From contig NZ_CP042968.1 of the NCBI RefSeq assembly GCF_001693515.2, positions 930,001 through 994,000 on the forward strand: DNA of 64,000 nt, written 5' to 3'. Positions within the stretch are counted from its first letter, which is position 1. Each line of letters begins with the position of its first letter. Positions 1 to 64,000 of the stretch are shown here, piece by piece. The notes below the pieces were generated by a model. It was not told the DNA's origin, searched no databases, and was given only the letters and a program-made list of their open reading frames with translations. The position numbers and the translations under genes are program-made. This DNA comes from Bradyrhizobium paxllaeri (GTDB taxonomy: Bacteria > Pseudomonadota > Alphaproteobacteria > Rhizobiales > Xanthobacteraceae).

Positions 1-102
1 GCCACGCGGGTGTGTCATTCACGCCGCCTTATGTCTGCGAGCAGGTAAGGCGGACGTGGGACAGACATGGAGCAGCTGTTTTCGATTGAGCAGGAGGGCA
101 AC

Positions 103-411
103 ATGCCGCTTTCAATTTCGATGATCGCTTTAAGTTCTCAGCTCGTCGTTGCGGTAGCCGACCGGGTGCCGACGTTCGATATCAACCGAAGCTGTAAACT
201 CGACGCCGCGGCCGCGACTGGCATGACCCTTGATCAGTCGATGAAGAGCTGCGTGGACGATGAGAACAAGGCACGGCAGCAGCTCACGAGCCAATGGTCC
301 AGTTTTCCCGCCGCTGGCAAGGCGAACTGCATCCCCCAGGAGAGCATTGGAGGTACGCCAAGTTACGTCAGCTTGCTGACGTGCCTGCAGATGGGGACGT
401 GGACTCGGTAG
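103..411 (+). CDS. small probable secreted hypothetical protein
   Basis: A 102-residue protein that I do not recognise. I chose the ATG at 103 over the one at 67 because a strong ribosome site (AGGAGGG, 92-98) sits just ahead of it. The first ~20 residues are hydrophobic with a possible AVA signal-peptidase site, so export is plausible. The mature part has four cysteines, an even number that could form disulfides in the periplasm. It stands alone, facing the GH79-like gene convergently. Function unknown. Confidence 0.5.
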   Translation: MPLSISMIALSSQLVVAVADRVPTFDINRSCKLDAAAATGMTLDQSMKSCVDDENKARQQLTSQWSSFPAAGKANCIPQESIGGTPSYVSLLTCLQMGTWTR

Positions 412-470
412 TTGCGGCGGTCAGGGAAGCCGTCCAGGAAGACGCGCAATGACGCCTGCCCGAGAAGAAC

Positions 471-2039
471 TCAATCGCATGCCGGATTTTTGGCGTCCCG
501 GATCGTGAGGAAGGTGATCGTGGCCGGCGCAAGCTCAATCGTATCGGGTGGCGCTGTCACCGCGGCAAGCTGCGGAAGGCCGTCATCCGGGCCAAGCTCC
601 AGGACCGTTCCATTCAGCTTCACGGCTTCGCTTTGCAGATCGTCCGCCGACAGCGTGTAACGCTCGCTGGCCACAGATAATCGCAGCGCTGCGGCATTCG
701 TCCTGTCCGTATTGATGGCAAGCAATGTGACGGCCCCACGCACGCCGCGCCGGCAATGCGCGTAGAAATGCATCCCCTTGTGCGCGCCGGCGTCGAGAAC
801 GGTCGTTCCCATCAAGACGCGCCACAGCAGCGCCGCCCAATAGTTCGGCCGCGGGCGGAATGTCGTCTCGTCCAGCAGGCCGTAATCGCTCGCAGCCAGC
901 GTGTTGTGCGCGACCACCTGGACGCCGGCCCGGGCAAGCCGGCCAAGCTGATCGAGATATCGGAACGTATCGAGGAAAGTGGAAGCCCAGGGATTGCCGC
1001 CACAGGCTGCCTCGGCGGTCTCGGTCAGCCACATCGGCCTGCCAGGCGCAAACTCGTCCCGGAGCGACTGGTAGAACGCGCGCGTCCGGTCGGTGCTCTC
1101 AAGCCAGTCTTTCGAAAGCGCGGCCTCCGGTGTGGTCTGACCCGGAATGCCGGAGCATCGTTGCGAGAGCGCGCCATAGTGGTGATAGGAAAAAGCCTCG
1201 ATGCCGGGGCCGGATGCCGTAAGCAAGTCGCGTGCGTTGATGAAGCCGGGGTTGGATGGCGACTCTGCTGTCTCGCCGATCGAACCGGGGCCGAGAACGA
1301 TCACATCCGGTTCGCTAGCCTTGATGAACGCAACAAAGACCTTGAAGTCCCGCCCGTAAGCTGCCGCATCGTAACCCTTGGGGGCACCGCCCATCGCGGC
1401 GAGTGTCGGCTCATTCATGAACTCGGCGGCGGCAATTCTGCCGCCGGCGGCTCTGGTATAGGCGAAGAGGCGACGCGCCTGGTCGCTCTGCCACAGACCC
1501 GCCGCGTCGCGGACGCCGGGGCTTGTCGCCATCGAGGTCACGATCTCGGCGCCAACAGCGCGGGCAAAGTCGATGACACCCTTCCAGCGCTCGCGGCTCA
1601 GCACCGCGCGGAAACCGTCGGGCGGCGTCGAGGGCTCATCATTCTCGGCAAAGTAGGTGGTGTTGGCCCAGGTGCCGCTGACGCGTACGTAAGCCGGCGC
1701 CAGCGCCGCAGCCAATATGCGCAGTCGCGGATTTGATAGGTCGATCGGTTGGCGATATTCGTAGAGGTCGGGATTGCCGCCCGTTGGCATGTTGCCGGCG
1801 TTCACCGCGTCGCGCGCTGCCGCCGAGGCGGTTGCCTTGTAAGGCTTCCAGAAGCGTCCCCCGGTCACCTCGACCATTTCAACGTTATACGATTGAAAGC
1901 GCGCGTCGACGGTGCCGAGGCGGGGCAACCGTGAAGGATCGACGGAAAGCGTTGGCGCCTGGGCGGCCAGCTTCGGGATTGCCGCCAGCGCGGCGATCGC
2001 AATTCCCATTCCGACTTTGAAACCACTGGACCTGGTCAT
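471..2039 (-). CDS. secreted glycoside hydrolase, GH79 / heparanase-like
   Basis: About 522 residues, the usual size for clan GH-A retaining hydrolases of the beta-glucuronidase/heparanase type (GH79). The sequence shows an N-terminal signal peptide (KVGMGIAIAALAAIPKLAAQ), the acid/base motif EFMNEP (Glu ~210) and a candidate nucleophile in LTETAEA (Glu ~340), followed by a small beta-rich C-terminal domain as in that family. Expected role is periplasmic or extracellular cleavage of a uronic-acid-containing glycan; the substrate cannot be read. Start 2039 is preferred over 2045 or 2078 because AAGGA lies eight bases upstream. It follows the OmpA-domain gene after 48 bases and may share its transcript. 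Confidence 0.72.
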   Translation of the reverse strand: MTRSSGFKVGMGIAIAALAAIPKLAAQAPTLSVDPSRLPRLGTVDARFQSYNVEMVEVTGGRFWKPYKATASAAARDAVNAGNMPTGGNPDLYEYRQPIDLSNPRLRILAAALAPAYVRVSGTWANTTYFAENDEPSTPPDGFRAVLSRERWKGVIDFARAVGAEIVTSMATSPGVRDAAGLWQSDQARRLFAYTRAAGGRIAAAEFMNEPTLAAMGGAPKGYDAAAYGRDFKVFVAFIKASEPDVIVLGPGSIGETAESPSNPGFINARDLLTASGPGIEAFSYHHYGALSQRCSGIPGQTTPEAALSKDWLESTDRTRAFYQSLRDEFAPGRPMWLTETAEAACGGNPWASTFLDTFRYLDQLGRLARAGVQVVAHNTLAASDYGLLDETTFRPRPNYWAALLWRVLMGTTVLDAGAHKGMHFYAHCRRGVRGAVTLLAINTDRTNAAALRLSVASERYTLSADDLQSEAVKLNGTVLELGPDDGLPQLAAVTAPPDTIELAPATITFLTIRDAKNPACD

Positions 2040-2087
2040 AGCCATTGTCCTTGGCAGCCAAAGCGGGCCCAAGCCCACGCATTGAAG

Positions 2088-3032
2088 CTACGGCGCCACC
2101 AGCTCCACCCGTCGGTTCAGCGCGCGGCCGGCCTCGGTGGCGTTGGAGCCGGCCGGCGCCAGCAGTCCGACACCCGCGGTGCGCAGCCGCGGCGCACCGA
2201 TGCCGTAGTTCTTCACCAGCTCGGCGGCGATCGCCTCGGCGCGGCGTCGCGACAGATCGAGATTGTAGGCGAAGGGCCCCTGGTTGTCGGTGTGGCCGAC
2301 AATGAAGACGGTGAGCCCGACCTGAGCGGTCAGCAGCTTCGCGATCTGCTCGAGGGTGGGGCGGCTTTCGGGCTTCACCTCGGCCCTGTCGGTATCGAAA
2401 TAGATCCCGTAGAGCGCGATGCGGCCGGTCTCGCGGAGACCCTTGGCCATGACGGCAGCATCCACCATCTTGTTCTCGATCGCGACTGGCACGGCGATGA
2501 CGAGCTGCGCGTAGGTATCGCGGTTGTTCTCGCTGACGATGAGGCTGACAAAAGTCTCGCGGCCGCCGTCCACCTTGCGTCCGGCAAAATAGCGGTAGTT
2601 GAACCCGTCCACCCACATCTGCGGGATCGGCAGCGCGTCGACCGCTTCCGAGAAGGGAATGCCGCCGCAGGCGTCGGTGTCGCAGGCAAGCAGCGTTTCG
2701 AATCCAGCCTTCGCCAATTGCGTCTCGAAATTGCGCGACACTTCCAGGATCGACGGGCCGGGATTGGTGCGATAGGCGATGCGGGTGATGCGGCCTTCCA
2801 GCCGCCGCGCATCGGTGGGCTGGCCGTCCTTGAACGCAGCCCCTTGCATCCGCGCCGCATCAAAATCTTTCACCTGGTATCCTGTGATGACGCTGCCGCC
2901 GAAACGGCCGATGCCGGGATAATCTTTTGCGCCGACCACGTCGCGCGTCTGCGCGTCGGCGTTCGTCGTCGCGCCAAGCGACATCGCGAGCAGCAGGAGG
3001 ATCGGCCTGAACAGAGTGCGCCGTAAGCCCAT
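2088..3032 (-). CDS. OmpA-family protein with N-terminal DUF4892-like region
   Basis: A 314-residue exported protein. After a signal peptide (LFRPILLLLAMSLGATTNADA) comes a ~170-residue region that resembles DUF4892 proteins (ends in a YFAGRK...VSLIVSEN segment), then a peptidoglycan-binding OmpA C-domain with the hallmark GHTDNQGPFAYNLDLSRRRA. Such proteins anchor the outer membrane to murein. Start 3032 was taken because the signal peptide begins there; an upstream extension to 3137 has no signal sequence. It heads a likely two-gene unit with the GH79-like hydrolase. Confidence 0.8.
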   Translation of the reverse strand: MGLRRTLFRPILLLLAMSLGATTNADAQTRDVVGAKDYPGIGRFGGSVITGYQVKDFDAARMQGAAFKDGQPTDARRLEGRITRIAYRTNPGPSILEVSRNFETQLAKAGFETLLACDTDACGGIPFSEAVDALPIPQMWVDGFNYRYFAGRKVDGGRETFVSLIVSENNRDTYAQLVIAVPVAIENKMVDAAVMAKGLRETGRIALYGIYFDTDRAEVKPESRPTLEQIAKLLTAQVGLTVFIVGHTDNQGPFAYNLDLSRRRAEAIAAELVKNYGIGAPRLRTAGVGLLAPAGSNATEAGRALNRRVELVAP

Positions 3033-3251
3033 GAGAAATCCATTTGTTCGAGGAACGATCGGGGGAAGGGGCAGGACGAAGTATGACTTGTAAAGGTAGC
3101 ACCGGCAGATCAACCGGTTCAAATTAGTCGCAATCATGGCCGTTTTCGGGGAGTTTCTGCCCCCGCGTTTTGCCGTAACCCTCGAAGCGCGGCCAAGGAC
3201 GTGCTAGAAGCCGATGCTTATTTGCAGTGCTCTCTCAGGAACGGCTTTTCC

Positions 3252-4043
3252 ATGCTCCGCATCGCATTTGCTTTCAGCGCCACCCTGGCAATGTTCGCAT
3301 GCTTCAACTCCCAATCCCACGCCGCGCAATGCGGCAGCTCGTCCGGCGGTTACGAATCCTGGAAACAGCAATTCGCCGGCGAAGCGCGCGCCAAGGGCGT
3401 CAGCGCCTCGACCATCCAGGCCCTGATGGCGACGAATTATGCGCAGGCGACCATCAATGCCGATCGCGGCCAGCGCAGTTTCAGTCTCTCGCTCGATGCG
3501 TTTCTCGCCAAGCGCGGCGCCACTACCATCGTCGCGAAAGGGCGGCAGTTGAAGCGCTCGCAGGGCGCACTGTTCGCCTCGATTCAGGAGCGCTATGGCG
3601 TGCCGCCGGGGCCGCTGCTGGCGATCTGGGGCATGGAGACCGGGTTCGGTAGCCAGCGCGGCAACCAGAACATGCTCGCCTCGATCGCGACGCTCGCCTA
3701 TGACTGCCGGCGCTCGGCTTATTTCACCGAGCACCTTTACGCGGCGCTGCAGCTGATCGATCGCGGCGCGCTGTCGCCGAGCCAGCGCGGCTCGATGCAT
3801 GGCGAGGTCGGGCAGACGCAGTTCATGCCGAAGGCGATCCTGGCTTACGGCACCGGAAATCTCGAAAACTCGGCGAATGCGCTGATGTCGACCGCGAACT
3901 TCCTGAAGGCGCATGGCTGGCGCGCCGGCGCGGGCTATCAGCCCGGCGAGCCGAACTTTGCCGCCATCCAGGCCTGGAATGCCGCCGGTGTCTATCAGAA
4001 GGCGATCGCACTGATGGGACGCCAGATCGACGGCGGCGAATGA
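3252..4043 (+). CDS. MltB-like lytic murein transglycosylase (first copy)
   Basis: A 263-residue secreted enzyme that would cleave the MurNAc-GlcNAc bond of peptidoglycan to a 1,6-anhydro product. A signal peptide (MLRIAFAFSATLAMFACF, ending in SHA) is followed by an SLT_2-type fold; AIWGMETGFG carries the catalytic Glu, and GEVGQTQFMP is the conserved substrate-groove motif. No C-terminal peptidoglycan-binding domain is present, as in many short rhizobial members. Start chosen at the signal peptide; AGGA lies upstream. A paralogue lies at 7610, the other side of the RiPP operon. Confidence 0.88.
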   Translation: MLRIAFAFSATLAMFACFNSQSHAAQCGSSSGGYESWKQQFAGEARAKGVSASTIQALMATNYAQATINADRGQRSFSLSLDAFLAKRGATTIVAKGRQLKRSQGALFASIQERYGVPPGPLLAIWGMETGFGSQRGNQNMLASIATLAYDCRRSAYFTEHLYAALQLIDRGALSPSQRGSMHGEVGQTQFMPKAILAYGTGNLENSANALMSTANFLKAHGWRAGAGYQPGEPNFAAIQAWNAAGVYQKAIALMGRQIDGGE

Positions 4044-4057
4044 GGGCAGATCCGGCA

Positions 4058-4081
4058 TGTCAGGCCGGCTGGCCTGACATC
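4058..4081. terminator. bidirectional hairpin between convergent genes
   Basis: A perfect 10-bp stem (ATGTCAGGCC / GGCCTGACAT) with a GGCT loop lies between the stop of the transglycosylase and the stop of the membrane-protein gene. No U-tract follows on either side, so it would be a weak or Rho-assisted terminator serving both strands. Confidence 0.6.
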
Positions 4082-4094
4082 GCTCTGTACACCC

Positions 4095-5957
4095 TCACCG
4101 CATCGCGCCGGCGACCCTCTGCCTTGTGTTGCTCACAAATAGTGTGAGTTGCTGCAGTCCGTTGTCCTCGGAAAGCACGTCGAGCGGGCGCTTGCCGTCG
4201 AGCTTGTCGCTGCGCGCATTGAGCCATTCACTGAACTGCTGGATATCATGGAAATACTGGCGGACTGCGTTTCGCAGGACGGTGATCTTGTCCGGCAAGT
4301 ATGATTCCTGTACATCCCAATGCCGCCGGATGCCTTTGGGCAACATGGCGCCAAGCACGAAGCCGAGCCCGCCATAGAGCACAATGAGAAATTCCCGGTA
4401 TTCGATGCTGATGTTGCTGAACGTCAACTCGGCCGCAAGCATGGCTGCAATAGTCATCGCGGAGGCCTGCAGCCCGCCCGATAATGCCTGCTCGAAGCGG
4501 GTGCCCGCGGGACGATCAAGCGTATAGGACGTCATGACGCCACAGATCGCCGGAACGGTCGCCCACGCCAACTGCGGAGAGAAATATTGCCAGAGCAACT
4601 GCACCTGCGTGACCGTCGGGTGGTCGCCGTTGATTGTGGAAAGCGCCGCGATGAGGTTGGGACTGTACAGTACGAGATTCAGGAGCAAAGACGTAATCCA
4701 GCACTTGAGGAAGATCTGGACGTAGGCCTCCGCGCGGCCGTTACCGGATTCGGCGTAGTATGCATTTCGGCCGAGGAGTTTCGCGCGCAAGGCGAGGGAC
4801 TGGCCGATCGCAAAAATATGGACGACAAGAATTACCATCAGTAACTGCAGCACGTCGTCTGTGGTGGTCGGAATTTGCGTCTGCTCGGTCGTGCCCAGAA
4901 ACGTGTTGATCGCAAGCAGGCAGGCCGCAACAACCACGAATGCCGCAGCGCCGGTGGCCTTGAGGATCGGATCCCACGGGATTCTCTGGGCCGGCGGATA
5001 GGGGGACACAAAGCCGGCGGCGCTCAAGCGATCGAAAATCCGTCCATTGCCCCTTGCTGCGGTAACGGCGCCGGCGAATATGACGTAGAGCCACTCCAGA
5101 TTCTTGATCAGGTCGCGCTGGATGGTGAGAACAGCGCGCCGTCTGTCCAGCGCCTCGGGCGCCGGCAAGTCGGACAAGCGTGCGTAAATCGCCAGCAGAT
5201 TGGTGCCGACGTTCTGTATCTCCGCGCGGTACTTCCGGAATATTTCCAGATCGAGATTGCCGGCCAAATCTTTCGAGTCGTCGAAACTGGCATCGCCCGC
5301 CAAGGTCGCCGCACGGGCATACAGCAGCACCACCCGATCGAACGTGGCGCAAGCGCTTTTCAGATCCGGAGCAGGTGACGCAGGCCGGTCCAGGTCGATT
5401 GCATTCCAGGCGTCGGCAAGCTTGTCCGGCTGCAAATCCATGTCGGAGAAGCGCATATAGTTCAGGAGCCGATCGATGTTTTTCGGGATGTAGGCCATTC
5501 GGTGCGCGAAACCGCGAATGCTGATTTCGAAATCCAGGGCTTTCGGCAAATTGGGGTTGAGACCCACGATGTAGAAAGCGACCAGAATCGGAAAGGTCGG
5601 ATAGTTCTGCAATGAGGTTTCGGCCGCCGGTGATGCCGTCGGCATTTCGCTCTGCGTAGCGGCTGCGGTGACTGCCTTCAGTATCTGAAAGAATGGTCCC
5701 GGCCCGATGATCGAGGTGGCCAGAAAGATCGTCATCATCAGGCCGAAATAGATCGAGTAGCCGGTCAGATATTCGCTTGGTGTAGTCTGATAGCGCAGAA
5801 TGACGAATTTCCATGGGCAATTGTCGTCATTGCCGGCAATCGATTTTCCAAACTGATCCAGGCAAAACTTGTGGATCACAAAAGTACCAACGAGAAGGCC
5901 CAGTATAAATACCAGTAGGGCGTTGCCTGTCGGAATGGTCGGCAGATAGGCGTTCAT
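4095..5957 (-). CDS. polytopic membrane protein of the RiPP operon, unknown function
   Basis: A 620-residue protein I do not recognise. Roughly eight or nine hydrophobic segments can be seen: near residues 12-30, 65-85, 123-138, then after a large soluble insert (~150-330), near 334-355, 370-390, 415-435, 460-480, 495-515 and 525-545. The last 44 residues are soluble and contain EWLN, LDGKRPLDVL and a following G, a spacing that recalls the C-terminal toxin-binding domain of MbcA/ParS/Xre antitoxins (WL...LxGxxPLxxL...G). Its start is 7 bases after the maturase stop, so it is translationally linked. It could be an exporter, a receptor or an immunity protein; no ATPase or peptidase motif is visible. 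Confidence 0.78.
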   Translation of the reverse strand: MNAYLPTIPTGNALLVFILGLLVGTFVIHKFCLDQFGKSIAGNDDNCPWKFVILRYQTTPSEYLTGYSIYFGLMMTIFLATSIIGPGPFFQILKAVTAAATQSEMPTASPAAETSLQNYPTFPILVAFYIVGLNPNLPKALDFEISIRGFAHRMAYIPKNIDRLLNYMRFSDMDLQPDKLADAWNAIDLDRPASPAPDLKSACATFDRVVLLYARAATLAGDASFDDSKDLAGNLDLEIFRKYRAEIQNVGTNLLAIYARLSDLPAPEALDRRRAVLTIQRDLIKNLEWLYVIFAGAVTAARGNGRIFDRLSAAGFVSPYPPAQRIPWDPILKATGAAAFVVVAACLLAINTFLGTTEQTQIPTTTDDVLQLLMVILVVHIFAIGQSLALRAKLLGRNAYYAESGNGRAEAYVQIFLKCWITSLLLNLVLYSPNLIAALSTINGDHPTVTQVQLLWQYFSPQLAWATVPAICGVMTSYTLDRPAGTRFEQALSGGLQASAMTIAAMLAAELTFSNISIEYREFLIVLYGGLGFVLGAMLPKGIRRHWDVQESYLPDKITVLRNAVRQYFHDIQQFSEWLNARSDKLDGKRPLDVLSEDNGLQQLTLFVSNTRQRVAGAMR

Positions 5958-5964
5958 GGCACCC

Positions 5965-7116
5965 TCACATCGTCAAGGACACCTCGAAGTGATTGTCCCG
6001 CGCGTTCGTGAGCTGCAGGCACACGTCCACCCAGGCCTTCTTGGTGAATGCGCAATAATTTGTTGCGGTCGCCCGCATCGAACCTTTTTCGGATAATTTA
6101 TTGACTGGCGCACCGCCGCCGCAGTGCTCAAAATACTCACACTCGCTGGCACAGTTCGTAACGCCGTCGCTGATTTCCCGATACGCCGATATAAACCGAT
6201 CGTCGGAAAGGATGTCTCTCAGCTCCTTGCAATGATGAACGTTGCCAAAGATGAAGCGCTGCCGTTGCGGGGCGTTCAGCGCCAGCAGCTCGGGAGAAAA
6301 GGTGCTGATATCGCCATTGTACGCGATATTCAGCATGCGTAGGGGAATGACCTGATCGTTATCCTCGGGTACTCCCGCGATCAGCGATGCGATGGTGCGC
6401 TGAAAGTCCCGCAGTACAACCGGCCCGTCGCCCTCTTGCGCCGCCGCCCGCAGCACGTCGCTGATAAAGCGCTCGAACGTCTCGCGGCTGCCGTTCTCGT
6501 AAAGCGACGAATGCGTGTTCTGTGCTTCCAGCTCCTCGATGTTCAGTCCGATCGCCGCAGGGCCGAAGCGCCGATAGTAATCGACAAGCTCTGAGCCGCG
6601 GGAAAGGGTCGGCGCTGTCACGACACCGATAAAGTGAAATGGATAGCCTCGCGCCTGCAATTTCGCGATACCGGCGAGAGCGCGTTCGTGGCTGCCGGAC
6701 CCATTCCGGTATTTCCGATTCAGGTCATGCAGGTCGCGCGGGCCGTCCAGGCTGATCCCGACGGTGATGTTCTGCTGCTCGAACAGATCGATAAAGGCGT
6801 CGTCGATCAAGGTGCCGTTGGTCTGAATTCCGTAGTGGACCGCGACATCCTGCGGGCGCCGGCGCTCGATGATCTCTATCGCCTGCCTATAGTAGGCGGG
6901 CGGCATCGTCAGGGGCTCGCCGGCATGCCAGACAATATCGAGCTCGTGCTTGAGCAGCGGCCGGTCGAAAATCAATCGTGCAACTTCCTCGACCGTAGCG
7001 AGCGTCATCGTGTGGCGAGGATTGGCGCGATCCGGCAAGTAGCAATAGGCGCAATCGATGTTACAAAATTCCGTCGATTGCAGCACTACCAACCCAAGAG
7101 GACCAGCCGCCAGCAT
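5965..7116 (-). CDS. radical SAM/SPASM peptide maturase, GrrM-like cyclophane-forming
   Basis: A 383-residue enzyme. The N-terminal CNIDCAYCY is the CxxxCxxC motif for the SAM-binding 4Fe-4S cluster. The C-terminal SPASM region shows CASECEYFEHCGGG followed by NYCAF, coordinating auxiliary clusters; the string CGGGAPVNKLSEKGS is characteristic of the GrrM maturases of Gly-rich-repeat RiPP systems, whose relatives join an aromatic side chain to the beta-carbon two residues downstream. The start at 7116 is favoured: AGAGG, formed by the stop region of the precursor gene, lies five bases upstream. It follows the precursor by 8 bases. Substrate is presumably the adjacent 89-aa peptide. Confidence 0.88.
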   Translation of the reverse strand: MLAAGPLGLVVLQSTEFCNIDCAYCYLPDRANPRHTMTLATVEEVARLIFDRPLLKHELDIVWHAGEPLTMPPAYYRQAIEIIERRRPQDVAVHYGIQTNGTLIDDAFIDLFEQQNITVGISLDGPRDLHDLNRKYRNGSGSHERALAGIAKLQARGYPFHFIGVVTAPTLSRGSELVDYYRRFGPAAIGLNIEELEAQNTHSSLYENGSRETFERFISDVLRAAAQEGDGPVVLRDFQRTIASLIAGVPEDNDQVIPLRMLNIAYNGDISTFSPELLALNAPQRQRFIFGNVHHCKELRDILSDDRFISAYREISDGVTNCASECEYFEHCGGGAPVNKLSEKGSMRATATNYCAFTKKAWVDVCLQLTNARDNHFEVSLTM

Positions 7117-7124
7117 TGGAGCCT

Positions 7125-7394
7125 CTAACAATTTCTCCAGGAGCCACGCATGCAATTATTGAAGTTGAAGAACTGGACAATATTGTTGATCTTGCCGCTT
7201 GTCGCATCATGATCGCCCGGCGAGGTCGCGCGAAGCTTTTCCCGCAATCGTTCAACGCGAAGCGAAAGCAGCTCGGGGAACGGATTGGTTTGTTCAGCAG
7301 CATCGCGATAGATGCTGCCATCGGCCGAAACGGAAAGGCACAAAACCGCTCCAGAAGCGGTGACGGCCGCCAGTAGTCTTCGTTTCGATTTCAT
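7125..7394 (-). CDS. RiPP precursor peptide with three aromatic-X-Asn triplets
   Basis: An 89-residue peptide beginning at ATG 7394 after GGGGG. The first ~25 residues look like a Sec signal peptide (MKSKRRLLAAVTASGAVLCL, then SVSA). A charged amphipathic stretch (LLSLRVERLREKLRA) follows, similar in style to GrrA leaders. The C-terminal 20 residues, INNIVQFFNFNNCMRGSWRN then Cys, hold three non-overlapping aromatic-X-Asn triplets: F75-F76-N77, F78-N79-N80 and W86-R87-N88, plus Cys81 and Cys89. This is the pattern expected of a three-residue-cyclophane (triceptide) core, but it lacks the Gly-rich repeats of classic GrrA. It directly precedes the maturase. Confidence 0.8.
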   Translation of the reverse strand: MKSKRRLLAAVTASGAVLCLSVSADGSIYRDAAEQTNPFPELLSLRVERLREKLRATSPGDHDATSGKINNIVQFFNFNNCMRGSWRNC

Positions 7395-7451
7395 GGCAAC
7401 CCCCAGCACGTTGAGGTTGCCTGACAGGCTATCTCGGATTGCGCGTTGCGT

Positions 7452-7475
7452 GCAAGTGACGTATTTCACACTTGC
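7452..7475. promoter_or_regulatory. inverted repeat upstream of RiPP operon
   Basis: GCAAGTG and CACTTGC, perfect 7-bp arms around a 10-bp spacer, lie 58-81 bases upstream of the precursor start. On the minus strand, TTGCAC overlaps one arm and a GATAGC follows after 16 bases, a weak promoter-like pair. The position suits an operator, but the divergent transglycosylase gene could equally use it. Confidence 0.35.
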
Positions 7476-7609
7476 GCATTTCGCTACCGTCTTTTCTTGT
7501 CGTTGCTGACGTCGGTATCGGCTTATGTTTCGAACATGGTGTCTCGAACGCGGCCGATGCTACAGTTGAGTCGAGAGCAAATCTGCTGCTCGGAAGGAAA
7601 CTGTCCCAT

Positions 7610-8431
7610 ATGCCCATCGGCCGCATCACCTTGGCGCTCTGCGCTCCCATTCTTACCCTGCTGCTATCTTCGACCCCCACCTACGCCGCCCGCTGCGGCG
7701 GCGATTTCAACACCTTCGTGTCGGCGATGTCGCAGGAGGCGGCAGCGGCCGGCGTCTCGCAGTCGGTGATCAGCCAGTCGTTTGCCGGCGTCACGCAGGA
7801 TCCGGCGGTGCTCGCCTTCGACCGCCGGCAGCGCGGCACCTTCAACAAGTCGTTCGAGCAATATGTCTCGACCCGCGTCGGGCCCGGGCGGATCAATATC
7901 GGCCGGCAGATGCTGCAGCGGCACGGCTCGCTGCTTTCGCGCATCGAGCAGAAGTTCGGCGTGCCGCCGGAGATCGTGGTCGCGATCTGGGGGCTGGAGA
8001 GCGATTTCGGCAAGGGCGATGTCGGCAAGCTGCCGGTGATCCGCACGCTCGCCACCATGGCCCATGATTGCCGCCGCACCGAACTGTTCCAGGGCGAGCT
8101 GCTCGCTGCGCTCAAGATCGTGCAGCGCGGCGATCTGCCCTTGCGCGACCTGATCGGCGCCTTCGCCGGCGAGATCGGCCAGACGCAATTTCTGCCGTCG
8201 TCCTACATCAAATACGGCGTCGATTTCGACGGCAACGGCCACGTCGATCTGCGCCACAGCGTGCCTGACGTGCTCGCCTCCACGGCGAATTTGCTGCACG
8301 TCTCCGGCTTCAAGGGCGGCGCGCCCTACGGCGAGGGCACCGCGAATTTCGAAGCGATGCGCGAGTGGAACAGGGCTACGGTCTACCGCAAGACGATCGG
8401 GTATTTCGCGGATCGATTGGTTGGGCGCTGA
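7610..8431 (+). CDS. MltB-like lytic murein transglycosylase (second copy)
   Basis: A 273-residue paralogue of the enzyme at 3252. Signal peptide MPIGRITLALCAPILTLLLS ending in TYA, then the SLT_2 domain with catalytic Glu in AIWGLESDFG and the groove motif GEIGQTQFLP. It would cleave periplasmic murein. The start at 7610 is chosen because the signal peptide begins there and AAGGA lies upstream; longer frames to 7472 add no recognisable sequence. It is transcribed away from the RiPP operon, so the two share the 7395-7609 intergenic region. Confidence 0.88.
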   Translation: MPIGRITLALCAPILTLLLSSTPTYAARCGGDFNTFVSAMSQEAAAAGVSQSVISQSFAGVTQDPAVLAFDRRQRGTFNKSFEQYVSTRVGPGRINIGRQMLQRHGSLLSRIEQKFGVPPEIVVAIWGLESDFGKGDVGKLPVIRTLATMAHDCRRTELFQGELLAALKIVQRGDLPLRDLIGAFAGEIGQTQFLPSSYIKYGVDFDGNGHVDLRHSVPDVLASTANLLHVSGFKGGAPYGEGTANFEAMREWNRATVYRKTIGYFADRLVGR

Positions 8432-8435
8432 GGTG

Positions 8436-8530
8436 CGTAGGGTGGGCAAAGGCGCGTCAGCGCCGTGCCCACCATCCATCACCGATCGCGCTGCTCGATG
8501 GTGGGCACGCTTCGCTTTGCCCACCCTACG
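8436..8530. repeat. palindromic dispersed repeat (GTAGGGTGGGCAAAG type)
   Basis: CGTAGGGTGGGCAAAG at 8436-8451 is repeated exactly in inverted form at 8515-8530, and GTGCCCACCATC/GATGGTGGGCAC forms an inner stem. The whole unit can fold into a long cruciform. From memory this family is abundant between genes in Bradyrhizobium. Here it separates two convergent genes and probably ends both transcripts. Confidence 0.85.
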
Positions 8531-8544
8531 GCTCCGTCCATATC

Positions 8545-9393
8545 CTACGGGCGGGACCCTTGCCCCGACATCCGCTCGATCCGCTTCGCGAGCACCTTCC
8601 AATACGTCGCCGGCCGAAACCGCTGCAGCAGATCCATGAGCCATGCGTCGTTGCCGATCAGTATTCGCGGCTGGTTTTTCTCGATGCCGGCGATGATGCG
8701 TTGCGCGGCAATCGGCGGCGTCGTTTTCGCGATCGCGTCGAAACGATCGATCGATTCCGCGCGTCGCGCATTGTCGGTGATGCCAGATCCAGTGCGGGAG
8801 TTGCGCACGATGTTGGTCAGCACGCCGCCGGGATGCACCACCGAGAGCTTTACCGGGCTGTTGGCCATCGCAAGCTCATGCCGCAGGCTCTCCGAAAAGC
8901 CGCGCACCGCGAATTTCGCGGCCGCATAGGCGGTCTGGCCCGGCGGGGCGATGATGCCGAAGATCGAGGACAGGTTGACGATATGCGCCTCGCGCTGTTT
9001 CGACAGATGCGGCAGGAAGGCGCGGGTGCCGTGCACGACGCCCCAGAAATTGATGTTGATCAGCCATTCCATCTGCGCCTGGTCGACCTCGTTGAAGCTG
9101 CCCATCAGCGCAACGCCGGCATTGTTGATGACGATGTTGAGCGAGGGGTGCGCCGCGATCGCCGCGCTGGCAAATTCCTGGATCTGGGCGGGCTCGCCGA
9201 CATCGACACGATGGGTCGAGATGTTGCGCTTGCTGGTCTTGCCGATCTCGGCGGCGCCTTCGAACAAGCCGGCCTCGTCGCGGTCGGCGAGTGCGAGGTC
9301 GCAGCCGCGCGCGGCGAGCTCGAACGCGAGCGCGCGGCCGATGCCGCTGGCGGCGCCGGTTATCGCGGCCGCGCTTCCGGATATCGCAGTCAT
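8545..9393 (-). CDS. short-chain dehydrogenase/reductase (SDR)
   Basis: A 282-residue classical SDR. The cofactor motif is TGAASGIG near residue 13, the NNAG motif is present, and the catalytic pair is in YAAAK with an upstream serine (NLSSIFG). The C-terminal ~40 residues after the Rossmann core contain a basic amphipathic stretch (RFRPATYWKVLAKRIERM), common in membrane-associated SDRs of the Rv-type acyl/steroid group. Substrate unknown. Single gene, transcribed toward the repeat at 8436. Confidence 0.85.
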   Translation of the reverse strand: MTAISGSAAAITGAASGIGRALAFELAARGCDLALADRDEAGLFEGAAEIGKTSKRNISTHRVDVGEPAQIQEFASAAIAAHPSLNIVINNAGVALMGSFNEVDQAQMEWLININFWGVVHGTRAFLPHLSKQREAHIVNLSSIFGIIAPPGQTAYAAAKFAVRGFSESLRHELAMANSPVKLSVVHPGGVLTNIVRNSRTGSGITDNARRAESIDRFDAIAKTTPPIAAQRIIAGIEKNQPRILIGNDAWLMDLLQRFRPATYWKVLAKRIERMSGQGSRP

Positions 9394-9544
9394 CGGTATC
9401 TCACCCCATCAAAATGAAAAAAAATCGCGGGTTCCCGCAACTTTTGCAAATTGGAACCGAACCATAAAGCGGTTTCCGCTCTTAGTGTCGAGTACCCGAC
9501 AGAGTGATGTTTTCGACCGACGAGACCCTTTGCAGGAGGCTGAT

Positions 9545-9970
9545 ATGGGACGATCAAAGCCCTTCGAACGATCAACACCCTCTCGCGCAACCGCCCTCAT
9601 CGTCGAAGACGACCCGATGCAGCGCGACATGATTTGCCTCTTGCTGGAGGAAAGCGAGGTCGACGTCATCGAATGCGAAAGCGCGGAGGCGGCCGAACTG
9701 GTGCTGGAGTGCGCCGCCGGCAGCCTGGTCTTGATGATGACCGACGTGCAGCTCGCCGGCAATATGGACGGCGTCGAGCTCGCGCATATCGCCCGGAAGT
9801 ACAATCCCGAGATGGGCGTCATCGTCACCTCGGGCAAGCCGTTGCATCAGGAATTGCCCGACGGCGTGGAGTTCTGGGCCAAGCCATGGGCCCCGCTCGA
9901 CGTGATCCGCACGGCGGAACGCATGGTGCATGAACGGCGTCACGACCATGGGGCGCGCGCGGGTTCGTGA
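9545..9970 (+). CDS. stand-alone response regulator receiver protein
   Basis: A 141-residue single-domain CheY-like receiver. Visible elements: acidic pair in VEDDP, the phospho-acceptor Asp in MMTDVQLA, the conserved Ser/Thr in VTSGKP and the switch Lys in WAKPW. There is no output domain, so it acts by protein contact. Start 9545 is fixed by AGGAGG at 9534-9539; a much longer open frame upstream is spurious. No histidine kinase gene is nearby, which makes it an orphan in this window. Confidence 0.88.
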   Translation: MGRSKPFERSTPSRATALIVEDDPMQRDMICLLLEESEVDVIECESAEAAELVLECAAGSLVLMMTDVQLAGNMDGVELAHIARKYNPEMGVIVTSGKPLHQELPDGVEFWAKPWAPLDVIRTAERMVHERRHDHGARAGS

Positions 9971-10017
9971 GCCGCCGGCTGCTTCCACGGCGGATGCCGC
10001 CGTGGTAAGGGCAGGGC

Positions 10018-10635
10018 ATGACGTGGTCGTTCCTGTTGACCTCCCTGATCGTGGTCGCCTCGCCCGGCACCGGCGTGCTCTACACGCTGGCGGTGGCGCT
10101 GACATCGGGCGCGCGGCCGAGCGTCGCCGCGGCGTTCGGCTGCACGCTCGGCATCGTGCCGCATATGGTGGCCGCCATGCTCGGGCTCGCCGCGGTGCTG
10201 CACACCAGCGCGCTGGCGTTCGCCATGCTGAAATGGTGCGGCGTTCTCTATCTGCTCTACATGGCCTGGCAGGCGCTGCGCGAGACGGGCGCGCTCGCGG
10301 TCGATACGGGCGCGGCCGCGAAGGCGCGCTCCAGCCGGCGCGTCATCGTCACCGCCGTGCTGGTCAACATCCTCAATCCGAAACTGTCGATCTTCTTCCT
10401 CGCCTTCCTGCCGCAGTTCGTCGCTGCCGACGAGCCGCAGCCGCTGGCCCGCATGCTGGAATTGAGCGCGGCCTTCATGGCGATGACCTTTGCGGTGTTC
10501 GCAATCTACGGCCTGTTCGCCGCCGCCCTTCGCGACCGCGTCATCACAAGGCCGAAGGCGATGGCCTGGCTGCGCCGCAGCTTTGCCGCGGGATTTGCCG
10601 CGCTCGGCGCCAAGCTCGCATTCGCGGAGCGGTAG
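10018..10635 (+). CDS. LysE-family amino-acid exporter
   Basis: A 205-residue inner-membrane protein with about six hydrophobic helices. The N-terminus SPGTGVLYTLAVALTSG matches the LysE/RhtB signature (PGP-like turn then a G-rich helix), and NILNPKLSIFFLAFLPQF is the second conserved block of this family. It would export an amino acid or related small molecule by proton antiport; the substrate cannot be predicted. It follows the response regulator by 47 bases and may be co-transcribed. Confidence 0.88.
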   Translation: MTWSFLLTSLIVVASPGTGVLYTLAVALTSGARPSVAAAFGCTLGIVPHMVAAMLGLAAVLHTSALAFAMLKWCGVLYLLYMAWQALRETGALAVDTGAAAKARSSRRVIVTAVLVNILNPKLSIFFLAFLPQFVAADEPQPLARMLELSAAFMAMTFAVFAIYGLFAAALRDRVITRPKAMAWLRRSFAAGFAALGAKLAFAER

Positions 10636-10717
10636 GTTTTTCGCGCGGCCGTCGTTGCGCGCGAAGCGACGCAACGGGCTACGGGTTCGCCGCTACGCAT
10701 TGGCTACCGCCGGAATC

Positions 10718-10741
10718 AAAAAGGCGGACCCTTGGCCCGCC
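10718..10741 (-). terminator. Rho-independent terminator of the lysine-rich micropeptide gene
   Basis: Reading the minus strand, GGCGGGCC-AAG-GGTCCGCC forms an 8-bp stem (one G-U pair) followed directly by five U's. It ends the short minus-strand transcript from 10875. Confidence 0.8.
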
Positions 10742-10769
10742 ATTCTCCAAAATTCACCCGGAGTTGGGA

Positions 10770-10800
10770 GCCCGGGCGGAGCTGAGCACTCCACCCGGGC
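10770..10800 (-). terminator. GC-rich hairpin after the micropeptide gene
   Basis: GCCCGGGTGGAG and CTCCGCCCGGGC pair over 12 bp around a 7-base loop, starting 6 bases after the micropeptide stop codon. There is no U-tract, so it is more likely a 3'-end stabilising hairpin than a terminator on its own; the true terminator lies at 10718. Confidence 0.55.
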
Positions 10801-10806
10801 CAAAAT

Positions 10807-10875
10807 TCACTTCTTCTTGGCTTTCTTGGCCTTCTTGGCCTTCTTCGCCTTCGCCTTCTTCGCTTTCTTAGCCAT
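10807..10875 (-). CDS. 22-residue lysine/alanine-only micropeptide
   Basis: An ATG at 10875 preceded by AGAGGA at ideal spacing opens a 22-codon frame that encodes Met followed only by Ala and Lys, in repeats of AKK (opening MAKKAKKAKA) and ending in KKK. It resembles the Lys-Ala-rich tails of histone-H1-like proteins, so nucleic-acid binding is conceivable. The ribosome site, stable 3' hairpin and U-tailed terminator make it a complete tiny transcription unit. Lys codons are mixed AAG/AAA, with GCC/GCG/GCT for Ala, so it is not a perfect DNA repeat. Confidence 0.6.
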   Translation of the reverse strand: MAKKAKKAKAKKAKKAKKAKKK

Positions 10876-11304
10876 AGTATCCTCTCAAGGTTTTCATGGA
10901 TTGAAACGCGACACCGAGGCATGCTTGGCGGAGGGCCAGCCTCGCAACATCCTCGATCATGATCCCACCAGATTCGCAGGCTGATGCCGCGTGCCGTCAT
11001 GGCGTTGTCATCACGTTATCCACAGTTGTTATGCATTTTGACGCGATTTTGGGTCGAAACGCGCGCCACCGCCGCCATCCGCGTCGCGCGCATCATGCTT
11101 AACGATGCCCGAACACGCGCGATCTTCATCAATTCAAAACCAAGGATTGGATTGGCCGACGGCGGTCAGGGTCCGTTAAGCGGCGCGGATGCACCTTGTT
11201 CCGCAAGACGACGGGGATCGCAGGCTAAAGGGAAGTCTCGGGCGGAAGTCTTGAGCGGTTGTTAGACAAGAGGGGAGACGGGGCGTGCGCGTCCCGAGTT
11301 CGCG
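10876..11304. other. intergenic region with one consensus DnaA box
   Basis: 429 bases without a convincing gene between the divergent micropeptide and diguanylate cyclase genes. It contains one perfect DnaA box (TTATCCACA, 11016-11024) and otherwise nothing I can name. Promoters for both flanking genes must lie here. Confidence 0.5.
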
Positions 11305-12528
11305 ATGCTGAGCGTTCCGACGCTGTGGACGGTGTTCGTCATCAATTTTCTGGCGCTGGGCCTGATCTGGGCCTACGTCATGCGCTGCTATCCGTCATTC
11401 GAGGCCGCGCGGTTCTGGACCGGCTCGGCATTCGTGGCGGCGGCCGGCGCGGCGATGGCAACGCTGCGCGTGATCTTTCCCGATACGCTGGTGCCGCTGC
11501 TGTTCGCCGGCACCGCACTGATCCTGGCGATCTGCCTTGCGTCGATGGGCGTGCAGAAGTTCTTCGATCGCCCCCTGTCATGGCGCAACACCCTGCTCAT
11601 CACGGGTCTCGGCACCATCGGTCTGTGGTTCTTCACTTTCGTCCATGACAGCGTCCCTGCGCGGATGACGGTCTTCACCATCGCTCAGACCGTGCCGATG
11701 GCACTGAGCCTGAAGCTGTTGCTGAGCCGGCATGAGGGCCGGGTCAATCCGGGTGCCCGGCTCGCGGGCATCGTCACGATTCTCATCATGGCCTTGCTCG
11801 TCATCAGGATGATCGGCGCGGTCGCCGGTGGCGGCTTCTCCTACATGCATTTCAGCCCGTTGCAGTCGGTGGTCGTGCTGGTGCTGGTGTTCCTGTCGAT
11901 GGCGCTGAATTTCGGCTTCCTGCTGATGGCGATGGACCATCTGCGCAACGAGGTCGCGGACCTCGCGCTGCTCGACGATCTCACCGGCGTCGGCAACCGC
12001 CGCTATCTGCTGCAGCGGCTGACGGAAGAGTGCATGCGCTCGGAGCGCAGCGGCCAGCCGTTTGCGCTCCTGGTAATCGATCTCGACGGCTTCAAGGGCA
12101 TCAACGATACCCATGGCCACGCGGCCGGCGACGCCTGCCTGCAGCACTTCACCCTGATGGCGCAAACCCGGTTGCGGCCCGGCGACATGCTGGCGCGGAC
12201 CGGCGGCGACGAGTTCTGCATCGTGCTGCCGTCCTCGACGCTGCGCGAGGGCGCCATGATCGCGCGCCGCGTGCTGGAAGTCTGCCGCGCCGACGCCGAG
12301 CAATGCACCGGCAACGACATTCCGATCGCCGTGTCGATCGGCGTCGCGCAATGGAGCCGTGAGATGGGCGCCTATCCCGACCGCCTGATTGCGGCCGCCG
12401 ACCACGCGCTCTACGACGCCAAGAAGGCCGGCCGCAACGGCTTTGCCACCTACGATCCGGCGCCGCCACTGGCGCCCGAACCGGCAAGCGCGCCGATGTC
12501 CGACATGGTCCTGCGCAAGCGGGCCTGA
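11305..12528 (+). CDS. membrane-bound diguanylate cyclase (GGDEF)
   Basis: A 407-residue enzyme that would make cyclic di-GMP from two GTP. Residues ~1-215 hold about six transmembrane helices with no recognisable ligand-binding domain. The catalytic domain (~220-390) shows DDLTGVGNRR, the metal-binding DLDGFKGIND, and an intact GGDEF at 300-304. RPGD five residues earlier (291-294) is the RxxD inhibitory site, so product feedback is expected. No EAL domain. It precedes the amidase gene by 35 bases. Confidence 0.9.
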   Translation: MLSVPTLWTVFVINFLALGLIWAYVMRCYPSFEAARFWTGSAFVAAAGAAMATLRVIFPDTLVPLLFAGTALILAICLASMGVQKFFDRPLSWRNTLLITGLGTIGLWFFTFVHDSVPARMTVFTIAQTVPMALSLKLLLSRHEGRVNPGARLAGIVTILIMALLVIRMIGAVAGGGFSYMHFSPLQSVVVLVLVFLSMALNFGFLLMAMDHLRNEVADLALLDDLTGVGNRRYLLQRLTEECMRSERSGQPFALLVIDLDGFKGINDTHGHAAGDACLQHFTLMAQTRLRPGDMLARTGGDEFCIVLPSSTLREGAMIARRVLEVCRADAEQCTGNDIPIAVSIGVAQWSREMGAYPDRLIAAADHALYDAKKAGRNGFATYDPAPPLAPEPASAPMSDMVLRKRA

Positions 12529-12563
12529 AGCATGCTATCAAGGTCCGTCACTGGACCCCGAGC

Positions 12564-13187
12564 ATGATTCATCGCCTCGTCGCGGCCGCACTGTTCGTCC
12601 TCGTATTCCCCGCATCCGCCTCCGCGCAAACGCCCGACCTTGCCGCCATCGCGCGCACATCCGGCACGCCTGACATTCCCGGGCTGAAGATGGTCTGGCT
12701 GGCGCCATGGGGCGACCTCGCAAAATCGCATCCCTGGCGCAACATCATCGTGCACCAGACCGAAGGCCCGGCCGGCTCGGCGCGCGGCGGCGCGCAGGCG
12801 CAGGCGAAGAACCCGACGCGGCGTGGCGTCATGGTCTGGGTGGAGACCGATGGCACCGTGTACTGGGCGGTCGGCGAACATCTCGTCCCGACCCATGGCG
12901 ACGGCGCCAACCGCAACGACAACAAATACATCGACAACAAGCCGACCTATCGGCAGGTGGTCGGCAACAATTCGGTCGGCGTCGAATTCGCCGGCAACTA
13001 TCCCGACGTAACCCGCGGTCCCACCGAGGCGCAAATCGCGGCGTGGAAAATCCTGGTGAAGGTGCTGCGCGCCCGTTATGGAATCCCGCTCGATCGCGTC
13101 TACGCGCACAACTGGATCGATTACAAGGACGCGCGTTATTGCGAAGGCTGCGCGCTGGCGACGATGGCGCGGGAGTGGGGGGAGTAG
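12564..13187 (+). CDS. periplasmic N-acetylmuramoyl-L-alanine amidase-like protein
   Basis: A 207-residue exported protein with signal peptide LVAAALFVLVFPASASA. The remainder fits an Amidase_2/PGRP-type fold: first zinc-ligand His in NIIVHQTEG, the NNSVGVEFAGNY strand, and a second His in RVYAHNWIDYKD with two Cys after it (YCEGC). Such enzymes cut the MurNAc-L-Ala bond. The family's usual final Zn-binding Cys/Asp is not certain here, so activity is unproven. Confidence 0.72.
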   Translation: MIHRLVAAALFVLVFPASASAQTPDLAAIARTSGTPDIPGLKMVWLAPWGDLAKSHPWRNIIVHQTEGPAGSARGGAQAQAKNPTRRGVMVWVETDGTVYWAVGEHLVPTHGDGANRNDNKYIDNKPTYRQVVGNNSVGVEFAGNYPDVTRGPTEAQIAAWKILVKVLRARYGIPLDRVYAHNWIDYKDARYCEGCALATMAREWGE

Positions 13188-13197
13188 GGCGCAGCTG

Positions 13198-13315
13198 TCA
13201 TCGTCCGGCTTGACCGGACGATCCAGTCTTCCAGGGGCCGTAGTGATTGCGTGCCGTCTCACGACCGCCGCGGCGTACTGGGTCCCCCGCTTTCGCGGAG
13301 GACGACAGCGGAGTT
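13198..13315. repeat. dispersed intergenic repeat (TCGTCCGGCTTGACCGGACGA type)
   Basis: CGTCCGGCTTGACCGGACG is a hairpin at the left end and CCGCTTTCGCGG another at the right, joined by CGGCGTACTGGGTC. From memory this composite unit recurs widely in Bradyrhizobium and Rhodopseudomonas genomes. It lies between the convergent amidase and rpoH genes. Confidence 0.75.
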
Positions 13316-13350
13316 GATGAGATAGCTCCTGCAAAAACAAAGAGCCCAAA

Positions 13351-13379
13351 AACAAAAAGCCGGCGTCGCCGCCGGCTTT
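13351..13379 (-). terminator. rpoH Rho-independent terminator
   Basis: On the minus strand, AAAGCCGGCG-GCGA-CGCCGGCTTT forms a perfect 10-bp stem followed by TTGTTTTT. It lies 25 bases beyond the rpoH stop codon. Confidence 0.85.
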
Positions 13380-13403
13380 CGTCATCAGTTACTTCGACCG
13401 CGA

Positions 13404-14300
13404 TCAGTGCGCGGCTTCGAGTTCGGCTTCCTGCCGGGCGATCGTGCCCTTGACGGCCGACTGCACCTTCTCGAAAGCACGGACCTCGATCTGCCGCACG
13501 CGTTCGCGCGACACGCCGAATTCGGCGGCGAGGTCTTCCAGCGTCATCGGCTCTTCCGCCAGGCGCCGCGCCTCGAAGATGCGGCGTTCGCGCGGGTTGA
13601 GCACGCCGATGGCGCCGGTCAACGCCTTGCGGCGGTGATCGAACTCCTCGTGCTCGGCCATCACGGCTTCCTGGTTGGGCGAGTTGTCGACCAGCCAGTC
13701 CTGCCATTCGCCGGCTTCACCGTCGTCGCGGATCGGCGCGTTGAGCGACGCGTCGCCGCCGAGGCGGCGATTCATGTCGACCACGTCCTGATCCGTCACG
13801 CCGAGGCGCTTGGCAATCAGCTTCACTTGGTCGGGGTGGAGATCACCCTCGTCCAGCGCGGAGATCTTGCTCTTCGCCTTGCGCAGGTTGAAGAACAGCT
13901 TCTTCTGGTTCGCCGTGGTTCCCATTTTCACGAGCGACCAGGAACGCAGGATGTACTCTTGAATCGAGGCCTTGATCCACCACATGGCGTAGGTGGCGAG
14001 ACGAAAACCCTTCTCGGGCTCGAACCGCTTGACCGCCTGCATCAGGCCGACATTGCCTTCCGAAACGACTTCGGAGATCGGCAAGCCGTAGCCGCGATAG
14101 CCCATGGCGATCTTGGCCACGAGCCGGAGATGGCTGGTGACAAGGTGATGTGCCGCGTCGCGATCGTCATGCTCACGCCAACGCTTGGCGAGCATGTATT
14201 CCTGCTGGGGCTCCAGCATTGGGAATTTGCGGATCTCGGCGAGGTATCTTGAAAGACCGGATTCTCCATTGAGAACCGGCAACGTAGCTGTACGGGCCAT
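13404..14300 (-). CDS. rpoH: RNA polymerase sigma-32 factor, heat-shock
   Basis: A 298-residue sigma-70-family factor. Region 2 contains GNVGLMQAVKRFEPEKGFRL and ATYAMWWIKASIQEYI for core and -10 recognition; the RpoH box QKKLFFNLR, which separates sigma-32 from other sigma factors, follows. Region 4 ends in LAAEFGVSRERVRQIEVRAF, the helix-turn-helix for the -35 element. It directs RNA polymerase to chaperone and protease promoters. Rhizobia often carry several rpoH copies. GGAGGG precedes the ATG at 14300. Monocistronic, with its own terminator at 13351. Confidence 0.96.
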   Translation of the reverse strand: MARTATLPVLNGESGLSRYLAEIRKFPMLEPQQEYMLAKRWREHDDRDAAHHLVTSHLRLVAKIAMGYRGYGLPISEVVSEGNVGLMQAVKRFEPEKGFRLATYAMWWIKASIQEYILRSWSLVKMGTTANQKKLFFNLRKAKSKISALDEGDLHPDQVKLIAKRLGVTDQDVVDMNRRLGGDASLNAPIRDDGEAGEWQDWLVDNSPNQEAVMAEHEEFDHRRKALTGAIGVLNPRERRIFEARRLAEEPMTLEDLAAEFGVSRERVRQIEVRAFEKVQSAVKGTIARQEAELEAAH

Positions 14301-14514
14301 TGAGCGCCCTCCAGTGGTTCAGGCCCCCGATAGCGGCGGGCCCGGCAGGTGATCGCTTTGTTAAAGCCGACCAGGCTGCGATGTTCCGCGCTGGATATTC
14401 AGCGCAGGTGCAACATAGCGGAAAACGAACAAATAGGGAAGGAATGCTGACGTCACGTCCCCGTGTGCCAGCTATAACCTGTTGTCATAACTAAGGTTTT
14501 CTGAAGGGCCTGCG

Positions 14515-15543
14515 TCATACGGCCGCTTCCAGCGCGCTTTTGAGGAGGCGCAAATCCTCCGGCAGGGCGGCCTCCCAATGCAAAAATTCCCCGGTTCGGG
14601 GGTGTTCCAGGGCGAGCAGATAGGCGTGCAGGGCCTGCCGGCCGAGGGCAGTGAGTGCATCCTTACCTTTGACGCCGAGCTGCCCGGCCTTGGTCTTGAA
14701 GTGCGGGCCATAGACGGCATCGCCCATCAGGGGGTGGCCGATATGGGCCAGGTGCACCCGGATCTGATGGGTCCGTCCGGTCTCGAGCTGGCAAGCGAGC
14801 AGCGACGCAACCGGCTTGCCGCCGCGGCCCTGATACGCCGCCTGCAGCTCCCAATGAGTGACGGCTTCACGGCCGCTTTGGCGCACCGCCATCTTCTCGC
14901 GGGCAAAAGGATGCCGGTCGATCGGCGCATCGACCGTGCCGCGCTGGCGATTGGGCACGCCCCAGATGAAGGCCATGTAGCCGCGCTGCATCGGCCCGGT
15001 GCGGCCGTGATCGGCGAATTGCGCGGTCAGCGATTGATGCGCCTGGTCGTTCTTGGCGACCACCATCAGGCCGGTCGTGTCCTTGTCCAGCCGGTGCACG
15101 ATGCCCGGCCGCCGCACGCCGCCGATGCCGGAGAGGCTGGCGCCGCAATGGGCGATCAGCGCATTGACCAGCGTGCCGGTCTCGTGTCCGGCGGCCGGGT
15201 GGACGACCAGCCCCTTCGGCTTGTCGATGACGATGATGTCGTCGTCCTCATAGACGATATCGAGCGCGATATCCTCGCCCAAAGGCTCCGGCGGCGCGGC
15301 TTCGGGGACGTCGATTGTGATCGTATCCCCGCGCGCGACATGATAAGCGGGGTCGCGGATGGGGGCGCCCTTGGTGCAGACGGAACCGGCCAGGATCAGC
15401 GCTTTCAGCCGCGAGCGCGACAGTTCCGGGCGGAGCACCGCGAGCACGCGATCTAGGCGCGGCGATCCCTCGTCGCCGCCGACGGTGACCTCCAGCCTTT
15501 GACCGCCACTAGATAATCCCTGTTCCAAAACCGAGCCTTGCAT
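14515..15543 (-). CDS. rluD: RluA-family 23S rRNA pseudouridine synthase, RluD-type
   Basis: A 342-residue enzyme. An N-terminal S4 RNA-binding domain (SPRLDRVLAVLRPELSRSRL to about residue 85) is followed by the synthase core with the catalytic Asp in HRLDKDTTGLMVVAKN. RluD-type enzymes isomerise uridines of helix 69 in 23S rRNA; specificity within the RluA family is inferred. The ATG at 15543 shares the CATG tetranucleotide with the start of the divergent gene at 15542, and no good ribosome site precedes it, so the true start could lie slightly downstream at a TTG. Confidence 0.88.
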   Translation of the reverse strand: MQGSVLEQGLSSGGQRLEVTVGGDEGSPRLDRVLAVLRPELSRSRLKALILAGSVCTKGAPIRDPAYHVARGDTITIDVPEAAPPEPLGEDIALDIVYEDDDIIVIDKPKGLVVHPAAGHETGTLVNALIAHCGASLSGIGGVRRPGIVHRLDKDTTGLMVVAKNDQAHQSLTAQFADHGRTGPMQRGYMAFIWGVPNRQRGTVDAPIDRHPFAREKMAVRQSGREAVTHWELQAAYQGRGGKPVASLLACQLETGRTHQIRVHLAHIGHPLMGDAVYGPHFKTKAGQLGVKGKDALTALGRQALHAYLLALEHPRTGEFLHWEAALPEDLRLLKSALEAAV

Positions 15544-15880
15544 GACCGATACCGTTGCCCCCGAACCGACCCCCGAACAGGCCGCGCTGATCGCGCGGGT
15601 GCGGCGGATGATGCTGATCGCGGGCCTGACCTCGGCGCTTGCGGTGGCCGTGGTCCTGATCGCCGTCGGGTACCGCCTTTACCGCGGCGAGGGAAGCCCC
15701 GCGGCGGCCACGACGGACATCATTGCAAGCCTGCCCAAGGGCGCCCGCATCGTCGCGACCGCAGTCGCCGGCGAGCGGCTGGTGTTGACCCTCGACATCG
15801 GCGGGGTGACCGAAATCCGCACGTTTGAGGCCAAAACGCTGAAACCGGCCGGAACGCTCAAATTCGTCAACGAACCCTGA
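15542..15880 (+). CDS. small single-pass membrane protein, possibly DUF6476
   Basis: A 112-residue protein with a short acidic N-terminus, one transmembrane helix (MMLIAGLTSALAVAVVLIAV, ~26-45) and a periplasmic beta-rich tail with VLTLDIGGVTEIRTF. The layout and its position divergent to the RluD-type gene match a small rhizobial family that I associate with DUF6476; its function is unknown. The leading ribosome site is weak. Confidence 0.75.
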   Translation: MTDTVAPEPTPEQAALIARVRRMMLIAGLTSALAVAVVLIAVGYRLYRGEGSPAAATTDIIASLPKGARIVATAVAGERLVLTLDIGGVTEIRTFEAKTLKPAGTLKFVNEP

Positions 15881-16011
15881 AGCCTGCGCGATCGGCCGAA
15901 AATGCGAGGGGACGGCGCGAGGAGGCGAAGCCACAGGTTTACCCAACCGTGCGAAGGCCCGCAGACTTGCCTTGCCCACCGCACATTTCGCGGCTATTCC
16001 CTGAAGCCAAC

Positions 16012-16086
16012 GCTCCCTTCGTCTAGCGGTTAGGACGCGGCCCTCTCAAGGCTGAAACAGGGGTTCGATTCCCCTAGGGAGCGCCA
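16012..16086 (+). tRNA. tRNA-Glu (anticodon CTC)
   Basis: A full cloverleaf is readable: acceptor GCTCCCT pairing with AGGGAGC, D-arm TCTAGCGGTTAGGA, anticodon stem CGGCC/GGCTG around loop CTCTCAA with anticodon CTC, T-arm CAGGGGTTCGATTCCCCTA, and an encoded CCA at 16084-16086. It reads GAG codons. Confidence 0.96.
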
Positions 16087-16504
16087 GCAAACTCAGGCAC
16101 TTAGGTAGCCATCAGCCGCGTTCGTTGAATAGTGGTTGAATACGAAGCTGGTGAACAGCGGCGAACGCTTGGGGAATTTGCTGCCGACATCAGCAGACTA
16201 GCCTCGGCACGATGCCTCACTGTGGCTGGCGCATTCGCGAAAAATTTCCTTCGTCGCCCTGGTGTCCGGGAATATTCAAAGCGCCGCTGACGTGCGCTGT
16301 CGTACGCGAGCGCCCTCGGATGTTCGCATCCATATGAGCGGAGTGCCGGTGCCTGTGCGCCGCCGGACGGGTCTCAATACTCACGCATATATGAGCTGTG
16401 TTGATAACCGCATGCGGGTTGGAAGGTTTAATCTCAAGCCGGCGGCGCGTTAAATGTCCGCAATGCCAGTTTGTGCCTGGCGCCCCTGTACAGGGAAACC
16501 GTTG
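16087..16504 (+). other. gene-free interval downstream of tRNA-Glu
   Basis: 418 bases. I see no gene, no direct repeat of the tRNA 3' end and no integrase. It must contain the promoter of the cyclase gene at 16505; a CAGGGAAA ribosome-site-like segment lies 7 bases before that start. Confidence 0.4.
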
Positions 16505-18370
16505 ATGGAACGCAAGCTCGCCGCGATCATGGCCGCCGACATTGTCGGCTACAGCCTGATGATGGCCGAAAACGAGGCCACCACCTATAAAGAGCTGCGC
16601 ACGGTCTTCGATAATCTGATCGATCCCACAGTCGCGCGGCATGGCGGACGCATCTTCAAGATGACCGGGGACGGGTTTCTGGCGATGTTTCCAAGCGTCA
16701 ACGAAGCCGTTGATGCGGCCGCTGCCATCCAGCAAGCCTTCGACAACGCCCCGTTTGAGCTGCGCATAGGCATCAACCTCGGTGATGTCATCGAGGATAA
16801 TGGCGATATGTACGGCGACGGCGTTAATGTCGCCACACGGCTTGAGGCGATGGCCGACCCCGGTAGCATCTTTGTCAGCGGCGCTGTCGTCATGGCCGCA
16901 GACCGCAATCGCGGCGAGGTGTTCGCGCGTGTGGGCCGCAGGCGCGCCAAAAACATTCCCGAGCTTCTTGATGTCTACCGGGTACGGCGCGCGCAATCCT
17001 CGTGGTCTCGCTGGCGGAAAGTCCCGCGCGTTCTACGCGGTACCGCTGCGCGCTGGTCGTATGGCGTCGCCGCCGTAGCCCTTGTCCTCATCGGCACCCA
17101 AATCCAGCCGCTTTCCCTGGCCGCGATGGTCAGCCGGCTCCCGACTGCGCTGTCTTTCGACCAGACCCGCGCCGACCCGCGGCCGTCAGTTGCGGTCATG
17201 CCCTTTGCGACCATGAGCGGCGACCAGTCGTACTTTGCAGACGGGCTGACCGAGGATGTGACCACGGCGCTTGCAAGGAATTCCGAGCTTCAGATCGTCG
17301 CGCGCGACTCCACATATGCCGTGCGCGGGCAGGAAAGCGATGTGCGCAAGCTCGGGGTAAAGCTGGGCGTTTCCTACGTGGTGGAAGGCAGCGCACGCCG
17401 CGAGGGGGACCGGCTTCGCGTCTCGGCGCAGTTGATCGACGTGAAATCGGGCGCGCACCTTTGGTCGCGCAGCTTCGACAGGCAGGTTGCCGACGTCTTC
17501 ACCGTACAAAGCGAGCTGACCACGGAAATCGTCGCCCAGCTCGCGCCGTATATCGGCCGAAGTGAAGCCACCGCTGCCGCGCAACGTCCGACCGACAACC
17601 TTCAGGCTTACGATCTTGTCCTGCGGGCTCGTCATCGATACCGGCATGGCGCCAAGGATGCGGAAGGACTTATGGAGGCACGCGGCATATATCAGCGCGC
17701 GCTGGAAATGGACCCGGCCTATGCCGCCGCCCGTGCGGGCTTGGCCCTCACTTACATTGCGGATGTGGCCAGGAGGTCGAATGGTCGGGCGACAGCGCAT
17801 GAGCTGGAACTAGGTCTTAGCGAAGCGCGCCAGGCTGTGCGCCTCGATCCCAATCTCTCGCTCGGCTATCAGGTAATCAGCTTCGGGCTCGCGGTGCAGG
17901 GCGATTATGCAGGCGGCCTGCAGGCCGCCAGGCGCGCCGTCGAACTGAATCCCAATGACCCGGATAGCATGATGGCATTGGCAAAAGCGCAAGTCCGTTT
18001 CGGAGACTACGCGGACGCCGTTGCCAATGCCGAGCGGGCACGTCGCCTTCATCCCATGGCGCCGGAATATTACGCCTATGTGCATGGCCAGGCTCTTTAC
18101 GCCGCTGATCGTCGCGATGAGTCGGCTACCGTGATCGCCGAATGCCTTGTAAGGGCGCCGCGCGATGCCAACTGCCTGCTGATCCAGGCTGCGCTGCAAG
18201 GGGGGCGCGGTGATATAGAAGCGGCGCAGCTGACGATGACAAACCTGGTGGGGGCCCAACCGACATTTTCGTTGGAGTCGGAGCGTTCTTATCGCCGGTT
18301 TGGCAACAAGCCGCTGATGGATCAGTTCCTGAAGGACCTGACACGGGCGAAGGCACCGGAGGCTGCGTAA
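16505..18370 (+). CDS. class III adenylate/guanylate cyclase with TolB-like and TPR domains
   Basis: A 621-residue protein. Residues ~1-165 form a class III cyclase domain: RKLAAIMAADIVGYS and the metal motif KMTGDGFLAMF, then the INLGDVIEDNGDMYGDGVN block. A hydrophobic segment near 190-215 suggests one membrane anchor. Next comes a FlgO/TolB-N-like module (PSVAVMPFATMSGDQSYFA...LWSRSFDRQ), then TPR-like repeats to the end. This layout is common in Bradyrhizobium, where many paralogues occur. Start 16505 chosen at MERKLAA, the usual N-terminus of the family. It would make cAMP (or cGMP) in response to an unknown cue. Confidence 0.88.
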   Translation: MERKLAAIMAADIVGYSLMMAENEATTYKELRTVFDNLIDPTVARHGGRIFKMTGDGFLAMFPSVNEAVDAAAAIQQAFDNAPFELRIGINLGDVIEDNGDMYGDGVNVATRLEAMADPGSIFVSGAVVMAADRNRGEVFARVGRRRAKNIPELLDVYRVRRAQSSWSRWRKVPRVLRGTAARWSYGVAAVALVLIGTQIQPLSLAAMVSRLPTALSFDQTRADPRPSVAVMPFATMSGDQSYFADGLTEDVTTALARNSELQIVARDSTYAVRGQESDVRKLGVKLGVSYVVEGSARREGDRLRVSAQLIDVKSGAHLWSRSFDRQVADVFTVQSELTTEIVAQLAPYIGRSEATAAAQRPTDNLQAYDLVLRARHRYRHGAKDAEGLMEARGIYQRALEMDPAYAAARAGLALTYIADVARRSNGRATAHELELGLSEARQAVRLDPNLSLGYQVISFGLAVQGDYAGGLQAARRAVELNPNDPDSMMALAKAQVRFGDYADAVANAERARRLHPMAPEYYAYVHGQALYAADRRDESATVIAECLVRAPRDANCLLIQAALQGGRGDIEAAQLTMTNLVGAQPTFSLESERSYRRFGNKPLMDQFLKDLTRAKAPEAA

Positions 18371-18562
18371 TAGGATTGTTGTAGCTTAAGTTCAATGAGA
18401 CAGCAGTTCTCAGTTTCATCTCGTCCGGCGCGCCATTTTGCTACCACTCCAGGACAAAGATGGGCACCTCTTCCGGCTGCTTTGCGCCCATTCCGGCCAT
18501 CCCCCAGAGTGAATTTTGCTCAGTCCGACTCGTCAAATTCGGATTCTAAGTCATCATCGTAG

Positions 18563-18719
18563 CCGACGCGCCCGCTATTGCAGGGCGAGGCGGCATTTAC
18601 AGGATTGCGGAATGGTGGAGGAATGCCGCTGATTTGCCCGACGTGTCAAGTTGCCATACGAACGTCGGCAGCTGCCTGCCGCTTTGCATAGGGTCGTTTT
18701 CGATATTTTGGGAGCGCGC
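18563..18719 (+). repeat. dispersed repeat, copy A (~157 bp)
   Basis: Nearly identical over its length to 26777-26934: both run from CCGACGCGCCCGCTATTGC through GGAATGGTGGAGGAATGCC and CCCGACGTGTCAAGTTGC to TTTTGGGAGCGCGC, with a more divergent centre. A fragment of the right end recurs at 48616. It lies in the 375-base gap between the cyclase and YeiH genes, which holds nothing else I can identify. Confidence 0.9.
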
Positions 18720-18745
18720 CTTCTATCCCGTCCTCGGCATCCTCG

Positions 18746-19816
18746 TCACCGGAAGAGGTGGACGAGCCCGATGCTCAGGCCCAGCAAGAGGAGCAGCGAC
18801 AGCGTGACGGCGGCGGTGACCCTTCCACCGACAGTCGAGAGCACGCGCACGTCGACGCCAAGGCCAAGCGCAGCCATCGAGAGGACGGTCAGGATGGCCG
18901 CCGTCTTCGTCACCGGTGCGACCACAAGATCGGGCACCAGGTGAAGCGAGCGCAGGGCTGCGAGCACCAGAAAGCCGATGATGAACCAGGGCACCAGCTT
19001 GAACGGGCTGATGGCGGCGGCCTTGGTTTGATCGGCGTGGCGCTTGCGGCGTCGCGCCGCGACCAGCGACAGGGCCACCACGATCGGCCCCAGCATCAGC
19101 ACACGCACCAGCTTGACCAGCGTGCCAATTTGCGTGCTGACGATGCCGGCGGGCACGGTCGCCGCCAGAACCTGCGGAACGGCATAGACGGTGAGGCCCG
19201 CCAGAATGCCGTATTGCGTCGCCGTTAGACCAAGCAGGGGGATCAGGAGCGGCAGGCCCAGCACCATCAACACGCCGAGGATCGCGGTGAACGAGATCGA
19301 CGATGCGACATCGTCGCTATTGGCCCCGATCACCGGCGCGACGGCGGCAATTGCCGAGTTGCCGCAGATCGAATTGCCGCAGGCGATCAAGATCGACATT
19401 TTTGTCGGAAGCCCGAGCATGCGGCTGAGGCCATAGCTCACCGCGAGCATCACCACGACGGTGGCGACGATCGCGCCGATCAGGAGATAGCCGGAGGCAA
19501 CGATCGCGCCGAAGCTGATGGACGCGCCCAGCAGCATGACGGCGACCTCGAGCAGTTGCTTGGCGCTGAACGCAATGCCGGAACGCCAGCGCTCGGATGG
19601 CTGCCAGACCGTGCGGATCGCCATCCCGAGCAGGATCGCGATCACCAGTGCCTCGACGTAAGGATGGACGAAGACGTGCTCTTCGAGGTGTTGCGCCCCG
19701 AGCGAAACGGCGGTGATGATGCCGCAGAGCACGATCCCTGGAATGAGGGCCAGGCCGCGGCCAAACATGCCGGGTCGTGGCGTTGGATCGTCAGAACGGC
19801 TCTGGGGTGGCGGCAC
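18746..19816 (-). CDS. YeiH/UPF0324-family putative sulfate exporter
   Basis: A 356-residue inner-membrane protein with about ten helices. The signature SILIACGNSICGNSAIAAVAPVIGA is diagnostic of the UPF0324/YeiH family, and KQLLEVAVMLLGASISFG is also conserved. In taurine or isethionate users, homologues are proposed to export sulfate or sulfite; a general role is not settled. The start is a GTG at 19816, supported by AAGGAGGATAA just upstream. Monocistronic or following the small gene at 19974. Confidence 0.9.
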   Translation of the reverse strand: MPPPQSRSDDPTPRPGMFGRGLALIPGIVLCGIITAVSLGAQHLEEHVFVHPYVEALVIAILLGMAIRTVWQPSERWRSGIAFSAKQLLEVAVMLLGASISFGAIVASGYLLIGAIVATVVVMLAVSYGLSRMLGLPTKMSILIACGNSICGNSAIAAVAPVIGANSDDVASSISFTAILGVLMVLGLPLLIPLLGLTATQYGILAGLTVYAVPQVLAATVPAGIVSTQIGTLVKLVRVLMLGPIVVALSLVAARRRKRHADQTKAAAISPFKLVPWFIIGFLVLAALRSLHLVPDLVVAPVTKTAAILTVLSMAALGLGVDVRVLSTVGGRVTAAVTLSLLLLLGLSIGLVHLFR

Positions 19817-19973
19817 TTATCCTCCTTGGAGAATAATTTATGCGCCGGACCACGCAGGCTCGCTAGTCCATTTTCGGATTGTGCCCATACAGAGAGGTTA
19901 TATCCCTCAACCTGCATTTGCAGGTGAGGCCGCCCCGGCAATCCCGCCCGGGACAGCGCATGCCGGCAAGCTG

Positions 19974-20195
19974 CTAAAGCGAGGCGAGCAGACCCTGCGC
20001 CCACGCCACGGCGTGCTCGAAGCTGAGGTCGCCCGGCTCGAAAAACACCGCGCGCGCCAGCACGATGATGCCGACAAGCCCCCAGAACAGCCCCACGCCG
20101 CCCGACTTCAGCCATCTGGACGCACGAATCGGCGCGGTCGAGGTGTCGACCGCCGGGACCGGCTCTCCAAAGGGATCGAATGCGGGCTGGCTCAT
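19974..20195 (-). CDS. small membrane protein, unknown
   Basis: A 73-residue protein with a proline-rich N-terminus (DPFGEPVPAVDTSTAP), one clear transmembrane helix (GLFWGLVGIIVLARAVFF) and a short tail. I do not recognise the family. Codon use resembles neighbouring genes. It sits 157 bases upstream of the YeiH gene in the same direction. Confidence 0.55.
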   Translation of the reverse strand: MSQPAFDPFGEPVPAVDTSTAPIRASRWLKSGGVGLFWGLVGIIVLARAVFFEPGDLSFEHAVAWAQGLLASL

Positions 20196-20608
20196 GGCGG
20201 CTTCCGTTTTCGCTGAAGCTCAATGTCGCGAATAATCGTGCGGAAGCAAGGGTAGGGGAATGCGTTTTGCGGCAGCGCCGTGGAAGCCCGTTTTACGCTG
20301 TCGCCCCAGGGGAGGGTTTTCTTCTATCGGCCCGAAAAACCCCCTTCAGCCCGCGAGAGGCCATCAAGCGCGGCAAGGGCTTGCAGTTCTGTTCTGAGTG
20401 GCGCGCCATCTCGTTCCCGGCGATACGTCCGGAGGTCGTGCATTGTTCCTAAAGATGCTCTGACCAACGAGCTGTGATCCATGGCTCAAGCTGCTTCGGC
20501 CGACGGTCCACAGTTCACCGCAGCGGGCGTGGCTTTCAGGGCGCTCCGAGAGGAGCACCGGAAAATTCATTCATCGGCAATAGGCCTGCTCGTCGACGCT
20601 AGTCGCTC
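20196..20608. other. gene-free interval
   Basis: 413 bases in which short open frames on both strands have poor composition for coding. I see no RNA gene, hairpin terminator or repeat in it. Confidence 0.4.
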
Positions 20609-20773
20609 TTAACCTTGCCTGTTATCTTCTTGCTGACGCCGGTTTCTTTCGCGCTCCTGCCATTCGCGTTCTCGCTCTCGGCGTTCGTGTTCTTCGCGTT
20701 GCCGGTCCCGTTCTTCCCGAATGATTTTCTGCTCTTGCTTGCGCAAACCTTCTTCACGTTCCTTGGGTGACAT
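20609..20773 (-). CDS. possible 54-residue highly charged coiled-coil peptide
   Basis: From an ATG at 20773 the minus strand encodes a peptide almost entirely of Glu, Arg, Gln and Lys (for example REERDRQREEHERREREREW), which would form one long charged helix. It shares a CATG with the start of the divergent gene at 20772. No strong ribosome site is visible, so it may be a compositional artefact of the opposite strand. Confidence 0.3.
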   Translation of the reverse strand: MSPKEREEGLRKQEQKIIREERDRQREEHERREREREWQERERNRRQQEDNRQG

Positions 20774-21374
20774 GTCCGCAATCCCTACTAAGCAAGCATT
20801 GGAAAATAAGCGGCGCTTGCTGGTTGAAGCGCTTTCGAAACTCGCGGCCAATGAGCGTAAGGATTATCTGGAAAAGCTCGAAAAGCAAGCCGAGACCTAT
20901 TTGCAGGAGCAATTGAAAGCAGCTCTGGCAATCACCCAGCGCGCAGTCACATTGGCTGCCATTCTAGGCGCTGTTATAGCCGCGATAGCGGGATTGGTCG
21001 GCACGCTTGCAGCGAGGCTGGTCGATTTAGGCGTGCACTATGCCGCTCTCGTTCCCTTGCTCATATGCTTGATCGTGGCGCTCGCCCGCGTAATCCGAGC
21101 CACGATGCCAGGGAGGTTCTTTTACGCCGGTACGAACCCGATCCACTGGGCAGACGACATTGTGCAAGGGCGAAAGCTTGAGGACACGCGGATCGAACAA
21201 CTCGGGCTGTATTCTGAAAGTATTTCGGATAACACCGTTAGTATGAGGGAAGCCCAGGACTGCTTAACGTCTGGTTATACGTGGATCGGGCTCGGCCTAG
21301 CCGCTTTTCTCTGTGGAGAGTTCGCGATTGCTCTCAGCTTCATCGCTAAGCATGGCTTGCCGTCTCTCCCTTGA
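20772..21374 (+). CDS. hypothetical membrane protein with coiled-coil N-terminus
   Basis: A 200-residue protein. Residues ~5-60 form a charged helix (KLAANERKDYLEKLEKQAET). Two hydrophobic segments follow back to back (VTLAAILGAVIAAIAGLVGT and YAALVPLLICLIVALARVI), then a soluble part and a last hydrophobic helix near 180 (WIGLGLAAFLCGEFAIALSF). I do not recognise the family. Start 20772 is chosen because the upstream extension is compositionally poor. Confidence 0.6.
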   Translation: MSAIPTKQALENKRRLLVEALSKLAANERKDYLEKLEKQAETYLQEQLKAALAITQRAVTLAAILGAVIAAIAGLVGTLAARLVDLGVHYAALVPLLICLIVALARVIRATMPGRFFYAGTNPIHWADDIVQGRKLEDTRIEQLGLYSESISDNTVSMREAQDCLTSGYTWIGLGLAAFLCGEFAIALSFIAKHGLPSLP

Positions 21375-21703
21375 ACAGGCGGCGAGCCAGCCGAGCGGTG
21401 CGGGATGAGAGTTGCCGCTATTGAAGGTGGTAACAAGGCGTGGTAGCAATTCGCTCGCAGTCAAGCCAATTTGCTTTTATCTTTCAGTATCTTCGCGTAA
21501 CGCCCTTCGTCTTCCCTGGGGATCGCCAGGGCTTCAGGACGCCGTCGCACGGGTGTTGAAGTCGCCCCGGCCCAAATAGGTCTTCCTGAAATAGTCGCTG
21601 GGAGAACGCTTGATTTGCGAAGGGGCAGGCCCGTGAGCATTGGTTCAAAGCGTGTTGAGGTCGCGTTAAGCTCTGAGCTGGCTGTCAACCTCTTGGCCGT
21701 TAC
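21375..21703. other. gene-free interval before the helicase locus
   Basis: 329 bases with no supported gene or RNA. Short stops occur in all frames and no clear promoter or terminator is visible. Confidence 0.4.
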
Positions 21704-21821
21704 ATGGCGATTCTGATTCCCAGCCTGGGCTTCGCGCGCTTCGACACCCGCGGCGAGCTGCGGCTCGCGGAGCGCCTCAAGGACTTCCTCGAAGAGAACG
21801 CCGTCGTTTGGCACAATCTCC
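21704..21821 (+). pseudogene. N-terminal remnant of a NERD-domain helicase
   Basis: The frame from ATG 21704 begins MAILIPSLGFARFDTRGELR and continues LAERLKDFLEENAVVWHNL, which is the usual opening of NERD-domain/UvrD helicase fusions. In such proteins the NERD nuclease core (D, ExK motifs) follows. Here that core is missing and the reading frame jumps into the post-NERD segment of the gene, which resumes at 21822 in another frame. The junction lies near 21820. Confidence 0.65.
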
Positions 21822-23375
21822 GTGCGCGAGAGCCATCCCCTGGAGCAGGCTCGCAAATACACGTTCGAGGTCGTGCGCACGCTGGAGCGGGATGGGCAAC
21901 TATTGTTTCCGGCCGGTCACCACTTCATGGGCAAATCCATCGTTCCGTTCGGCTTCGGAGCCGTGTTCACCAATATCACGCGCAAGCAGTTCGATCAGAC
22001 CAATCTCAAGGAGGTGTTCGCCGAGCATCTCAGTGTGTTCAAGGATGAAATGACTGAAAGCGCGGACCCCGAGGAATTCCGGTCCAGATTATGGCGCATG
22101 GTCTATCCGCGTCTCGGAGAGCCTCTGTCGATGCCGCAGTTCGACCGGCTGCGCGCGCTGCTCTTTCCCGAAATCCGCATACGACAGATTGCGCTGCCTC
22201 TCGACGAACCAGTGGTGCCCGATCCATCCGACCGGACGCTTGCAGTCATGGACATGCATCAGGAGCAGATCGCGCGCAGTCTGGGAGAGGGGCATCGAAT
22301 TATTCGCGGCGTCGCCGGATCGGGCAAGACGCTGATCCTTGCCTTTCGAGCCGAATATCTGGCGCGTTCGGCGATGAAGCCAGTGCTCATCCTGTGTTAC
22401 GCCAACGGCATCGCCGGGCGACTTGAGGATGCCATGCAGGATCGAGGCGTGGAGGACCGTGTTCAGGTCCTTACCTTTCATGCCTGGTGTTACCGGATGC
22501 TGCGGACCTACGGGATTCCCGCCCCATCCGAGCGAGAATATCCGGACTACGCAAAGCGTCTGGCTGCGAGCGTCTCAGAGGTCGTCAAGGCTGTAGACCA
22601 GGGACATATCCCAACGGAACAGTACGATGCGGTCCTGATCGACGAGGCACACGACTTCGAGCCGCAATGGCTGGCGCTTGCGGCCAAGATGGTGAACCCG
22701 CGCACGAAGGCGCTGATGGTCGTCTATGACGATATACAGGCCATCTACAAGGGACGTGAGCGCCCGGTGTGGAGCCAGCTCGGAATTGAAGCGAAGGGCC
22801 GAACGACCGTACTGAAAGTCAACTACCGCAACACGGCCCAAATCGTTGCCTTTGCGCGACGCTTCGCTTCAGACGTGATCGGCGCTCCGGGTACGACGGC
22901 CGATGATGAGCACCCCATCCTGTTGCCTGAAGATGCAGGTCGGCAGGGACTGGTGCCGGACGTGCGGCAGTGTGTGAGCATCGACGCGGAAGCACACTGC
23001 GTCGCCGAGTGGTTTCTCGGGCGGAAAAAGGCGGGGTACGAGTGGCCGCAAATGGCTTGCCTTTATCCGGAGCACTGGATTGGCGAGCGGATCGCTCAGG
23101 TACTCACCAGGCATGAAGTGCCGATCGATCTGGCCAGGAACAACAAGAACAGGGTGTCGACGAAGCGTATAGCCGTGCGGTTGTTGAGCATGCACACCGC
23201 GAAGGGGCTCGAGTTTCCGTGCGTCGCTATTGCAGGTCTGGGCTTGCTCGGCCGCCACGGCGAGGCGGTCGAGGAATGTGTTCGACTGACATATGTTGGG
23301 GTTACTCGGGCTACTCACGAGGCGCTTTTGACCTACTCGAGTGAGTCGGCGCTGGTGCAGCGGTTGATCGCGTAG
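21822..23375 (+). CDS. UvrD/PcrA-like SF1 helicase lacking its NERD domain
   Basis: 517 residues if started at GTG 21822. It opens within the segment that normally follows a NERD nuclease (HPLEQARKYTFEVVRTLERD), then an SF1 helicase: Walker A GVAGSGKT (163-170), Walker B VLIDEAHD (271-278), motif IV-like TTVLKVNYRN, motif V SMHTAKGLEFPCVAI and motif VI RLTYVGVTRA. All ATPase motifs are intact, so a truncated helicase could still work if translated; the GTG has no clear ribosome site. Deletion plus frameshift upstream suggests a decaying gene. Followed 20 bases later by the gene at 23396. Confidence 0.75.
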   Translation: MRESHPLEQARKYTFEVVRTLERDGQLLFPAGHHFMGKSIVPFGFGAVFTNITRKQFDQTNLKEVFAEHLSVFKDEMTESADPEEFRSRLWRMVYPRLGEPLSMPQFDRLRALLFPEIRIRQIALPLDEPVVPDPSDRTLAVMDMHQEQIARSLGEGHRIIRGVAGSGKTLILAFRAEYLARSAMKPVLILCYANGIAGRLEDAMQDRGVEDRVQVLTFHAWCYRMLRTYGIPAPSEREYPDYAKRLAASVSEVVKAVDQGHIPTEQYDAVLIDEAHDFEPQWLALAAKMVNPRTKALMVVYDDIQAIYKGRERPVWSQLGIEAKGRTTVLKVNYRNTAQIVAFARRFASDVIGAPGTTADDEHPILLPEDAGRQGLVPDVRQCVSIDAEAHCVAEWFLGRKKAGYEWPQMACLYPEHWIGERIAQVLTRHEVPIDLARNNKNRVSTKRIAVRLLSMHTAKGLEFPCVAIAGLGLLGRHGEAVEECVRLTYVGVTRATHEALLTYSSESALVQRLIA

Positions 23376-23395
23376 ACTGCGATAGGAGGAACCCT

Positions 23396-23794
23396 GTGAC
23401 GAAAAAAACTTCGGGCTTTGATCCGTGGTGGATGTTTCGGGCGCCGTTGTCCGGCGACGTAGCTCAGCGCATTACAGCGCCGTGGTTCTCGCCATCGCTT
23501 ACGGTCAATTATGCTGGCGATCCCGCGGTAGAGGACCGGGTCGTTACGGAGGTTGCGAGCTATGGAAAACAGCTTGGCTGGCTTACGGAGATCGCGATCG
23601 CGTTGGCCAGGATGCAACCAGTGCCCGCGGAAACATTGGGCCGTTTGGAAAAGGCCGCGAAGGACATCGCCGTAATCAAGGAGCAGGTTGGCGTCTCCGC
23701 CGTCGAGGCGGCGAATGACGCGCTCGATCGCCTGGAACGTCACGACCCGGCTCAATATGATAACCTGCTGCGCGAACGGCGAAGCGCCAAATAG
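23396..23794 (+). CDS. hypothetical protein in operon with the helicase
   Basis: A 132-residue protein starting at GTG 23396 after an excellent AGGAGGA. It is soluble and mostly helical. The N-terminal part is aromatic-rich (GFDPWWMFRAPLSGDVAQRI); the centre has a heptad-like stretch (ETLGRLEKAAKDIAVIKEQV). I do not recognise it. Its tight linkage to the helicase suggests a partner role, perhaps in a defence or repair module. Confidence 0.62.
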   Translation: MTKKTSGFDPWWMFRAPLSGDVAQRITAPWFSPSLTVNYAGDPAVEDRVVTEVASYGKQLGWLTEIAIALARMQPVPAETLGRLEKAAKDIAVIKEQVGVSAVEAANDALDRLERHDPAQYDNLLRERRSAK

Positions 23795-23826
23795 TCGAGA
23801 GATGCGGCCCTTCAGGAGCAGCAGGC

Positions 23827-23897
23827 GTAGCCCGGATGAGCGCAGCGAGATCCGGGGGATGGTCCATCCCGCAGATCGCTGCGCTCATGCGGGCTAC
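23827..23897. repeat. palindromic dispersed repeat (GTAGCCCGGATGAGCGCAGCG type)
   Basis: GTAGCCCG with GATGAGCGCAGCGA at the left pairs with TCGCTGCGCTCATGCGGGCTAC at the right, giving a long imperfect stem. From memory this is a REP-like family frequent in rhizobial intergenic DNA. It lies in the 366-base gene-free gap 23795-24160, which otherwise shows nothing definite. Confidence 0.8.
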
Positions 23898-24160
23898 TCG
23901 CTGTCACCGTAATCGGCATTCGCGCCAAGCTGCTCAGCGACGGCGGCCCGACCATGTGGGAATCCATCTCGGCTCGAAACCGAAGCGTCGAACCGGCCGA
24001 AGCGTAGGCGAACGGCTGCAGGCGGCCTATGGGAAGGTGATGGCGAAGAGGGCCAAAGGCTGACGGCAGCGAGGCGCAACCCGCGATTGCCTGACGAACG
24101 TCGCGGGACAAGCGGCCTCATGCCTACGCAAAAACGGCAACTGCCCCCTTCACAGGAAAG

Positions 24161-25360
24161 CTATTGAGCCGCCGTCACCCGCAACGATTTCCTCAAAGCC
24201 CGTTCGGGGCTCGATTCCGGATCCGCGATCGGGCGGCGGTAGGTCGCGATGCGGCGCAGCCAGCCGACCTCGAAGACACGGTTGGAGGGAAGGTTGCGAA
24301 TCCTCTGCTGCAGGACGAACTGCGCCGCATCGGCGAATTCGGCGCGCACGGCCTTCGGATCGCCGGTCACACCGTTCATCTTGAGCAGCACCTGCTTGAG
24401 ACCCCAACCCTGCCGCCGCCCGGTCTCCCGGTTCATGGCGGCTTCGTTCGGGTTGGTGCCCTCGCCCTTGAAATTGATGTAGTCGATCAGCGGATAAAAA
24501 TTCTCCGAGGCACGAACGACGCGCGTGAACTGGATGACGAGATGGTCGCGCTCCGGGCCCTCGGGCGTCGTCTTGAGGATCTTCTCCATCGCGCCTTGCG
24601 CCCGCGCCATCATGAATTGCGTCTGCTCCGCCACGGTGTCGAGCAGAAACTGCCTCAACTCATTCATCTGCGGCGAGTGGGCGTTCTTCCTGAACTCGGC
24701 CCGGCTGGTCCACGGGTTGGCCGGAATTTGCGTCTGGTCCAGCCAGGCGGGCAAACGCACGTTCTTCTTGCGCATGGATTCGAGCAGGGCCGGGAAGCTC
24801 TCCTCGAAAGGCAGCCATTTGCCGACAGGAAACCAGATGAAATGACCGATGCCGAGGGACGCGAATTCCTCGTTCGCATTCCATGACGTGATCGCCTCAC
24901 GTTTTCCGCCCGTTTCATTCAGCCAGATCTTCTGGCCGATCTTCTTCGCCAGATCGTCCGGCAAGACGAACTGGGGTACAGGTAAATCCTTGGCCTCTAA
25001 ATTCTTGGCGTCGGGGCCCGATTTCCGGGCTTCCGGCATTTGAACGGCAGCTTCCGGCGCCGGCTTCTGCACCTCATTCTGTCGCAGGACTGTTTCGGGC
25101 TCCGGCTTCTGCGTGCGGGAGGCTTGTGCGGCGCCAGGCCCACCCTGGTCTTTTTCGCTATCAGCGGCGCGTGTCGCGGCCGGCGCGGCTGTTTCCGCCC
25201 ATGCCGTTGGCGTCGCCATGCCGGCGACGATGACACACGAGAGCAGCCATGAGCCGCAAGCAAGCGCCTTCGCGCTGCACTTTCCAGGCTTCGCCTGCCG
25301 TGCCGTTCTCCCGCCGCCACCCGCACGCCAGCGGCCAATGAAATCACCGCCCATGTCCAT
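24161..25360 (-). CDS. conserved exported protein with GIGHFIW motif, possible lysozyme-like fold
   Basis: About 399 residues. A basic N-terminus precedes a hydrophobic segment (WLLSCVIVAGMATPTAWA), so it is exported or anchored. Residues ~60-120 are a low-complexity Pro/Glu/Ala linker. The C-terminal ~270 residues contain KIWLNETGGKREAITSWNAN and FASLGIGHFIWFP, conserved blocks of a widespread uncharacterised periplasmic family; the NE...GIGH arrangement recalls lysozyme-like muramidases, which is only a suggestion. Start 25360 is a compromise: GGAAAC lies just before it; 25408 is also open. Confidence 0.65.
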   Translation of the reverse strand: MDMGGDFIGRWRAGGGGRTARQAKPGKCSAKALACGSWLLSCVIVAGMATPTAWAETAAPAATRAADSEKDQGGPGAAQASRTQKPEPETVLRQNEVQKPAPEAAVQMPEARKSGPDAKNLEAKDLPVPQFVLPDDLAKKIGQKIWLNETGGKREAITSWNANEEFASLGIGHFIWFPVGKWLPFEESFPALLESMRKKNVRLPAWLDQTQIPANPWTSRAEFRKNAHSPQMNELRQFLLDTVAEQTQFMMARAQGAMEKILKTTPEGPERDHLVIQFTRVVRASENFYPLIDYINFKGEGTNPNEAAMNRETGRRQGWGLKQVLLKMNGVTGDPKAVRAEFADAAQFVLQQRIRNLPSNRVFEVGWLRRIATYRRPIADPESSPERALRKSLRVTAAQ

Positions 25361-25530
25361 GTTTCCGAAGGCTAGCCTGACGGGAAGGGTCGTACGGACG
25401 AACAACACGATGCGTATGGCGAAATCGTGGGGTCATAGCGGCGGCCCGGTGCCGAATTACGGTGACGGTGCTGGAAACTCTCGCCCGCAGTTGAGTGCAC
25501 TGTTGCTTTAATCCCCGCAACGTGGGCTAG

Positions 25531-25704
25531 CCAGCGAAGGCGTCCGGTCTCGGCCGCGAAAGCCTTTACAAGACGCTGGCACCGGGCGCCAAGCCGCGTT
25601 TCGAAACGATTGCCACCATCATGCGGGCGCTGAATGTCGGATTTTCAGTCGAAAGCAGGTTGCCCGCGCGAGCGAAGAAGGCTCGCAAGTTGACCGCGGC
25701 GTAG
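25531..25704 (+). pseudogene. remnant of a HigA-like addiction-module antitoxin
   Basis: An open stretch ending at TAG 25702 reads GLGRESLYKTLAPGAKPRFE, then TIATIMRALNVGFSVE and a Lys/Arg-rich tail. This is the C-terminal half of the helix-turn-helix antidote proteins that pair with RelE/HigB-like toxins (usual form GLSRESLYKALSP...PSFETVLKVLKALG). A stop lies just upstream at 25528, no start codon or N-terminal half is present, and no toxin gene is adjacent. Confidence 0.6.
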
Positions 25705-25730
25705 GTGGCGAGCGAGGCTGCGAAACGCAC

Positions 25731-25997
25731 TCACTTCATCCCTTCCAGCAACTTCCGCGCTTCACCCAACAACGCCCGAATCTGTCGTCGCTCGGCGATC
25801 GCATCCCCAGTGAAAAGGCCGTGCTTGCGCGCGTTCCGGTTTGCCCTTGGCGCGCCGGATCCCTGTGCGCCGCCGTGCATGCGGCAGCGCTTTTTGCCGT
25901 GCACCGCCGGCGAGCGGCACGCGCCACTGGTGCGGGTGTTGGCGCCACAACGCGGGCTCGCCAGCATCGGGCCGGTATTTCTGATGTGATCGCTCAT
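25731..25997 (-). CDS. small HGG-x-GAP-NRNA-KHG motif protein
   Basis: An 88-residue protein. Its centre has CRMHGG and GAPRANRNARKHGLFTGDA, a motif found in small proteins of rhizobial and phage genomes; CGANTRTSGACRSP upstream suggests a Cys/His metal site. The tail is a charged helix (ERRQIRALLGEARKLLEG). Molecular role unknown; similar motifs occur in phage terminase small-subunit-like proteins. Its ATG is 2 bases after the stop of the gene at 26000, so the two are translationally coupled. Confidence 0.7.
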   Translation of the reverse strand: MSDHIRNTGPMLASPRCGANTRTSGACRSPAVHGKKRCRMHGGAQGSGAPRANRNARKHGLFTGDAIAERRQIRALLGEARKLLEGMK

Positions 25998-25999
25998 GC

Positions 26000-26656
26000 C
26001 TATGCTTCCCGCTTGGAACAGACGGAATCGCGCTTTCGCCTGGAGCCCGCGGCCTTCGGCGCCTTCCGCGCCGCGGATGCCGGGTTCTTGTCCGACACGA
26101 TCACGTTCGCATGTTGCGTGACGTTGCCGACGATGGCCTTGCCGCCGTCGCCCACCGACACGTTCTGCACGGTGATGGCGGGCTCGCCATGGCTTCGGTA
26201 GCGGTTGAGCGCGTCGATCTGGGCGGGAAACGTGCGGGCGAGCCTGCCCAAGGCGCGCGCGGCGCTGTCGTGCTGGGCGAGATCGTCCGCATTCGCAAGG
26301 TGATGGGCGCATCGCATCGCCATCACATGAACCGAAACCATCTGCGCCACCAGCATGGCCTCGACGGAATCCCGCGGCCGAATGCTCTTCACCATCGAAA
26401 TCATGAAGGAGAGGTTGACCTCGTCGGGACTCTCGCCGCTCACGCTGGCCTTTACCAGTTGCCTGAGAATGCCATGCATCGCTTCGCGGTCGGCGACACC
26501 CAGTGTATCAGCCATGAGCTGTTCGCCGAGCTCCGGGTCTGGATGGTCGATGGAGAATCCATGCGACAGCAGCTTGATCCGCGGGGTGGCTACCGCTTTG
26601 GCTTGGTCGGTTGCGGCGATCGCCGTTGGCGTAGTGATATCAGGAGCGGTGTTCAT
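26000..26656 (-). CDS. conserved hypothetical protein upstream of the HGG-motif gene
   Basis: A 218-residue soluble, mostly helical protein that I cannot assign. It contains VSVHVMAMRCAHHLANADD and, near the C-terminus, ITVQNVSVGDGGKAIVGNVT, which I have seen in rhizobial accessory proteins of unknown role, and ends with a basic tail. Start 26656 is supported by AAGGA ten bases upstream. With the next gene it forms a two-gene unit that looks phage- or island-derived. Confidence 0.68.
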   Translation of the reverse strand: MNTAPDITTPTAIAATDQAKAVATPRIKLLSHGFSIDHPDPELGEQLMADTLGVADREAMHGILRQLVKASVSGESPDEVNLSFMISMVKSIRPRDSVEAMLVAQMVSVHVMAMRCAHHLANADDLAQHDSAARALGRLARTFPAQIDALNRYRSHGEPAITVQNVSVGDGGKAIVGNVTQHANVIVSDKNPASAARKAPKAAGSRRKRDSVCSKREA

Positions 26657-26776
26657 GTCGATATTCCTTGGGCCACGCGTGGGCGAAGCGCGGTTCGGCC
26701 ACGCACGCGCGATCGTTCGCTGCGGTGATCCCTGCAATTTCAATGGTGGGTGAGGGCTTTTCAGCCGCAATCGCAA

Positions 26777-26934
26777 CCGACGCGCCCGCTATTGCGGGGC
26801 GAGGCGGCGTTTACAGGATTGCGGAATGGTGGAGGAATGCCCCTGATTTGCCCGACGTGTCAAGTTGCTGTTCGAGCGCCAGCGGCCGCCTGCTACTTTG
26901 CATGGGGTTGTTTTCGCTTATTTTGGGAGCGCGC
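26777..26934 (+). repeat. dispersed repeat, copy B (~158 bp)
   Basis: Second copy of the element at 18563, same orientation, about 8.2 kb downstream. It occupies the middle of the 449-base gene-free gap 26657-27105. A short frame through it (CPTC motif) is shared by both copies but is interrupted in copy A, so coding is unlikely. Confidence 0.9.
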
Positions 26935-27105
26935 ATGTCAAGGTTGCCATTGCCCTGTCAGCGAAAATGGACCGGGAAATGGTTGAAGCCTTGCGAAACT
27001 GATCCGCGTGCCTGATCTTGCCTGTCGAGACTGGCGCGAGCGCCGAGCCGCGTCGCCACCGCGGCGCGGGTGCGGCGTCATTTGCGATGTGTGCCGGGAG
27101 CTGCA

Positions 27106-27816
27106 ATGAGCCGGAAGAATCGCGTTCCGCTTTCCGATCGCGTCGTGACGGCGGCTGAAGCGGCCCTTGCCGCCCAGCACTTCGTGAGCGCCATCGACGT
27201 TCTCACAGGGATCGGATGGCTGGACTCTGGCGCGGTGGAGCGTTGGCGCCGCGGGCAGATCGATTGCCTGGAAGAAGTTATCCAGACTGGTCTGCCGGGC
27301 ATCTCGGAAGCCATGCGGTTGTTCCAGGCTTGGGCGACCGCCAGGGGACTGTTGCCCAGCGAGACGGCATACGTCGACCGTACGGCGCGCCGCCAGATAC
27401 TGCGCTTCAGTCGAAGCGGAAATCCTGCCATTGAGGCGGCATATCGGACACACTGGGTCTCGCCCGAGCTTTCCGAGAAAAAGCGCGAGCGCATGGCAAC
27501 AAAGGCAAGCCGCGCTCTCGAGCTGGTAGTAATCCAGCCATTGAGTACGGAATGGACATGCCATCGGTGCGGCGGCACCGGAGATCTGCTAATGATGGAG
27601 AAGCCCGGCCCGGCATGTCTGCGCTGCGTCGGTCTCGATGATCTCGCGTATCTGCCGGCGGGAAATGCCCTCCTCACGCGGCGCGCCAAAGCGAACAGCA
27701 CCCGACATGCTGTCGTCGTGCGCTTTAGCAGGACGCGTCGTCGTTACGAACGACAGGGCTTGATGGTCGAGCCCCAAGCCTTGGCAGACGCGCAGCGAGA
27801 TCGTGAGGCGCGGTGA
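27106..27816 (+). CDS. conserved hypothetical protein with zinc-ribbon-like Cys pairs
   Basis: A 236-residue basic protein. The N-terminal half is helical (DRVVTAAEAALAAQHFVSAI). Residues ~150-175 hold CHRCGGTGDLL and ACLRCVG, two CxxC pairs 20 residues apart, fit for a zinc ribbon. The tail has VVVRFSRTRRRYERQGL, basic and probably nucleic-acid binding. It may correspond to the N-terminal region of proteins labelled DUF2293, but a DUF2293 core is not evident. Start 27106 is backed by GGGAG. Confidence 0.68.
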   Translation: MSRKNRVPLSDRVVTAAEAALAAQHFVSAIDVLTGIGWLDSGAVERWRRGQIDCLEEVIQTGLPGISEAMRLFQAWATARGLLPSETAYVDRTARRQILRFSRSGNPAIEAAYRTHWVSPELSEKKRERMATKASRALELVVIQPLSTEWTCHRCGGTGDLLMMEKPGPACLRCVGLDDLAYLPAGNALLTRRAKANSTRHAVVVRFSRTRRRYERQGLMVEPQALADAQRDREAR

Positions 27817-27831
27817 CGGTTCGCGTGCGCC

Positions 27832-28740
27832 CTAATCCCTGTCCCCCGCCTGCCTCAACTTGAAATGTCCGAACGCCGTCGCGATCGGCTTTGATGCATC
27901 CTCCTGCCACGCCTGCGCCTGGAAGGCGACGATGCGCTGGCCCTGCCTGACGATCGAGACATTCGCGAAGCTGTCCAGCGCCCGTCCCGAACGCAGATAG
28001 TTGATGGTCAGACCGATCGGCTTGGGCGGCGTTGCAATGCCGAGTTCGCGCGCCACACCGACGATCGCCGTCGTCTCCAGGAAGGCGCCGGTGATGCCGC
28101 CGTGGATGGCTGGCAGCACCGGATTGCCGATGATCCTCGGCGAGAAGGGCATGTGCAACACGCCGTCCTCGGCGACGCGGATGCCGAGGCAGCGGGCGAA
28201 CGGGCTCTTGGCGAATGCGCCTGAAACGTCTTCCGGTGCGTCGAGGACCGGCACCTCGTACGCCTCCCTGTCCTGCAGCATGTTCGTGCGGTTGGCGCCG
28301 ATCATGAAGCAGGCGGCGGCGGTCGCAACAGGATCCTGTTCGGTTTCCTGATAGGCGGTCGAGCGCACGAAGGCGATCGAACGCGAAACGTGGTAGCAGA
28401 TCGAATGCGCCTTGATGTCGAGGCCGGGTTTGGCAGGTTTCTGGTAATCGATGCGCAGATCGAGCGTCGCGATCGCGCGGCTGCCGTCGAGCGCGAGCTG
28501 GACGGCCATGCCGCAGCTTTCGTCCAGCATGGCGGTGACCACCCCTCCGTGGATCACGCCGGACTCCGTGTCGCCGGCGAAGACGGATTGGTAGGGCAGG
28601 CTGGACCAGGCTTCGCCGCGCTCGGCACGATCGATGCGAAGCCCGCTGGCGCGGCCATAGGTAGACCGGCGTTCCGCGATCGCTTTCGCGAGCTGTTCGA
28701 ACGGCAGCGGTTGCCCATCATAAGTCGAGATTTCAGACAT
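27832..28740 (-). CDS. tandem hotdog PaaI-family thioesterase
   Basis: A 302-residue protein made of two hotdog domains. Each carries the family signature: VIHGGVVTAMLDES near residue 65 and AIHGGITGAFLETT near 220, the HGG turn before the central helix. PaaI-type enzymes hydrolyse aryl- or acyl-CoA thioesters. The second domain has Glu where the first has Asp, so the two sites may differ in activity. It is not adjacent to the catabolic cluster but could serve aryl-CoA release. Confidence 0.85.
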   Translation of the reverse strand: MSEISTYDGQPLPFEQLAKAIAERRSTYGRASGLRIDRAERGEAWSSLPYQSVFAGDTESGVIHGGVVTAMLDESCGMAVQLALDGSRAIATLDLRIDYQKPAKPGLDIKAHSICYHVSRSIAFVRSTAYQETEQDPVATAAACFMIGANRTNMLQDREAYEVPVLDAPEDVSGAFAKSPFARCLGIRVAEDGVLHMPFSPRIIGNPVLPAIHGGITGAFLETTAIVGVARELGIATPPKPIGLTINYLRSGRALDSFANVSIVRQGQRIVAFQAQAWQEDASKPIATAFGHFKLRQAGDRD

Positions 28741-28766
28741 GCCGGAAGTTTAGCACGTCGCGGCGA

Positions 28767-28841
28767 TGAATGGTGCAGCAATACGCATGAGGTGCCGGCA
28801 TTGCCGGAGGTGGTTGTCGGTCCGAAAATCTGCCTCTGGAC
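28767..28841 (+). repeat. direct repeat, left copy
   Basis: GTCGGTCCGAAAATCTGCCTCT at the right end is exact in both this copy and 29445-29523; the preceding ~50 bases (GCAATACGC...GCCGGC) are similar with small changes. The frame coding EVVVGPKICL is preserved in both, which suggests duplicated ends of a lost gene. Confidence 0.65.
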
Positions 28842-28912
28842 GCGAAGTCGCCCTCTTGTGGCCCGCCGACATGCGTTGCGGACCTGCGTGCGGCCGGGGA
28901 AATTGGGTGCGC

Positions 28913-29113
28913 TTAAGGCCGCAAAACTTCTTGAGTGCGATCATCACCTTTGGGCGTATCGCGATCCGCTACCGCCGCTCGGCTTGAGCGTGACCTCGAT
29001 GATCGCTCGATGCACTCAATGTCTTCTCGCAATTTCTTCAGCTCGAAATACGCTTTGATGAAGTTGAGATCTGCTGAAGTAGCCGCGGCGGGATGTTTGC
29101 GCATTTCAATCAC
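28913..29113 (-). CDS. possible 66-residue helical hypothetical protein
   Basis: From GTG 29113, preceded by GGAAAAAGCGA, the minus strand encodes a basic peptide whose centre (LNFIKAYFELKKLREDIECI) is a good amphipathic helix. The composition is more protein-like than other short frames in this gap. No family recognised. Confidence 0.35.
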   Translation of the reverse strand: MIEMRKHPAAATSADLNFIKAYFELKKLREDIECIERSSRSRSSRAAVADRDTPKGDDRTQEVLRP

Positions 29114-29620
29114 TCGCTTTTTCCAGGAATTAATAACAAGAATCGATAAATCGTCGCACCTGCGCTCGAAAAACGGAGCGTGCGGACTCGTGGAGGTTAA
29201 GCCCCCATGGCCCTCGACGAGTCCGCAACGACCGCGCCGCTTTAACTACCCCCGCAGGCACACTTGCTGATGTTGGCCGCAGAGTCTGTAGCGCGGCGAA
29301 CACAACAACACTGAACTCGCCGATGTGGCAACGAAGTTACAGTTATTCACGCTGTGGGCCGCTTCCAAAATCTCCCGTCCCGCTCTTGGCGAGGCGATGC
29401 TGCAATCTCGGCGATCGATCTGGAGAGGAGGCCTTTGCGATGAATGCCAAGGATATGGAGCAATACGCGCATGATGCGCCGGCGTCAGCGGAGGTAGTCG
29501 TCGGTCCGAAAATCTGCCTCTATTGAAGTCGAGGGCGGCTCGTATGTGGGCGGGGCAGATACCTGCGGAGCTGTTGCCGGGCCTTGCCGGACCGGCCTCT
29601 TTACGTGCGGGAGTGGCGAT
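29114..29620. other. gene-free interval holding a direct-repeat copy
   Basis: 507 bases before the amidohydrolase gene. It contains the right copy of the repeat (29445-29523), whose frame from 29441 would give a 28-residue peptide ending VVVGPKICLY. No other gene, RNA or terminator is evident; the amidohydrolase promoter is expected here. Confidence 0.4.
29445..29523 (+). repeat. direct repeat, right copy
   Basis: Partner of 28767-28841; see that entry. It ends about 100 bases before the amidohydrolase start, so a regulatory role is also possible. Confidence 0.6.
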
Positions 29621-31111
29621 ATGGGCGGCTTGATGATCAGTGGCGGCCGGGTGGTGGATCCGGCGAGCGGGATGGATGCCATTGGCGATGTGGCGGTACT
29701 GGATGGCCGGATCTCGGCCGTCGGCACCGGGCTCGGCAGCGCCGAGCGGGTGATCGACGCGACCGGCCTGGTGGTGGCTCCGGGCTTCATCGACCTGCAT
29801 GCGCACGGCCAGTCGATCCCGGCCGACCGCATGCAGGCGTTCGACGGGGTGACGACGACGCTCGACCTCGAAGCCGGAGTATTGCCGGTCGCATCCTGGT
29901 ATCGGCGGCAGGCCGATAAGGGACGCGTGCTGAACTACGGCGCCGCAGCCAACTGGGCGTTCGCGCGCATCGGCGCGATGACCGGCTCCAACACGGAGAG
30001 CTCGCTGGAGGCGTTCGGCAATGCGATGCGCGATCGCCGCTGGATCGACAACGTGGCCAGCGACACCGAGGTGGCCGGCATCCTCGACCGCCTGGAGATT
30101 GGCCTGAACGAGGGCGGCATCGGCATCGGTATCCTCAACGCCTATGCCCCGGGTGCCGGCGTACAGGAGCTTACCGCCGTGTGCCAACTGGCGGCGAGGC
30201 ATGATGTCGCGACCTTCACCCACGTCGCCTACATGTCCCGCATCGACCCGGAAAGCGCGGCCGAGGCCTATATCCGCCTGATCGGCTATGCCGGCGCCAC
30301 CGGCGCGCACATGCACATCTGCCACTTCAACTCTTCCAGCAAGACGGACGTCGAGCGTTGCGCCGTGCTGGTGGCCAGGGCGCAGGCGCAGGGCCTGCCG
30401 ATCACGGTGGAGGCCTATCCATACGGCACCGGTTCGACGGTGCTGGCGGCAGCGTTCTTCAGCGACCCCGAATTCGTGGAGCGCAACGGCACCGGCTACG
30501 ATTCGGTGCAGCGGGTGACCGACGGACGGCGCTTCCGCGATCGCAAGGAATTGCTGGCGGCGCAGGCGGAGGAGCCCTCCACGTTGGTGCTGTGGCACAT
30601 CCTGGATACCGAGAACAATCCGCATCATCGCGACCTCCTTGATATATCGGTGCTGTATCCGGGCGGCGCGATCGCCTCCGACGCGATGCCCTGGACACTG
30701 TCGGACGGAAGCGTCTACACCGGCGACGCCTGGCCGCTGCCTGATGACGCCACCTCGCATCCGCGTTCGGCGGGCTGCTTCACCCGCTTCATCCGCGAGT
30801 GGGTGCGTGAGCGCCGGGCGGTGTCGCTGCTCGAGGGCATCCGCAAATGCGCCCTGATCCCGGCGGAGATCCTTTCCCACAGCACGCCGGCCATGCGTGC
30901 CAAGGGAAGGCTGCAGGTGGGCGCGGATGCCGACATTGTCGTGTTCGATTTCGATGCGCTGACCGACCGCGCGACGTTCTCGGCGATGAACCGCCCGTCA
31001 GAAGGCGTGCGGCATCTGGTGGTGAGCGGCGAGCCGTTGATCACAGATGGTGTGCTGGATGTGGCGGCGCGGCCCGGCCGGCCGGTGCGCCGGCCTGTTG
31101 CCCAAGCTTGA
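29621..31111 (+). CDS. D-aminoacylase-type amidohydrolase
   Basis: A 496-residue zinc-dependent amidohydrolase-superfamily protein. The N-terminal beta domain (MISGGRVVDPASGMDAIGDV) leads into the metal motif APGFIDLHAHGQS; further ligands are probably in FTHVAYMSR and MHICHFNSSS, and the catalytic Asp in IASDAMPWT. The C-terminal VGADADIVVFD is typical of urease-related hydrolases. The subgroup acts on N-acyl-D-amino acids; exact substrate unknown. Start 29621 follows GGGAG. The CobW gene begins 16 bases later, a sensible pairing for a metal enzyme. Confidence 0.82.
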   Translation: MGGLMISGGRVVDPASGMDAIGDVAVLDGRISAVGTGLGSAERVIDATGLVVAPGFIDLHAHGQSIPADRMQAFDGVTTTLDLEAGVLPVASWYRRQADKGRVLNYGAAANWAFARIGAMTGSNTESSLEAFGNAMRDRRWIDNVASDTEVAGILDRLEIGLNEGGIGIGILNAYAPGAGVQELTAVCQLAARHDVATFTHVAYMSRIDPESAAEAYIRLIGYAGATGAHMHICHFNSSSKTDVERCAVLVARAQAQGLPITVEAYPYGTGSTVLAAAFFSDPEFVERNGTGYDSVQRVTDGRRFRDRKELLAAQAEEPSTLVLWHILDTENNPHHRDLLDISVLYPGGAIASDAMPWTLSDGSVYTGDAWPLPDDATSHPRSAGCFTRFIREWVRERRAVSLLEGIRKCALIPAEILSHSTPAMRAKGRLQVGADADIVVFDFDALTDRATFSAMNRPSEGVRHLVVSGEPLITDGVLDVAARPGRPVRRPVAQA

Positions 31112-31127
31112 CGGACGGAGGCTGATC

Positions 31128-32060
31128 GTGCCGGTCCCGGTCCTGCTGATCACCGGCTTCCTCGGGGCGGGCAAGACCACGGTCGTGAACCATCTGCTGG
31201 CGCATGCAGCGGGGCGGCGGATCGCTGCCGTGGTCAACGATTTCGGCGCTGTTAACATCGATGCGGAGCTGATCGCGGGCGCCAGCGACGGGGTGGTCAG
31301 CCTGAGCAATGGCTGCATCTGCTGCTCGCTGGAAGGCGATCTCCTGCGCACGCTCGCCACGCTGCTGCGGCGCGATCCGCGGCCGGAGTACATCGTGATC
31401 GAAACCAGCGGGGTCGCCGATCCCGCTGATATCGTGCGCAACCTGATGGATCCCGTGATCTGGCGGGAGGCGCCGCTGGAGACGGTGCTGTGCGTGGTCG
31501 ACGCGACGACAACGCCGGAGACGTTGAACGGCGATGCGCTATTGCGGTCACAGCTCCGGGCGGCAGACGTGGTCGCGCTGAGCAAAGTAGACTTGGTAGA
31601 CGCGGCGCGTCGCGCGCAACTGTGCAAGGCCATTCGCGTACTGCATCCGGCGGCGGTGGTGGTCGATGCCCTGCATGGCGAAGTCCCCGCAGCGCTGCTG
31701 TTCCCTGTCGACGTGGACCGCGTGCCGGCGCTGCGCGAAGCAGGGCCTCGACGGCCAACGACGGACCGGTTCGAGACGCTGAGCTGGACATCGGAACAGC
31801 CGGTGTCGCTCCCCCGATTGCAGCAAGCGATCGGCCGACTGGCGCCGAAGCTCGCCCGCGCAAAGGGATTGTTCGAGACGCTGGAGCAGCCCGGGCGGTT
31901 GATGGTGTTTCAGCTCGCTGGCGGACGCGCAACGCTGGCGCCGGGCGGGGTGCCGGCGGCCGGGGCGCCGCGGGCACGGATCGTATTCATTGCCGAGCTC
32001 GGAGTTCTTTCGATCGCCGAGATCGACAGGATCATGCAAGAGTGCATCGAAGCTGAATGA
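31128..32060 (+). CDS. CobW/COG0523 metallochaperone GTPase
   Basis: A 310-residue G3E GTPase. The P-loop GFLGAGKTT lies near the N-terminus, the metal site is NGCICCSL (CxCC), and SKVDLVD is the guanine-specificity motif. The C-terminal CobW domain (FETLEQPGRLMVFQLAGGRA) is complete. Such proteins deliver zinc or cobalt to target enzymes using GTP. The GTG start at 31128 is set by GGAGG seven bases upstream. In an operon with the amidohydrolase, which is the obvious client. Confidence 0.88.
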   Translation: MPVPVLLITGFLGAGKTTVVNHLLAHAAGRRIAAVVNDFGAVNIDAELIAGASDGVVSLSNGCICCSLEGDLLRTLATLLRRDPRPEYIVIETSGVADPADIVRNLMDPVIWREAPLETVLCVVDATTTPETLNGDALLRSQLRAADVVALSKVDLVDAARRAQLCKAIRVLHPAAVVVDALHGEVPAALLFPVDVDRVPALREAGPRRPTTDRFETLSWTSEQPVSLPRLQQAIGRLAPKLARAKGLFETLEQPGRLMVFQLAGGRATLAPGGVPAAGAPRARIVFIAELGVLSIAEIDRIMQECIEAE

Positions 32061-32099
32061 AGTGAGCGGGGCCGATCCGTCCAAGGCATCGCGAGCCAT

Positions 32100-33029
32100 T
32101 CACGCAGCCGGTCGGAAATGTCCGGGCGGATGTTTGGTATCGCGCCGGATCAGCCGGCGCAGCGTGGAAGGCTCCGCATATCCGACCCTCCGCGCGATCT
32201 CTTCGACGGATAGCCGCGTGGTCTCCAGCAGCAATCGCGCGGTCTCCAGCCTGATTCGCTGGACGAACTGAATCGGTGAAACGCCGCAGGTCGCCGCCAT
32301 TCGCCGGGCAAATGTCCGCGGCGCCAGCGCGACGGATGCGGCGAGTTCCTCCATCGCAAAGTCGCGCGCGATGTTGTCACGCACCCATTGCTCGGCCTTG
32401 GCGATTTTGGGGTCCTGGCCCGCCAGATAGGTCATCGCCATGAAGGGCGCCTGGGAGCGCCGCTCATCCAGCAGCAGAAAGTTGGCGCAGGCTTTTGCTA
32501 AGCGCGGTCCGGCGAACCGGCTGACGACCGCGAGCATCAGGTCCATCTGCGCCATGGCCGCGCCGGCCGTCGCGATCGGCCAATCGGCGACGACCATCTG
32601 CTCCGTCATGAGTTCGACGCGGGGATAGCGCTGGCGAAACAGCGGCGCGAACCACCACGTCGTGGTCGCCCGCCGGCCATCGAGCAACCCCGTCTCCGCC
32701 AGCAGGAAGGTGCTGGCACAGGGCGCGGCGAGCATGGCGCCGTTGCTGAACGCGCGGGTGAGCATGTCGCCCGCACGCCGGCACGCCGGGCTTTTCAACT
32801 TGCTCTCCAGCTCGTCCGCCGACGGAGTGCCGAGACCGGGGACGATCACGAGTTCTATCCCTCGCAGATTGACGTCGCTTCGGCGGGAGCCGCAACGCAC
32901 GGTCGTCACCTTGAAAGGCGGAGCACGCTTCGCAGCACTGATCCGGTTGGCGGTCGCCATGACGTCGTGGGCGATGGCGGCGCTTGAGGCCATGCATCCC
33001 TCGATCTCGATAACCGCGACTTTGGTCAT
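32100..33029 (-). CDS. GlxA-like AraC-family regulator with DJ-1/PfpI domain
   Basis: A 309-residue transcription factor. Residues ~1-175 are a DJ-1/PfpI-like domain (IELVIVPGLG, and APCASTFLLAETGLLDG at the nucleophile elbow, Cys present). Residues ~205-305 hold the two AraC helix-turn-helices (MEELAASVALAPRTFARRMA, then SVEEIARRVGYAEPSTLRRL). It faces the hydrolase at 33127 divergently and probably controls it. ATGTCA occurs twice between them (33028 and 33050). Confidence 0.88.
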   Translation of the reverse strand: MTKVAVIEIEGCMASSAAIAHDVMATANRISAAKRAPPFKVTTVRCGSRRSDVNLRGIELVIVPGLGTPSADELESKLKSPACRRAGDMLTRAFSNGAMLAAPCASTFLLAETGLLDGRRATTTWWFAPLFRQRYPRVELMTEQMVVADWPIATAGAAMAQMDLMLAVVSRFAGPRLAKACANFLLLDERRSQAPFMAMTYLAGQDPKIAKAEQWVRDNIARDFAMEELAASVALAPRTFARRMAATCGVSPIQFVQRIRLETARLLLETTRLSVEEIARRVGYAEPSTLRRLIRRDTKHPPGHFRPAA

Positions 33030-33126
33030 GTCAAAAAATGCCTGATAAATGTCATTTTCGACACTAGCCCGCCGGCCGCGAAATCGCAACGATGTCCGCC
33101 AGACTACCGATCAGGGAATTGCGCCG

Positions 33127-33966
33127 ATGCCGAAACGGTCCATGAAGCAGGACGATCCGCTCGAGGATTTCACGCGCCGCGACATCGCGCTCGACGATGT
33201 CACCAAGGCCGTCTATGTCGCCGGCACGGGACCTGCCGTCATCGTGATGACGGAGATGCCGGGCATCAGCCCGCACGTCGCGCGGTTTGCCCGCTGGGTT
33301 CGCGATGCCGGCTTTACCGTCTACATGCCGTCGCTGTTCGGCCGCGACGGCGCCGTTCCGGGTGCGGAGGAGGGCGCCGCGGTCTTTCAGCGCGCCTGTG
33401 TGAGCGCCGAGTTTCGCGCTCTGTCCTCCAACCAATCCAGCCCGGTGACGAAGTGGCTGCGGTCGCTGGCGCGGTTTGCGCATGGCGCGTGCGGCGGTCC
33501 CGGCGTCGGCGCCATCGGGATGTGTTTTACCGGAAATTTTGCGCTGACCATGATGCTTGAGCCGTCGATGCTGGCGCCGGTGCTCTCGCAGCCGTCGCTG
33601 CCGATGAACGATCCGGCCGGCATTGAAATCGCGCCCGACGAAGTCAGGGCGGTGCGCGAGCGGCTCGAACGGGAAGATCTGACAGTCATGGCCTATCGCT
33701 TCGAGGGCGACAAGTTCTGCATGGCGCAGCGCTTCGCGGCCTACACAGAAGCGCTCGGTGACCGCTTTATCGGCCGGGTGCTTCCGGACAGCGCGGCGAA
33801 TACCGATCTGGCGCCGTTCTTCGCGCGCCACGTGACGACGCCGCACAGTGTCGTCACCGCGCATCTGATCGACGAGGCCGGCCAGCCGACCATCGCCGCG
33901 CGTGACGAGATCCTGGCGTTCTTCAGGCATAGGCTCGCAACGCCGCGAGGCGAGCGCAAATCATAG
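33127..33966 (+). CDS. dienelactone hydrolase-family protein
   Basis: A 279-residue alpha/beta hydrolase. AIGMCFTGNFAL is the nucleophile elbow with Cys in place of Ser, as in dienelactone hydrolases, and the C-terminal HLIDEAGQP segment would supply the His. DLH enzymes open lactone rings formed after aromatic ring cleavage, so it may contribute to the neighbouring pathway. Start 33127 is taken at AGGGA-supported ATG; an upstream extension overlaps the divergent regulator. Its stop is 18 bases from the end of the MarR gene. Confidence 0.82.
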   Translation: MPKRSMKQDDPLEDFTRRDIALDDVTKAVYVAGTGPAVIVMTEMPGISPHVARFARWVRDAGFTVYMPSLFGRDGAVPGAEEGAAVFQRACVSAEFRALSSNQSSPVTKWLRSLARFAHGACGGPGVGAIGMCFTGNFALTMMLEPSMLAPVLSQPSLPMNDPAGIEIAPDEVRAVRERLEREDLTVMAYRFEGDKFCMAQRFAAYTEALGDRFIGRVLPDSAANTDLAPFFARHVTTPHSVVTAHLIDEAGQPTIAARDEILAFFRHRLATPRGERKS

Positions 33967-33984
33967 GTTCGAGTGCGGGATCAA

Positions 33985-34512
33985 TCAGGTGTGCTTGTCG
34001 AGGCGGCGCTTCAGCAAGGTCAGATGTTGCAGCAGGTCCGATTGCGCGACGGGCGACAGCTCGCCGATCAGGGCAATCACCCATTCCTCGTGCCGGCGCG
34101 CCATCCGGCCGAATTCCCTGGCGCCTTCCTGCGACAGGCGCAAACGGAAGGTACGGCGGTCCTCGGAATCGACCTCGCGATGGATCAAGCCGTCGGCTTC
34201 CAGCTTCTGCACCAGTGCGGTGATGGCGCCGTTCGAAACCATCAGGAGTTCGGAGACCTCCGACATGGTCGCGCCTTCGGGCTTGCGTGTGAGCTGCGCG
34301 AGCAGGTCGAAGCGGGCCAGCGTGGTGTTGAACTCCTTGCGCAGCCGCGCGTTCAGCGCCTTCTCGATCCGGGTAGCGCAGGACAGCAGCCGCAGCCAGA
34401 TGCGCAGTTCGAGATGCGCGCCGTCGGATTCGTGCGCCGGCTCGACCGGCCGCAAGGGCTGAACGCGCGCGCCCTTCGCGGACCGGGCCTTTCGTTTGAC
34501 TGTGGCATCCAT
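33985..34512 (-). CDS. MarR-family transcriptional regulator of the catabolic operon
   Basis: A 175-residue protein. A basic Ala/Lys-rich N-terminus precedes a MarR winged helix: LRKEFNTTLARFDLLAQLTR, recognition helix SEVSELLMVSNGAITALVQK and wing REVDSEDRRTFRLRL. MarR proteins commonly bind aromatic acids and release DNA. It is the last gene of the minus operon (start 10 bases after the SDR stop), so it is autoregulated with the enzymes. The likely operator is the 17-bp motif at 41819 and 41976. In auxin-degrading iad loci the regulator is also a MarR protein. Confidence 0.88.
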   Translation of the reverse strand: MDATVKRKARSAKGARVQPLRPVEPAHESDGAHLELRIWLRLLSCATRIEKALNARLRKEFNTTLARFDLLAQLTRKPEGATMSEVSELLMVSNGAITALVQKLEADGLIHREVDSEDRRTFRLRLSQEGAREFGRMARRHEEWVIALIGELSPVAQSDLLQHLTLLKRRLDKHT

Positions 34513-34522
34513 GGTTGTGATC

Positions 34523-35257
34523 TCAGATGGAAATCGATCCGATGCTGGCTCCGCCGCAGACATAAAGGGTTTGTCCGGTGATGAAGTTGGCATCCGGTGA
34601 ACTGAAGAAACTGACGGCACGCGCGACGTCGCCGGACTCGCCGAGACGGCCGACCGGGATAGATTGCGCGAGCTTTTTTGCGCGCTCGGAGTCCGGCGAC
34701 ATCACGCTTTCGAACATCTCGGTGTCCGCAATCGGGCCGGGGGCCACGACGTTGACGGTGATGCCGTATGGAGCAAGCTCCAGCGCCCAGGTCCGCGCCA
34801 TGCCGATGATGCCTGCCTTGGTCGCCGAATAGACAGTGCGTGTGGTGGCTCCCAGTGCGGCGCGGGAGGACAGCAGCACAATGCGGCCGAAGCGGGCCAG
34901 CTTCATGCTCGGCAGCGCCGCCTGCACCAGCGCAATCCCTGTCCCGAAATGCAGTTGCGCCAATGCGCCGACATCCTCGTCAACAACCTCTTCCAGCAGC
35001 TTCGCGCGGATCGCGCCAGCATTATGTACGACATGGGTGATCGCAGCCTTCGCCGCGATTTCCGACGCCACCTGCCGCGTCGCCGCCGCATCGAGCAAAT
35101 CGACTTCGTACGACATGAATTGGGGGTGGCTCCAGTCGGGTTTGCGCCGTGACAGCGAGATCACGTCGTAGCCGTCGGCGAGGAAGCCGCGGGCGATCGC
35201 AGCACCAATGCCGGTATTGCCGCCGCTGACGATTGCCGTGTAGGGGAGCGCGGGCAT
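34523..35257 (-). CDS. short-chain dehydrogenase of the dioxygenase operon
   Basis: A 244-residue classical SDR. NAD-binding GGNTGIG (residues ~12-18), HNAG, active-site Ser in LLSSRAA, and YSATK with catalytic Tyr and Lys are all intact; the end FITGQTLYVCGG is typical of the FabG-like group. Placed 6 bases after the dioxygenase beta subunit, it probably oxidises the cis-dihydrodiol or hydroxylated product formed by the Rieske enzyme. Confidence 0.86.
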   Translation of the reverse strand: MPALPYTAIVSGGNTGIGAAIARGFLADGYDVISLSRRKPDWSHPQFMSYEVDLLDAAATRQVASEIAAKAAITHVVHNAGAIRAKLLEEVVDEDVGALAQLHFGTGIALVQAALPSMKLARFGRIVLLSSRAALGATTRTVYSATKAGIIGMARTWALELAPYGITVNVVAPGPIADTEMFESVMSPDSERAKKLAQSIPVGRLGESGDVARAVSFFSSPDANFITGQTLYVCGGASIGSISI

Positions 35258-35263
35258 CTCACC

Positions 35264-35776
35264 TCACATGAAGAGCTGGATGTTGCCGAAGGCAGCATCG
35301 CAATTGATCAGGTCGACGCGCTTGAGCTTGATCTTCAGCTTGCCGTTCTCGACGCTGAGATGATGCGTGGCCCAGGCGGCATAGAGCGTCTGCTCCTCCA
35401 GGCGGGTCTCGACATAGTGCATCGGGGTCCAGGTGACGTAGCTGTTGGCGGCAGCGTCGCGTGAATCCACCTGCGGCGTCTGCAGCACGTGATGGCAGCG
35501 GCTCTTCGGCTTCTGGCTGAAGGTGCGCGCGCCCTTGAGCCGCTCGACCCGGATCGAGAGCAGCAGCTTGTCCTCGTACATCAGCGAGCAGGTCAGCCGC
35601 GGGTCGGTCTGATTCCATTCCAGCGGCATCCAGTAGAAGGCGTCGTCGGCGTAGAGATCGAGCCATTCGTCGAAACGCTGCTGATCGATCAGTCGCGCCT
35701 CGCGAACCACGAAGTCGATCAATTCCTGGTCGGTTGGCACTGCATTCTTCAGGGGAGCTTCAGCGACCATGGTCAT
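35264..35776 (-). CDS. aromatic-ring-hydroxylating dioxygenase, beta subunit
   Basis: A 170-residue small subunit of the SnoaL-like fold. LIDFVVREARLIDQQRFDEW and WLDLYADDAFYWMPLEW are the conserved opening of this family, and RVERLKGARTFSQKPKSRCHH its second block. It has no catalytic residues of its own; it stabilises the alpha3beta3 oxygenase. It begins one base after the alpha-subunit stop, so the two are made together. Confidence 0.9.
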   Translation of the reverse strand: MTMVAEAPLKNAVPTDQELIDFVVREARLIDQQRFDEWLDLYADDAFYWMPLEWNQTDPRLTCSLMYEDKLLLSIRVERLKGARTFSQKPKSRCHHVLQTPQVDSRDAAANSYVTWTPMHYVETRLEEQTLYAAWATHHLSVENGKLKIKLKRVDLINCDAAFGNIQLFM

Positions 35777-35777
35777 G

Positions 35778-37091
35778 TCACATCCCCATCGTCATGAATT
35801 TGGTCCAGGCCCGGAACTGGTGGCGCATCGGCCACTCGCTGGTGCCGTTGACCGCCACATTCGTCTGACCGGCTTCATCGGGACTGTAGAGGCGCTGGAG
35901 GTTGACCCACTCATTGGCATTCGAATGCAGGCCCTCCTGCGCGCGTTCGTACATTTCGAGATCGTCATGGCCGACAATGGAGGTCGGCGCATTGATCAGC
36001 CGGTTGTACATCAGCGTGCGCTCCAGCAGCATGTCCGGCGCATCGACGAGCTGGAAGGTCCAGGATTCGACCAGCGTCTTGTTGGCCGCGATCGGCTTGA
36101 AATGCCGCAGCAACTGGATCGGCCCCTTGATCATGATGTTGGGGAAATAGACGGTGTTGTGCCGGTTTTCGCCGAGGATCGCCTTGGCGCGTTCCTCGCC
36201 ATAGGCCGCCGTCATCTTCTCGAAATAGCCCGGTATTGCCGAATAGTCGGAATGGATCGAGTGGTGCACGCCGGTGTGGCCGTGGCCGTTGTCCCAGATC
36301 CGGATGCCCATGTTCTCGAAGAACTCGTACGGGCTCATGAAGGGCGCGATGATCTCGACGGCCATCGGCTTCTTGGTGCCGGGCGGCGCCTTCTTCCAGA
36401 CTTCGACCACGGTGCCGGCGGAGGATTCGTGCGCCACCATCGGATGGCAGGTGTCGGTCTGGTTCTCGACCAGCATCTTCCAATTGCAATTGTGCATGTA
36501 GCGCAGGACGCCGCCGGCGACCTTGAGCTGGCCGACCGGCGAACGGTCGATCATGTTGTCGAAGCTCGACAGGCTTTCGCCGAAGAACTCCTCGAAATCG
36601 AGGCCGCCATCGTTGATCTTGGCGAACACGAAGCCGCGATAGTTTCTGATATGGCGCACCGGCGCCATTCCGGTTGCGGCGTGGCTCTGCTCGAATCCGG
36701 TGTTCTCGTAGCCCTTCTTCAGGGGGATCGCGAGCAGCGAGCCGTCGGTCTTGAAGCTCCAGGCATGATAGGGGCAGCGGAAGAATTTTCCGGTGTTGCC
36801 GCAGGTCTCGGAGGTGATGCGCGTGCCCTTGTGGGGGCAGCGGTTGTGCAGCACCTTCACCGTGCCGTCGGTGTGGCGAACCAGCAGGATCGGTTGCGTG
36901 CCGATCGTGGTGCCGTAATAGTCGCCCGCGTTGGGGACCTGGCTGTCGTGGCCGACATAGACCCAGCTGTTCGGGAACATGTGCTCCATCTCGAGCTGGA
37001 ACACCTCCTCGCTGACATAGACGTCGCGGTGAACCTCCTGGTCGCGGACCAGGGCGCGGAGCGCCGCGGCATTGCCGGCGTATCGGGTCAT
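35778..37091 (-). CDS. Rieske non-heme iron dioxygenase, alpha subunit
   Basis: A 437-residue oxygenase. The Rieske 2Fe-2S ligands are C85-P-H87 and C106-x2-H109. The mononuclear iron site shows D213 (bridging), H216 and H221 in QTDTCHPMVAHES. Start 37091 is fixed by AAGGAGGA. This enzyme inserts O2 into an aromatic acid using electrons from the adjacent reductase. In the IAA hypothesis it oxidises the indole ring toward dioxindole-3-acetate. The gene order reductase-alpha-beta-SDR is standard for dioxygenase operons. Confidence 0.93.
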   Translation of the reverse strand: MTRYAGNAAALRALVRDQEVHRDVYVSEEVFQLEMEHMFPNSWVYVGHDSQVPNAGDYYGTTIGTQPILLVRHTDGTVKVLHNRCPHKGTRITSETCGNTGKFFRCPYHAWSFKTDGSLLAIPLKKGYENTGFEQSHAATGMAPVRHIRNYRGFVFAKINDGGLDFEEFFGESLSSFDNMIDRSPVGQLKVAGGVLRYMHNCNWKMLVENQTDTCHPMVAHESSAGTVVEVWKKAPPGTKKPMAVEIIAPFMSPYEFFENMGIRIWDNGHGHTGVHHSIHSDYSAIPGYFEKMTAAYGEERAKAILGENRHNTVYFPNIMIKGPIQLLRHFKPIAANKTLVESWTFQLVDAPDMLLERTLMYNRLINAPTSIVGHDDLEMYERAQEGLHSNANEWVNLQRLYSPDEAGQTNVAVNGTSEWPMRHQFRAWTKFMTMGM

Positions 37092-37102
37092 GCGTTCCTC
37101 CT

Positions 37103-38065
37103 TCACAGGTCGAGCACGAGTCGCTTGGTCTTCGCGCGCGAAATACAGATCTGCATCACCTTGTTCGACGCTTTCTCGCTGTCGCTCAGGATGTAGTCGC
37201 GATGATCGGGGATGCCCTCGATGACAGTGGTCTGGCAGATGCCGCAATCGCCGCGCTTGCAGTCATGGATCGGGTCTTCGCCGGCCTGGAGCAGCACGTC
37301 GAGGATGGTCTTGCCGGCTGGAATTTCGTAGACGCGGCCGCTGCTCTTGAGCTCGACCTCGAAACTGGCGTCGCCGGATTTTTCTTCCGGCGCGCTGAAG
37401 ATTTCGAAATGCAGTCGTCCCTGCGGCCAGTTCATCCGTTTCGCCAGTGCGATGGCGGCTTCGATCATCGGCAGCGGGCCGCAGAGATAGAGCGGCACCT
37501 CGGGCGCGAGCCGGTTCATCAGGCCTTCGAGATCGAAGAAGCCGCCGGCTTCCTCGTCGGCATGGATGATCGCGCTCGCGCCGGTCAGCCGCTCGATCTC
37601 GCCGAGAAAGGCGAGTTCGCTGCGGCTGCGGCCGGCGTAATAGAACGAGAACGGCCGTTTCGCCGCACTTAGTTCGCAGGCCATGGTGAGCAGCGGCGTC
37701 ACGCCGATGCCGCCCGCGACTAGTACGACCTCGCCGACGCTCGCATGAAGCGGAAAATTGTTCGCCGGCGGCGAAATCGTCAGGCGGTCGCCGACCTTGA
37801 GGCCGTGCATGAAGGTGGAGCCGCCGTGGCTCTTGCTTTCCTGCAGCACGGCGATGCGATAGGCGGTCGGATGTTCGGTCGCGCGGGGCGATGCGGTCTC
37901 GATCAGCGAATAGGAGCGCCGGCCGACATCAGGCAGGTGGATGTCGATATGGGCGCCGGCGGCCCAGCCCGGCATCGGCGCGCCATTGGCGCGCGCCAGC
38001 ACGAATTCACGGATGCGCGGCGTGAGCGCCTCGGCCTTCGACACCACGACTTCGAATTGATCCAT
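37103..38065 (-). CDS. phthalate-dioxygenase-reductase-type flavin/2Fe-2S reductase
   Basis: A 320-residue electron-transfer protein. Flavin-binding RRSYSLIETASP, the NAD-binding VVLVAGGIGVTPLLTMACEL, and a C-terminal plant-type ferredoxin with CKRGDCGICQTTVIEG are in the PDR/VanB order (FMN, NAD, then 2Fe-2S). It passes NADH electrons straight to the Rieske centre, so no separate ferredoxin is needed. It starts 2 bases after the IorB-like stop and ends 11 bases before the alpha subunit. Confidence 0.93.
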   Translation of the reverse strand: MDQFEVVVSKAEALTPRIREFVLARANGAPMPGWAAGAHIDIHLPDVGRRSYSLIETASPRATEHPTAYRIAVLQESKSHGGSTFMHGLKVGDRLTISPPANNFPLHASVGEVVLVAGGIGVTPLLTMACELSAAKRPFSFYYAGRSRSELAFLGEIERLTGASAIIHADEEAGGFFDLEGLMNRLAPEVPLYLCGPLPMIEAAIALAKRMNWPQGRLHFEIFSAPEEKSGDASFEVELKSSGRVYEIPAGKTILDVLLQAGEDPIHDCKRGDCGICQTTVIEGIPDHRDYILSDSEKASNKVMQICISRAKTKRLVLDL

Positions 38066-38067
38066 CC

Positions 38068-39612
38068 TCAGGCGTCCTCAAACAGTGTCTCGACGGTCCG
38101 CAGCGCGCCGTCGAGCTCGGCGCCGTCGGCGTCCTTCAGCGCGACCTTGATCAGCCGTTGCACCCATTCGGCAGCGTCGGGCCGGCCGGCCAGGCGTTCG
38201 GACGCCAGCATGACCTTGTCGAATTTCGATTCGCCGCGCGAATGCGTGTCCGAATAGCCGCCGACGAGACGGCGGGCCTCGCACACGGCGATTGCAAGCG
38301 CGATGTCAGTCGCGGCGAACTTCCTGACACGCTGCGCCCATTGATCGAGATGACGCATCTCCCGGACATGCCGCAGCGTACGGCGGCGAAAGCGGCGCAG
38401 GCCGGCGACGCCGTACAGCATCAGGAACGCCAACGGCGAGGTCGTGCGCAGTTTGCGTCCGCGATCGATCAGCCGCGCGAGCCGTTCGCTGCGCTCGACC
38501 CTTTCGCCGAGACGCGGCGGCAGCAGCCCCGCCATTTCCTCGATCCGCGGATGGAAGAACTCGGTGATGGCGAGAACCTGGTTATCGCCGGCCCGCACCT
38601 CGCGGCGCACCCGGTCGAACCGCCCCGCGCGCGTCTTGAGGTCCGCGACGCGGATGACGTCGTCATAGGCCATCGCGACCGCGAGATATTTGGCGAAGGC
38701 CTGCATCAACCCGGTGGCCTCGCGCGGCATCGCCTCCAGCCGGGCGAGATATTCGCCGCCATAGGCGACGTCCTGATAGTCGACGACGCGTTGCAGGCCG
38801 GCGGCGACGATACCATGCACCTCCGGCGGCAACTGCCGCGCCCGTGCGACCAGCGCGTCGTAATCGGCATGGCCAATCGGTTCGAGACTCGGAAAGCGCT
38901 TGGCGAGTGGCGGCTTCGCTGCCGGCTTGATCTTCGGATCCTGCTTGAGCGTGGCGACGGCGCGCTTGCGGCCGGCGGTGAAGGCGCGCAGGCTGGCATC
39001 GACTCCGACACCGGCAGCCCGGATCGTTTCTTCGAAATCCTCGGTGGCAAAGGGCAGGGCGCCCGAGCCCGCGAGCGCGCCGAACAGCACCGAGGAGACC
39101 ACGCTGCCGGTGGCCTCGGCAATCTCGGCCATGTCGAACGCGATGAAGCGGTTGGCCGCAACGTTCGCGGCCTCGTAGACCTGCGACGCATCGGCGGTGC
39201 CGTCGCCCGGCGCGGTCTTCTCGATCACCGCCAACGAGCGATGCGAGGAGCCGATCAGCAGCGTGCGATCGGGCGACACCAGCCCCCGCAGGATGGCGCG
39301 GCCGGCCTCCATCAATTCGGCGCCGATCACGATGTCGACCTTGCCGGGTGCCGGCATCAGCGACAGCACGGGGTGACGCTCCGGCTTGTTCGCGTCAGGC
39401 GCGATCATCTCGATGTAATAGATCGTGGCGCCGGTGCGCTGGGCGACGCCGGGCACGGATGTCGACTGCGCGAACCAGCCGCGCCGCTCGGCGAGCGCCA
39501 CGATCCAGTCGACCAGCACGCCACCGCCCTGGCCGCCCATCGCCAGCACCGCGACGGTAATGGGCCGTGCCTGGCTGAGTCCGACGGAGGAGGGCGCTAC
39601 AGAGACGTTCAT
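38068..39612 (-). CDS. IorB-like indolepyruvate oxidoreductase subunit with C-terminal extension
   Basis: About 514 residues. The first ~210 match the gamma/CoA-binding-like subunit of 2-oxoacid:ferredoxin oxidoreductases: VAVLAMGGQGGGVLVDWIVA, GVAQRTGATIYYIEM. The rest is an all-helical extension (ALVARARQLPPEVHGIVAAG) present in fused rhizobial homologues and possibly DUF6537-related. Start 39612 follows AGGAGG and overlaps the stop of the IorA-like gene by four bases (ATGA). It forms the complex with that subunit. Confidence 0.85.
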   Translation of the reverse strand: MNVSVAPSSVGLSQARPITVAVLAMGGQGGGVLVDWIVALAERRGWFAQSTSVPGVAQRTGATIYYIEMIAPDANKPERHPVLSLMPAPGKVDIVIGAELMEAGRAILRGLVSPDRTLLIGSSHRSLAVIEKTAPGDGTADASQVYEAANVAANRFIAFDMAEIAEATGSVVSSVLFGALAGSGALPFATEDFEETIRAAGVGVDASLRAFTAGRKRAVATLKQDPKIKPAAKPPLAKRFPSLEPIGHADYDALVARARQLPPEVHGIVAAGLQRVVDYQDVAYGGEYLARLEAMPREATGLMQAFAKYLAVAMAYDDVIRVADLKTRAGRFDRVRREVRAGDNQVLAITEFFHPRIEEMAGLLPPRLGERVERSERLARLIDRGRKLRTTSPLAFLMLYGVAGLRRFRRRTLRHVREMRHLDQWAQRVRKFAATDIALAIAVCEARRLVGGYSDTHSRGESKFDKVMLASERLAGRPDAAEWVQRLIKVALKDADGAELDGALRTVETLFEDA

Positions 39613-41771
39613 GCCGCCTCCTGCTCGAACATGACCCGTCGCCCCGCCCGCCAGCGCTGCAATGCGCCGATCATCCGCTGCCAGATACGGTCGAGCCGGG
39701 CTTCGAATGCGGTCGGGTTGGAAACGACATCGGCACGGTAGAAGGAGGGGCACAGTACGGCCGCGTCCGCGACCTCGCCGCAATGGCCGCAGCCGACGCA
39801 ACTATTGTCGACGGCGGCGACCGGATTGTCCTTCAGCGGATCGCTGGTCGGCTTCACCGACAGCGACGGGCAGCCGGACAGGCGGATGCAGGCGTGGTCG
39901 CCGGAACAGACGTCCTCGTCGACACCGAAGCGTTCGCGCACGATGCGCTCGCCGCGTTTGGCGGCGGCCGCCACCAGCGGCTTCACGCGCCGCTGCTTGT
40001 TCAGCATGCACTCCGACGAGGCGACGATGATCTTCGGTCCCTTTTCCTCCGTCGTCAGCGCCTCGCGCAGCGTGTCGCGCATGCGCGAGACGTCGTAGGT
40101 GCGGTCGATCTGGCGCACCCATTTGGCGCCGACGCCCTTCACCGCCTCGACGATGGGATGCTTGGTCGAACGCGAACGATTGTCCGCGCGCGAGGAGGGG
40201 ATATCCTGGCCGCCGGTTGCGGCGGAATAGTAATTGTCGACCACGACGATGACGCCGTCGTGCTGGTTGAAGACGGCATTGCCGACGCCGCTGGTCAGGC
40301 CGTTATGCCAGAAGCCGCCATCGCCCATCATCGAGATCGGGCGCTTGCCTGCGGGCACATTGAAGGCGGAGGCCGACGCCGGGCCGAGCCCGTAGCCCAT
40401 GGTGGTGGCGCCGATATTGAACGGCGGCAGGATCGAGAACAGATGGCAGCCGATATCGGCGGCGACGTGGTGCGGACCCAGCTCCTTTTCCACCAGCTTC
40501 ATCGCGGAAAAGATCGGCCGCTCCGGGCAGCCGGTACAGAAGCCCGGCGGCCGCGGCGGCACGACGGTCGCGAGTGCGCGTATCTTCTCATCGACCTCGG
40601 TGCGGTCGATGTTCGGTGCGCGCGCGGCATCCGACAAGGCATCGGGGCGCCAGCGGCGGATGAAGGCGCCGATCGCCTCGCCCATCACCTGCGCGGTGTA
40701 TTCGCCGGCCATCGGAAACAGGTCCTTGCCGTGCAGCTTGGCCGGAATGTCGGCATTGCGCAGGATCTTGTGCAGCGCCTGTTCGATGAATTCGGGCTGG
40801 CCTTCCTCGACCATCAGCACGGCTTTCTTGTCGCGGCAGAAGTCGATCACCTCGCGGTCAACGATCGGATAGGTCACGTTCATCACATAGAGCGGCACCC
40901 GCGTCTCGCCCCAGATGTCGGCAAGCCCGGCCTCGCGTAGAGCGGTGATGACGCCGTTGTACATGCCGCCCTGCATGATGATGCCGATATCGTCGATATC
41001 GCCGTCGAAGGTTTCATTCATGCCGCGCGCGTGGATAAATTCGACCGCGGCGGGCCAGCGGTGCTCGATCTTCTCTTTCTCATGCAGGAACGAGGCCGGC
41101 GGCAGCACAATGCGGTTGGTGTCGCGCGACGGCTGATCCAGCGCGCGGGACAACGGAAAGGCGGGGCGGACGTTGTCGCGGGTGGCGAAGCGGCCATGAA
41201 CATGGCAGGCGCGTATCCGCACCTCCAGCATCACGGGCGTATTCGACGCTTCCGACAGCTCGAAGGAATCGTGCACGGCCTTGACGATCGAGGCCACATT
41301 GGGCCGGGGATCGACCAGCCAGAGCTGCGACTTCATCGCAAAGGCGTGCGAACGCTCCTGCATGATGGAGGAGCCTTCGCCGTAATCCTCGCCGATGATG
41401 ATGAGTGCGCCGCCGGTCACGCCGCCCGACGTGAGGTTGGCAAGCGCGTCGGACGCGACATTGATGCCGACGGGGGCCTTGAAGGTGACCGCGCCACGGA
41501 CCGGATACATCACCGAGGCGGCCAGCGTTGCCGCAGCGGTAGCCTCGCTCGCGCTGGATTCGAAATGCACGCCGAGGTCGGACAGGATATCCTGTGCGTC
41601 CGACAACACGTCCATCAGATGCGAGATCGGCGCGCCCTGGTAGCCGGCGACATAGCTGACGCCGCATTCGAGCAAGGCCTTGGTGATGGCAAGGATGCCT
41701 TCGCCGCGAAATTCCTGGCCGGCGCCGAGCTTGAGGTCCTCGACCTCGCGCGCGAAAGAGCGTTCTGCCAT
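39609..41771 (-). CDS. IorA-like indolepyruvate:ferredoxin oxidoreductase subunit
   Basis: About 720 residues, first gene of the minus operon. It carries the pyrimidine domain (YVAGYQGAPISHLMDVL, SEATAAATLA), the TPP/Mg site MMGDGGFWHNG, and a C-terminal Fe-S region with CSGDHACIRLSGC and CVGCGHCGE. These enzymes convert indole-3-pyruvate to indole-3-acetyl-CoA, or other aryl-pyruvates to aryl-acetyl-CoA. ATG 41771 with GGAGG is preferred to a TTG at 41783. Its link to a Rieske oxygenase is unusual because the family is normally oxygen-sensitive. Confidence 0.88.
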   Translation of the reverse strand: MAERSFAREVEDLKLGAGQEFRGEGILAITKALLECGVSYVAGYQGAPISHLMDVLSDAQDILSDLGVHFESSASEATAAATLAASVMYPVRGAVTFKAPVGINVASDALANLTSGGVTGGALIIIGEDYGEGSSIMQERSHAFAMKSQLWLVDPRPNVASIVKAVHDSFELSEASNTPVMLEVRIRACHVHGRFATRDNVRPAFPLSRALDQPSRDTNRIVLPPASFLHEKEKIEHRWPAAVEFIHARGMNETFDGDIDDIGIIMQGGMYNGVITALREAGLADIWGETRVPLYVMNVTYPIVDREVIDFCRDKKAVLMVEEGQPEFIEQALHKILRNADIPAKLHGKDLFPMAGEYTAQVMGEAIGAFIRRWRPDALSDAARAPNIDRTEVDEKIRALATVVPPRPPGFCTGCPERPIFSAMKLVEKELGPHHVAADIGCHLFSILPPFNIGATTMGYGLGPASASAFNVPAGKRPISMMGDGGFWHNGLTSGVGNAVFNQHDGVIVVVDNYYSAATGGQDIPSSRADNRSRSTKHPIVEAVKGVGAKWVRQIDRTYDVSRMRDTLREALTTEEKGPKIIVASSECMLNKQRRVKPLVAAAAKRGERIVRERFGVDEDVCSGDHACIRLSGCPSLSVKPTSDPLKDNPVAAVDNSCVGCGHCGEVADAAVLCPSFYRADVVSNPTAFEARLDRIWQRMIGALQRWRAGRRVMFEQEAA

Positions 41772-41818
41772 GCTCGCCTCCAAGGCCTCGGTCCGGAACT
41801 CCGGGACGACCGAATATA

Positions 41819-41848
41819 ATTTTAGACATGAAACAAAAATGATGTCAA
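41819..41848 (-). promoter_or_regulatory. sigma-70-like promoter with operator for the minus operon
   Basis: On the minus strand TTGACA (41848-41843), an 18-bp spacer and TAAAAT (41824-41819) form a strong promoter ~50 bases before the IorA-like gene. The 17-bp motif ATTTTAGACATGAAACA (41819-41835, plus strand) overlaps the -10 box and spacer and recurs on the plus-operon side, as expected for a repressor site. Confidence 0.65.
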
Positions 41849-41965
41849 TCGGGGTTGCAGGTTCAGAGAGCGCAAAAGCGCCGATCGCGCATTTATGTGC
41901 AGTTTTCAGCCTGTTTCGTAGGCTTCATGCACAGCTGCCGCGCTTCGGATTGGCGAGCGTCTCGC

Positions 41966-41994
41966 TTGACAGGATATTTTAGCCATGAAACATT
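41966..41994 (+). promoter_or_regulatory. promoter with operator for the plus operon
   Basis: TTGACA at 41966-41971 is followed by ATTTTAGCCATGAAACA at 41976-41992, 16 of 17 bases identical to the copy at 41819. The -10 is weak (AACATT after 17 bases or CATTAT after 19). A protein bound here would block the plus operon starting at 42052. Confidence 0.6.
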
Positions 41995-42051
41995 ATTGGA
42001 GCGCGCTGCCCTGGCGGCGTGCGCCAAGAGCGGCCTTTGCGGGAGACTAGT

Positions 42052-43227
42052 ATGACTCCGGTTTCGCCATTACGCGGGCCGTCGCGCGAACACCTCGCGT
42101 GGCCATTCTTCGATTCCCGTCACAGCGAATACGCTGCCGCGCTTGATGCATTTGCAGCCGACCTTGGCGATACCCACGGCCATGACGTCGACGGAACCTG
42201 CCGTTCGCTGGTCCGCAAGCTTGGCGCCGCCGGATTGCTGGAGGCGTCCGTTGCGGGCGACCAGCCCGATGCGGTGATCGATTCCCGGCTGATTTGTCTC
42301 GCCCGCGAAACGCTGGCCTGGCACAGCGGGCTCGCCGATTTCGCCTTTGCGATGCAGGGGCTCGGCACCGGTGCGGTGGCGATTGCCGGCTCGCCCGAAC
42401 TGCGCGCGCTGGTGCTGCCGAAGGCGCGGCGCGGCGAATGGGTTGCCGCCTTTGCCCTGTCGGAGAAAGAGGCCGGTTCCGACGTTGCCGCCATGGGCTG
42501 CAGCGCGCGGCGCGAAGGCGACCATTACATCCTGGATGGCGAGAAAACCTGGATTTCCAACGGCGGCATCGCCGACGTTTACACGCTGTTCGCGCGAACC
42601 GGCGAGGCGCCGGGCGCGCGCGGCATCTCGGCCTTTGTGGTACTGCCCAACGATCCCGGCTTCTCGATTGCCGACCGCATCGACGTGATGGCGCCGCACC
42701 CGCTGGCGACGCTGCGCTTCGAAGGTTGCCGGATTCCGGCGGCCCGGCTATTGGGTTCGCCGGGCGAAGGTTTCAAGATCGCGATGCGCACGCTCGATAT
42801 TTTCCGCGCATCGGTCGCCGCCGCAGCGCTGGGTTTTGCCCGCCGCGCGCTCGATGAGGCCGTGGCGCATGCCCGGACGCGGCGGATGTTCGGTGGCGTG
42901 CTGGGCGACCAGCAATTGACGCAGGCTACCCTCGGCGACATGGCCGCCGATGTCGATGCCAGCGCGCTTCTCACCTACCGCGCAGCCTGGCGGCGCGACG
43001 TGCAGAAGGCCTCCACGACGCGCGAAGCGGCGATGGCCAAGATGGTTGCGACGGAAGCCGCGCAGGCGGTGATCGACCGCGCCGTGCAGATGTTCGGCGG
43101 CCGCGGCGTGCGCTCGGGCGAGATCGTCGAGCAGCTCTATCGCGAAATTCGCGCGTTGCGCATCTATGAAGGCGCGACCGAAGTCCAGAAACTGATCATC
43201 GGACGCGACGTCCTGAAGGCGATCTAG
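42052..43227 (+). CDS. acyl-CoA dehydrogenase
   Basis: A 391-residue flavoenzyme. FAD-contact blocks [17 protein letters not shown] and [18 protein letters not shown], the helical [15 protein letters not shown] segment, and the catalytic Glu in [10 protein letters not shown] are present. It desaturates an acyl- or aryl-CoA, passing electrons to ETF. Start 42052 follows GGGAG; the first gene of the plus operon. In an aryl-acetate pathway it could act after CoA activation, though a hydroxyl-bearing substrate would not need it. Confidence 0.9.
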
Positions 43228-43269
43228 CCGCACGGCCGTCCAGTCGCGTCCTGCTATGGGAGTTAGGAA

Positions 43270-43665
43270 ATGTTCCAAGTCTTGCAGCCGCCCGGTTGGG
43301 CCAAGCCGAGCGGTTACGCGAACGGCGTCGCCGCCCGCGGCAAGATGATCTTCATCGCCGGCCAGATTGGCTGGAACGAGCAATGCAAGTTCGAGTCGGA
43401 CGATCTGGTGGATCAGATCGGTCAGACCCTGAGGAATGTCGATGCGGTCGTGCGCGCCGGCGGCGCCGCACCCGAGCACGTCGTGTCGATGACGTGGTTC
43501 CTGCTCGACCGCAAGGAATATTCGGCGCGCCTGAAGGAAATCGGCGTGGTCTACCGCGGCGTGATGGGCCGTCACTTTCCGACCATGACGGCGCTGCAGG
43601 TTTCGGGGCTGGTCGAGGATCGCGCCAAGGTCGAGATACAGGCGATTGCGATGATACCCGATTAG
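43270..43665 (+). CDS. RidA-like protein with altered active site
   Basis: A 131-residue YjgF/RidA-fold protein that probably forms trimers. The fold signatures GQIGWNEQCKFESDDL and VSMTWFLLD are present. The catalytic Arg of true imine deaminases (PxRSxVEV) is replaced: the segment reads FPTMTALQV. It is therefore unlikely to hydrolyse enamines in the RidA way. Such variants accompany aromatic and amino-acid catabolic operons, where they may handle reactive intermediates. Start 43270 follows GGGAGTTAGGAA. Confidence 0.82.
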   Translation: MFQVLQPPGWAKPSGYANGVAARGKMIFIAGQIGWNEQCKFESDDLVDQIGQTLRNVDAVVRAGGAAPEHVVSMTWFLLDRKEYSARLKEIGVVYRGVMGRHFPTMTALQVSGLVEDRAKVEIQAIAMIPD

Positions 43666-43716
43666 ATGAATTGACAATGTGGCGCCGAGAACGGCGTCAA
43701 CTCGCAGGAGGGCGAG

Positions 43717-44844
43717 ATGGCAACGAAAGCTCGTGAGAACCACCGGGAAGATGTGGCCGGGCGGGCCAATGTCGAGGATACGCCGGAACTGCTCGCCTAT
43801 TACGACGAACTTGAAAGGCTGGAGGCAGGCGCCCTTTGGACAGTGGCGAACAAGATCGAGCCCTGGCAGCCCAAATCATCCTCCGTTCCGGTGCTGTGGC
43901 GCTATGAGGATCTCCGCGCGCATGTGTTGCGCTCCGTCGAACTGGTGTCGCCGGAGAAGGCCGGACGTCGCGTCATCTATCTGAACAATCCCGGCCGCCG
44001 CGACCACGCCGCCGCCGTCGGCTGGCTCTATTCCGGCCTGCAGGTCATGCATCCGGGCGAGGTCGCATCCGCCCACGCCCATTCAGCCTCTGCGCTGCGC
44101 TTCATCATGGAAGGCGAGGGCGCCTACACCATCGTCGATGGCCACAAGATGACGCTCGGCGCCAACGATTTCGTGCTGACGCCGAACGGCACCTGGCACG
44201 AGCACGGCGTCTCCAGCGACGGCACACCTTGCATTTGGCAGGACGGCCTCGACATTCCCCTGGTCAACACGCTCGAAGCCAACTTCTACGTCGTCCATCC
44301 CGATCTGCAGCAGAGCGTCGGCTATCCCGTCGACGACATGACGCACACCTGGGGCAGTCCCGGCCTGCGACCGGCCGGCGCCGAATGGTCCAAGAGATAT
44401 TCGCCGCTGCTCAAATATGAGTGGGGCCCGACCTACGAGGCGCTGCAGCGCTACGGCAAGGCCACCGACGGTTCGCCGTATGACGGCGTCCTCATGAACT
44501 ATGTGAATCCCGCGACCGGCGGACCGGTGATGCAGACGATCGGCGCATCGATGCAGATGCTGCGGCCGGGCGAGAGCACCCGCGCGCATCGTCACACCGG
44601 AAGCTTCATCTATCAGGTCGCGAAGGGAAGCGGTCACTCGATAATCGACGGCAAGCGCTTCGACTGGAAGGAGCGGGACATCTTCTGCGTGCCGTCCTGG
44701 GCCTGGCATGAGCATGTGAATGGCTCAGCCAGCGAGGACGCCTGCCTCTTCACCTTCAATGATCTGCCGGTGATGCAAGCGCTCGGGCTCTACCGCGAGG
44801 AAGCCTTTGGCGACAATGGCGGCCGCCAGCCGCTCATATCCTAG
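43717..44844 (+). CDS. gentisate 1,2-dioxygenase-like bicupin
   Basis: A 375-residue two-cupin protein. The first cupin has HPGEVASAHAHSASALRFIM with its two His and Glu/Arg environment, and TWHEHG completing the iron site. The second has STRAHRHTGSFIYQVA and WAWHEH. It matches the gentisate/salicylate/1-hydroxy-2-naphthoate ring-cleaving family, which splits the ring next to a carboxylate using Fe(II) and O2. With the FAH gene next to it, ring cleavage to a pyruvate-bearing product is likely. Substrate could be a hydroxylated anthranilate. Confidence 0.88.
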   Translation: MATKARENHREDVAGRANVEDTPELLAYYDELERLEAGALWTVANKIEPWQPKSSSVPVLWRYEDLRAHVLRSVELVSPEKAGRRVIYLNNPGRRDHAAAVGWLYSGLQVMHPGEVASAHAHSASALRFIMEGEGAYTIVDGHKMTLGANDFVLTPNGTWHEHGVSSDGTPCIWQDGLDIPLVNTLEANFYVVHPDLQQSVGYPVDDMTHTWGSPGLRPAGAEWSKRYSPLLKYEWGPTYEALQRYGKATDGSPYDGVLMNYVNPATGGPVMQTIGASMQMLRPGESTRAHRHTGSFIYQVAKGSGHSIIDGKRFDWKERDIFCVPSWAWHEHVNGSASEDACLFTFNDLPVMQALGLYREEAFGDNGGRQPLIS

Positions 44845-44854
44845 GAGAGCAACA

Positions 44855-45766
44855 GTGCGTCTCGTTACCTATCGCTGCACCGTTGAGGCCGCCGCTCGTC
44901 TTGGCGCTGTCGTTGGTGATCTCGTCGTGGACGTCGAGAAGGCCGGGCAGCATGCCGGGGTTTCTCTTCCGTCATCGATGCTCGATTTCATCGATCTCGG
45001 GCCGCACGCGCTGGCGGCGCTCAAGAAGATATTGAATGAGGACAGGGATGGCTGGCCCGTCGGCGCCGCATTGCCGCTCGCGAATGTCAGGCTGCTGGCG
45101 CCGATCCCGCGTCCGCGCAAGAACATTTTTGGCATCGGCCTGAATTATGTCGAGCACGTCGCGGAATCGTCGCGCGCCCTCGACACGGCGAAGGACCTGC
45201 CGAAGCAGCCCATCATCTTCTCGAAACCGCCGACCAGCGTCATCGGACCGGACGAAGCCATCCATCACAACAAGGCGATCACGCAGCAGCTCGACTGGGA
45301 AGTCGAGCTTGCGGTGGTGATGGGGCGGACCGCGCGGCGCGTGTCGGAGGCGGACGCGCTCGGCTTCGTGTTCGGCTACAGCGTGATGATCGACGTCAGC
45401 GCCCGCGACAATCGTCGTGCCGGCCAATGGATCTACTCCAAGGGCCAGGACACCTACGCGCCGTTCGGGCCGTGCATCGTCACGGCGGATGAAATCACCG
45501 ACCCGCACGCGCTCGATCTCTGGCTGACGGTGAACGGTGTCGAGAAGCAGCGCTCCAACACGCGCCACATGCTGTTCAAGGTGCCGCTGCTGATCGCCGA
45601 CATTTCAGCCGCGATGACGCTGGAACCGGGAGACATCATCGCGACCGGCACGCCCGAGGGTGTCGGCGCCGGGCGCTCTCCTCAGGAATGGCTGTGGCCG
45701 GGCGACATTGTGGAAGCCGAAGTGACCGGCATCGGCCGGCTGCGTCATCCCGTGGTGGCGATCTGA
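44855..45766 (+). CDS. fumarylacetoacetate-hydrolase-family enzyme
   Basis: A 303-residue protein of the FAH superfamily. FGIGLNYVEHVAES, metal ligands in the DWEVELAVVMGR segment, DVSARDN and GDIIATGTPEGVG are all conserved. Fumarylpyruvate hydrolases of this group split the product of gentisate-type cleavage into fumarate and pyruvate. The start is GTG 44855, supported by AGGAGAG which overlaps the cupin stop codon. Confidence 0.9.
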   Translation: MRLVTYRCTVEAAARLGAVVGDLVVDVEKAGQHAGVSLPSSMLDFIDLGPHALAALKKILNEDRDGWPVGAALPLANVRLLAPIPRPRKNIFGIGLNYVEHVAESSRALDTAKDLPKQPIIFSKPPTSVIGPDEAIHHNKAITQQLDWEVELAVVMGRTARRVSEADALGFVFGYSVMIDVSARDNRRAGQWIYSKGQDTYAPFGPCIVTADEITDPHALDLWLTVNGVEKQRSNTRHMLFKVPLLIADISAAMTLEPGDIIATGTPEGVGAGRSPQEWLWPGDIVEAEVTGIGRLRHPVVAI

Positions 45767-45775
45767 GAGGTCGGC

Positions 45776-46423
45776 ATGATCTTCGACATGGAGACGCTGG
45801 AGGCGCAGAATCGCTACAAGATCCTGACGGCCACGGTAACGCCGCGGCCGATCGCCTGGATCACCACGCTCTCCGCGAGCGGCGTGATCAATGCCGCGCC
45901 TTTCAGCTTCTTCAACGTCATGGGACACGAGCCGCCCACCGTTGCGATCGGACTTTTGGCAGGCTCGGAACGGTTCAAGGACACGGCGGCGAACATCCTC
46001 GATACCGGGGAATTCGTCGTCAACCTCGTCGCCGAGAGCAACGCGGAGGCCATGAACATCACCTGCATCGATGCGCCACCGGAGATCGACGAATTAAGGC
46101 TTGCCGGACTGACGGCGGCCGCCTCGCAGGCGGTACGGCCGCCGCGTATCGCGGAATCGCCGGTGTCGTTCGAATGCCGCGTCCTCACCTCGCTGGTGAC
46201 GGGACCGCGGCAGACCGCCGTCATCGGCCGCGTGCTCCGGGCCCATGTCGACGATGCCGTGATCCTGGACAAGGAACGCTGCCACATCGACACGCAGGCG
46301 CTGCACCTGATTGCCCGCATGCACGGCAGCGGCTGGTACGCGCGCTCCACCGACCTGTTCCAGATCGACCGGCCGACCTGGGCGGCGTGGCAGGAGAGGA
46401 ACGTCAAGGTGAATCCCGCATAA
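45776..46423 (+). CDS. flavin reductase-like FMN-binding protein
   Basis: A 215-residue split-barrel protein. TPRPIAWITTLSASGVINAA and PFSFFNVMGHEPP are the FMN-binding signature of the flavoprotein oxygenase/reductase family (COG1853). It could supply reduced flavin to a monooxygenase or reduce a substrate directly; no flavin-dependent oxygenase gene is in this operon. It begins 9 bases after the FAH stop. Confidence 0.85.
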   Translation: MIFDMETLEAQNRYKILTATVTPRPIAWITTLSASGVINAAPFSFFNVMGHEPPTVAIGLLAGSERFKDTAANILDTGEFVVNLVAESNAEAMNITCIDAPPEIDELRLAGLTAAASQAVRPPRIAESPVSFECRVLTSLVTGPRQTAVIGRVLRAHVDDAVILDKERCHIDTQALHLIARMHGSGWYARSTDLFQIDRPTWAAWQERNVKVNPA

Positions 46424-46493
46424 CGGTTTCCGATGCACGTCGAGAGATGGCGCATCGATACCGAACCGGACGACAACGAAGCTGGAGGTCATT

Positions 46494-47585
46494 TTGAAAA
46501 TCGCAGTGTTGGGTGGCGGAAACGGTTCGTTCGCGGCGGCTGGTGACTTTGCGTTGGCCGGTCACGAAGTCCGGCTGTGGCGTCGAAATCCTGCCGATGT
46601 CGAGACGCATCGGGCGCAGGGCAGCACGATAACGGTGATCGACCGGTCCGGCCGTCGTGATGCCAAGCTCGCGGCGATCACGTCGTCGATTGCGGAAGCC
46701 ATCGAAGCCGCCGATCTCATCCTGTGTCCGGCGCCTGCATTTGCGCAAGGATCAATCGCCGAGCTGGCCGCGCCGCATTTGCGCGACGGCCAGGTCGTGT
46801 TTCTGCCGCCCGGCACGTTCGGCTCCTACATCTTCGCCCGCGCCGCCCGCGATGCCGGCAATCGCGCGGAGATCGCAACCGCCGAGACGGGTACCTTGCC
46901 GTGGCTGGCGCGCAAGCAAGGTCCTTATGCCGTTCGCATCTCCGGCAGGGGCGCGCGGTTGCCGACCGGCGTGTTTCCGCAGCGTCTGGCCAAGCACGCG
47001 CTGGGTGTGATCGAGCGCGCGTTTCCGAACGCCATTGAGCCATGCGGCGATGCGCTGTCGGGCGCGCTGATGAATGCCGGCCCGATCATCCATCCGCCGC
47101 TGATCACCATGAATGCCGGCCCGATCGAACATTTCGAGAAGTGGGACATTCACAAGGAAGGAACTCAGCCGTCGATCCGCCGCGTCACCGATGCGCTCGA
47201 TGCCGAACGCATCACCATCCGCGAGGCGCTTGGTTACGGAGCGCCGCATTTTCCCTTGGCCAACCATTATTCGAAGGACGGCGAGCCCTGGATGTATGCG
47301 CGCGACGCGCACGACCAGCTTACGGATTCCGGCGACTGGTCCGAGCGGCTCATTCTTGTCGAGCACCGCTACATGCTGGAAGATCTCCGTCTCGGCCTGT
47401 CGTTCCTTGCATCCGTAGCAGGTCTCGTGGGCGTGCAGACACCGCTCGTCAAGGCGTTCCTCGCGATCGGCTCCGCCATCGCCGGCGAGGATTTTGCGGT
47501 GACGGGCCGCAGCTTGTCCTCGCTCGGTCTTGGCAATCTCGATTGGGCCGCGCTGCAAAATCTTCTGGTCGAGGGCTTCAGATGA
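46494..47585 (+). CDS. NAD/NADP octopine/nopaline dehydrogenase-family protein
   Basis: A 363-residue opine-dehydrogenase-type enzyme. Rossmann motif VLGGGNGSFAAAGDFALAG, and the C-terminal domain with His/Asp site in MNAGPIEHFEKWDIHKEGT and HRYMLEDLRLGLSFLASVA. Opine dehydrogenases join or split an amino acid and an oxo-acid. The start is a TTG at 46494 with GGAGG upstream. Its role here is unclear; it may act on an amino-acid conjugate of the substrate, for example an auxin conjugate. Confidence 0.82.
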   Translation: MKIAVLGGGNGSFAAAGDFALAGHEVRLWRRNPADVETHRAQGSTITVIDRSGRRDAKLAAITSSIAEAIEAADLILCPAPAFAQGSIAELAAPHLRDGQVVFLPPGTFGSYIFARAARDAGNRAEIATAETGTLPWLARKQGPYAVRISGRGARLPTGVFPQRLAKHALGVIERAFPNAIEPCGDALSGALMNAGPIIHPPLITMNAGPIEHFEKWDIHKEGTQPSIRRVTDALDAERITIREALGYGAPHFPLANHYSKDGEPWMYARDAHDQLTDSGDWSERLILVEHRYMLEDLRLGLSFLASVAGLVGVQTPLVKAFLAIGSAIAGEDFAVTGRSLSSLGLGNLDWAALQNLLVEGFR

Positions 47586-48559
47586 AACCGGTCATCGGAT
47601 GTCTTGGCGCCGGACGGATGGGACGCGGCATCGCCGTCGTGTTCGCGTTCGCCGGCCATCATGTGGTCGTCATCGATTTCAAGGAACGGGAAGCGGCAGC
47701 ATTCGAGGCGTTAGCGGCGGAGGCGAGGGCGGAAATCCGCTCGACGCTCGAGATTCTCTCGCGCATCGATCTGCTCCCGCCCGAGCTTGTATCCAGAATT
47801 GCCGAGCGGGTCACGATCATGCCCCGGCAGGAGGCGGCTGCAGCGCTGCCACGCTGCGATATCATCTTCGAGGGGATGCCGGAAATCCTTGAGCTGAAGC
47901 GCAAGGCGTTGGCCGAGGCCTCGCGGTTGACAGGCGAGCGCCCGATCATCGCCTCGACCACCTCGACGATGCTGGTCGACGATCTCGCAGGCTCGATCGA
48001 ACATTCTGGCCGCTTCCTCAATGCGCACTGGCTCAATCCGGCCTATCTGGTGCCGCTGATCGAATTGTCCCCCGGGCGGCTCACCGCGCCGGAGACGACG
48101 ACGCGGATGAAGACGCTGCTCGAAGGCATCGGCAAGGTGCCGGTGGTCTGCGCGGCGCGGCCGGGCTTTATCGTTCCCAGAATTCAGTCGCTGGCGATGA
48201 ACGAAGCGGCCCGCATGGTGGAGGAGGGTGTTGCCTCGGCGGAAGATATCGACAAGGCCGTGATCTACGGCTTCGGATTCCGCTTTGCGGTGCTGGGCCT
48301 GCTCGAATTCATCGACTGGGGCGGCGGCGATATTCTGTATCATGCCAGCCGCTATCTGGCCGACGCGCTGGGCGACAATCGTTACGCCGCACCGCCGATT
48401 ATCGAGACCAATATGCGGGAGGGACGCATCGGCATGAAGACTGGACAGGGCTTCATGAACTATGAAGGCGTCGACCAGGCCGCCTACCGCGAGCAGCGCC
48501 TTGCGGCCTTTGCGTCGGCGTTGCGGGCCATGGGCCTTGCGCGCGAACCCGTCGCGTAA
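47582..48559 (+). CDS. 3-hydroxyacyl-CoA dehydrogenase
   Basis: A 325-residue NAD-dependent enzyme. GCLGAGRMGRGIAVVFAFAG is the dinucleotide fold; the catalytic His is in LNAHWLNPAY, and RPGFIVPRIQS starts the C-terminal domain. Family members oxidise 3-hydroxybutyryl-CoA and related substrates. ATG overlaps the previous stop (ATGA). It closes the plus operon and fits beta-oxidation-like steps with the acyl-CoA dehydrogenase. Confidence 0.88.
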   Translation: MKPVIGCLGAGRMGRGIAVVFAFAGHHVVVIDFKEREAAAFEALAAEARAEIRSTLEILSRIDLLPPELVSRIAERVTIMPRQEAAAALPRCDIIFEGMPEILELKRKALAEASRLTGERPIIASTTSTMLVDDLAGSIEHSGRFLNAHWLNPAYLVPLIELSPGRLTAPETTTRMKTLLEGIGKVPVVCAARPGFIVPRIQSLAMNEAARMVEEGVASAEDIDKAVIYGFGFRFAVLGLLEFIDWGGGDILYHASRYLADALGDNRYAAPPIIETNMREGRIGMKTGQGFMNYEGVDQAAYREQRLAAFASALRAMGLAREPVA

Positions 48560-48615
48560 CGCGCGCTGTCCTCGCGACTAGGTCTGGTGCATTAGGACGA
48601 TACGACGCCCCATTT

Positions 48616-48649
48616 CTACTTTGCATGGGGTTGTTTTCGCAATTTTGGT
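48616..48649 (+). repeat. fragment of the dispersed repeat (copy C)
   Basis: CTACTTTGCATGGGGTTGTT and TTCGCAATTTTGG match the right end of copy B at about 26893-26926 with two or three changes. Only this part is present, between the convergent 3-hydroxyacyl-CoA dehydrogenase and LivF genes. Confidence 0.8.
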
Positions 48650-48665
48650 CCCGCCCTTGGTCGCT

Positions 48666-49379
48666 CTAATGCCCGCCGAGATAGGCCGCGATCAGCTTCG
48701 GATCGTGGATCAGGGTGTCAGCCGGGCCGGACTGGATGATCTCGCCGGTTTCCAGCACGTAGCCGTAATCCGCGGTCTCCAGCGCAGCGCGAGCGTTCTG
48801 CTCGACCAGAAGCACCGACACGCCAAGGCTCCGTAGCGAGGCGATGGTGCGGAAGATTTCGCGGACGATCAGCGGCGCCAGCCCGAGGCTGGGTTCGTCC
48901 AGCACAAGCAGTTTCGGCTTCGCCATCAGCGCGCGGCCGAGCGCCAGCATCTGCCGCTCGCCGCCGGACAGCGTGCCGGCGGCCTGCTTGCTGCGCTCCT
49001 TCAGTCGTGGAAAACGGTCGAACACGTCGTCGAGGCTTTTGCGCGTCGCCGAGCGGTCGCGCAGGCTGTAGGTGCCGAGCAGGAGATTGTCGGCCACCGA
49101 CATGTCGGCGAACAGCTCGCGCTTCTCCGGCACGAGGCACAGGCCACGCTCGACGCGGCCTTCGACATCGATCCGTGCAAGGTCGGCACCCTGAAAGACC
49201 ATGCGGCCCGTCGATTTCAGCAGGCCAATGGCGGCCATCAGCAGGGTGGTCTTGCCGGCGCCGTTGGGGCCGATCACGGTCACGATCTGCCCTTGCTCTA
49301 CGGACAGTGAGACGTTCCGTACGGCTTCCACCTTGCCGTAGGCGACCGACACATTCTCGACCGAGAACATCTGTGTCAC
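48666..49379 (-). CDS. livF: branched-chain-type ABC transporter ATPase LivF
   Basis: A 237-residue ATPase. Walker A GPNGAGKTT, signature LSGGERQMLALGRALM, Walker B KLLVLDEPSLGL and the switch His region (LLVEQNARAAL, with Asn in place of the His) are typical of LivF. It is the last gene of a four-gene uptake operon and overlaps the fusion gene by four bases. The operon likely imports the aromatic acid degraded by the surrounding enzymes. Confidence 0.93.
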   Translation of the reverse strand: MTQMFSVENVSVAYGKVEAVRNVSLSVEQGQIVTVIGPNGAGKTTLLMAAIGLLKSTGRMVFQGADLARIDVEGRVERGLCLVPEKRELFADMSVADNLLLGTYSLRDRSATRKSLDDVFDRFPRLKERSKQAAGTLSGGERQMLALGRALMAKPKLLVLDEPSLGLAPLIVREIFRTIASLRSLGVSVLLVEQNARAALETADYGYVLETGEIIQSGPADTLIHDPKLIAAYLGGH

Positions 49380-51145
49380 GCGACACCTCCGAGATAGGCT
49401 TCCTGGACGCGGGCGTCGCTGCGGATCGCCGCCGGTTCGCCTTCGCAGAGTTTTGAGCCGAAATCGAGCACGACGATGCGATCGACCAGCGACATCACGA
49501 ACTCCATGTCATGCTCGACCAGCAGGATGGTCAGGTGTTCCGCGCGCAGCGACCGCAAGAGCTCCGCAAGCTTCAGCTTCTCCTGTCGGCGCAGGCCGGC
49601 CGCCGGCTCGTCGAGGACGAGCAGCGTCGGATCGGCCGCGAGCGCGCGGGCGATTTCGAGCACGCGCTGATTGCCGAGCGGCAAATTGCCGGCGAGTTCG
49701 AACGGCTTGTCGCCGAGACCGACCCGCTCGAGCTGCTTCAGCGCCTCGTAGCGCGCGCTGGCCTCTTCCGCCCGGTTCAGGCGCAGCGCGCCCGCGAACA
49801 GGCCGGTCCTGGTGCGCGAATAGGTGCCGAGCAACACGTTGTCGAGCAGTGTCATGCGCGGGCGCAGTTTGACGTGCTGGAAGGTGCGGGAGATGCCGGC
49901 GCGGGCGATGTGGAATTGCTGATCGCGGGTGATCGAGCGGCCTGCAAACGCGATCTCGCCGCTGTTGGTGCGCAGCGCCCCCGTCAGCAGGTTGAACATC
50001 GTGGTCTTGCCGGCGCCGTTCGGCCCGATCAGCCCGAGGATCTCGCCGGATTTAACTTCGAAGCTGACATTGTTGACGGCGACGAGACCGCCAAATCGCC
50101 GCTGCGCCTCGCGCACTTTAAGAAGGAGTGTGCCGGGCTCCGGTTTGTCACGGAGCGGTAACGGATCAGCAGTTTGCGGACGGGACTGCTTGAGGTCAGG
50201 CAGAAAGCCTGCGAGGAACGGGACGATGCCTTGCCGGGCCCGTTGCAGGAACAGAATGAACAGCGCCGAGAACGCCACGATCTCAAGCTGGCCGGACGCG
50301 CCCTTCGCGATCAGCGGCAGGTAATCCTGCACGGTATTCTTCAGCAGCGTGACGATCGCGGCACCGACCACGCCGCCGAGAACGCTGCCGGCGCCGCCGA
50401 CCATCGCCATCATCAGATATTCGATACCCATGCCGGCTTCGAATGGACCGGGGCTGACGAAGCGGCCGAGATGGGCATAGAGCCACCCGGACAGCGCGCC
50501 GAGAAACGCGGCGATCACGAACGTCACCAGCTTGATCTGGAACGCGCTGATCCCGAGGCTTTCGACCAGCGTATTGCCGCCGCGCAGCGCGCGCATGGCG
50601 CGGCCGATGCGGGAGTCGAGCAGGTTGTAGCAGAGCAGGAGGACGGCGACGACGATCGCCCAGATCAGGAAATAGATCTGCTTGCTCTCGACCAGAGCGA
50701 TCGGGCCGATCGAGATCGGCGGAATCCCCGAAATGCCGTTGTGCTGACCTAGCCCATTGATGTTGCCGAACAGGAACGCGATCGCCAGTCCCCAGGCGAC
50801 CGTGCTCAGCGACAGGAAATGGCCGCCCAGCCGCAGCGTCACGAAGCCGAGGATCGCCGCGATGCTGCAGGTCAGGATAACCGCCAGCACCAGTCCGAGC
50901 CATGGCGAATAGCCATTCAGCGCGGTGACCCACGCGGTCGAGTAGGCCGCGACGCCGACGAACGCGGCCTGGCCGAACGACACGATACCGCCGACGCCGG
51001 TCAACAGCGCGAGCCCGATCGCCGCCAGCGAGTAGATGCCGATATAGTTCAGCAAGGTGATGCTGAACGGATTGAGCACGAAGGGAGCTGCGATGAGGCA
51101 GGCGATCGCCGCAGCGATGATGAGACGGATCTGCTGCAGGGTCAT
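49376..51145 (-). CDS. LivM-LivG fusion: permease plus ATPase in one chain
   Basis: A 589-residue protein. Residues ~1-320 form a LivM permease with about nine helices and the GGAGSVLGGVVGAAIV loop; after a proline-rich linker (SRPQTADPLPLRDKPEPG) residues ~345-589 form LivG: GPNGAGKTT, a LPLGNQRVLEIARAL signature variant (Leu-Pro-Leu-Gly for LSGG), LLVLDEPAAGL and LLVEHDMEFV. Fused LivM-LivG chains occur in several proteobacteria. The altered signature is normal for LivG-type subunits. Overlaps both neighbours by four bases. Confidence 0.92.
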   Translation of the reverse strand: MTLQQIRLIIAAAIACLIAAPFVLNPFSITLLNYIGIYSLAAIGLALLTGVGGIVSFGQAAFVGVAAYSTAWVTALNGYSPWLGLVLAVILTCSIAAILGFVTLRLGGHFLSLSTVAWGLAIAFLFGNINGLGQHNGISGIPPISIGPIALVESKQIYFLIWAIVVAVLLLCYNLLDSRIGRAMRALRGGNTLVESLGISAFQIKLVTFVIAAFLGALSGWLYAHLGRFVSPGPFEAGMGIEYLMMAMVGGAGSVLGGVVGAAIVTLLKNTVQDYLPLIAKGASGQLEIVAFSALFILFLQRARQGIVPFLAGFLPDLKQSRPQTADPLPLRDKPEPGTLLLKVREAQRRFGGLVAVNNVSFEVKSGEILGLIGPNGAGKTTMFNLLTGALRTNSGEIAFAGRSITRDQQFHIARAGISRTFQHVKLRPRMTLLDNVLLGTYSRTRTGLFAGALRLNRAEEASARYEALKQLERVGLGDKPFELAGNLPLGNQRVLEIARALAADPTLLVLDEPAAGLRRQEKLKLAELLRSLRAEHLTILLVEHDMEFVMSLVDRIVVLDFGSKLCEGEPAAIRSDARVQEAYLGGVA

Positions 51146-52185
51146 TCCTCGACTTCCTCTTCGGAATGCTGCGAGGCGAGCGAGCGCCAGAGCAGGACGG
51201 GGATCAGCAGCGAGAAGACGATGACGTCCTTTAGAGTACTGCTCTGGAACGAGGCGAAGCTTTCGAGAAGGCCGACGCCGAATGCGCCGAGCGCAGCGCC
51301 CGGATAGCTCGTCATGCCGCCAATGATGGCGCCGACGAAGGCTTTCAGGCCGAGCAGGAATCCGGAATCATAGAAGATCGTGTTGACCGGCGCGATCAGG
51401 ACGCCGGAGACGCCCGCCATCAATGATCCCAGCAAATAGGCGATGGTTCCGGCACGCGCAGGCCTGATTCCCATCAGCCGGGCGCCGGTCCGGTTCAGGG
51501 CGGTGGCGCGCAGCGCCTTGCCGACCAGCGTGAAGTCGAAGAAGGCAAACAGCAGGCCGCTGAACACCAGCGCGGCGGTGAGGATCAGCACCGTCTGTCC
51601 GGAAACGTGCACGCCGGCGATCTCTATCGCCATCGACGTCAGCGGCTCGGTCCTGACGCCTTCGGGGCCGAAGAACAGCAGGCCAAGTCCGACCAGCGCG
51701 AAATGCAGCGCGACCGAGACCGTCAGCAGCAGCAGCACCGAAGCATCCGCGATCGGGCGGAACACAATCCGGTCCAGCAGCGGCGAGATCGGCATGATCA
51801 AGAGCAGCGCCAGCACGATCCGGACCGGCATCGGCGGATTGAAGCGCATCGTCAGCCAGACGATGCCGACGACGATCAGCGGCAACACGAGATAGCCGAG
51901 CACAGCCTTCGGGACGGAACGAAGCTCGCCGGCGCGCGCCAGCGAGACGGCCTCCATCACGGTAGCCATGCACGCCAGTACGACAACCAGTCCGACTGTT
52001 CCCGGAAGCTGCCTGGCGTCGAGCGCGGCCAGCGTCAGCGCCGTGAAAGCTGCGATGTCGCCGAACGGAATGAAGATCACCCGCGTCACGGTGAAGATCA
52101 GCACGGTGCCGATGGCGACCAGGGCGTAGACCGCCCCGGTCGCTATTCCGTCGATCGCAAGGATCGCTGCGATATCTGCCGTCAT
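51142..52185 (-). CDS. livH: branched-chain-type ABC permease LivH
   Basis: A 347-residue inner-membrane permease with about nine helices. The opening ASTGAVYAL-like segment (IDGIATGAVYALVAIGTVLI) and the cytoplasmic coupling loop GKALRATALNRTGARLMGI identify LivH. It pairs with the LivM part of the next gene to form the channel. It starts 38 bases after the binding-protein stop. Confidence 0.93.
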   Translation of the reverse strand: MTADIAAILAIDGIATGAVYALVAIGTVLIFTVTRVIFIPFGDIAAFTALTLAALDARQLPGTVGLVVVLACMATVMEAVSLARAGELRSVPKAVLGYLVLPLIVVGIVWLTMRFNPPMPVRIVLALLLIMPISPLLDRIVFRPIADASVLLLLTVSVALHFALVGLGLLFFGPEGVRTEPLTSMAIEIAGVHVSGQTVLILTAALVFSGLLFAFFDFTLVGKALRATALNRTGARLMGIRPARAGTIAYLLGSLMAGVSGVLIAPVNTIFYDSGFLLGLKAFVGAIIGGMTSYPGAALGAFGVGLLESFASFQSSTLKDVIVFSLLIPVLLWRSLASQHSEEEVEE

Positions 52186-52223
52186 GCCGTCGGCCGTCCT
52201 TCCGTGTTACGTCTCGATATCGC

Positions 52224-53372
52224 TCAGGGCTCGTAGGTCCAGGCGCCGTTGTTGAGGCGGACGATCACCAGCGCGCGCTCGTCCACGCCGTGATAGGCGC
52301 CGGGCTTGAAGTTGTAGACCGCGTGCACGCCCGAGAGCTCCTTGGTGGCGAGGATCTCGTCGCGCAGCGCCTTGCGGAATTCGACGGTGCCCGGCTTGGC
52401 GGTCTTCAGCGCCCGCTCGGCGGCAGAGGTGAAGATCCTCCAACCGTCGAAGGAGTAGGCCGAGAAGCCGTCCGTGGTCGGGACATTGTTGGCCTTCAGG
52501 AAGGCCGCGCGGAATTCGAGCGCCAGCTTCTTGGCGAAGTGGCTGTCGGGAAGCTGCTCGGCGACAATGACGGGACCGGCAGAAACCTGGATGCCTTCCG
52601 CGGCCTTGCCGCCGACGCGCACGAAATCGGGATTGACCAGCGCGACCGTGCCGTAGGTCTTGCCCTTGAAGCCGCGTTCGCCGAGCGCCAGCAGCGGCAA
52701 CGCGCCCTGCGTGCCCGATCCGCCGATCAGCACGGCATCCGGACGCACGGCGAGAACCTTGAGGATCTGTCCCGTGACCGAGGTGTCGACGCGCGCATAG
52801 CGCTCGTTGGTCAGTACCTTGATGCCGTCCTCGGCTTCCACCGCCTTGGCGCCGTTATAGACGAGATCGCCCCAGGCGTCGGAGAAGCCGATATAGCCGA
52901 TGTTCTTCATCGCATCGCGCTTCATCCGGTCGGCGACGACTTTGACCAGCAGCGAAGCGGGCTGTGGAACGGAGATGGCCCACTGATCGGCCGGATTCGG
53001 TTGTCCGGAGAGTGGGGAAACGGCGATGAACGGCACCTTCAACTCTGTCGCGACCCCCATCATCGCGATGGTCGATGGGGTGGTCGCGGTGCCGATCAGG
53101 AGATCAACCTTCTCTTCCTCGATCAGCTTGCGCGCATTGCGGGTTGCGGCCGAGGGATCGGAGCCGTCGTCGAGCTGGATCAGCTTGATCTTCTCGCCGT
53201 TGACCTCGCTCTTGTATTCCATCGCGGCCTGGATGCCACGACCGTACGGGATGCCGATCGAGGAGCCGGGTCCACTGAGCGACGTCACGAACCCGACCGT
53301 GATGTCGGCCTGTGCGGTCGAGGCCACGACGAGGCCGGCGATGAGTGTAGTCAAACCTAACATCTTGCGCAT
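52224..53372 (-). CDS. periplasmic substrate-binding protein of the Liv-type transporter (1)
   Basis: A 382-residue type I binding protein with signal peptide MRKMLGLTTLIAGLVVASTAQA. ITVGFVTSLSGPGSSIGIPY and LIQLDDGSDPSAATRNARKL are the usual opening of LivK-like proteins for aromatic acids. It is first in the ABC operon, after AAGGGG. It is clearly a paralogue of the protein at 59358, sharing most motifs, so the transporter may use both. Confidence 0.92.
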   Translation of the reverse strand: MRKMLGLTTLIAGLVVASTAQADITVGFVTSLSGPGSSIGIPYGRGIQAAMEYKSEVNGEKIKLIQLDDGSDPSAATRNARKLIEEEKVDLLIGTATTPSTIAMMGVATELKVPFIAVSPLSGQPNPADQWAISVPQPASLLVKVVADRMKRDAMKNIGYIGFSDAWGDLVYNGAKAVEAEDGIKVLTNERYARVDTSVTGQILKVLAVRPDAVLIGGSGTQGALPLLALGERGFKGKTYGTVALVNPDFVRVGGKAAEGIQVSAGPVIVAEQLPDSHFAKKLALEFRAAFLKANNVPTTDGFSAYSFDGWRIFTSAAERALKTAKPGTVEFRKALRDEILATKELSGVHAVYNFKPGAYHGVDERALVIVRLNNGAWTYEP

Positions 53373-53512
53373 TGCATTCCCCTTGGTTGAAATCAGCCGC
53401 GACCTGAGCGAGATGTCAGCATGGATCGAGGTCGGACCAGCACGATCGATGCCGCGATTGTCGCCGAAAGCAGGCGTGGGCCTGGTGCCTGCATCCGGAT
53501 GGGAGTTACGAA

Positions 53513-54352
53513 ATGAGCGCTACAAGAACCGGTTCCGGCGTCGAGCGTCGCTTTGTTACGACGCCTCTTGGGCGCATCCATGTCGCCACGGCGGGAACCG
53601 GCTTTGCCGTTCTCCTGCTGCATCAGACGCCGCGTTCGTGGGATGAATACCGCGACGTGCTGCCGCTGCTCGGCCGCGATTTCCGCGCCATCGCGATGGA
53701 CACGCTGGGCTTCGGAGATTCCGACCGACCGACCGGTGATCCCTCGATCGAACTGTGGGCCGAGGGCGCGTTCGCGGTGCTCGATGCGCTGGAAGAGCCA
53801 CGCGCCGCCATTGTCGGTCATCATACCGGCGCGGCGATTGCGGTGGAGATGGCCGCGTCGGCGCCTGCGCGCGTCAGCGCGCTGGTGCTCTCGGCCTGTC
53901 CGTTCGTCGATGCGGCGCGGCGGGCCAAGCACCACGGCATGCGGGTGATCGATGATGTCGAGACGCGTGCCGACGGCTCCCATCTCACGGAGCTCTGGGC
54001 GCGCCGGCAGCCGTTCTATCCCGCTGATGACACCGATCTGCTGCAGCGCTTCATGGTCGACGCGCTGCGGGCCGGCGAGATGGCGGCGGAAGGCCACCGG
54101 GTGGTGAATCGCTATCGAATGGAGGATCGTCTGGGAAGCATCCAGTGTCCCACGCTGGTCATTGCTCCGACAGGCGATCCGCACGTTCATCCCGTGGCTC
54201 CAAAGGTCGCTGGAGCGATCGGTGGCAGTATCTTGCGTGAGCTCTCAGGAGGCATGGTGCCGCTTCCCGATCAGATGCCGGAGGCTTTTGCCGGAATGGT
54301 CCGTGACTTCGTTGCCGCGCAGGTGGCCAAGACTCAGGCAGTCAAGACCTGA
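53513..54352 (+). CDS. alpha/beta-hydrolase-fold protein without a nucleophile serine
   Basis: A 279-residue protein. The oxyanion region LLLHQTPRSWDEY and the GFGDSDRP turn are typical of the haloalkane dehalogenase/epoxide hydrolase group. At the nucleophile elbow the sequence is GHHTG (102-106) where GxSxG or GxDxG is expected, so residue 104 is His. The acid and His (GGMVPLPDQMPEAFA, no clear His) are uncertain. It may be a cofactor-free oxygenase-like or lyase member of the fold rather than an esterase. Divergent from the ABC operon; 140-base shared upstream region. Confidence 0.8.
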   Translation: MSATRTGSGVERRFVTTPLGRIHVATAGTGFAVLLLHQTPRSWDEYRDVLPLLGRDFRAIAMDTLGFGDSDRPTGDPSIELWAEGAFAVLDALEEPRAAIVGHHTGAAIAVEMAASAPARVSALVLSACPFVDAARRAKHHGMRVIDDVETRADGSHLTELWARRQPFYPADDTDLLQRFMVDALRAGEMAAEGHRVVNRYRMEDRLGSIQCPTLVIAPTGDPHVHPVAPKVAGAIGGSILRELSGGMVPLPDQMPEAFAGMVRDFVAAQVAKTQAVKT

Positions 54353-54847
54353 AACGGCGGGGCCAGCCGCGGCGAGTGCGAACCCGCCCGTAGCACGCGC
54401 TGTTCCGAGGTCGATGATCTCAGCCACGATTGAAGAGCCTTTATCAACGCAACCATCAGCGCGACGTGCATCTGTGCACGGCGGCGCCCACTCCCTGTCA
54501 ATTGTTTAAAGCCTAAAGTATTTCTCGGCTGCAGGTCAATACGCCAGATTCGCGCTCGGCGGAAAAAATTTGCGGCACTGCGAGCGGCTGGGAAAGCCGA
54601 ATTCGCTTGTGCAAAAGGGTGAGGCGCTATCTGCCTGTCCTTTCGGCAAACCGATCTTGTCGTGCGCAGCGCGCGCCTGCGCGCGGTTCAATTGACGCCA
54701 AAATTATTTTGTGGTTGAAATATTTCAGTCGATGGGATGGCGCCACTCTATAACGCGCCTACGCAACGACAGGCGTGTGCGTATCGTTACCCTCGTGCTG
54801 TGGGGGGCGAGGCTCCGCACACTTCGCCTGTGAACAGGATATCCGCT
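54353..54847. other. intergenic region upstream of the racemase-thiolase operon
   Basis: 495 bases without a supported gene. It holds the palindrome-like site at 54503 and an AT-rich stretch near 54700-54725 (CAAAATTATTTTGTGG, TTGAAATATTTCAG) that is the best place for the promoter of the plus operon beginning at 54848. Confidence 0.45.
54503..54520. promoter_or_regulatory. candidate operator shared with 62244
   Basis: TGTTTAAAGCCTAAAGTA matches TACTTTAAGCCTAAACTA at 62244-62261 in 14 of 18 positions, including the AAGCCTAAA core. Both lie upstream of catabolic transcription units in this cluster. Confidence 0.45.
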
Positions 54848-55639
54848 GTGCGCATCTTCTGGCAGAGCTTCGTCGACCAGGCTACGAGCGCGTCCTACAT
54901 GGCGCGGCTTGCGGCCTATCTGAACGAGATCGCAGCACCCGGCACCAGTGTCCATGTCGAGGGCATCACTCCCGCCGATCGCGACTTCGGCCGGCTGGCC
55001 GAATTCCGCTGTGCGATCCAGGCCGTCGATAATGGCATCGCGGCGAAGGAGAACGGCTTCGATGCTTATGTCATGGGCCACTTCCAGGATCCCGGATTGT
55101 ATGAACTGCGTTCGGCGCTGACGATTCCCGTGGTTGGCGCCGGCGAGGCCACGCTGCTGGCGGCCTCGCAGCTTGGCCGTCGCCTCGGCCTTGTCACGCT
55201 CGATAGCGCTTTCGAGGTCTGGCATTACGAGCAGGCCGATCGTTACGGGCTTTCCGGCCGCGTGGTGCATGTCACCGGCATGGGTTGCCGCCCCGAAGAT
55301 TTCAGCGCAGCGTTCGCGGGCGATACCGCGGCAAGGGCGCGCATGCTGAGCGACTTTGCAGCCTGCGCGCAGCCGCTGGTCGATCGCGGCGCCGACGTCG
55401 TCATCCCGGCCGGCGTGTTGCCCGGTCTCCTGATTGCGAGCGAGCACGGTTTCAAGGTCGGTCATGCGCCGGTGGTGAACTGCGCGGCGGTGGCGCTGAA
55501 GAGCGCCGAGATGTGGGTGCAGTTGCAGCGCCTCAACGGCACCGAGCCGAGCCGTGGACCGAGTTTTGCGCTGGCCAATGACCGCGCCCGCCAGGATTTC
55601 CGCGCCATCGTCGCGCGCACGCAAGCCGACAAACCCTAG
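54848..55639 (+). CDS. Asp/Glu/hydantoin racemase-family protein
   Basis: A 263-residue protein. The family fold shows FDAYVMGHFQDPGLYELRSA, IPVVGAGEATLLAASQLG and a second half-site VIPAGVLPGLL. The two Cys of true racemases are not in their usual places: the first (normally C-x-D/S) reads GHFQDP, the second is Ala. It therefore belongs to the maleate isomerase / arylmalonate decarboxylase-like superfamily in the broad sense, activity unknown. GTG start 54848 is backed by AGGA. Confidence 0.75.
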   Translation: MRIFWQSFVDQATSASYMARLAAYLNEIAAPGTSVHVEGITPADRDFGRLAEFRCAIQAVDNGIAAKENGFDAYVMGHFQDPGLYELRSALTIPVVGAGEATLLAASQLGRRLGLVTLDSAFEVWHYEQADRYGLSGRVVHVTGMGCRPEDFSAAFAGDTAARARMLSDFAACAQPLVDRGADVVIPAGVLPGLLIASEHGFKVGHAPVVNCAAVALKSAEMWVQLQRLNGTEPSRGPSFALANDRARQDFRAIVARTQADKP

Positions 55640-55648
55640 GGATAGAAC

Positions 55649-56077
55649 ATGCTGCAGCCAGACAAGATTCTGTATGAAGCCGAGGTGACGGCAACCGGCG
55701 GGCGCGATGGCAAGGCCGCGAGCGACGACGGGCTGTTGTCGGTGGCGCTGTCGCTGCCGAAATCGCTGGGCGGTCCGGGCGGGCCGGGCACCAATCCCGA
55801 ACAGCTTTTTGCCGCGGGCTATGCGGCGTGCTTCCTCGGTGCGGTGAAGCTCGTTGCGCGCACCCGCAAGATCACGCCGTCGGCGGAACCGACCGTCACC
55901 GCCAAGGTCGGCATGGGCCCGGTCGAGGTCGGCTATGCGCTGACGGTCGAGCTTAAGGTGCAACTCCCGGGGCTGGAGAAAGCCGTGGCGGAGGAAGTCG
56001 TTGCCGGCGCCCATGAGCGCTGCCCTTATTCCAACGCAACGCGCGGCAATATCGACGTCAAGCTGACCGTGCTCTGA
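55649..56077 (+). CDS. Ohr/OsmC-family peroxidase
   Basis: A 142-residue organic-hydroperoxide-resistance-type protein. Both redox cysteines are present, in GYAACFLGAVKLVA and ERCPYSNATRGNIDVKL, and the NPEQLFAAGYAAC block is diagnostic. It reduces organic peroxides with dihydrolipoamide. Here it is embedded in the catabolic operon (9 bases after the racemase-like gene), which suggests protection from peroxides made by the dioxygenase. Confidence 0.92.
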   Translation: MLQPDKILYEAEVTATGGRDGKAASDDGLLSVALSLPKSLGGPGGPGTNPEQLFAAGYAACFLGAVKLVARTRKITPSAEPTVTAKVGMGPVEVGYALTVELKVQLPGLEKAVAEEVVAGAHERCPYSNATRGNIDVKLTVL

Positions 56078-56103
56078 ACGGCTCACAGGAACCCGGCAGT
56101 CCG

Positions 56104-57282
56104 ATGCAGAACTCCATCCGCACACCTTACGACCGGGTCGTGATGGCGGTTCCGGTGACGATTCCTTACGTGCGCTATTCGATTGAAAGCGCGCAGTGGT
56201 GGATCGGCCGCGCACTGAAGGAACTGGTCGACGGCGCCGGGATTACGCCTCGCGATATCGACGGATTCTGCGTTTCGAGTTTTACGGCGGGGCTCGATAG
56301 CGGGATCGGACTTACCCAGCATTTCGGTCTTTGCGTGCGCTGGATCGATACCATTCCGCTCGGCGGCGCGAGCGCGATTGCCGCGCTCCGCCGCGCCGCA
56401 CGGGCCGTGCAGGCGGGTGACGCCCGCATCGTGGCCTGCGTCGCCGGCGATACCAACCACGTCGATTCCTTCCGCTACACGCTGGAGAATTTTTCGCGCT
56501 TCAACCAGGACGCCGTCTATCCCTATGGCGCCGGCGGCGCCAATGCGAGCTTTGCGCTGATCGCACGCAACTACATGCGGATATTCGGCGCAACGCGCGA
56601 GGACTTTGGCAAGATCGCGGTTGCCCAGCGCAGCAATGCGCTGCGCAATCCCCATGCCCTGATGAAGGCGCCGCTGACCATCGAGCAATACATGTCGGCG
56701 CGGCCGATTGCCGATCCGATCCATCTGTTCGACTGCGTGATGCCGTGCGCCGGCGCGGAGGCGTTCCTCGTGATGAGCGAGGACGTCGCCGCATCGTTGA
56801 AACTGCCCGCCGTCAAGATCCTCGCCACCATCGAGCGCCACAACGCGTTCGGCGACGATCCCGTTCAGGTGCGGGGCGGCTGGGCGATGGACATCGACGA
56901 GCTCTACGCAATGGCCGGCGTCAAGCCTGACGATCTCGATTTCGTCCAGACCTACGATGATTATCCCGTGATCTCGATGATGCAGTTCGAGGATCTCGGC
57001 TTCTGCCGCAAGGGCGAGGGGCCGGATTTCGTCAGGCAGCACGATCTGACGATCGACGGCAGCTTCCCGCACAACACGTCCGGCGGCCAGCTCTCGGTTG
57101 GGCAGGCCGGCGCAGGCGGCGCCTATCTCGGGGTGGTCGAGGCGATGCGTCAGGTGCTTGGGCAGGCCGGTCCGACGCAGGTAAGGGATGCGCGCATCGG
57201 GTTGGCATCGGGCTTTGGAATGATCAATTATGATCGCGGCCTCGCCTCGGGCGCGGCGATCCTTGCGGGAGCGGGCTCATGA
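56104..57282 (+). CDS. thiolase-fold protein lacking catalytic Cys and His; probable retro-aldolase
   Basis: A 392-residue thiolase-superfamily protein of the SCP2/lipid-transfer subgroup. In place of the nucleophile Cys block the sequence reads IDTIPLGGASAIAAL (87-91 GGASA), and the C-terminal His motif (GHPxGATG) is GGQLSVGQAGAGG. Both thiolytic residues are thus lost. Members with this pattern that partner a DUF35 protein include steroid side-chain aldolases (Ltp2 with ChsH2), which cleave tertiary beta-hydroxyacyl-CoA by retro-aldol reaction. The DUF35 partner is the next gene, overlapping by 4 bases. Confidence 0.85.
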   Translation: MQNSIRTPYDRVVMAVPVTIPYVRYSIESAQWWIGRALKELVDGAGITPRDIDGFCVSSFTAGLDSGIGLTQHFGLCVRWIDTIPLGGASAIAALRRAARAVQAGDARIVACVAGDTNHVDSFRYTLENFSRFNQDAVYPYGAGGANASFALIARNYMRIFGATREDFGKIAVAQRSNALRNPHALMKAPLTIEQYMSARPIADPIHLFDCVMPCAGAEAFLVMSEDVAASLKLPAVKILATIERHNAFGDDPVQVRGGWAMDIDELYAMAGVKPDDLDFVQTYDDYPVISMMQFEDLGFCRKGEGPDFVRQHDLTIDGSFPHNTSGGQLSVGQAGAGGAYLGVVEAMRQVLGQAGPTQVRDARIGLASGFGMINYDRGLASGAAILAGAGS

Positions 57283-58520
57283 TCGAGCCGATCGCAAAGC
57301 CGCGCCGGAAAAATCCGCTGCTGCGCACGCGGCTGCCGACGTCGCCGCCGCGCGCGCGCAGCCGTGCATCGCACGGCTTTACGCGGGCCGCCGCCGAGGG
57401 TCGCTTCATGCTGCAGCGTTGCGGCGCCTGCGAAACATTCTGCTATCCGGTGCGCGACGCCTGTCCGGCGTGCCTTTCCGCCGATCTCGTCTTCACCGAC
57501 GCGCCGCGGCGCGGAACGCTTTTGTCCGAAACCACGCTGCACATTCCGGCCGATGTGCACTTCCGCGAACGCGCGCCGTGGCGCGTCGGTCTGGTCGCGA
57601 TGGAATGCGGGCCGAAACTGGTGACACACCTGCATGCCGATTGCGAAGAGGGCAAGCCGGTCGTGATGTCGTTTCAACTGGACAAGAGCGGGCAGGCCGT
57701 GGCCTTCGCCCATCCCGAACGGGAGACATCGAACATGACGGATGACAGGCAGTGGCGTGAGATGACCGCCGATCCGAAATTCCGGCGCGCTCTGGTGACG
57801 AACGGGCGCAGCATTGTCGGCCAGGAAGTCGTGGCCGCACTGAAAGCAGCCGGCGCGTCGATCGTGTTTGTCGGCGTCGCCGAGCCATGGAAGCCGTTCC
57901 GCGGCGAGGAAACGTTGCGCGGGCTGGAGGGCGTCCAGATCGTCCCGCTCGATATCGGCGACGAGAAGTCGGTTGCCGATCTGGCGGCCGATATCGGCGG
58001 CAAGGTCGATATTCTCGTCAATACCACCGAGCATGTCCGTTCCGGCGGACTGCTCGACCGGCAAGGTACCAGCGTCGTGCGCGACGAGATCGACCAGACC
58101 TATCTCGGCTTCGTGCATCTGGCGCAGGCATTCGGACCCGCGATGCGGATGCGGGGCTCCGATGGCGTCAACAGCGCCGCCGCCTGGGTCAATATCCTGT
58201 CGGTCTATGCGCTGGCGAACTGGCCAATGTTCGGGGCCTATTCGGCGTCGCAGGCGGCCGCGCTCTCGCTGTCGCACTCCTTGCGCGCGGAGCTTCGGCC
58301 GGGCGGCGTCAAGGTGGTGAACGTGTTCACGGGTCCGCTCGATATCGAATGGTTCCAGACGGTGCCGCCGCCGAAGGTCGCGCCGCGCGCGGTGGCGAAT
58401 GCGATCGTGTCGGCGCTCAAGCGTGGACTCGAAGATGTTTTTGTGGGCGATGTCGCCGAGGACATTCGCCAGCGCCTTGCGGCCAATCCCAAGGCGGTCG
58501 AGCGTGAACTTGGGTCGTAG
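57279..58520 (+). CDS. DUF35 zinc-ribbon/OB-fold fused to a degenerate SDR domain
   Basis: A 413-residue fusion. Residues ~40-145: DUF35 with a rubredoxin-like zinc ribbon, C48-x2-C51 and C62-x2-C65, then an OB fold that binds acyl-CoA. Residues ~168-410: an SDR fold with poor cofactor motif (VTNGRSIVGQEV), and Y321-SAS-Q325 in place of Y-x3-K, so it is probably inactive as a dehydrogenase. An internal ATG (57735) behind GGGAG could yield the SDR part alone, hinting at two ancestral genes. In benzylsuccinate degradation, DUF35, thiolase and SDR genes (BbsA-D) also cluster. Confidence 0.85.
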   Translation: MIEPIAKPRRKNPLLRTRLPTSPPRARSRASHGFTRAAAEGRFMLQRCGACETFCYPVRDACPACLSADLVFTDAPRRGTLLSETTLHIPADVHFRERAPWRVGLVAMECGPKLVTHLHADCEEGKPVVMSFQLDKSGQAVAFAHPERETSNMTDDRQWREMTADPKFRRALVTNGRSIVGQEVVAALKAAGASIVFVGVAEPWKPFRGEETLRGLEGVQIVPLDIGDEKSVADLAADIGGKVDILVNTTEHVRSGGLLDRQGTSVVRDEIDQTYLGFVHLAQAFGPAMRMRGSDGVNSAAAWVNILSVYALANWPMFGAYSASQAAALSLSHSLRAELRPGGVKVVNVFTGPLDIEWFQTVPPPKVAPRAVANAIVSALKRGLEDVFVGDVAEDIRQRLAANPKAVERELGS

Positions 58521-58544
58521 CTTGTTGAGAACGGGAGAAGCGCA

Positions 58545-59330
58545 ATGGACAGCAACAGTCTCATGCAGTTTGCCGGCGCGGTTGCATCCGGCGCGGTGCG
58601 CGTCGTCGATCTGACCTTTACGCTCAGTCCTGATTTCCCAGTCATCGTGCTGCCGCCCGAGTTCGGCCAGGCCGCACCGGTCCGCATCCAGCAGATTTCG
58701 CGTTATGATGCGAGTGGTCCCGCCTGGTACTGGAACAACCTGACTTTCGGCGAACACACGGGCACGCATTTCGACGCGCCGATCCACTGGTTCACCGGCA
58801 AGGACCTGCCGAACAATTCGGTCGACACGCTGCCGGTCCGCGACATGATCGCGCCGGCCTGCGTGATCGATTGCTCGGCAGAGGCTGCGCAGGATGCGGA
58901 TTTCCTTTTGACGATCCCGATCGTCGAGGCCTGGGAAAAACGCCACGGACGGATTCCGGAACGGCACTGGGTGCTACTGCGCACCGACTGGTCCAAGAAA
59001 GGCTGGCGCGACTACGCCAACCTCAAGGACGACGGCGCGCATACGCCCGGACCGGATGCGGCCGTGATGCGCTGGCTGGTCGAGGAGCGCGGCGTCATCG
59101 GTTTTGGCACCGAGACGATCGGAACCGATGCCGGCCAGGCCGGTCATCTCGATCCGCCCTATCCGGCGCATCATTTCCTGCATGGCGGCGGGCGTTACGG
59201 CCTGCAATGCTTGTGCAATCTCGATCAGTTGCCGCCGACGGGTGCTGTGATCGTGGCAGCACCGCTAAAAATCCAGAACGGCTCGGGCAGTCCGCTGCGT
59301 GTCCTTGCGCTGGTGCCCAGGCAGGGCTGA
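58545..59330 (+). CDS. cyclase-family metal hydrolase, isatin-hydrolase-like
   Basis: A 261-residue enzyme of the Pfam cyclase family. The metal signature is HTGTHFDAPIHW (71-82; H71, H75, D77, H81), preceded by WYWNNLTFGE. Known members are kynurenine formamidases and isatin hydrolases, which open a ring amide using Mn or Zn. In this setting isatin hydrolase (isatin to isatinate) is the best fit, since isatin is an intermediate of indole-acetate degradation in Bradyrhizobium. It follows the DUF35-SDR gene by 24 bases. Confidence 0.85.
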   Translation: MDSNSLMQFAGAVASGAVRVVDLTFTLSPDFPVIVLPPEFGQAAPVRIQQISRYDASGPAWYWNNLTFGEHTGTHFDAPIHWFTGKDLPNNSVDTLPVRDMIAPACVIDCSAEAAQDADFLLTIPIVEAWEKRHGRIPERHWVLLRTDWSKKGWRDYANLKDDGAHTPGPDAAVMRWLVEERGVIGFGTETIGTDAGQAGHLDPPYPAHHFLHGGGRYGLQCLCNLDQLPPTGAVIVAAPLKIQNGSGSPLRVLALVPRQG

Positions 59331-59357
59331 ACCTTTTCGTCGACATCGAGTGACATC

Positions 59358-60515
59358 ATGAAAAAGAAAAATATCTTGTTGATCGGCGCCGCGCTTCTGC
59401 TCGGCGCTTCTGCGCCGGCGCGGGCCGAGATTCTCGTCGGTTTCGTCACCGGCCTGAGCGGGCCGGTATCCTCGATCGGGGTGCCGAACGCCAAGGGCCT
59501 GGCCGCAGGCCAGGCCTATATCGGCGAGGTCGATGGCGAGAAAGTACGCGTCATCCAGCTCGACGACGGCTCGGACCCGGCCGCGTCGACGCGCAACGCG
59601 CGCAAGCTGGTTGAGCAGGAAAAGGTCGACTTCCTGATCGGCACGTCAGGCGCACCGCAGACGCTGGCGATGGCGACCGCAGCGATCGAGATGAAGGTGC
59701 CGATGGTGGCGGTCTCGCCGATCGCGCCGGTTCCGGCCGGGGAGGGCGGGCCGTGGGTGGTGCAGACACCGCAGCCGACGCCGCTGCTCGTGCAGGGTAT
59801 CGTCGATCACATGAAGAACCGCAACGTGAAGACCGTAGCCTTCATCGGCTTCTCCGACGCCTTTGGCGACCTGATGTATAATTCGCTGCTGCAAAGCGCC
59901 GAGAAAGCCGGGATCAAGGTGATCGCCAACGAACGCTATGCGCGCTCCGACAATTCGGTCACCGCGCAGGTGCTGCGTGCGGTCTCCCTGCGTCCCGATG
60001 CGATCATGCTGGGCGGCACCGGAACGCCTGGCGCGCTGCCCGTGATTGCGCTGGCGGAGCGCGGATACAAAGGGCCGCTCTACGGCAATCACGGTATGAT
60101 CAGCGCGGATTTCCTGCGGCTGGCCGGCAAATCGGCCGAAGGCATCATCTGCCCGACTGGGCCGGTGACGGCGGGTGAACAGCTTCCCGAGAGCAATCCG
60201 ATCCGCAAGGTCGTTCTCGCCTTCCGGGCGGCCTATGAAAAGGCCAATGGCGAGGCGCCGGCCGATGCGTTTTCGCCCTATGCGTTCGATGGCTGGCTGG
60301 TGTTCATGGATGCGGTCAAACGCGCAAAGGCATCAGGGGCGACGCCCGGCACGCCGGCGTTCCGCAACGCGCTGCGCGAGGCGCTGTTCACGACCAAGGA
60401 TGTGGTCGGCGCGCACGGCATCTACAGCTACACGCCCGCTGATCGCCACGGCGTCGACGACCGTGCGCGGATCCTGGTCCAGATCGAAAACGGGAAGTAC
60501 AAGTTGCTGCCGTAA
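59358..60515 (+). CDS. periplasmic substrate-binding protein of Liv type (2)
   Basis: A 385-residue type I binding protein with signal peptide (NILLIGAALLLGASAPARA). ILVGFVTGLSGPVSSIGVPN and VIQLDDGSDPAASTRNARKL mirror the protein at 52224. No permease or ATPase genes accompany it, so it probably feeds the Liv operon at 48.7-52.2 kb with a second ligand. Last gene of the plus operon; its stop is 16 bases from the end of the convergent ligase gene. Confidence 0.92.
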   Translation: MKKKNILLIGAALLLGASAPARAEILVGFVTGLSGPVSSIGVPNAKGLAAGQAYIGEVDGEKVRVIQLDDGSDPAASTRNARKLVEQEKVDFLIGTSGAPQTLAMATAAIEMKVPMVAVSPIAPVPAGEGGPWVVQTPQPTPLLVQGIVDHMKNRNVKTVAFIGFSDAFGDLMYNSLLQSAEKAGIKVIANERYARSDNSVTAQVLRAVSLRPDAIMLGGTGTPGALPVIALAERGYKGPLYGNHGMISADFLRLAGKSAEGIICPTGPVTAGEQLPESNPIRKVVLAFRAAYEKANGEAPADAFSPYAFDGWLVFMDAVKRAKASGATPGTPAFRNALREALFTTKDVVGAHGIYSYTPADRHGVDDRARILVQIENGKYKLLP

Positions 60516-60531
60516 GGATGGCAGCTACGGG

Positions 60532-62163
60532 TCAGGCGTGGCGCAGCTTCGCTTTCAGCGCGCGCATGTCGATGGCGCGGTTGACGCTGACGGCTTCTGC
60601 TGCGAGCGTCTTGATCTCGCCCCGGGCGAGCTTGCGCGTTGACGACAGCGGCAGTTCCTCGACGATGGCGATGTAGCCGGGCACCTTGTGATAGGCGAGG
60701 CGCTCGGCGCAGGTTTTGACGATCGATGTCGCAAGCTCTGCAGCATCGTCGACCTTTACGTTCGGCACGATGAACGCAAAAACTTCCTCGCCGCGGATGT
60801 CGTCGGGAACCGGCGTTACTGCGCATCCGCTAATGCGCGTGTCCATATGAAGCGCGCTTTCGACCTCGAGCACGCCGATGTTTTCGCCGCTGCGCCGCAC
60901 GATGGTCTTCTTGCGATCGAAGAAATACATCAGCCCGTCTTCGTCGGCGAAGACGAGGTCTCCGGTGTGGAACCAGCCACCTTGCCACGCCGCTTCGGTG
61001 GCTTCCTCATCCTTCAGGTAACCGCTGAAGAATCCGGCCCTGATATCATCGCCTTTGGCACGGACCAGCAGTTCGCCGGGTTTGCCGAGCGCGACATCGG
61101 TACCCTGATCGTCAACGAGGCGATATTCCATGCCTTGAGACGGCCGGCCGACGCAGCGCGCGCCAAAGCCTGCCGGCTCGCGCGACGTGGTGGTGGCCGC
61201 CGCGCCGCCGGTCTCGGTCATCGCCCAGGCCTCGACGATCGGGATGCGATAACGCTCCTCGAAGGTGGCGCGGTGGCGGACATCGACGCCGGGGGCGAAA
61301 GCAAATCGCACGCGATGCTGGCGTTCGACTTCAGTTGCGGGCAGTTGCAACAGAATGGCAGGGATGACGCCGAGACAATGCACGACGGTCGCGCCGCTGT
61401 CGGCCACGCATTGCCACCAGCGATTGGCATGAAAGCGGTCCAGCGGCACCACGGCGCCGCCCAATACCATCATGCCGACGGCGCTGCAGCCGAGCGCGTT
61501 CATGTGAAACATCGGCAGCGGCGTCAGGTTGATCTCGCGGTCCGGCTGCAGTTCGGCGACGCCGCCCTGCCCGAGGTACCAGTCGGCGACCTGCAGGAAA
61601 TAGCGGTTCGAGAGCATGCAGCCTTTCGGCTTGCCGGTGCTGCCTGAGGTGAACAGCAGCGCGCATTCGCCGTTGAACTCGGGGCTTTGGCCGGCGACAT
61701 CAGTCTGGCACGGCGGAATGCGGCTATCGGTATCGATCAGGCGGGCGCGGCCGAGCGCCGCATCTTTCGTCACATGGATGCGATCGGGCGTTGCCACCAG
61801 CAGGTCCGCCTGCGACAGTTCAAGCTGGAACGACAATTCGTCGGGGCGGACGTCGGGGTTGATCGGAACGATCGAAACCCCGAGCGCATTGAGCGCAAGC
61901 CAATGCAGGAAAAAGACCGGGCGGTTTTCCAGCAGCAAGGCAACCCGCGCCCCGCGTCCATAGCCGGCGGCTGCATATTCCGCGCGAAGCCGGTCGACCT
62001 CGGTCTTGAACGCGCCATATTCGATCCTGAATCCTGCTGGCGCGTAGGGCAATTGCGCACTCGCAGGCGCCAGCAGGAATGGCGCGTCCGGCCGCCTCGT
62101 GGCGGTGGCCGCGAAGGCGTCGGATGGCGATCGATAGGGAGTGTCGAGGCTCATTACGGACAT
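60532..62163 (-). CDS. AMP-forming acyl/aryl-CoA ligase (1)
   Basis: A 543-residue ANL-superfamily enzyme. ATP-binding LLFTSGSTGKPKGCMLS, the A5-type EAWAMTETGG, WFHTGDLVFAD and the C-terminal lysine region VPGYIAIVEELPLSSTRKLA are all intact. It would activate a carboxylic acid to its CoA thioester via the acyl-adenylate. ATG 62163 and 62154 are both possible. Divergent from a second ligase; a palindromic site lies between them at 62244. Confidence 0.9.
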   Translation of the reverse strand: MSVMSLDTPYRSPSDAFAATATRRPDAPFLLAPASAQLPYAPAGFRIEYGAFKTEVDRLRAEYAAAGYGRGARVALLLENRPVFFLHWLALNALGVSIVPINPDVRPDELSFQLELSQADLLVATPDRIHVTKDAALGRARLIDTDSRIPPCQTDVAGQSPEFNGECALLFTSGSTGKPKGCMLSNRYFLQVADWYLGQGGVAELQPDREINLTPLPMFHMNALGCSAVGMMVLGGAVVPLDRFHANRWWQCVADSGATVVHCLGVIPAILLQLPATEVERQHRVRFAFAPGVDVRHRATFEERYRIPIVEAWAMTETGGAAATTTSREPAGFGARCVGRPSQGMEYRLVDDQGTDVALGKPGELLVRAKGDDIRAGFFSGYLKDEEATEAAWQGGWFHTGDLVFADEDGLMYFFDRKKTIVRRSGENIGVLEVESALHMDTRISGCAVTPVPDDIRGEEVFAFIVPNVKVDDAAELATSIVKTCAERLAYHKVPGYIAIVEELPLSSTRKLARGEIKTLAAEAVSVNRAIDMRALKAKLRHA

Positions 62164-62243
62164 CGCTCCTGTTCATATCCTGCTGCCACACGGCGCTGGC
62201 CGGAAGTCCGCACGCGGCCCTTGCCGCGGCGGTTTTCGGCGAA

Positions 62244-62261
62244 TACTTTAAGCCTAAACTA
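62244..62261. promoter_or_regulatory. palindromic candidate operator between divergent CoA ligases
   Basis: TACTTTAAGCCTAAACTA is a dyad matching its own reverse complement at 14 of 18 positions. It is centred between the two ligase genes and resembles 54503-54520. Its AGCC core also resembles the site at 41976 (TTTTAGCCATGAAAC). Confidence 0.5.
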
Positions 62262-62314
62262 TCTGGCTGGCCAAGTGCGATCTATCGCAGACCTGCCCGG
62301 CCTTGGAGGTGCGT

Positions 62315-63948
62315 ATGCAGGCAGGTAACAGCAGCGCGGCCGGGCAGCGCCGGGGTGGGTCGATCTGGCCGCAGGCGGCCGAGCGTTTCCCGCCGGCGGA
62401 CCGGATTCTCGCGACCATTTTGACGCGCCAGGCTGCGCAATCCGCGATCGTCCGCTGTTTGTCTTCGGCGAAACGCGATGGAGTTACGCTGAAACGGCGT
62501 CGATCGCGGCTGCATCAGCTGGCCGCCTGATGAGGGCCGGAATTCGCGCGGGCGATCGTGTCGCGCTGATGTGCTCGAACCGGCCCGAGTTCCTGGAGGT
62601 TTATCTCGGCTGCGCCTGGATGGGCGCCGTGTCGGTGCCGATCAATACCGCGCTGCGCGGCATCCAGCTCAGCCACATCCTGCGCAACGCCACGCCGAAG
62701 CTGCTGGTGATCGAGTCGTGCTTCATGCCGGCCGTCGAAACGTTGGAAAGCGACGTCGCGCCGCCGGATCTTGTCTGGACAATTGGCGAAGGCGGTGCGC
62801 TGCCGGGATCAACCTCGCAGTTGCCTGCGCCCGGCGAGGGCGCTCCGCCCGCGCCGGTGCGGCCGGACGATACGGTCGCGATCCTCTATACGTCGGGCAC
62901 CACCGGGCCTTCCAAGGGCGTCTGCTGCCCGCAGGCGCAGATGTTCTGGTGGGGCGTCTATTCGGCGCGGGCGCTCGGGATCGTCGAAGGTGATGTGCTG
63001 TTCACGACGCTGCCGCTGTTTCACACCAATGCGCTGAACGCGTTCTATCAGGCGCTCCTGAACGGCTGCACCTATGTGCTCGAACCAAAATTCTCCGCCT
63101 CCGGCTTCTGGGCCGCGGCGCGGCGGCATCAGGCGACCGTCGGTTACCTCCTCGGCGCGATGGCCGTGATGCTGCTGGCGCAGCCCCCGTCGGCGAACGA
63201 CACTGCGCATTTCGTGCGTGTCGCGCTCGGTGGCGGCGTTCCCGGCGAGTTTCACGGTCCGTTTCTCGAGCGCTTCGGCGTGCCGCTGCTCGACGGCTAC
63301 GGCTCGACCGAGACGAATTTCGTATTTGCCGGCACGATCCCGTCCGATCGCCCCGGCACCATGGGCTATCTCGCTGAGGGCGTTGAGGCCTGCATCGCTG
63401 GTCCAGAGGACGAGCCTTTGCCTGACGGCGAGGCCGGCGAACTGCTGCTACGCGTGCACGAACCGCTCGCCTTCGCGACGGGCTACTTCGAAATGCCGGA
63501 CAAGACGGCTGAGGCCTGGCGACACCGCTGGTTTCACACCGGGGACCGCGTCGTGCGCGATGCGGACGGTCACTATCGTTTCGTCGACCGGATGAAGGAT
63601 TCCATCCGCCGCCGCGGCGAGAACGTTTCATCCTGGGAGGTGGAGCAGGTGCTGCTGAAGCATCCGGCGATCACAGCCTGCGCGATCTATCCACTGCCGT
63701 CCGAACTCGGCGAAGACGAGGTTGCGGCGGCGATCCAGCTCGAACCCGGCCATGCGCTTGAGCCGATCGATGTCGTCAGGCATTGCGAGGGCAAGATGGC
63801 CTATTTCGCGGTTCCGCGATTTGTCCGCATCGTCACCGAGATGCCGCTGACCGAGAACGGCAAGATCAGAAAGGTCGCCCTGCGCGAGGCCGGCAGGACG
63901 CCCGACACCTGGGACCGCGATACCGCCGGCTACAAGCTGCGCCGCTAG
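62315..63948 (+). pseudogene. AMP-forming acyl-CoA ligase (2), apparent single-base frameshift
   Basis: An ANL-superfamily ligase. From ATG 62315 (GGAGG five bases before) one frame reads AERFPPADRILATILTRQAA up to about 62441; the expected continuation DRPLFVFGETRWSYAETASI lies in the next frame and runs to the stop at 63948 with YTSGTTGPSKGVCCP, DGYGSTETNF, WFHTGDRVV and MPLTENGKIRK intact. Restoring one G near 62442 joins them. Without repair only a shorter product from ATG 62530 would be made, lacking ~70 residues. It could be a true mutation or a sequencing error. Confidence 0.75.
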
Positions 63949-64000
63949 GCTCGGGCTTCTTCCGTTGCGCGCTTCACGGCGTTCTTGAGATCATCGAGTT
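63945..64000 (-). CDS. C-terminal end of a gene running off the window
   Basis: On the minus strand a frame open to the window edge ends with a helical, charged sequence LDDLKNAVKRATEEARA and a TAG at 63947-63945. The stop overlaps that of the ligase gene. Too short to identify. Confidence 0.4.
   Translation of the reverse strand, partial: LDDLKNAVKRATEEARA

Follow-up and report, generated by a model that had tools for sequence, protein, structure and literature searches.

We found that the window, a 64,000-nucleotide stretch of the Bradyrhizobium paxllaeri genome (G000; one contig, 8.38 Mb), carries a cassette of three close-set minus-strand genes, encoding a precursor peptide, a radical SAM/SPASM maturase and a membrane protein (MP). 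Judged from its sequence, this is probably a horizontally gained RiPP cassette, the product of which would be a cyclophane-ringed, exported and disulfide-closed peptide with MP as its cognate membrane protein. By the same evidence, the system works like a triceptide system, and MP is a putative new partner family for systems of the GrrM/triceptide kind. The features of the locus are as follows.

7125..7394, minus strand: precursor peptide gene, 89 aa, stop included (sequence and homologs)
7323..7394, minus strand: Sec-like N-terminus, residues 1–24, with KSKRR, a hydrophobic run and V-S-A before D25 (inspection)
7242..7268, minus strand: leader segment LSLRVERLR, similar to a motif of other GrrM precursors (pattern made post hoc)
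7173..7181, minus strand: IVQ directly ahead of the core; a similar [VAST]Q precedes most related cores (alignment counts)
7164..7172, minus strand: triplet 1, F75-F76-N77 (conservation count)
7155..7163, minus strand: triplet 2, F78-N79-N80 (conservation count)
7152..7154, minus strand: Cys81, first Cys of the C-x7-C pair (conservation)
7131..7139, minus strand: triplet 3, W86-R87-N88, not universal (conservation)
7128..7130, minus strand: Cys89, second Cys and final residue of the precursor (conservation)
5965..7116, minus strand: GrrM/OscB-family radical SAM/SPASM maturase, likely ATG at 7116 (TIGR04261, Cys columns)
4095..5957, minus strand: MP, 620-aa multipass membrane protein with a DUF2384-like domain at about residues 559–604 (Pfam scan, hydropathy, homologs)
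4048..7660, no strand: insertion, approximate extent, 57.3% GC (empty-site comparison, GC)
3201..4043, plus strand: left flanking lytic transglycosylase, outside the cassette (family models, relatives' loci)
7610..8431, plus strand: right flanking lytic transglycosylase, outside the cassette (family models, relatives' loci)

The C-terminus of the precursor reads FFN-FNN-C-MRGS-WRN-C, and the peptide ends ...NIVQFFNFNNCMRGSWRNC. The maturase frame is open from a TTG at 7155 down to 5965 on the minus strand and contains CGGGAPVNKLSE. From its sequence context, the ATG at 7116 is a likelier start than this TTG; it lies 8 nt past the precursor TAG, has AGAGG ahead of it and gives a protein of 383 aa. 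The gap between the maturase stop and the MP start is 7 nt. A scan for promoters and terminators gave matches no commoner than in shuffled sequence. The first-pass annotation had proposed a secreted-type precursor paired with a maturase, and this pair is real, with the precursor at 7394–7125, the maturase adjoining it and conservation across 122 precursors. That annotation did not include the third gene, its relatives in genomes without GrrM, or the insertion.

The cassette is, by comparison of sequences, a low-GC insertion between two lytic-transglycosylase genes. In relatives, the flanking lytic-transglycosylase paralogs are adjacent without a cassette in 12 of 28 loci (L106–L111 and L113–L118; the G000 and G065 loci aside), with a gap of 0.2–0.3 kb in 11 and 0.9 kb in one, while at the other 16 loci no left paralog lies within the 1.5 kb examined. 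When seven empty sites were compared with the window, DNA similarity stopped at 4036–4047 and restarted at 7660–7676. The GC content of 4048–7660 is 57.3%, against 63.6% for the whole window, and of 302 windows each 3.6 kb long (200-nt steps), not one has a GC content so low. Bradyrhizobium lablabi has the same insertion; in G041 the right flank lies beside the cassette and the left does not, and in G234 a Cys-framed cassette sits elsewhere and the window's site is empty. Around the relatives' empty site, the genes found at 2088–9393 of the window are kept, namely an OmpA-like gene (by inspection), the two lytic transglycosylases and a short-chain dehydrogenase-like gene.

By the curated model, the maturase belongs to the GrrM/OscB family: it scored 347.8 bits against TIGR04261 (cut-off 310), the sole pass among the 25 NCBIfam models listed. 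The earlier description of the enzyme as GrrM-like is thus borne out, since the models for XyeB (93 bits, cut-off 450), FxsB (112.5, cut-off 370), YhhB (135.6, cut-off 445), AmcB (274, cut-off 425) and DarE (87.3, cut-off 650) all scored below their cut-offs. Seven cysteine columns, including the radical SAM CxxxCxxC and further SPASM cysteines, are present in 32/32 aligned GrrM homologs. A sequence search of the PDB returned five rows, the best being an anaerobic sulfatase maturase (E 1.9e-18), with ChlB and two more relatives also present, and PADLOC reported a resemblance to viperins only (E 4e-10). The genome encodes another radical SAM/SPASM-like protein (L002, G000:C1:5842445-5843431), 26% identical, which was used as an outgroup only. 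OscB is reported to link C4 of Phe or C7 of Trp to the beta-carbon of an Asn (or Asp) at the i+2 position (PMC11002830).

The precursor matches no Pfam or NCBIfam family, and its relatives P0029, P0122 and P0138 match no NCBIfam family. A protein database search with the precursor gave 42 homologs, mostly on short contigs, and a profile search gave 270, from which 79 new precursors were taken among the 120 matches listed. The window precursor, the 42 database homologs and these 79, drawn from the matches listed, make up the 122 precursors counted below. We counted tail positions backward from the first Cys, with no motif demanded: position −1 is Asn in 120 of the 122 precursors, −3 is Phe in 119, −4 is Asn in 119 and −6 is Phe or Trp in 118. 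The middle positions of these triplets vary, with 12 kinds of residue at −2 and 7 at −5. A pattern of the form Q-(Ar-x-Asn)n ... C-x4-6-[Ar]-x-[NRK]-C, where n = 1 to 4, matches 118/122 precursors; this pattern was framed post hoc, tolerates as many as 5 additional residues ahead of the first Cys and itself demands Asn, so the evidence for the triplets is taken from the motif-free count. Because the pattern fits with n from 1 to 4, the length of the core changes in whole triplets, and P0093 is short by exactly one triplet. Conserved aromatic and Asn positions, variable middles and changes by whole triplets are together what would be expected of three-residue cyclophanes. Taken singly, the window's sequence is mildly unusual by chance (shuffles of the 20-residue tail hold at least three Ar-x-N in 3.4% of cases, and one of 283 Met-to-stop frames of 50–150 aa in the window has at least two), and the case therefore rests on conservation.

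Conservation differs along the tail. Ahead of the last Cys, Trp is found in 116 of 121 precursors and Arg in 116 of 121, followed by N in 73, R in 40 and K in 8. The pattern misses four precursors. The tail of P0007 is identical to that of B. lablabi, which ends FNNCMRGRC and is 9 nt shorter, lacking the third triplet and retaining both cysteines; the maturase of B. lablabi is 91% identical to that of the window. P0028 has G in place of the W of the third triplet, the tail of P0043 (FNNCTGCR) lacks the triplet, and P0041 diverges from about residue 54 onward in a frameshift-like manner. Three precursors, P0007 (like B. lablabi), P0028 and P0043, have thus lost the third triplet, which is therefore either optional or not a substrate. 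The first-pass annotation had read three Ar-x-Asn triplets and had set their conservation among homologs as its refuting test; the first two pass (118–120 of 122), and the third does so only in part, being absent from three precursors and having N, R or K as its third residue.

These differences could mean that only the first two triplets are cross-linked and that W-R-N is a conserved, unmodified part of the Cys-closed tail. The near-fixed Asn of the first block, set against the mixed third residue of the last triplet, and the three losses of that triplet point this way. Against it stand the presence of Trp in 116/121 precursors, the existence of GrrM-linked precursors with a lone WRN (G020, G050, G182 and G405), and the reported activity of XncB, which joins Trp to Arg or Asn (PMC11002830). 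We regard this alternative as rather unlikely, and from the sequences the maturase most likely makes two or three three-residue rings.

The two cysteines noted previously in the core are confirmed as Cys81 and Cys89, and the pair is conserved: all 122 precursors have two Cys in the tail, in 114 with a spacing of seven residues. That both persist even where the third triplet is lost might suggest that they are themselves substrates, the enzyme linking Cys sulfur in a ranthipeptide-like thioether instead of, or besides, the aromatic rings, and the maturase does give a weak match to PapB, the ranthipeptide maturase model (93 bits). This score is far below the cut-off of 340, whereas the GrrM/OscB model is passed; moreover, Cys pairs are also present in MP-linked peptides of genomes that gave no GrrM match, the cores of most other GrrM precursors read contain no Cys, and thioethers would leave the conserved aromatic and Asn positions unexplained. 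Thioether linkage is accordingly improbable, and cyclophane rings are the preferred reading.

At the other end of the precursor, the N-terminus looks like a Sec signal on inspection (KSKRR, a hydrophobic run and V-S-A before D25), in agreement with the Sec-like leader claimed earlier. Between the window and G041, codons 1–25 show 16 synonymous changes and 1 non-synonymous change, the next 43 codons 9 and 18, and the last 21 codons 3 and 4; given the first of these ratios, constraint on the protein is strongest in the signal-like part. Such conservation exceeds what a simple signal would require, and the N-terminus may be a leader or recognition element instead of, or besides, a Sec signal. A leader motif of approximate form LxxR[VIL]xx[IVA][RQ] is present in 15 of 23 peptides examined (the window, two lone-WRN, five FPN, one FNQ, four HNW, G100 and G186). 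The peptides without it are those of the other Cys-framed clade (3), which counts against our best explanation, the GrrM-less ones (4) and the Gly-rich precursor of G319. The pattern was written after sight of the sequences, and shuffled bodies match it at 0.4 to 28%, so we keep it as a lead only.

The precursor is rare in its genus, with a strong match in 3 of 265 genomes. Among four weak genus matches, L006 and L008 are real, with GrrM adjacent, while L007 and L009 were rejected for internal stops. A contig scan with the precursor alignment gave one locus, in B. lablabi CCBAU 23086, and a class-wide profile search matched 2/385 genomes, the window's own and one weak match. Rarity, together with the triplet lost in B. 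lablabi, would fit a degenerate remnant without function. All three frames are, to the contrary, open in the window, B. lablabi and G041, the synonymous excess in the first 25 codons speaks for selection on the protein, and public homologs are many (the 42 and 270 above); decay of the cassette is the least credible of the alternatives that we weighed.

To place the cassette among its relatives, we assembled 32 GrrM loci, 21 from 265 genus genomes (E 1e-40) and 11 more from 248 family genomes (E 1e-60). Within the bacterial family, the neighbours of GrrM have core types FPN, FNQ, HNW, lone WRN and Cys-framed. Cys-framed precursors occur at nine of the 32 loci (the window, G065, G041, G134, G233, G251, G263, G318 and G234), that of G065 lacking the third triplet, and lone C-terminal WRN precursors at four (G020, G050, G182 and G405); 14 loci have other cores, and no precursor was recognised in five (G441, G133, G150, G393 and G247). 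An MP homolog follows GrrM at 9/9 Cys-framed (C-x7-C) loci and 4/4 lone-WRN loci (three MP profiles, E 0.01), and at 0/19 of the remaining loci, searched about 1.5 kb downstream and further in some at the same threshold. The MP frame of G134 breaks off near a contig end, and the contig of G318 ends inside MP. Profile-profile comparison of the three MP groups gave probabilities of 95.7, 97.8 and 99.7, which supports their homology.

When the MP label is mapped onto a tree of 30 maturases, 2 changes account for it, where shuffled labels need 10 on average, and the sharp split in MP occurrence is therefore partly kinship of the loci. The window's three Cys-framed maturases form a well-supported clade, as do the other six; a joint clade of all nine is neither shown nor rejected (p-AU 0.27), and we do not take it as established. 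The GrrM precursors of G100 and G186 have two terminal Cys with another spacing, without W-R-N and without MP; two Cys alone therefore do not predict MP, which counts against the best explanation. Their loci (L035 and L039, with L055 and L056) have long downstream frames with one or two hydrophobic segments that are not MP. The lone-WRN precursors (L028, L030, L032 and L010, in the order of G020, G050, G182 and G405) terminate in KIAQWRN or KIAQWRNR; each has an MP homolog further downstream and is perhaps a minimal one-ring substrate. A flavin monooxygenase-like gene, named by inspection, follows MP at L044, L046 and L047 (G233, G251 and G263).

Hydropathy at a lax threshold gave ten candidate hydrophobic segments in MP, along with a loop of 149 residues and a C-terminal part of 80. 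K and R gather on the side of the C-terminal end in the C-terminal half, so this end is probably cytoplasmic on hydropathy only. The C-terminal part resembles PF09722 (DUF2384, Xre/MbcA/ParS toxin-binding), which is precomputed in 27 of 45 MP homologs from a search that scored the best 8000 candidates by shared words. The window MP scored 20.4 bits and that of G041 24.1 against a gathering score of 24.5, which four of seven other MP-family members scanned passed. No transporter, channel or kinase family cut-off was passed; weak matches included an MFS model (E 0.12) and ABC2_membrane (E 0.061). A PDB sequence search with MP gave a weak match to a DUF2384 chain (8gug_B, E 0.15) and two kinesin rows that look like chance; plasmid records held no MP match, and PADLOC reported nothing for four MP proteins.

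Together, these features are consistent with the following mechanism. The GrrM-family enzyme would act on the precursor in the cytosol, linking the ring of each aromatic residue to the beta-carbon of the Asn that ends its triplet (F75–N77, F78–N80 and W86–N88), with 2 Da lost per ring. The Sec-like N-terminus would then take the peptide out of the cytoplasm, a Cys81–Cys89 disulfide would close the tail, and trimming near the conserved IVQ could leave a core of about 15 residues. MP would be the cognate partner of the finished peptide, its probably cytoplasmic end bearing a DUF2384-like protein-binding domain. The sequences show the order of the genes, the family of the enzyme, the conserved triplets and Cys pair, the co-occurrence with MP and the insertion. 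The enzymatic step is argued from family membership and conservation; the cross-links themselves, export, the disulfide, trimming and the role of MP are what we infer. From gene neighbourhood alone, MP is most likely an inner-membrane receptor, immunity or transport protein.

The closest known systems are GrrA/GrrM and OscA/OscB, which share the maturase family, aromatic-x-Asn substrate triplets and a precursor gene adjoining the maturase gene; the window, in contrast, has a short C-x7-C core without Gly-rich repeats, no GrrP gene, and MP as the third gene. As in triceptides, aromatic-x-X3 triplets adjoin a predicted three-residue cyclophane forming enzyme. As a GrrA/OscA1 peptide (TIGR04260, cut-off 31 bits) the precursor gave no match at E 1, nor did any sequence in the genome at E 0.001, and its C-terminal half contains no Gly-rich repeats. 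The previous separation from classic GrrA stands on these two points, and the contrast itself was too simple because the GrrM neighbours of this family carry many core types. GrrP (TIGR04262) gave six matches in the genome, none over the cut-off and none near 935–938 kb, and the same weak matches appeared in 9 of 14 control genomes. XncA/XncB, of the XyeB family, is alike in that Trp-x-Asn and Trp-x-Arg motifs are reported substrates of XncB (PMC11002830), and differs in that the window maturase falls far short of the XyeB model (93 bits, cut-off 450). Bufferins, which are Sec-exported and modified by MNIO enzymes, similarly have small Cys-containing precursors with a Sec-like N-terminus (PMC12452194); the cassette instead has a radical SAM enzyme and an aromatic-x-Asn motif, and no MNIO gene was noticed on inspection of its neighbours. 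The Xre/MbcA/ParS antitoxins (DUF2384, PF09722) resemble the MP family in its C-terminal domain, which in the window MP scores below the gathering score and ends a multipass membrane protein, and no RES toxin gene was noticed on inspection of the cassette. No Cys-framed GrrM precursor or this MP was recognised in the literature covered; the main triceptide papers lie outside that coverage, so this is no proof of absence.

MP also occurs apart from GrrM. The window family profile matched MP homologs in G184 (E 8.1e-14) and G222 (E 1.7e-8), both genomes without a GrrM match, and a second profile that included these two added G193 and G085. This second profile matched 54 genomes, many through the C-terminal domain only; 628–634-aa frames of G183, G058, G130, G059 and G046, and a frame of G173, were left out. 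About 40–50 nt upstream of MP, G184 and G193 encode a secreted-looking peptide ending VAQGRCFNG[KR]CY, and G222 and G085 one ending LAQTGCSSR[SG]GCR. The sites of these two-Cys mini-peptides are L063 (3062–3251), L064 (222 to 39 nt upstream of the gene at 8491–6728), L099 and L100. All four GrrM-less MP-linked peptides lack Ar-x-Asn triplets; within the MP-linked set, the triplets thus go with the GrrM loci and not with these four. Peptides of this kind beside MP, where no GrrM was found, lend some colour to the idea that the window precursor too is an ordinary secreted Cys peptide, left unmodified by the neighbouring enzyme. Their want of triplets, the 8-nt gap between precursor and maturase, and the retention of that pair at 9/9 loci all speak against the idea, and we consider it very improbable beside a precursor modified by its GrrM-family neighbour.

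Four distant MP homologs, in G011, G109, G127 and G216 (L097, L096, L095 and L078), have a cyclodipeptide-synthase-like gene directly after them. TIGR04539 matched in G127 (E 6.3e-11) and G011 (E 3.4e-8), both below the 45-bit cut-off, and PF16715 in G011 (E 1.2e-5) and G109 (E 0.0072), below the gathering score; G216 was assigned by similarity. A PDB search with the cyclodipeptide-synthase-like protein gave nothing at E 1. No such gene lies beside the MP homolog in about 10 kb of G068 and G260, nor in the short flank of G189, which is evidence against a general rule linking MP to cyclodipeptide synthases; the tally leaves out G180 and G077.

A tentative reading of these neighbourhoods, possible but less likely than not, puts MP at the heart of the system: a family of multipass inner-membrane proteins with DUF2384-like ends would each serve a tiny peptide product, which according to the locus is a Cys-framed cyclophane RiPP, a lone WRN triplet, an unmodified two-Cys mini-peptide or a cyclodipeptide. 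MP would then act in reception or self-protection, and GrrM would be an optional step that hardens the peptide. If true, soil bacteria would possess a means of small-peptide signalling or competition that has not been described. The chemistry of triceptides is documented, but to our knowledge few of them have an assigned function. MP tracks defined peptide types, with and without a maturase and also beside cyclodipeptide-synthase-like genes, and so offers a handle on function, and the occurrence of such loci both with and without GrrM makes it possible to gauge what the rings add over the Cys-only peptides found beside the MP family. Metagenome contigs of equal size (463477, 15602, 10639 and 3667) appear in both the precursor and the MP lists, which suggests that precursor and MP lie on shared contigs there too.
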